Shown: one piece after another, positions 1 to 15,554 of the stretch | Layout: each line of letters begins with the position of its first letter | Numbering within the stretch: position 1 is the stretch's first letter | Origin: an uncultured bacterium | GTDB lineage: Bacteria; Patescibacteriota; Patescibacteriia; UBA1558; GWA2-36-10 | Length of the DNA stretch: 15,554 nucleotides | NCBI GenBank assembly: GCA_937912185.1 | Contig: CALDOH010000078.1 | Span: forward strand, 1-15,554 | Reading direction: 5' to 3' | The notes under the pieces: model-generated | Database searches by the model: none | Told to the model about the DNA's origin: nothing | The model's input: the letters and a program-made list of their open reading frames with translations, nothing else | Position numbers and translations under genes: made by a program

Positions 1-248
1 CCCTTTGTCAAACCATTACTACCAATACCATCTTCAATATTTTGCCAACTATTACTCCTGATAGCCCTGACTGCCTCAACACCCTCTTGGGCGTACTCGG
101 CCAAAGCTTGCTTATCACCAGCTCCATAAAAATTGGTATATGAATTGGTCACTACATAAAAAACACCGGCCGCTAAAATAGCAAAAACCGCCAGAGCCAC
201 TACTAGCTCCACCAGAGAAAAACCCGAGTTGTTATTTTTTATCTTCAT
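1..248 (-). CDS. Type IV prepilin-like protein (C-terminus cut by window edge)
   Basis: This is the first 82 codons of a prepilin or pseudopilin on the minus strand, starting at ATG 248-246 and running off the window at base 1. The product begins MKIKNNNSGFSLVEL and then has a hydrophobic helix (about residues 13-32). This is a class III signal: a short basic leader, Gly9 followed by Phe10, and Glu14, which would be Glu5 of the mature pilin. A prepilin peptidase would cut after Gly9, and the helix would pack into the pilus core. The following stretch, with EYAQEGVEAVRAIR, resembles minor pilins of the PilV/GspI type as seen in CPR genomes (family knowledge, moderate certainty). It follows the pilin-FISUMP gene in the same direction after a 229 bp gap, so it is probably a further minor or major pilin of the same cluster. 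The Shine-Dalgarno is weak. The C-terminal domain is unseen, so major versus minor pilin cannot be decided. Confidence 0.88.
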   Translation of the reverse strand, partial: MKIKNNNSGFSLVELVVALAVFAILAAGVFYVVTNSYTNFYGAGDKQALAEYAQEGVEAVRAIRSNSWQNIEDGIGSNGLTK

Positions 249-281
249 CCCGTTAAAAATTTACCTTGTCAACTGTGATTC

Positions 282-364
282 ACCCAGTTAGAAATTATAG
301 TGAAATACATAATTATTATTTTGCTTTTTCACTTCAGCTAAACATTGTGAATTTCTAACTAGGT
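282..364. repeat. Imperfect inverted repeat in the gap between the two pilin genes
   Basis: Arms 282-296 and 350-364 pair at 14 of 15 positions, with an unbroken 11 bp core (AGTTAGAAATT against AATTTCTAACT). A smaller nested stem, AGTGAAA (299-305) with TTTCACT (327-333), lies inside. In a minus-strand transcript this would fold in the 5' leader of the downstream pilin. There is no T-tract after it, so it is not a standard terminator. A minus-strand TATAAT (plus 294-299) overlaps the left arm but has no recognisable -35. The rest of the 249-477 gap shows no gene. Confidence 0.5.
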
Positions 365-448
365 AAAATTACTTTTCATTCCTGTTTATTTTACTAAAAC
401 GATATTTGTTAATTTTATAAAAACTCTTACTACATTACTCTTTAATAC

Positions 449-473
449 AATCCCATGAATTTCTAGCGGGATT
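449..473 (-). other. Weak hairpin 3' of the pilin-FISUMP gene
   Basis: AATCCC (449-454) pairs with GGGATT (468-473) just after the stop codon of the pilin-FISUMP gene on the minus strand. An alternative pairing, ATGAAT with ATTCAT, uses overlapping bases. Only a poor T-run follows, so termination here is doubtful. The sequence resembles a degraded version of the strong terminator at 8305-8335, sharing ATCCCGCT and TAGA. It could be a partial terminator or an mRNA 3'-end stabiliser that adjusts the ratio of the two pilins. Confidence 0.35.
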
Positions 474-477
474 CATT

Positions 478-1593
478 TTAATCTTTTAGACAACGAACTG
501 AAAATCCCCAGTTTTGAGCACTATCTGTCTGCCCCATAGTAGCTCCATTGTCATTATAATGAACCCAAGAAACTGTTGTTGGCGTGGTCTCATCGGAAGT
601 CCAGAGCGCTATCAAGGAACTAATACTATCATAGGTATCTGAGGTGGCATCCCTTTCACCAGACATAATCATATCAAAACCAGAAGAACCATTTAATTTT
701 AGCTCTGTGCCAACGCTGGGGGCTGGAAAATTTGCTATTAATGTTTCATATTCCGAATCACTCGGAACATGCCAACCACTAGGACAAATACCCTGGCTTT
801 GAGAAAGAGTAGCATACCCCATTAATTCATCCCAATCATACAAAGCTCCATTGCTATCACAGTTACTTGCAGTATCGGCATAACACCACTTCTCTATAAT
901 ACTATTATCAGTCGGATCGGTGGCTGCACTAGCTAACATAGTACCAGTATTGAGATTTTCTGCCATCCAACATTGATCAGCTATTTGAGCTGTTCTGTAA
1001 GCTTGTCCCTCTATGTCATAGACATAATTCTCTCCGCAAGTAAAAGTATAGGCTAGGCCAGTAGGAGTAATATGAATAGTTTTCTCTGCACCAAAATTGC
1101 TACTTAGCTTGATGATCTGCTCGGCTAGATTGCTAGCAGTACTAGTACTAAGCCAACCAGACTTAAAATCAAAATAAAATTCATTTATTTGATCTGAGCC
1201 AACATAGACACCACTATTTAATTGCATAATTCTATCATAGCTAGCATTACGATAATCAAAGAACTTTCCTTTATACAAAACTATACAATCTCCGCTATCC
1301 TCACAATAAGAATTATTGTCTAAAACTTTTATACCCCACACATCACCAAAATAACCAGTAACTGAATAATTTCTAGCTTGAGAAATAAATTCAACCAACT
1401 CTTTTGATTTGGCGTCCAAATCTTCTCGAGATGCCGTAGTGTTTACCATGGTAAGGGCTGAGGTCAAAATAATTACAAAAATAGCTACTACTACCAAAAT
1501 TTCAACCAGACTAAATCCTAATTGGTTTTTCTTTACATCTTTCAAAATTTTTCTGCCCCGAACGTAGTCGAGGGATATTTTCATTCTGGACAT
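478..1593 (-). CDS. Type IV (GspH/FimT-like) minor pilin fused to a FISUMP domain
   Basis: This 371-residue protein has two parts. The N-terminus is a prepilin: basic leader, Gly26-Phe27 cleavage site in QLGFSLVEI, Glu31 as mature Glu5, and a hydrophobic helix to about residue 50. Residues 55-183 look like a GspH/FimT pseudopilin globular domain (ELVEFISQARNYSV, then WGIKV, then ITPTG). Residues about 186-371 match the Fibrobacter succinogenes major paralogous (FISUMP) domain, with VYDIEGQAYRTAQI, CWMAENLN, GALYDW, CPSGWHVPSDSEYETL and GFSVRCLKD. Eight cysteines (97, 103, 186, 208, 237, 245, 270, 368) could form disulfides. The domain probably sits at the pilus tip or surface as an adhesin-like module; this is inference, as FISUMP function is not established. 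ATG 1593-1591 overlaps the pilC stop by one base (TAATG), which supports this start by coupling. ATG at 1584 is an alternative. Leader residues 7-14 are encoded by a short repeat-like sequence. Confidence 0.9.
   Translation of the reverse strand: MSRMKISLDYVRGRKILKDVKKNQLGFSLVEILVVVAIFVIILTSALTMVNTTASREDLDAKSKELVEFISQARNYSVTGYFGDVWGIKVLDNNSYCEDSGDCIVLYKGKFFDYRNASYDRIMQLNSGVYVGSDQINEFYFDFKSGWLSTSTASNLAEQIIKLSSNFGAEKTIHITPTGLAYTFTCGENYVYDIEGQAYRTAQIADQCWMAENLNTGTMLASAATDPTDNSIIEKWCYADTASNCDSNGALYDWDELMGYATLSQSQGICPSGWHVPSDSEYETLIANFPAPSVGTELKLNGSSGFDMIMSGERDATSDTYDSISSLIALWTSDETTPTTVSWVHYNDNGATMGQTDSAQNWGFSVRCLKD
1554..1575 (-). repeat. Short GC-rich repeat-like motif inside the prepilin leader
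   Basis: On the minus strand the core reads CCTCGACTACGTTCGGGG, which is GC-rich and partly palindromic within an AT-rich gene. It encodes SLDYVRGR (residues 7-14) of the pilin-FISUMP leader, giving an unusually long 26-residue leader. From memory, closely similar sequences (CTCGACTACGCTCGGG) occur as dispersed intergenic repeats in Bacteroidetes and some CPR genomes. Only one copy is seen in this window, so repeat status is not shown by the sequence alone. Confidence 0.35.
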
Positions 1594-2813
1594 TAGCGCC
1601 CAACGTTACTAGTTAATGAGTAGATAGGATTGATAATTGAAATTGCCACAAAGCCGACCACCAAACCAATCATAATCAAAAGTGCTGGTTCAAGCATGGT
1701 GGATAAATTCTTGGTAGTATTATCAACCTCCAGTTCATAAAAGTCTGCTAAGTACTCTAAAACTTCGCTCAGATTACCCGAACTTTCACCTACTCTAGCC
1801 ATATTAGCTAACAAACTTGGAAAATATTTTCTGTCACTTAGGGCTTCAGCCAATGAGCCACCCTTTAGTATTCGATGATAAACTGCATTGGTTTCTTTTT
1901 TGTAGCCATCATTAGTCAAGGTTTGGGAAACTATCTGCAAGGCTCGATCAATGGTAATACCACTGTCTAAAAGTGATCCTAAAGTACGAGCAAATAAGGC
2001 CAGATTGAGATGCTTGGAGATATTGCCCATTATAGGCAGCCTCAATATAATCAAATGAAGAATAAGCCTAGTAGACTTAATCTTTGCCATAACTCTAAAA
2101 ATAATAAGAAGCAAGACTATAGCACCAACAAGCCACATCCAATAATTTACCATGAAGTCGGAAATAGCTATAAAAATTTTAGTAGTGGTTGGTAAATCAA
2201 TTTTTAAAGTATTAAAAAATCCTAATATCTTTGGCAGAACAAACACAGATATAACTACCACCAAACCTATAATAGCGACAATGACTAAACTTGGATAAAT
2301 TGCCGCTGCTTTTATTTTTGATCTAAGTTCATAGCTTTTACGCTGTTGAATGGCCAACAGATTAAGATTTTTAGCCAGTGTACCCCCTTGTTCACCGACC
2401 GCAACCATATTGATAAATAGGGCATCAAAATCTTTAGGATATCTTTTCAAGGCCTCTGACAAACGATTACCCTTTCTAACATCCTCAAGTACTATTTCTA
2501 AACGCTTTGACAAAACTGGTGAAGCATTATCTTTGAGAGTTTCAAGAGCTGTATCAATCGACATACCAGCCTTGATCATGACCGATAAATGCTTGGCAAA
2601 CATAACCCGCTCTATCATCTTGACCTTACCAAAAACCATCTGGCCTTTTTTCTTGACCTTCTTGCCGGGCATCTCACCTTTGACTGGCTCTAGCATGACA
2701 ATCGTCCCCTCCTGGGCCGCTAATTTATTTTTGGCCTCTTGAATACTCATCGCCTCAATACCACCAGTAACAACTTTACCTTTATTGTCTGCTAATTTGT
2801 AATTAAACAACAT
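1593..2813 (-). CDS. pilC: Type IV pilus inner-membrane platform protein PilC (GspF family)
   Basis: This 406-residue GspF/PilC protein forms the cytoplasmic-membrane platform that PilB drives to assemble pilins. The sequence shows the duplicated T2SSF domain. Copy 1 (about 70-195) has FAKHLSVMIKAGMSIDTAL and VAVGEQGGTLAKNL. Copy 2 (about 272-398) has FARTLGSLLDSGITIDRAL and VGESSGNLSEVLEYLADFYE. Three membrane segments are visible at about 170-196, 222-245 and 373-398. The length is normal for the family. Translation starts at ATG 2813-2811, with AGGAAA about 10 nt upstream. It lies 47 bp after pilB, separated by a stable hairpin, and its stop overlaps the next start by one base. Its position after pilB and before pilin genes marks it as a pilus rather than a secretion component. 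A type II secretion GspF cannot be excluded from the sequence alone, but no other secretion gene is near. Confidence 0.95.
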   Translation of the reverse strand: MLFNYKLADNKGKVVTGGIEAMSIQEAKNKLAAQEGTIVMLEPVKGEMPGKKVKKKGQMVFGKVKMIERVMFAKHLSVMIKAGMSIDTALETLKDNASPVLSKRLEIVLEDVRKGNRLSEALKRYPKDFDALFINMVAVGEQGGTLAKNLNLLAIQQRKSYELRSKIKAAAIYPSLVIVAIIGLVVVISVFVLPKILGFFNTLKIDLPTTTKIFIAISDFMVNYWMWLVGAIVLLLIIFRVMAKIKSTRLILHLIILRLPIMGNISKHLNLALFARTLGSLLDSGITIDRALQIVSQTLTNDGYKKETNAVYHRILKGGSLAEALSDRKYFPSLLANMARVGESSGNLSEVLEYLADFYELEVDNTTKNLSTMLEPALLIMIGLVVGFVAISIINPIYSLTSNVGR

Positions 2814-2828
2814 ATGTTTTATTTCCTG

Positions 2829-2860
2829 TCCCGTGATACCGCTTGCGGTATTTTACGGGA
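2829..2860 (-). other. Stable hairpin filling the pilB-pilC gap, without T-tract
   Basis: TCCCGT (2829-2834) pairs with ACGGGA (2855-2860), and ATACCGC (2836-2842) with GCGGTAT (2845-2851), separated by a small internal loop. The structure directly abuts the pilB stop codon (2861-2863). On the minus strand it is followed by CAGGAAATAAAAC, which carries the pilC ribosome site, not by a T-tract. An mRNA-stability or partial attenuation role between motor and platform genes is more likely than termination. Confidence 0.5.
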
Positions 2861-4549
2861 TTATTCTTTAGTAACTCTAAATATTTCTTCAATAGTAGTT
2901 TTACCAGAGATAACTTTTTGAAAACCGTCTTCCAGCATAGTTTTCATACCATTGGTTTGAGCTGCTTTTTTGATCTGGTCAGAGTCAGCTCGATTGGTAA
3001 TCAATTCTTTTATATTATCTTTTACCTGCAATACTTCAAAAATACCAACTCGACCAGCATAACCGCTATGATTACAAGCATCACAGCCCTTGCCCTTATA
3101 CAGTCTAATTTCTTTGAGCTCGTCCATATTAAGAAATTTTTCAATGTCTACTTGACGTTTTAAGTCACTTATTTCCTTCTCAGTCAAAGAATAACTAACA
3201 ATGCATTTCATACAAATATGTCTGACCAAACGTTGGGCAATAATCACATTGACTGTAGAAGCTACCAAAAATGGCTCTATTTTCATATCAAGCAAACGAG
3301 GCAGGGAAGTAGCCGCATCGTTGGTATGAAGGGTAGATAATACTAGGTGACCAGTCATGGCAGAGTTGATTGCAATACTAGCTGTTTCTTCGTCTCGGAT
3401 TTCACCAACCATGATGACGTCTGGATCTTGACGAAGTAGCGACCTGAGGCCTTGGGCAAAAGTCAGATTAGTTTTAGGATTTACCTGGATCTGATTTACG
3501 CCCTCAAGATCATACTCGACTGGGTCTTCAATTGTACAAATGTTTATATCACGCTTATTCAAAATTTTTATCAAAGCATACAAACTAGTAGTTTTACCAG
3601 AACCCGTAGGACCAGTTACCAAAATCATACCATAAGGTTTTTGTACTGCGGTGCTAACTTTTTCTAGGTCATCAGAAGCCATGCCCAAATCCTCCAGAGT
3701 AAACTCCTTGCCCTTGGAAGACAACAAACGCATAACTATTTTTTCACCATGAGTGATTGGTACCACTGAGACTCTAATGTCTACTTTTTCCCCTTCTACT
3801 TGAGTAATAATTTTACCATCCTGAGCCGCTCGACTTTCGTCTGTTCTCATCTTGGATAAAATCTTTATCCTAGTAACAATAATATCTAAAATATTTCTAG
3901 GCAAACGAAGCACATCATATAAAATACCGTCGATCCTAAAACGGACAATGATTTCTTTTTCTGCTGGCTCAACATGAATATCAGAAGCGTGATTGGTGTA
4001 AGCATAGCTAAACAAATCATCCACCAAACGAACTACCGAAATGCTCTCAGCCTTGGCACCCTGTGCCTTTATAGCCTGCTTTTGAATACTAGAAGCATAT
4101 TCTTGTTGGATAGTCTTACGATACAAACCAAAATTATTTTCTATGTCATATTCTGTTGCATAATATGGCACTACTACGTCACCAACTTTCTTTTCTACAG
4201 CTTTGATCATGGAATAATCAAAGGGATTGCTCATTGCTACCTTGATGCCCTCTTCATCTCGTTTGAAAATAAGCATTTTTTGTTTACGAGCTACGATCTC
4301 TGGCAAAAGCTGCAAAGCGTCTGCTTGAATTTTTTCCTTGCTTAGATTAACAAATTTAAAATGCAAAGAATTAGCAATTAATTGACCAATCTCTTCCGAT
4401 TTAATCAAGTTTTGTTTGATCAAGAAAGTAATAAAATCTTTTTGGCTATCTTGAGCTGTCTTAAGAGCGGTATCCAAAACACTAGACTCAATCAAGCCTA
4501 TTTTGCTAATTATATTATGTACCTTGGCATCGGAAATAATTTGCGACAT
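2861..4549 (-). CDS. pilB: Type IV pilus extension ATPase PilB (GspE family)
   Basis: PilB is the cytoplasmic hexameric ATPase that powers pilin insertion at PilC. Residues are numbered from an upstream GTG at 4564. An N-terminal MshEN/GspE-N region (about 10-145) with LLPEIVARKQKML leads to the secretion ATPase core. Visible motifs are SDIHVEP (194-200), Walker A GPTGSGKTT (318-326), the Asp box CTIEDPVE (343-350), Walker B with DPDVIMVGEIRDEET (380-394) and the His box TGHLVLSTLHTNDA (404-417). Four cysteines (451, 454, 494, 497), in CMKC and CDAC, form the zinc site typical of PilB/GspE and usually absent from PilT. I prefer ATG 4549-4547 (MSQIISDAK), giving 562 residues; GTG 4564 would add five residues but its start lies inside a hairpin arm. 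It sits 71 bp downstream of cheY, consistent with control of pilus extension by the chemosensory module. No retraction ATPase pilT is present in the window. Confidence 0.95.
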   Translation of the reverse strand: MSQIISDAKVHNIISKIGLIESSVLDTALKTAQDSQKDFITFLIKQNLIKSEEIGQLIANSLHFKFVNLSKEKIQADALQLLPEIVARKQKMLIFKRDEEGIKVAMSNPFDYSMIKAVEKKVGDVVVPYYATEYDIENNFGLYRKTIQQEYASSIQKQAIKAQGAKAESISVVRLVDDLFSYAYTNHASDIHVEPAEKEIIVRFRIDGILYDVLRLPRNILDIIVTRIKILSKMRTDESRAAQDGKIITQVEGEKVDIRVSVVPITHGEKIVMRLLSSKGKEFTLEDLGMASDDLEKVSTAVQKPYGMILVTGPTGSGKTTSLYALIKILNKRDINICTIEDPVEYDLEGVNQIQVNPKTNLTFAQGLRSLLRQDPDVIMVGEIRDEETASIAINSAMTGHLVLSTLHTNDAATSLPRLLDMKIEPFLVASTVNVIIAQRLVRHICMKCIVSYSLTEKEISDLKRQVDIEKFLNMDELKEIRLYKGKGCDACNHSGYAGRVGIFEVLQVKDNIKELITNRADSDQIKKAAQTNGMKTMLEDGFQKVISGKTTIEEIFRVTKE

Positions 4550-4560
4550 ATTTTTATCCC

Positions 4561-4615
4561 GCACCTTTTGGCGCGAATTAATTATAAATTCTTTACCCTA
4601 CCCCACAAAAGGTGC
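4561..4615 (-). promoter_or_regulatory. Long-looped 10 bp hairpin between cheY and pilB
   Basis: GCACCTTTTG (4561-4570) pairs perfectly with CAAAAGGTGC (4606-4615) across a 35-base loop that contains a smaller GAATT/AATTC stem. In the minus-strand transcript the 3' arm ends about 11 nt before the preferred pilB ATG, so folding could affect pilB ribosome access. No T-tract follows, so it is not an ordinary terminator. Its role in translational control or RNA processing is inference. Confidence 0.5.
4581..4608 (-). promoter_or_regulatory. Possible internal promoter ahead of pilB
   Basis: On the minus strand, TTGTGG (plus 4603-4608) and a consensus TATAAT (plus 4581-4586) are 16 bp apart, inside the loop of the cheY-pilB hairpin. 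Transcription would begin near 4574, about 25 nt before the preferred ATG, and the transcript would carry only the 3' arm of the hairpin. The -35 matches only TTG, and TATAAT occurs easily in AT-rich DNA, so this is a candidate. Confidence 0.35.
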
Positions 4616-4620
4616 AGAGT

Positions 4621-5118
4621 TTATTTATCAATTTGTTCTATCGGTTCATTAATTTGTGAATGAGACTGATCATTGGGTGGCCCAATCACTGAAGTGTCAC
4701 TATGATTATTAGCTACCCTTGCTTTTTTACTTTGAGTCTTAGAATTTAAATATTGACTTACTTTATCAACTATTGTTGCCAAGGTAACATCGTCCTTTAC
4801 TAAGTAATCAACTGCCCCCAAATCTAAACCTTTTTTAACATCGTCCTTTTGTCCTAAATTGGATAAAATGAGTACCGGGATATCCTTGGTAGCTGGATTT
4901 TTTTGTAGCTCAGTCAAAACTTCAAAACCACTCTTCTTTGGCATAATCATATCCAAAATAATCAAATCTGGATCACTGATTTGTGCTTTTTCCAAACCCT
5001 CCTCACCATCAGCCGCTAGAATTACCTCATAACCATGCTCACCTAACTCGGCTTGATAAACTTTGCGCAAAAAAGTATCGTCATCAATAAACAAAATTTT
5101 TGCTTTTACTTCTGCCAT
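4621..5118 (-). CDS. CheY-like response regulator with hydrophilic C-terminal tail
   Basis: This is a 165-residue single-domain receiver. The fold spans residues 5-126 and carries the usual phosphorylation-site residues: acidic pocket in FIDDD (10-14), phospho-acceptor Asp56 in LIILDMIMP, switch Ser86 in PVLILSN, and Lys108 in YLVKDD. No DNA-binding output domain follows. Residues about 128-165 form a polar, probably disordered tail rich in Ser, Asn, Gln and Pro, longer than in CheY. It starts at ATG 5118-5116, one base after the cheA stop, and is followed by pilB. It is therefore the likely target of the CheA kinase and probably acts on the pilus motor or its partners. This is inferred by analogy with PilG/PilH of the Pil-Chp system; the actual effector contact is unknown. 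Confidence 0.92.
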   Translation of the reverse strand: MAEVKAKILFIDDDTFLRKVYQAELGEHGYEVILAADGEEGLEKAQISDPDLIILDMIMPKKSGFEVLTELQKNPATKDIPVLILSNLGQKDDVKKGLDLGAVDYLVKDDVTLATIVDKVSQYLNSKTQSKKARVANNHSDTSVIGPPNDQSHSQINEPIEQIDK

Positions 5119-5119
5119 A

Positions 5120-6679
5120 TTATTTTACTAAGTTATTTATATCTAAAATCAAAACCGGCAAACCTTCATCAGAAACAGCTACGCCCTTTAAGTAATCCAG
5201 ATTCTTCAACACCTGAGGTGTATTTTTGGCAATTAATTCCCGTTCGTTTATGTTACTAAAAATAGGTAAGGCTAATTTCTCACCTTTGTACTTTATAATA
5301 GCTATATATTTTGACAGGGCTGCTATTTTTGGTAAATTCATTTCTTTTGGCAAAGCCGTCATCTTGTATCTAGCTTTATCGTGCACAAAAATTTTTGTTT
5401 TATTAAAATCTCTCACTTCGGGCAATTTTATTATCCTGTCAATAAAAGAAAGTGGAATTGCCAAGGTGTAATCTGCAATCTTAAAAGTTAGACCCCTAAA
5501 TACTGACAACGGCAAAGGTAGCTTAATGCTAAAGGTTGCTCCTTTACCAGACTTACTCTCGACTAACATATCTCCGTCTAGGCTTTCAACCTTAGCCTTG
5601 ACCAAGCTAAGCCCTACTCCTCGACCAGAACTAATACTAACGCTTTTACCTCTAGAAATACCAGCTTTAAATATTAAATTTTTTATTTCTGAGACTGTTA
5701 ATTTTTTGGCAGCCACTCGGCTAATAATTTTGTTTTTAACTGCCATATCCATGATTTCTTGCCAATCAATACCTTGGCCATTGTCTTTGACTACTATCTT
5801 CATTTGATCATTGTCTAGTGAAACCACTACCTCAATTCGACCATTCTTTTGCTCTCGAGTGATGCCATGAGCTACGGCATTTTTCAACAGCTGGATTAAT
5901 ATTTCTATGAGTTCATCTAAAATAGCCTTATCTAAAGACAAGTCATTATCCTCTATCACCAAATCAACATTCTTTCCTTCATCTTTGGCAATCTCCCTAA
6001 CTAGATAAGGCAAAGAAGAAAAAATCTGAGCCAAGGGCACAATTCTAATTTTTTCTAATTCACGTCGCAGGTCATTGACAATCCTGTCAGCATTTACTGA
6101 TAGTGACAACAACTTGGCTTTACCCAAGCTTTTGACAATAGACTTTGTCTCCATAACATTGACCAAAAGATCGTCAGACATATCATAAAGTCGATTAAGA
6201 TTTTCTACTGGTACAGAAATTTCTGCAACTGTTGGTATACTACCCAAAAGATGTTTCTCTTGCCGATAAACATTCTTGGTTTTTATTTTTTTGCCTTGTT
6301 TCCTTTGTTTGAGGCCCCCTACAAGCAAATTTATCTGTTTAGTTAAATTTATTTCTCGATTATTTTTTTTGATAGATTTAAGATTGTTATCAAAAACTTC
6401 TATGGTATCGATAAATAATTCTAAAATATTTTTATCAATCATTAATCTTTGCTGGAAAGCAGCGTCAATTATACTTTCCATAGCATGAAACAGATTAACT
6501 GTTTTTTTATAAGCCATAGTAGCAGCCGCACCCTTCATGGAGTGAATCAAACGAAAAATATTTTCAATCAAATTCTGATTGTCCGGACTTCTTTCTAAAG
6601 ACAAAAACAGGTTAGTCAGCTTATTTAACTGATCTTTGCTAGTAGAAATATATAAATCTTTGTATTTGGCACTAACCAT
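5120..6679 (-). CDS. cheA: Chemotaxis-type histidine kinase CheA (no P2 domain)
   Basis: CheA autophosphorylates and passes phosphate to CheY in a receptor array. This 519-residue protein shows an N-terminal HPt (P1) domain, about 1-105, with His46 in LIHSMKGAAATM. A basic linker (about 125-145) leads to the P3 dimerisation region (about 150-215), ending in IRIVPLAQIF. The P4 ATPase follows, with N box LLKNAVAHGI (264-273), G1 box DNGQGI (299-304) and G2 box SGRGVGLSLVK (351-361). The C-terminal P5 domain (about 390-519) is CheW-like. It is shorter than most CheA (about 650 residues) because no P2 CheY-docking domain lies between P1 and P3. ATG 6679-6677 overlaps the cheW stop by 8 nt (ATGGTTAG), indicating coupling. 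All key catalytic residues seem present, so it should be active. The receptor and cheW upstream and cheY downstream make the module self-contained. Confidence 0.93.
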   Translation of the reverse strand: MVSAKYKDLYISTSKDQLNKLTNLFLSLERSPDNQNLIENIFRLIHSMKGAAATMAYKKTVNLFHAMESIIDAAFQQRLMIDKNILELFIDTIEVFDNNLKSIKKNNREINLTKQINLLVGGLKQRKQGKKIKTKNVYRQEKHLLGSIPTVAEISVPVENLNRLYDMSDDLLVNVMETKSIVKSLGKAKLLSLSVNADRIVNDLRRELEKIRIVPLAQIFSSLPYLVREIAKDEGKNVDLVIEDNDLSLDKAILDELIEILIQLLKNAVAHGITREQKNGRIEVVVSLDNDQMKIVVKDNGQGIDWQEIMDMAVKNKIISRVAAKKLTVSEIKNLIFKAGISRGKSVSISSGRGVGLSLVKAKVESLDGDMLVESKSGKGATFSIKLPLPLSVFRGLTFKIADYTLAIPLSFIDRIIKLPEVRDFNKTKIFVHDKARYKMTALPKEMNLPKIAALSKYIAIIKYKGEKLALPIFSNINERELIAKNTPQVLKNLDYLKGVAVSDEGLPVLILDINNLVK

Positions 6680-7088
6680 AAATTTTGACTTGCTCCCACA
6701 AATTTTCTAAATCTAAAATATAAACCTTGCGTTTATTGACCTTTATATACTTATTAAATTTCTTTTTACTACGATCAGTAAAAACTTGTTTTACTCTGAT
6801 AGTATTGTCACCGTCATCAACCTCTAGGCCATAATAATCCCCCTGATAGTCAAAGAGTAGGCAATTCTTACTACGAATACGCTTTACTCTTAAATCCAAA
6901 ATTTTGGCTGTGTCCAATAAAGTAATTATTTTTCCACCATGGTAAACCAAGCCCAAAACATTTTCTGGAGCACCAGGAATCAAAGTAATAGCCTCACAAG
7001 CAATAAACTGACTAGTTGGCAAAAGTGGCAACGCCCAAAGCTCATCAGCTAAATGAAATAATGTAAATTTGTATATCTTAACTGGCAT
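6672..7088 (-). CDS. cheW: CheW-like adaptor protein
   Basis: This 138-residue single CheW domain links receptors to CheA in the cytoplasmic signalling array. Conserved features are a first-strand region IYKFTLFHLADELWALPL, and the central block LIPGAPENVLGLVYHGGKIITLLD, seen here as PGAPENVLGL then GKIITLLD, where family members have a similar GxxxxxxGLxxxxGxxxPLxD pattern. The remaining strands (LLFDYQGDYYGLEVDD) fit the second half of the fold. I chose ATG 7088-7086 (MPVKIYKF), which overlaps the receptor stop by 11 nt. A TTG at 7106 would add six residues and a longer overlap, with little support. The stop is TAG, embedded in the cheA start. It lies between receptor and kinase genes, so the three products are likely made together. 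Its sequence is fairly divergent, but the neighbours make the assignment firm. Confidence 0.88.
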   Translation of the reverse strand: MPVKIYKFTLFHLADELWALPLLPTSQFIACEAITLIPGAPENVLGLVYHGGKIITLLDTAKILDLRVKRIRSKNCLLFDYQGDYYGLEVDDGDNTIRVKQVFTDRSKKKFNKYIKVNKRKVYILDLENLWEQVKIYG

Positions 7089-8238
7089 AATCACTTTTAT
7101 CACCAACTAAATTATTTAGATTGTCTGTTACTTTGTTTAAAACGGCAGAAGATTTATTTAAAGAATTTATGACCACTAGTTGTTTATGAATTATTTTAGT
7201 GATATCATCGGCATTATCCACCAAAGACTTGGCAGATTTATTGAAGCCCAAAATCATAGAATTTATCTTATCAGCATCTTGATGAGTATCTTCGGTCTCC
7301 TGACTAATAACCTGTGTGCTTTTAGCAATACTACCAACATTACCAACAATTTTATTCAAAAAATTAATAGTCTGCCCCACTATTTGGATACTTTTATTAG
7401 TTTCCTGCCATTCATAGACACTTGATTGTTTGGCTTGTTTAATTTGGCGACTCATATCAGCCACCAAGGCCTGGATACTACTAGCTGCTTGTTGACTAGT
7501 TATGTTAAGCTCTCTAATCTGAGATACTAGACTAGAAAATTGTTCACCAAAAGCTGTTTTATTGGCCTCAATAGAAACATTGAGACTCAAGAACTTTGCT
7601 GTATCGGCTAAGACCTCTACTCGCTTGGTAATATCAGCTACTTTATCAGCATAAGCATCCAAAGCTTGGCTCAATTTCTGATTCTCTGTTACCAAATGTT
7701 TTACTGCTACTAAACTATCTAAAGCCGCTTGAGACTTATCACCACTTTCACTAGCTAACTTGTCTATATTAGCCGTACTCTGAGCAGAACTCTTGGTCTT
7801 GATGGCAATTTGATTGAGAGACTTAACAATTTGAGCCACTGCTTTTTGGCCAGTCTTTAGACCTTTTTGTTGATCTTGGCTATTGAGCAATAAATCCTGA
7901 GAAATATCACTATCATTTTGACTAATATCAGACAAATTTTGTACTGACTTTGACAAGTCATCAACTACTTTCAATAGTTCATTGAGAGCTAGCTGGATTG
8001 GTCTGGTGACTACCCGAGAAAGAAAACGAGTGGCAATCAAAGATAGAAAAAACACAAAAGCCAAAGATATAAAAATCCCAAGCATGATACTCCTCATGGT
8101 TTCTGGATTGTTTAGGAGTTGAGTAGAGTTCGGGTCACTTGAATAAACAACAATAAATAAAATTAACAACGGTAAAATAGATACCAAAACAAACCAGGAA
8201 ATAAACTTCAGGTAAATTTTTGTTTCTGCTATTTTCAC
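7078..8238 (-). CDS. MCP-like chemoreceptor without a ligand-binding domain
   Basis: This 386-residue membrane protein is a methyl-accepting-chemotaxis-type receptor. Membrane helices are at about 10-32 and 51-70, with only about 18 residues (SSDPNSTQLLNNPETMRS) between them, so no periplasmic or extracellular sensor domain exists. A HAMP-like start (SRVVTRPI, 74-81) leads into a long coiled coil to the C-terminus. The hairpin tip, about 207-248, keeps LSLNVSIEAN (217-226) and FSSLVSQIREL, matching family LALNAAIEAA and FAVVAxEVRxL. The usual RAGExGRG stretch is replaced by KTAFGEQ, one residue shorter. Typical Glu-rich methylation segments and a C-terminal CheR-binding pentapeptide are not evident. 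The start is GTG 8238-8236, with AGGAAA well placed upstream. It is the first gene of the chemosensory-pilus unit. By analogy with PilJ it may sense the pilus itself or membrane state, but the signal is unknown. Confidence 0.85.
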   Translation of the reverse strand: MKIAETKIYLKFISWFVLVSILPLLILFIVVYSSDPNSTQLLNNPETMRSIMLGIFISLAFVFFLSLIATRFLSRVVTRPIQLALNELLKVVDDLSKSVQNLSDISQNDSDISQDLLLNSQDQQKGLKTGQKAVAQIVKSLNQIAIKTKSSAQSTANIDKLASESGDKSQAALDSLVAVKHLVTENQKLSQALDAYADKVADITKRVEVLADTAKFLSLNVSIEANKTAFGEQFSSLVSQIRELNITSQQAASSIQALVADMSRQIKQAKQSSVYEWQETNKSIQIVGQTINFLNKIVGNVGSIAKSTQVISQETEDTHQDADKINSMILGFNKSAKSLVDNADDITKIIHKQLVVINSLNKSSAVLNKVTDNLNNLVGDKSDYAS

Positions 8239-8274
8239 TTATTTCCTATCTATTTTTATTTTTTATGTTAATAA

Positions 8275-8303
8275 ATTATAACATATTTTGGCACTAAAAA
8301 CAA
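8275..8303 (-). promoter_or_regulatory. Extended -10 promoter of the chemosensory-pilus operon
   Basis: On the minus strand, a perfect TATAAT (plus 8275-8280) is preceded by TGT, making an extended -10. TTGTTT (plus 8298-8303) lies 17 bp upstream as -35. Transcription would start near 8268, giving a leader of about 30 nt with a good AGGAAA ribosome site before the receptor GTG. The -35 overlaps the T-tract of the upstream terminator. Confidence 0.7.
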
Positions 8304-8335
8304 AATCCCGTTTCTAGTAAATCTAGAAGCGGGAT
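8295..8335 (-). terminator. Rho-independent terminator after the O-antigen ligase-like gene
   Basis: Arms 8305-8317 and 8323-8335 pair over 13 bp with one wobble and a 5-base loop. On the minus strand the stem is followed by TTTTGTTTTTA (plus 8294-8304). It lies 20 bp after the stop of the ligase-like gene and so separates the glycan unit from the pilus operon. The plus strand carries no comparable T-tract, so it works in the minus direction. Confidence 0.88.
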
Positions 8336-8355
8336 CTGATATAAAATTCTAAAAC

Positions 8356-10500
8356 TTATGGCAAGTATTCTTTGACCAAATCTATTATTTCCTGATCTTG
8401 ATTACCCTCAGCCTGAGTCAAAACTAAACGTAGACGATCAATCTCTGAGCCTTCAAAATCTACACCAAATGTTTTTTGATTAATAGCCTTAATTTTCTCT
8501 AGACTATCTCTCAAATCTTCTATATTAGAATCGTAGAGACTGATACCGAAACTAGTCCAGTAACCTAACTTGGCCCAAGGAGCTGTTTCTTTCAAGTCAT
8601 TTGCTACATCTCTGGCCGAAGCCAAGTCTCCTATTCTTAAATAGGCTGTGCTCAACTGATTTAGAAGGTCGGGACGATTAGGGGCGATGTTTCTCAGGCT
8701 AGTCAGTAAACTAATATCCTCTATAGCATAGTTAGGATTTACGCCGGTTGCTCTTTCATAAAAATAAGATAAAAACAAACCGAGTCGAACATCCTCTGGA
8801 TTTTCATAATATAGTTCTTCTAAAAATTCTTCTGTTTGATTAAAATATTTTGTCTTAATATCATCTGGCACACTAGAACTGGTCAAAACATTGCTAGCCA
8901 TTCTAGAAATAACCTCTGCCTTCTCAGTATTACCTAAGGCAGACATATTCACTGACTCACGCCAAGTATTGAGAGCCACATTAAAATCACTTCGGCCCCT
9001 GGCCTCGCTAATCATCTTACTAGATTCCAGTAGCAAGGTATTACTTCGGTATGGTCGCCAAATCATAGTAAAAATAAGCACACCTACCAAAATAACTATC
9101 AGTGGTATATAGATGTAGTATTTCTGCTTACTTCCAAGAAAGTGTGGCAAACGCCATTTTTTCTTAGTGCCTAAACTAAATAAATAAGCTATTATCAAAT
9201 AAAAAGTTATGTTAATATTTAAACTATCAAATATAAACAAATCTTGGAATAAAAATCCCAAAAGAAAAGCTATCCAGAAAAAGCTAAAAAACCATTCTTT
9301 CTGTTTTTTTGCTTTTTTATAAAGGTAAAATATAAGGTAAGCAAAAATAGCTAGATATAGACCTAAACCTAGAATCCCTCCTTGGATCAAATGCTGGAGC
9401 AAAACGTTATGTGGTCGATCAAACCAAATCTCAGAACCAACATGTTGATATATTTCTGGTGGAAAGTACTGATTGAAGACGTGTCTAAAGTTTTCTTCTC
9501 CCCAACCCAAAATTGGCTTTTCTTTGACCGACTGAATAGTACTGCCCCAAATGTGCCAACGAGAATGTATGGTAGTGTCCTGCCAGGACATACTAGTAAA
9601 CTTGTTGAGAAAATATGAATCCTTTACCCAGGTATTATCCTTTTGCTGGTACACTAAAGCAACAAAAGCCAATGCTAAAACCAAAAGTCCAACAACCAAA
9701 TAATACCACTTATCTCTTTTCTTACGATTAAACCAAAGATAAAATATGGTCAATAAAAATCCGAAAACAGCTAGGCCCAAGAAAGCCCCTCTAGTTTGAC
9801 TAATTACCAGGGCAGTCACAAAAAACACAACACTGGCTCCGTACCAAAGATAGACCCATGACCAAGATCTTTTTTTGAGATATTGGATAAACAAAAGATA
9901 TAAGGCAACAACTGAATTCAAAAACATATACGCACCTACATAGGCTGCATTGCCTAAAGTAGAAGTAGCTCTAATACCACCATGTGACTCTGCTATAAAT
10001 GATAGATCCAACCTTTGACCAATGGCCATCAGTGAAGCTACCCAGGCTGGTATCAAAGCAAAATTAAATAGTAGGTGCCAATCTTTTTTCTCTCTCATCA
10101 AACCCAGAAGGACAAAGATATAAATGAAAATATAATACCACCCCACTAGACCGTCCATTCTTTCAAAATTGCTCCAAAAACTAAAAGTAAAATTACCACC
10201 AAGTATACTAGAAATCGTCAAAGAAAGAATAAACAAGAATATAATAACTAGGCCCTTATTAAAACGAAATTTGTATTTTGAATTGCTGAGCCAGAGCCAC
10301 AAATAGATTCCCAGAAGGACATTGACAATCAAACGAAACATTAAGTTTCTAGGCACAATATATGGAAAATAAAATGTATCAACAGTTACCAAAGGAGCAA
10401 ACAAAATCACTAGTAGCAATATTTTCCCTACCAACACCAAATAGTCATCAGCTGTTTTTAGGCTCTGAAAATAAGCTTTTATTTTTCGTAAAATTTTCAT
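8356..10500 (-). CDS. O-antigen ligase / Wzy-type polytopic membrane protein with C-terminal helical (TPR-like) domain
   Basis: This 714-residue protein has about a dozen hydrophobic helices across residues 20-480 and then a soluble region of about 230 residues. It fits the Wzy_C superfamily (O-antigen ligases WaaL, polymerases Wzy, pilin oligosaccharyltransferases PglL). Visible hallmarks are SQTRGAFLGL (234-243), the big extracytoplasmic loop with SRWHIWGSTIQSVKEKPILGWG (313-334) containing Arg314, and RPHNVLLQHLIQGGILGL (362-379) with His364, followed by helices. These enzymes move polyprenyl-linked glycans onto lipid, protein or another glycan outside the membrane. Residues about 485-714 contain TPR-like helix pairs (PDLLNQLSTAYLRIGDLASA), also seen in PglL-like and Gram-positive or CPR homologues. 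The start ATG 10500-10498 follows the methyltransferase stop by 7 bp. The substrate cannot be read from sequence; adjacency to pilin genes makes pilin glycosylation one possibility. Confidence 0.85.
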   Translation of the reverse strand: MKILRKIKAYFQSLKTADDYLVLVGKILLLVILFAPLVTVDTFYFPYIVPRNLMFRLIVNVLLGIYLWLWLSNSKYKFRFNKGLVIIFLFILSLTISSILGGNFTFSFWSNFERMDGLVGWYYIFIYIFVLLGLMREKKDWHLLFNFALIPAWVASLMAIGQRLDLSFIAESHGGIRATSTLGNAAYVGAYMFLNSVVALYLLFIQYLKKRSWSWVYLWYGASVVFFVTALVISQTRGAFLGLAVFGFLLTIFYLWFNRKKRDKWYYLVVGLLVLALAFVALVYQQKDNTWVKDSYFLNKFTSMSWQDTTIHSRWHIWGSTIQSVKEKPILGWGEENFRHVFNQYFPPEIYQHVGSEIWFDRPHNVLLQHLIQGGILGLGLYLAIFAYLIFYLYKKAKKQKEWFFSFFWIAFLLGFLFQDLFIFDSLNINITFYLIIAYLFSLGTKKKWRLPHFLGSKQKYYIYIPLIVILVGVLIFTMIWRPYRSNTLLLESSKMISEARGRSDFNVALNTWRESVNMSALGNTEKAEVISRMASNVLTSSSVPDDIKTKYFNQTEEFLEELYYENPEDVRLGLFLSYFYERATGVNPNYAIEDISLLTSLRNIAPNRPDLLNQLSTAYLRIGDLASARDVANDLKETAPWAKLGYWTSFGISLYDSNIEDLRDSLEKIKAINQKTFGVDFEGSEIDRLRLVLTQAEGNQDQEIIDLVKEYLP

Positions 10501-10507
10501 ATTTCTA

Positions 10508-11377
10508 TTATTTATTAGGCTTTACTAAGACGAAGATATTATCTCTTACATTTATAGGAATGGCAAGCTTTCTCCATATTGGTTTATCAAAAAATACCGA
10601 TAAAACCTTGAAAAAACCTATTCCCTTAGAATTATGGAAAATATGGAAAATATAAGGTAAAGAAAATTTCTTACCTATTTTCTTTTTGGCAATTACCTCA
10701 AAACCAGCTTGGGTAAACAAATCTTCTAGATTTTTGTAGGTATAATACATTAAGTGTTCCGGTGGCACGATGAGTTGCCAGCGCTTACCCAAAATTTTGG
10801 CCCACAGACTACCACGGTCAATTGTATTGACTGCCAGGACACTATCTTCACTCATCATTGATCTAAGTTTTTTTAGATAGGTCAATGGATCTGGCAAGTG
10901 CTCAAGTACATCCCACATAGTCACTAGATCAAACTTATCGTCAGTCTCGACTGATTCCAGATCTTTGCCAGCCCAAGCTTGATGACCTTTGTCGTGAGCT
11001 AGTTTGCTAGCATACTCCGATATATCTATACCATAAGTTTGCCAGCCCTTGGTTTTGGCTAGATCCAAAAAATAACCAGTAGCTGAACCAATATCAAAAA
11101 TTCTTCTGCCCGGAACTAACTTAGCAAAAGAATCTAGGTGTTTGAGAAAAATCTCTCGCATCATTTCTTTGTCTTGATCATAGTCAGTATAACCAAACTT
11201 ATGATCTTGATCATCTTTATGAAAATAATTCTTAGAATAAACATCGTCTAATATATTTGGTACCGGCCAAACAAAAACTAGATCACATTGCTGACAACGA
11301 TGTAAATCATAACCATTTTTTTGACAAAAGAGTCTATGTTTTTCTCCCCGGCAAATAGGACAAACTATTTTTTCCAT
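10508..11377 (-). CDS. SAM-dependent class I methyltransferase with N-terminal zinc ribbon
   Basis: This 289-residue enzyme begins with a four-cysteine zinc-ribbon-like motif, CPIC (6-9) and CQQC (28-31). A Methyltransf_23-type SAM fold follows: motif I FDIGSATGYFLDLA (94-107), the acidic end of strand 2 in YGIDIS (115-120), and WDVLEHLPDP (155-164), typical of ubiquinone/sugar-type methyltransferases. The later PPEHLMYYT segment (205-213) is common in homologues in polysaccharide loci. This architecture resembles sugar or glycan methyltransferases, so modification of the glycan is likely, but the acceptor atom is unknown. ATG 11377-11375 overlaps the end of the upstream glycosyltransferase by 13 nt in another frame, and the ligase-like gene follows after 7 bp, so the three form one unit. 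The protein is probably cytoplasmic. Confidence 0.87.
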   Translation of the reverse strand: MEKIVCPICRGEKHRLFCQKNGYDLHRCQQCDLVFVWPVPNILDDVYSKNYFHKDDQDHKFGYTDYDQDKEMMREIFLKHLDSFAKLVPGRRIFDIGSATGYFLDLAKTKGWQTYGIDISEYASKLAHDKGHQAWAGKDLESVETDDKFDLVTMWDVLEHLPDPLTYLKKLRSMMSEDSVLAVNTIDRGSLWAKILGKRWQLIVPPEHLMYYTYKNLEDLFTQAGFEVIAKKKIGKKFSLPYIFHIFHNSKGIGFFKVLSVFFDKPIWRKLAIPINVRDNIFVLVKPNK

Positions 11378-12081
11378 AATCGTTTCAAAAACAGCCGCCA
11401 GGGAGCTCTAATTCCTTCGGAAATTATCTGATTGGAAATTTTTGACTCACCTTCACGACGACTAGCAAAAATTATCGGGACTTCTTTGACTCGTGCTCTA
11501 TATTTGTGTATGAGATAAAATTTTAACTCAATCAAAAAAGAATAACCAGCTGAACCGAAGTCAGAAAAATCCAGCTTTTGTAAGTAAGGCCGACTAATAC
11601 ACATAAAGCCAGCCGTAAAATCATTAATTGGCAGCCCAGTCAAAATCTTGGCATAAGTATTTCCAAAGCTACTTAATTTTTTGCGCCAAAACTCCCAATC
11701 AGCTACTCCGCCACCTTTGACGTAGCGAGAACCAATTATCAAATCATAATTATCATTATTGGCTAAAAAATCTTTTAAATATTTTGGTTGATGAGAGCCA
11801 TCTGCATCCATGGTGATGACTGAACGTACTTCAGGATCAACCATCACCTGCTTCATGGCAGTGATGTAGGCATTGCCCAGGCCATCTTTAATTTTTCTCT
11901 CTAAAATAAATAAGTTTGGATACTTAGCCATTAATTCCTTGACTACTTCGGCAGTTTTATCTGGTGAGCTATCATCGATTACCAAAATGTTTATATCTGG
12001 TAAAATGTCAAAAATTTCTGGAATAATTACCTTAACATTATCTCTTTCATTGTAAGTCGGGAGTAAAATTACGTCTTTCAT
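11365..12081 (-). CDS. GT2 glycosyltransferase, DPM1-like (polyprenol-phosphate sugar synthase type)
   Basis: This 238-residue soluble GT-A enzyme has PTYNERDNV (8-16), the nucleotide-binding VIDDSSPDKT (34-43), the metal-binding DADGSHQP (92-99) and IIGSRYVKGG (115-124). A conserved tail region contains NDFTAGFMCISRPYL. This pattern fits the dolichyl/polyprenyl-phosphate mannosyltransferase (DPM1) subgroup, which moves mannose or another sugar from a nucleotide donor to a lipid phosphate at the membrane. No C-terminal membrane helices are present, as in soluble DPM1. The lipid-linked sugar would then serve a GT-C enzyme or the glycan pathway encoded around it. It is the first gene of the minus-strand glycan unit; ATG 12081-12079 has no clear ribosome site and the gene ends in TAG inside the methyltransferase start. 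The donor sugar is not determined. Confidence 0.9.
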   Translation of the reverse strand: MKDVILLPTYNERDNVKVIIPEIFDILPDINILVIDDSSPDKTAEVVKELMAKYPNLFILERKIKDGLGNAYITAMKQVMVDPEVRSVITMDADGSHQPKYLKDFLANNDNYDLIIGSRYVKGGGVADWEFWRKKLSSFGNTYAKILTGLPINDFTAGFMCISRPYLQKLDFSDFGSAGYSFLIELKFYLIHKYRARVKEVPIIFASRREGESKISNQIISEGIRAPWRLFLKRLWKK

Positions 12082-12139
12082 ATCTTGGCTAAAAATAAAA
12101 AAAATCTTAAATATTTTTGTCTAAAACTAGTTAAAATAT

Positions 12140-12169
12140 TTGACAAAAGTAGGTTGTTCTTATTATAAT
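12140..12169 (+). promoter_or_regulatory. Consensus sigma-70-type promoter for the plus-strand glycan operon
   Basis: TTGACA (12140-12145) and TATAAT (12164-12169) both match consensus exactly, with 18 bp between them. Initiation would be near 12176, leaving a leader of about 19 nt that lacks a recognisable Shine-Dalgarno before the ATG at 12195. On the other strand TTGTCA covers 12139-12144, overlapping this -35, and may contribute to the poorly defined divergent promoter of the GT2 gene. The rest of the 12082-12194 gap is AT-rich without other structure. Confidence 0.78.
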
Positions 12170-12194
12170 ATAAAAAGTAATTTAATTCAACTGA

Positions 12195-13559
12195 ATGAGG
12201 AAACTAGTCTTATTTATTGGTGATGTTATTCTACTTTACGCCTCATTAGCCGCCACTCTGTGGCTAAGATACGGCTATCTAGACAGTGAACTATGGCAAG
12301 AACATCTAGGTCCATTTTCACTGGTTTTTGCTATTTGGATAATTGTTTTCTTCATCAATCGCCTCTATGAAATAAGGCGAATCAAAAAAGACTTTAAATT
12401 TTATGGTCAATTGATCCAAAACCTACTTATCAACGCCCTCTTGGCGGTGCTAATTTTCTATACTATTACTGGACACTTTTCTGATATTAAACCGCAAACC
12501 ATTTTAGTAGTCTTATTGTTAATCTTCGCCGTGCTATTCTTGCTCTGGCGTAAAATATTTTATCAGATTGTTTCTGGTAAAGCTCTACAAAATAATTTGG
12601 CTATTGTTGGCATTAGTCCGGAATCTTTACTATTGGCTGAAGAAATTATTACCAAACCAGAACTAAGTTATAAATTGAACTTAATCGTTAATCCTGATCA
12701 TTCCGACATACCGGAAAAATTTCAAGTAGTAACTATCATAAAAGATATAACTGATTTAAAAAATCAACTAATCAAAAATAAAATCAATACTGTCGTAGCA
12801 GTAAATAATTCTAGTTATAGCCCAGAAGTAGCTCGCTATCTTTTTGAAAGTATTGATCTAAAAATACAATATTTTAATCTGACTGACTTTTATGAAAAAA
12901 TAACTGGCAAGATTCCCATTACCGCCTTGGAACGCAATTGGTTTTTAGAAAATATCAGCCAAAAAAATAATCAGCTCTTTATTGTGGTCAAAAGAGCTAT
13001 TGATATTTTGTTTGCCGCATTCTTTGGTCTAATCTCTCTAGTACTCTTACCTTTTATTGTTTTACTTATAAAACTAGAGTCTAAAGGGCCATTAATTTAC
13101 AAACAAAAAAGAGTTGGCCTTAGCAACAAAGTATTTACTGTCTATAAATTCCGCTCCATGGTACAAAATGCTGAAAAAAATGGAGCTCAGTGGGCCCAAA
13201 AAAATGACGCTCGAGTCACCAAAATTGGTAAATTCATGAGAAAAACTAGACTAGACGAAATCCCTCAATTTTGGAATATCATTATTGGCAATATGAGTTT
13301 TGTCGGTCCGCGACCAGAACGTCCTGAATTTGTCGAGCAGCTAAAACAAGAAGTGCCTTATTATAATGAAAGACATTTAATCAAACCTGGTCTCAGTGGT
13401 TGGGCGCAGATCAATTATCCTTATGGCGCTAGTGTTGAAGATGCCAAACAAAAACTTCAATACGATTTATTTTATATCAAAAATCAATCAACTGCTTTGG
13501 ACATCTCTATAATCCTCAAAACAATCAATACATTATTTAATATAAGTTTAGGAAGATAA
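12195..13559 (+). CDS. Polyprenyl glycosylphosphotransferase (initiating sugar transferase)
   Basis: This 454-residue membrane enzyme starts glycan synthesis by moving a sugar-1-phosphate from a nucleotide sugar to polyprenyl (undecaprenyl) phosphate. The N-terminal half has four hydrophobic segments (about 4-24, 40-54, 75-93, 100-118) and a CoA-binding/Rossmann-like region (about 130-230), as in WbaP/WcaJ-type large enzymes. The catalytic bacterial sugar transferase domain covers about 262-454. It has the membrane-entry helix (268-293), GPLIYKQKRVGL (298-309), YKFRSM (317-322), the catalytic pair Asp354-Glu355 in TRLDEIPQFWNI, SFVGPRPERPEF (368-379) and KPGLSGWAQI (397-406). All key residues are present and the length is typical. 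ATG 12195 follows a consensus promoter, although no Shine-Dalgarno is seen. The next gene begins one base after its stop. The donor sugar is unknown. Confidence 0.94.
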   Translation: MRKLVLFIGDVILLYASLAATLWLRYGYLDSELWQEHLGPFSLVFAIWIIVFFINRLYEIRRIKKDFKFYGQLIQNLLINALLAVLIFYTITGHFSDIKPQTILVVLLLIFAVLFLLWRKIFYQIVSGKALQNNLAIVGISPESLLLAEEIITKPELSYKLNLIVNPDHSDIPEKFQVVTIIKDITDLKNQLIKNKINTVVAVNNSSYSPEVARYLFESIDLKIQYFNLTDFYEKITGKIPITALERNWFLENISQKNNQLFIVVKRAIDILFAAFFGLISLVLLPFIVLLIKLESKGPLIYKQKRVGLSNKVFTVYKFRSMVQNAEKNGAQWAQKNDARVTKIGKFMRKTRLDEIPQFWNIIIGNMSFVGPRPERPEFVEQLKQEVPYYNERHLIKPGLSGWAQINYPYGASVEDAKQKLQYDLFYIKNQSTALDISIILKTINTLFNISLGR

Positions 13560-13560
13560 A

Positions 13561-14499
13561 ATGAAAACTGTACTTATAACCGGCGGCGCCGGTTTTATTG
13601 GCTCAAATATTGCAGCCGAACTACTCAAGCGTGACTATCAAGTAAAAGTACTTGATAATTTAAGCACTGGTCATTTAGAAAACTTAGATCCAATAAAAGA
13701 TAAAATAAAATTTATCAAAGGCGATATCAATGATTTTGATCTCTTGAAAAAAGAATTGACCGATGTAGCTTTTGTCCTTCATCAAGCCGCCCTACCATCA
13801 GTACCCCGCTCTATTGATTCTCCACTAGATAGCCATTACAACAACTCTACTGGCCTGGTAACGCTCCTGGAGGCTGCTAAGCAGTCTGGCGTAAAAAGAG
13901 TTGTTTGTGCCTCCTCATCATCAGTCTATGGCGATGCCAAGGAAGAATACAAATCAGAAGACTTACCAAATGTACCCCTATCTCCTTACGCAGTTGCTAA
14001 AATGATGAATGAACATTATTGTCGAGTATTTTCTCAACTCTATGGCATAGAGACTGTATCTCTTAGATATTTCAATGTCTTTGGGCCAAACCAAGACCCT
14101 CAATCTGACTACGCGGCTGTTATACCTCTTTTTATCAAGGCGATTTTAAAAGATCAGCCACCAACCATCTTTGGTGATGGTAGCCAAAGTCGGGACTTTA
14201 CCTTTGTTCAAAACAACGTTGAGGCCAATATCTTGGCCATGACATCTGATAAAGTTGGCCATGGTGAAGCCATCAATATTGCCTGTGGTAAATCATACAC
14301 CTTAATAGAACTTGTTGAAGCTATTAATAAAATTTTAGAAAAAAACATCGAACCGGAATTTACCGAAGATCGTGCTGGTGACATCAAACACTCACTAGCT
14401 GATATTTCTAAAGCCAATGATTTACTTGGCTACCAAGCCAAGGTTAATTTTGAGGAAGGCCTCAAACAAACCATCGATTGGGTAAAACAAAATGTTTAA
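13561..14499 (+). CDS. NAD-dependent sugar epimerase (extended SDR, UDP-HexNAc 4-epimerase-like)
   Basis: This 312-residue extended SDR has the N-terminal NAD-binding motif TGGAGFIGS (7-15), the post-strand acidic residue Asp32 in VLDNLSTG, a serine-rich active-site strand CASSSSVYGD (116-125), and the catalytic Tyr143 and Lys147 in SPYAVAKMMNE. The run YFNVFGPNQDP (170-180) followed by DYAAVIPLF and GDGSQSRDFTFV is characteristic of the UDP-N-acetylglucosamine 4-epimerase group (WbpP/TviC/GalE-like), more than of dehydratases. It therefore likely makes UDP-GalNAc or a related sugar, possibly the one used by the initiating transferase just upstream. UDP-glucose or uronate 4-epimerase activity remains possible. 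ATG 13561 is one base after the previous stop, and the 3' end overlaps the flippase start by 8 nt. It is cytoplasmic and full length. Confidence 0.9.
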   Translation: MKTVLITGGAGFIGSNIAAELLKRDYQVKVLDNLSTGHLENLDPIKDKIKFIKGDINDFDLLKKELTDVAFVLHQAALPSVPRSIDSPLDSHYNNSTGLVTLLEAAKQSGVKRVVCASSSSVYGDAKEEYKSEDLPNVPLSPYAVAKMMNEHYCRVFSQLYGIETVSLRYFNVFGPNQDPQSDYAAVIPLFIKAILKDQPPTIFGDGSQSRDFTFVQNNVEANILAMTSDKVGHGEAINIACGKSYTLIELVEAINKILEKNIEPEFTEDRAGDIKHSLADISKANDLLGYQAKVNFEEGLKQTIDWVKQNV

Positions 14500-15554
14500 T
14501 AAAATACAAAATTTAGTTTACCGCTTACTCAGAAAAAGCGAGAGCTACACTCATACCGATATGGTCTATTTGGCCAAGGGCGGTTTTTGGTTGACCTTAG
14601 GACAATTTATCGCTAGTGGCGCTAGTTTTCTCTTGGCCATTGCCTTTGCCAACTTACTCCCAAAAGAAATTTTTGGTGACTATCGTTACATTCTATCCTT
14701 ACTCGGAATCCTAACTATCTTTACTCTAACTGGCATCAACACCGCAGTCATTCAGGCGGTTGCTAGAGGTCTAGAGGGTTCATTTTGGCCTAGCTTTACC
14801 AGCAAACTCAAGTGGTCCATCTTAGCTAGTATTGGTAGTTTAGGTGTTGCTATATATTACTATTTAAATGGCAATTTAATACTGACTCTTTCTTTTATTC
14901 TAGCCAGTATTCTACTGCCACTACTTAGAGCATCTTCTCTGTATCTAGCAATCCTAAATGGACGTAAAGATTTTAAACTAGCAAGCATCTATAGTAGCTA
15001 TGTCCGTATTCTAGCGACTATTGCTATGATCGTAACCCTATTCTTTACTAACAACATCTTTCTTATACTGATAGCATTTTTTGTACCCGAAACCTTACTC
15101 CACTACATCTTTACTTGGGTTTATATAAAAAAACATCCACTCAATGAAGAAAAAGATGACCAGACTATTTCCTATGGTCTAAACCTAAGTGCGATGGATC
15201 TTATAAAAACTATCGCCGGACAAGCTGATAAAATACTTATCTATCATTATCTAGGAGCCGCTCAATTGGCTATTTGGGCTTTTACCACCGCTCCAGTCAG
15301 TCAGATCAAAAGTGTTTTGATGAATATAAAATCTCTGGCCCTACCAAAACTTACTCAGACTGATGATAAGATTATACAAGTCCATTTTTTGGACAAGCTA
15401 AAAAAAGTAGAAATAGTTGTTATATTAATAATTGTTTTATATGCTTTATTTGCCCCATTTTTATACAAAATATTTTTTCCGCAATATCTAGAATCAATCC
15501 CTTATACTCAAATATATGTCCTAACCCTACTGTTCTTCCCCCGAACTTTCCTTT
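14492..15554 (+). CDS. Wzx-type polysaccharide flippase (3' end beyond window)
   Basis: A continuous frame from ATG 14492 to the window end encodes 354 residues of a polytopic protein. After a short basic N-terminus the sequence has repeated hydrophobic helices (about 33-53, 66-88, 108-125, 129-155, 168-185, 188-211, 254-270, 305-328 and 338 onward). The early KGGFWLTLGQFIASGASFLLAIAFANLLPKE, read as KGGFWLTLGQF then LLAIAFANLLPKEIFGDY, matches the MOP/polysaccharide-synthesis family, in which a similar helix and LGxxxFGxY turn open the protein. The QADKILIYHYLGAAQLAIW segment (about 244-262) is the matching start of the second half. Such proteins flip polyprenyl-linked glycans across the membrane. 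ATG overlaps the epimerase stop by 8 nt. The C-terminal helices are missing only because the window ends. Confidence 0.88.
   Translation, partial: MFNKIQNLVYRLLRKSESYTHTDMVYLAKGGFWLTLGQFIASGASFLLAIAFANLLPKEIFGDYRYILSLLGILTIFTLTGINTAVIQAVARGLEGSFWPSFTSKLKWSILASIGSLGVAIYYYLNGNLILTLSFILASILLPLLRASSLYLAILNGRKDFKLASIYSSYVRILATIAMIVTLFFTNNIFLILIAFFVPETLLHYIFTWVYIKKHPLNEEKDDQTISYGLNLSAMDLIKTIAGQADKILIYHYLGAAQLAIWAFTTAPVSQIKSVLMNIKSLALPKLTQTDDKIIQVHFLDKLKKVEIVVILIIVLYALFAPFLYKIFFPQYLESIPYTQIYVLTLLFFPRTFL

Follow-up and report, generated by a model that had tools for sequence, protein, structure and literature searches.

The Pil-Chp system of Pseudomonas aeruginosa (PilJ-PilI/ChpC-ChpA-PilG/PilH-PilK-ChpB) dedicates a chemoreceptor (MCP), CheW, CheA and CheY proteins to type IV pili, and its regulator PilG has been described as controlling the localisation of PilB (PMC12632253). 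In cyanobacteria, the Hmp and Tax3 systems likewise govern the assembly and polarity of type IV pili in a chemotaxis-like manner; they differ from the locus described here by their partner protein HmpF, two response regulators and, in some of them, photoreceptor inputs (PMC12288463). These systems also belong to a different bacterial lineage. Hmp and Tax3 are not known to include CheR or CheB, and adaptation-free pilus chemosensory systems may exist there. For the Patescibacteria (CPR), a 2020 survey reported a lack of chemotaxis functions and suggested that they are nonmotile (PMC7137472), a 2025 paper described CPR as missing the complete motility and chemotaxis machinery (PMC11974145), and the type IV pilus of another CPR has been presumed to serve host attachment (PMC8080830). 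In the open-access literature, which leaves subscription papers largely outside, we found no report of a MCP-CheW-CheA-CheY-PilB-PilC module. Here we describe such a module in a family of very small bacteria, most of them uncultured, compare it with the known systems and weigh what it may control.

Gene content of the locus

The window, i.e. the whole stretch of DNA analysed, is the complete contig C78 (15,554 bp) of a reduced Patescibacteria genome of 866,139 bases in 163 contigs, rated 89.3% complete. ORF calls and Pfam searches revealed the order MCP-CheW-CheA-CheY-PilB-PilC-pilin-pilin on the - strand (3-8238), with the following features:

7078..8238, - strand: chemoreceptor (MCP), 386 aa, GTG start; Pfam PF00015 (1.4e-11)
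6672..7106, - strand: CheW coupling protein, 144 aa; Pfam PF01584 (2.7e-13)
5120..6679, - strand: CheA kinase, 519 aa; Pfam Hpt, HATPase_c and CheW
4621..5118, - strand: CheY-type single-domain response regulator, 165 aa; Pfam PF00072 (9.6e-24)
2861..4564, - strand: PilB-type extension ATPase, 567 aa, MshEN and T2SSE; Pfam T2SSE (3.6e-134)
1593..2813, - strand: PilC-type platform protein, 406 aa; Pfam T2SSF (1.6e-63)
478..1593, - strand: pilin-like protein 1, 371 aa; Pfam N_methyl (7.4e-07) and PF09603 (2.6e-21)
3..248, - strand: pilin-like protein 2, N-terminal 82 aa, running off the contig; Pfam N_methyl (7.3e-10)
8239..8355, - strand: intergenic region, likely operon boundary (weak, read by eye)

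The junctions from the MCP to the first pilin, taken from longest-ORF starts, measure -29, -8, +1, +56, +47 and -1 bp, and +229 bp separate the first pilin from the second. The original prediction had described a receptor, cheW, cheA and cheY followed by pilB, pilC and two pilin genes, with gaps or overlaps not exceeding 71 bp until the first pilin, perhaps in a reduced CPR genome: all seven named genes and the start of the second pilin gene are there, and both the spacing and the type of genome agree. Within 8239-8355, two features were recognised by eye and weakly suggest an operon boundary: a TATAAT (8280-8275, - strand), and an imperfect hairpin with a T-rich tail (8305-8335, - strand) that may terminate the upstream gene. 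Neither was among the sites of a consensus promoter and terminator scan, in which promoter-like sites occurred at chance density (40 vs 42.5).

The receptor displays two transmembrane helices predicted by hydropathy (residues 13-31 and 51-69), 19 residues apart, and a long coiled-coil signalling part. Its signalling domain PF00015 scores above cut-off and is the sole Pfam family found in it, with no HAMP and no ligand-binding domain match. CheW likely starts at an ATG at 7088, an internal Met from which most relatives align. CheA comprises an HPt domain (P1, phospho-His46), a divergent dimerisation domain (P3), an ATPase domain (P4) and a CheW-like domain (P5), which is the full set of core domains named in a CheA survey (PMC10782961); P2, absent here, is also missing from about half of CheA proteins according to that survey. 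A CheA devoid of dimerisation domain, as the lack of a PF02895 match might imply, was rejected because the family profile spans P3 of solved CheA chains: it covers Thermotoga maritima CheA chain 1b3q (E 3.2e-67, positions 153-516, P3-P4-P5) and the P1 of other solved chains, leaving P2 alone missing. Across 35 CheA sequences, His46 and the ATP-binding boxes vary little if at all, and the receiver residues of CheY, which bears a ~45-residue tail, are conserved in 16 aligned sequences; on these residues, both proteins look active.

On the pilus side, PilB, PilC and class III prepilin signals are all present in the window. PilB retains an intact Walker A, and its best models, NCBIfam gspE/pilB, remain below their own cut-offs. 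The first pilin combines a prepilin signal with a C-terminal Fib_succ_major (FISUMP) domain. In relatives, the operon continues with N_methyl+DUF2341 and N_methyl+Laminin_G_3 proteins (L032), with N_methyl and N_methyl+Laminin_G_3 proteins and PilM (L037), and with a 293 aa protein without Pfam match. These lectin-like (Laminin_G_3) and FISUMP minor pilins would fit an adhesive pilus. T2SSE ORFs of PilT length (~350 aa), assigned by that length, occur in relatives and in the host genome, where one is complete and others are truncated at contig ends.

Conservation of the module and loss of adaptation

Scanning genome contigs with two CheA peptide patterns (best 80 of 111 confirmed matches) yielded loci L032-L046. 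Fourteen of them (L032-L045), labelled Parcubacteria, Komeilibacteria, Patescibacteria group or plain bacterium, carry a full or contig-cut CheA with 42-80% identity, and L046 carries a degenerate CheA relative. Together with the window and L218 (genome G454), L032-L045 make up 16 module genomes; Handles from different searches were paired through an identical 300-base stretch of the CheA locus; G230 and G294 are one genome and were counted once. Over the stretches that contigs cover, the gene order is consistent in 16/16: 11 loci extend from the MCP to the first pilin (the receptor of L044 being cut by the contig end), and the remaining five, whose contigs start or stop within the module, are all compatible with it. 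Found again in all relatives with a contig long enough to show it, the arrangement is not due to chance. A contig-edge or misassembly artefact was also rejected, the order being found in 16 genomes including single-contig G454 and G230 (100% complete, 10 contigs).

In a 380-genome sample of the class, this CheA family was detected in 16 of the 19 genomes of family f1, 15 with an intact or contig-cut copy (626-800 bits) and one with a degenerate copy (212 bits), the best score outside f1 being 342 bits. Across the phylum, 14 of 286 genomes gave CheA matches at E <1e-30, and only the host and G230 exceeded 500 bits. Two of the 19 family genomes, G575 (94% complete) and G615 (84%), have neither the CheA nor the module PilB (best match 43% identity), and the operon may therefore be dispensable given these two genomes. 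G643 gave no CheA match and its contig ends at CheY, which is no evidence of loss. In a sister family of the same order, G634 shows the identical operon order with a larger receptor.

An unrooted 49-row CheA tree (module, other CPR, and Paenibacillus/Clostridium-like or unnamed CheA) placed the module CheAs in one group (support 100/99) to which G634 attaches as a long branch, with the other CPR and outgroup CheAs apart. With the tree unrooted and G634 a long branch, this separation may or may not speak against a simple descent of the module CheA from other CPR systems. Similarity scores drop steeply around both proteins: among the best 120 of 678 CheA relatives, scored from ~8000 candidates, 64 lie at E <=2.9e-92 and the next, a Paenibacillus-type CheA, at 1.3e-62, and among the best 120 of 725 MCP relatives, also from ~8000 candidates, 91 lie at E <=1.4e-87 and the next at 1.6e-9.

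Adaptation genes were searched in 16 distinct lineage genomes (the host and G286-G300). CheB was detected in 0/16, as was the CheX model, which also catches CheC-type proteins of other CPR, and CheD in 0/19 (the 16 plus G454, G634 and G526). No genuine CheR match was found in the 16 genomes: the cut-off was reached in G299 alone, by a ~60-residue match within a generic-looking SAM methyltransferase ORF, and, judged from their sequences by eye, the ORFs holding the CheR matches of G299 (two) and G110 (one) all look like SAM methyltransferases of a generic kind. The rest of the host genome likewise contained none of CheR, CheB, CheX and CheD, so that no adaptation genes hidden elsewhere were found for these four families. 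The flagellar export protein FHIPEP/FlhA was absent from all 28 genomes searched, and several control genomes gave matches in each adaptation and flagellar gene search. Since 10 of the 16 lineage genomes are rated 96-100% complete, assembly gaps are an unlikely cause of these absences. The original prediction had noted the lack of CheR, CheB and CheD at the locus, and had proposed looking for an adaptation set or flagellar genes elsewhere and for the same gene order in close relatives; the lack extends genome-wide, and to CheX and FlhA, in the host and its lineage, and the order is conserved. GGDEF domains were also absent from the 19 genomes, making c-di-GMP control through the MshEN domain of PilB unlikely. 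The RLG-type motif expected for such control is absent from module PilBs and from their paralogues alike, so that this motif test does not discriminate.

The receptors reflect the same loss. Exactly one MCP was found in each of 15 lineage genomes, host included (PF00015 above cut-off in 11, below in four), and none in the degenerate G300. The methylation motif [ASTG][ASTG]xx[EQ][EQ]xx[ASTG][ASTG], taken from PMC12632253, has no copy in 85 of 91 family MCPs and one in six, where shuffles computed without the first 90 residues predict 4.4 in total; the 91 include five proteins shorter than 360 aa, among them P0211 with a foreign domain. Because the loss of CheR and CheB pairs with that of methylation sites, it is not mimicked by an incomplete genome. 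The stretch between the helices spans 17-21 residues in 65 of 66 full-length MCPs (starting with Met, >=360 aa) and 9 in the other, from which the family receptors have no ligand-binding domain. Among ten-residue blocks of the family MCPs, conservation is lowest in this loop and highest in residues 1-10 (consensus MKLVETKIYL). The 618 aa receptor of G634 combines a large extracytoplasmic region with 0 methylation motifs, which hints that methylation was lost earlier than the ligand-binding domain. The original prediction had missed the loss of methylation sites and of the ligand-binding domain, as well as the further-reduced versions of the module.

Chemosensory clusters of other CPR (such as G110, G099, G059, G418 and G322) likewise hold MCP, CheW, CheA and CheY in most cases, but differ in several respects. 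Other CPR genomes with a different CheA commonly encode CheB (10/12), CheX-model matches (9/12) and CheD (14/14, in a partly different set from the 12); 14 of 14 receptors of such clusters bear 2-8 methylation motifs each vs 0.2-0.3 expected, and both receptors scanned for them have Cache domains. Their CheA lies elsewhere in the tree and, with the exceptions of G259 and G106, they mostly do not adjoin pilus genes. With Pil-Chp, the module shares the joint encoding of MCP, CheW, CheA and CheY and their genetic linkage to type IV pilus genes. Pil-Chp has two response regulators (PilG, PilH), and the operon of the module encodes one. However, Pil-Chp possesses a methyltransferase and a methylesterase (PilK/ChpB), whereas no methylesterase and no genuine methyltransferase were found for the module, whose receptors lack a ligand-binding domain and have chance-level methylation motifs; its operon holds a single CheW, a single CheY and a single-HPt CheA without receiver domain, and its che genes form one run with pilB, pilC and pilins. 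Compared feature by feature, the module would work like Pil-Chp yet fails its methyl-enzyme, methylation-site and ligand-binding-domain features.

Linkage of CheY to PilB under changed inputs

CheY lies directly upstream of PilB wherever the junction is covered, in 19/19 loci. These are 15 of the module, L046, G643 (L209), G634 and G526, the last two representing two other families of the same order. These junctions are not independent, being related by descent and mostly picked through CheA. Five PilBs of lower identity (43-47%; L213, L216, L217, L220, L221) found elsewhere in the order have no adjoining CheY. A GQL(I/V)A stretch was observed in the N-terminal domain of the CheY-adjacent PilBs, a trait confounded by common descent.

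What precedes this pair varies. In G526, a HAMP-PAS-HisKA-HATPase kinase replaces the array ahead of CheY-PilB. In L046, MCP and CheW have been lost and CheA lacks the P3 region and P5 while keeping its HPt and ATPase motifs, and CheY-PilB stays. This mini-CheA of 296 aa falls below the four-domain minimum given by a survey of thousands of CheA proteins (PMC10782961). Ten database clusters (that of L046 included; 295-334 aa, at least 81% identity) share its architecture and catalytic motifs, five of them without precomputed HPt label, so that an assembly accident is unlikely. Two further matches, P0251 and P0252, look like chimeras with CheY. CheY-PilB is the stable unit while its input varies, which points to PilB as the target of CheY. 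Several other PilB-type proteins are encoded in these genomes, and operon neighbourhood is no proof of CheY-PilB binding.

Proposed mechanism, alternatives and significance

On the strength of the CheY-PilB linkage, chemosensory genes steering pilus extension, as the original prediction had proposed, remain the best reading. We consider it probable, with some reserve, that the module is an adaptation-free array whose CheY controls PilB, the extension ATPase of one adhesive type IV pilus. Receptors, CheW and CheA would form the array, in which CheA activity would shift when a stimulus reaches the membrane hairpin (contact-induced tension or clustering, or an encounter with pilins stored in the membrane or with the platform of the pilus); CheA would phosphorylate CheY, and CheY-P would then initiate, halt or position pilus extension by acting on the PilB encoded next to it, the signal decaying perhaps through CheY autodephosphorylation. 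Devoid of CheR and CheB, and hence of methylation memory, the array should behave as a non-adapting on/off switch rather than track gradients, a response better suited to contact detection than to gradient following. The anatomy of the receptor favours a membrane or pilus-borne signal, and its missing ligand-binding domain would be consistent with a surface or contact stimulus, although a short-loop receptor could use an unseen chemical-binding partner protein. Targeting of host cells by the pilus is possible. More tentatively, and at less than even odds in our view, the receptor might be a non-adapting contact switch that monitors the pilus or membrane of its own cell through its conserved hairpin, the array being sheddable and the mini-CheA a former array CheA that drives CheY-PilB.

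Three other readings appear less likely than array control of extension of an adhesive pilus. That the array controls pili serving DNA uptake or attachment, rather than movement or host contact, is rather doubtful: the FISUMP (window), DUF2341 (L032) and Laminin_G_3 (L032, L037) minor pilins do suggest adhesion, and CPR pili have been presumed to function in attachment and DNA uptake (PMC8080830), but the PilT-length ATPase genes of the host and relatives make retraction and movement likely possible, and no competence-specific family occurs among the Pfam-matched operon genes. We regard as unlikely an ordinary Pil-Chp (Tfp-class) system minus some genes, performing true pilus chemotaxis to soluble chemicals via partner binding proteins. 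Both follow the same scheme, from receptor through kinase and regulator to the pilus ATPase, and the large extracytoplasmic region of the G634 receptor implies that an ancestor may have sensed ligands. Against it stand the absence of CheB and of any genuine CheR, the chance-level number of methylation motifs, the presence of only one receptor, which has no ligand-binding domain, and a CheA that differs from the ChpA portrayed in the CheA survey (PMC10782961) by its one HPt and its lack of a receiver domain.

Finally, CheY could have a global or other target, its pilus linkage being co-expression only, as in an ACF-like system. The zinc-ribbon tail on the CheY orthologues of L045, L046 and G634 could bind something else, but the CheY-PilB adjacency outlives the loss or replacement of upstream parts, and we hold this explanation to be quite improbable.

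These results indicate that one CPR family retains a signalling core family-wide, inside a type IV pilus operon. The series of states formed by a receptor with a ligand-binding domain, a receptor without it, no receptor and another kinase makes it testable which parts are needed for pilus control, and what stays useful in such a system without adaptation.

Polysaccharide-type neighbours and pilin spacing

In the window, the module is adjoined by a stretch of what read as surface-polysaccharide-type genes:

window:8356-15554, O-antigen-ligase-like, glycosyltransferase, sugar-phosphate transferase, epimerase and flippase genes

A sugar-transferase-like gene, divergent from the module, was found again in 11 of the 15 loci of the module's relatives (L032-L046), the contigs of the remaining four starting within the module. 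Inside the module, the two pilin genes are separated by 229 bp (window:249-477); the spacing ranges from -44 to +10 bp among the 12 relatives covering this junction.

Zinc-ribbon CheY and shortened CheA

Three CheY orthologues carry a C-terminal zinc ribbon, borne by a long tail; the CheY of the window is without it:

L045:11569-12240, CheY of a relative
L046:7302-7955, CheY of a degenerate relative
L207:5638-6243, CheY of the sister family (G634)

Next to the zinc-ribbon CheY and PilB-PilC of L046, which has neither a receptor nor a CheW gene at this locus, lies a shortened CheA:

L046:6407-7297 (genome G511), a ~296 aa mini-CheA whose only domains are HPt and ATPase

Ten protein clusters (P0241-P0250) all share this architecture. 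Two others (P0251, P0252) appear as fusions of CheY with mini-CheA, possibly reflecting chimeric assemblies or rearranged loci.

Other CPR chemosensory clusters

PilB-PilC-pilin genes also occur near a CheA of a different type at L140 (G259), where CheY is divergent from PilB and no MCP match is present in the genome, and at L146 (G106), where the CheA is split between two ORFs. Adaptation genes were identified in further CPR chemosensory clusters:

L134-L136, L139, L141, L145, L147, and also L212, L214, L215, other CPR chemosensory clusters

These encode CheB, CheX/CheC-type and CheD proteins, and their receptors contain methylation motifs. Among the 12 genomes with such clusters that were searched for CheR, a count leaving out G418, G611 and G322 (L212, L214, L215), CheB was found in 10 and a genuine CheR in none. 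Those 10 genomes have a methylesterase but no methyltransferase that could be recognised.
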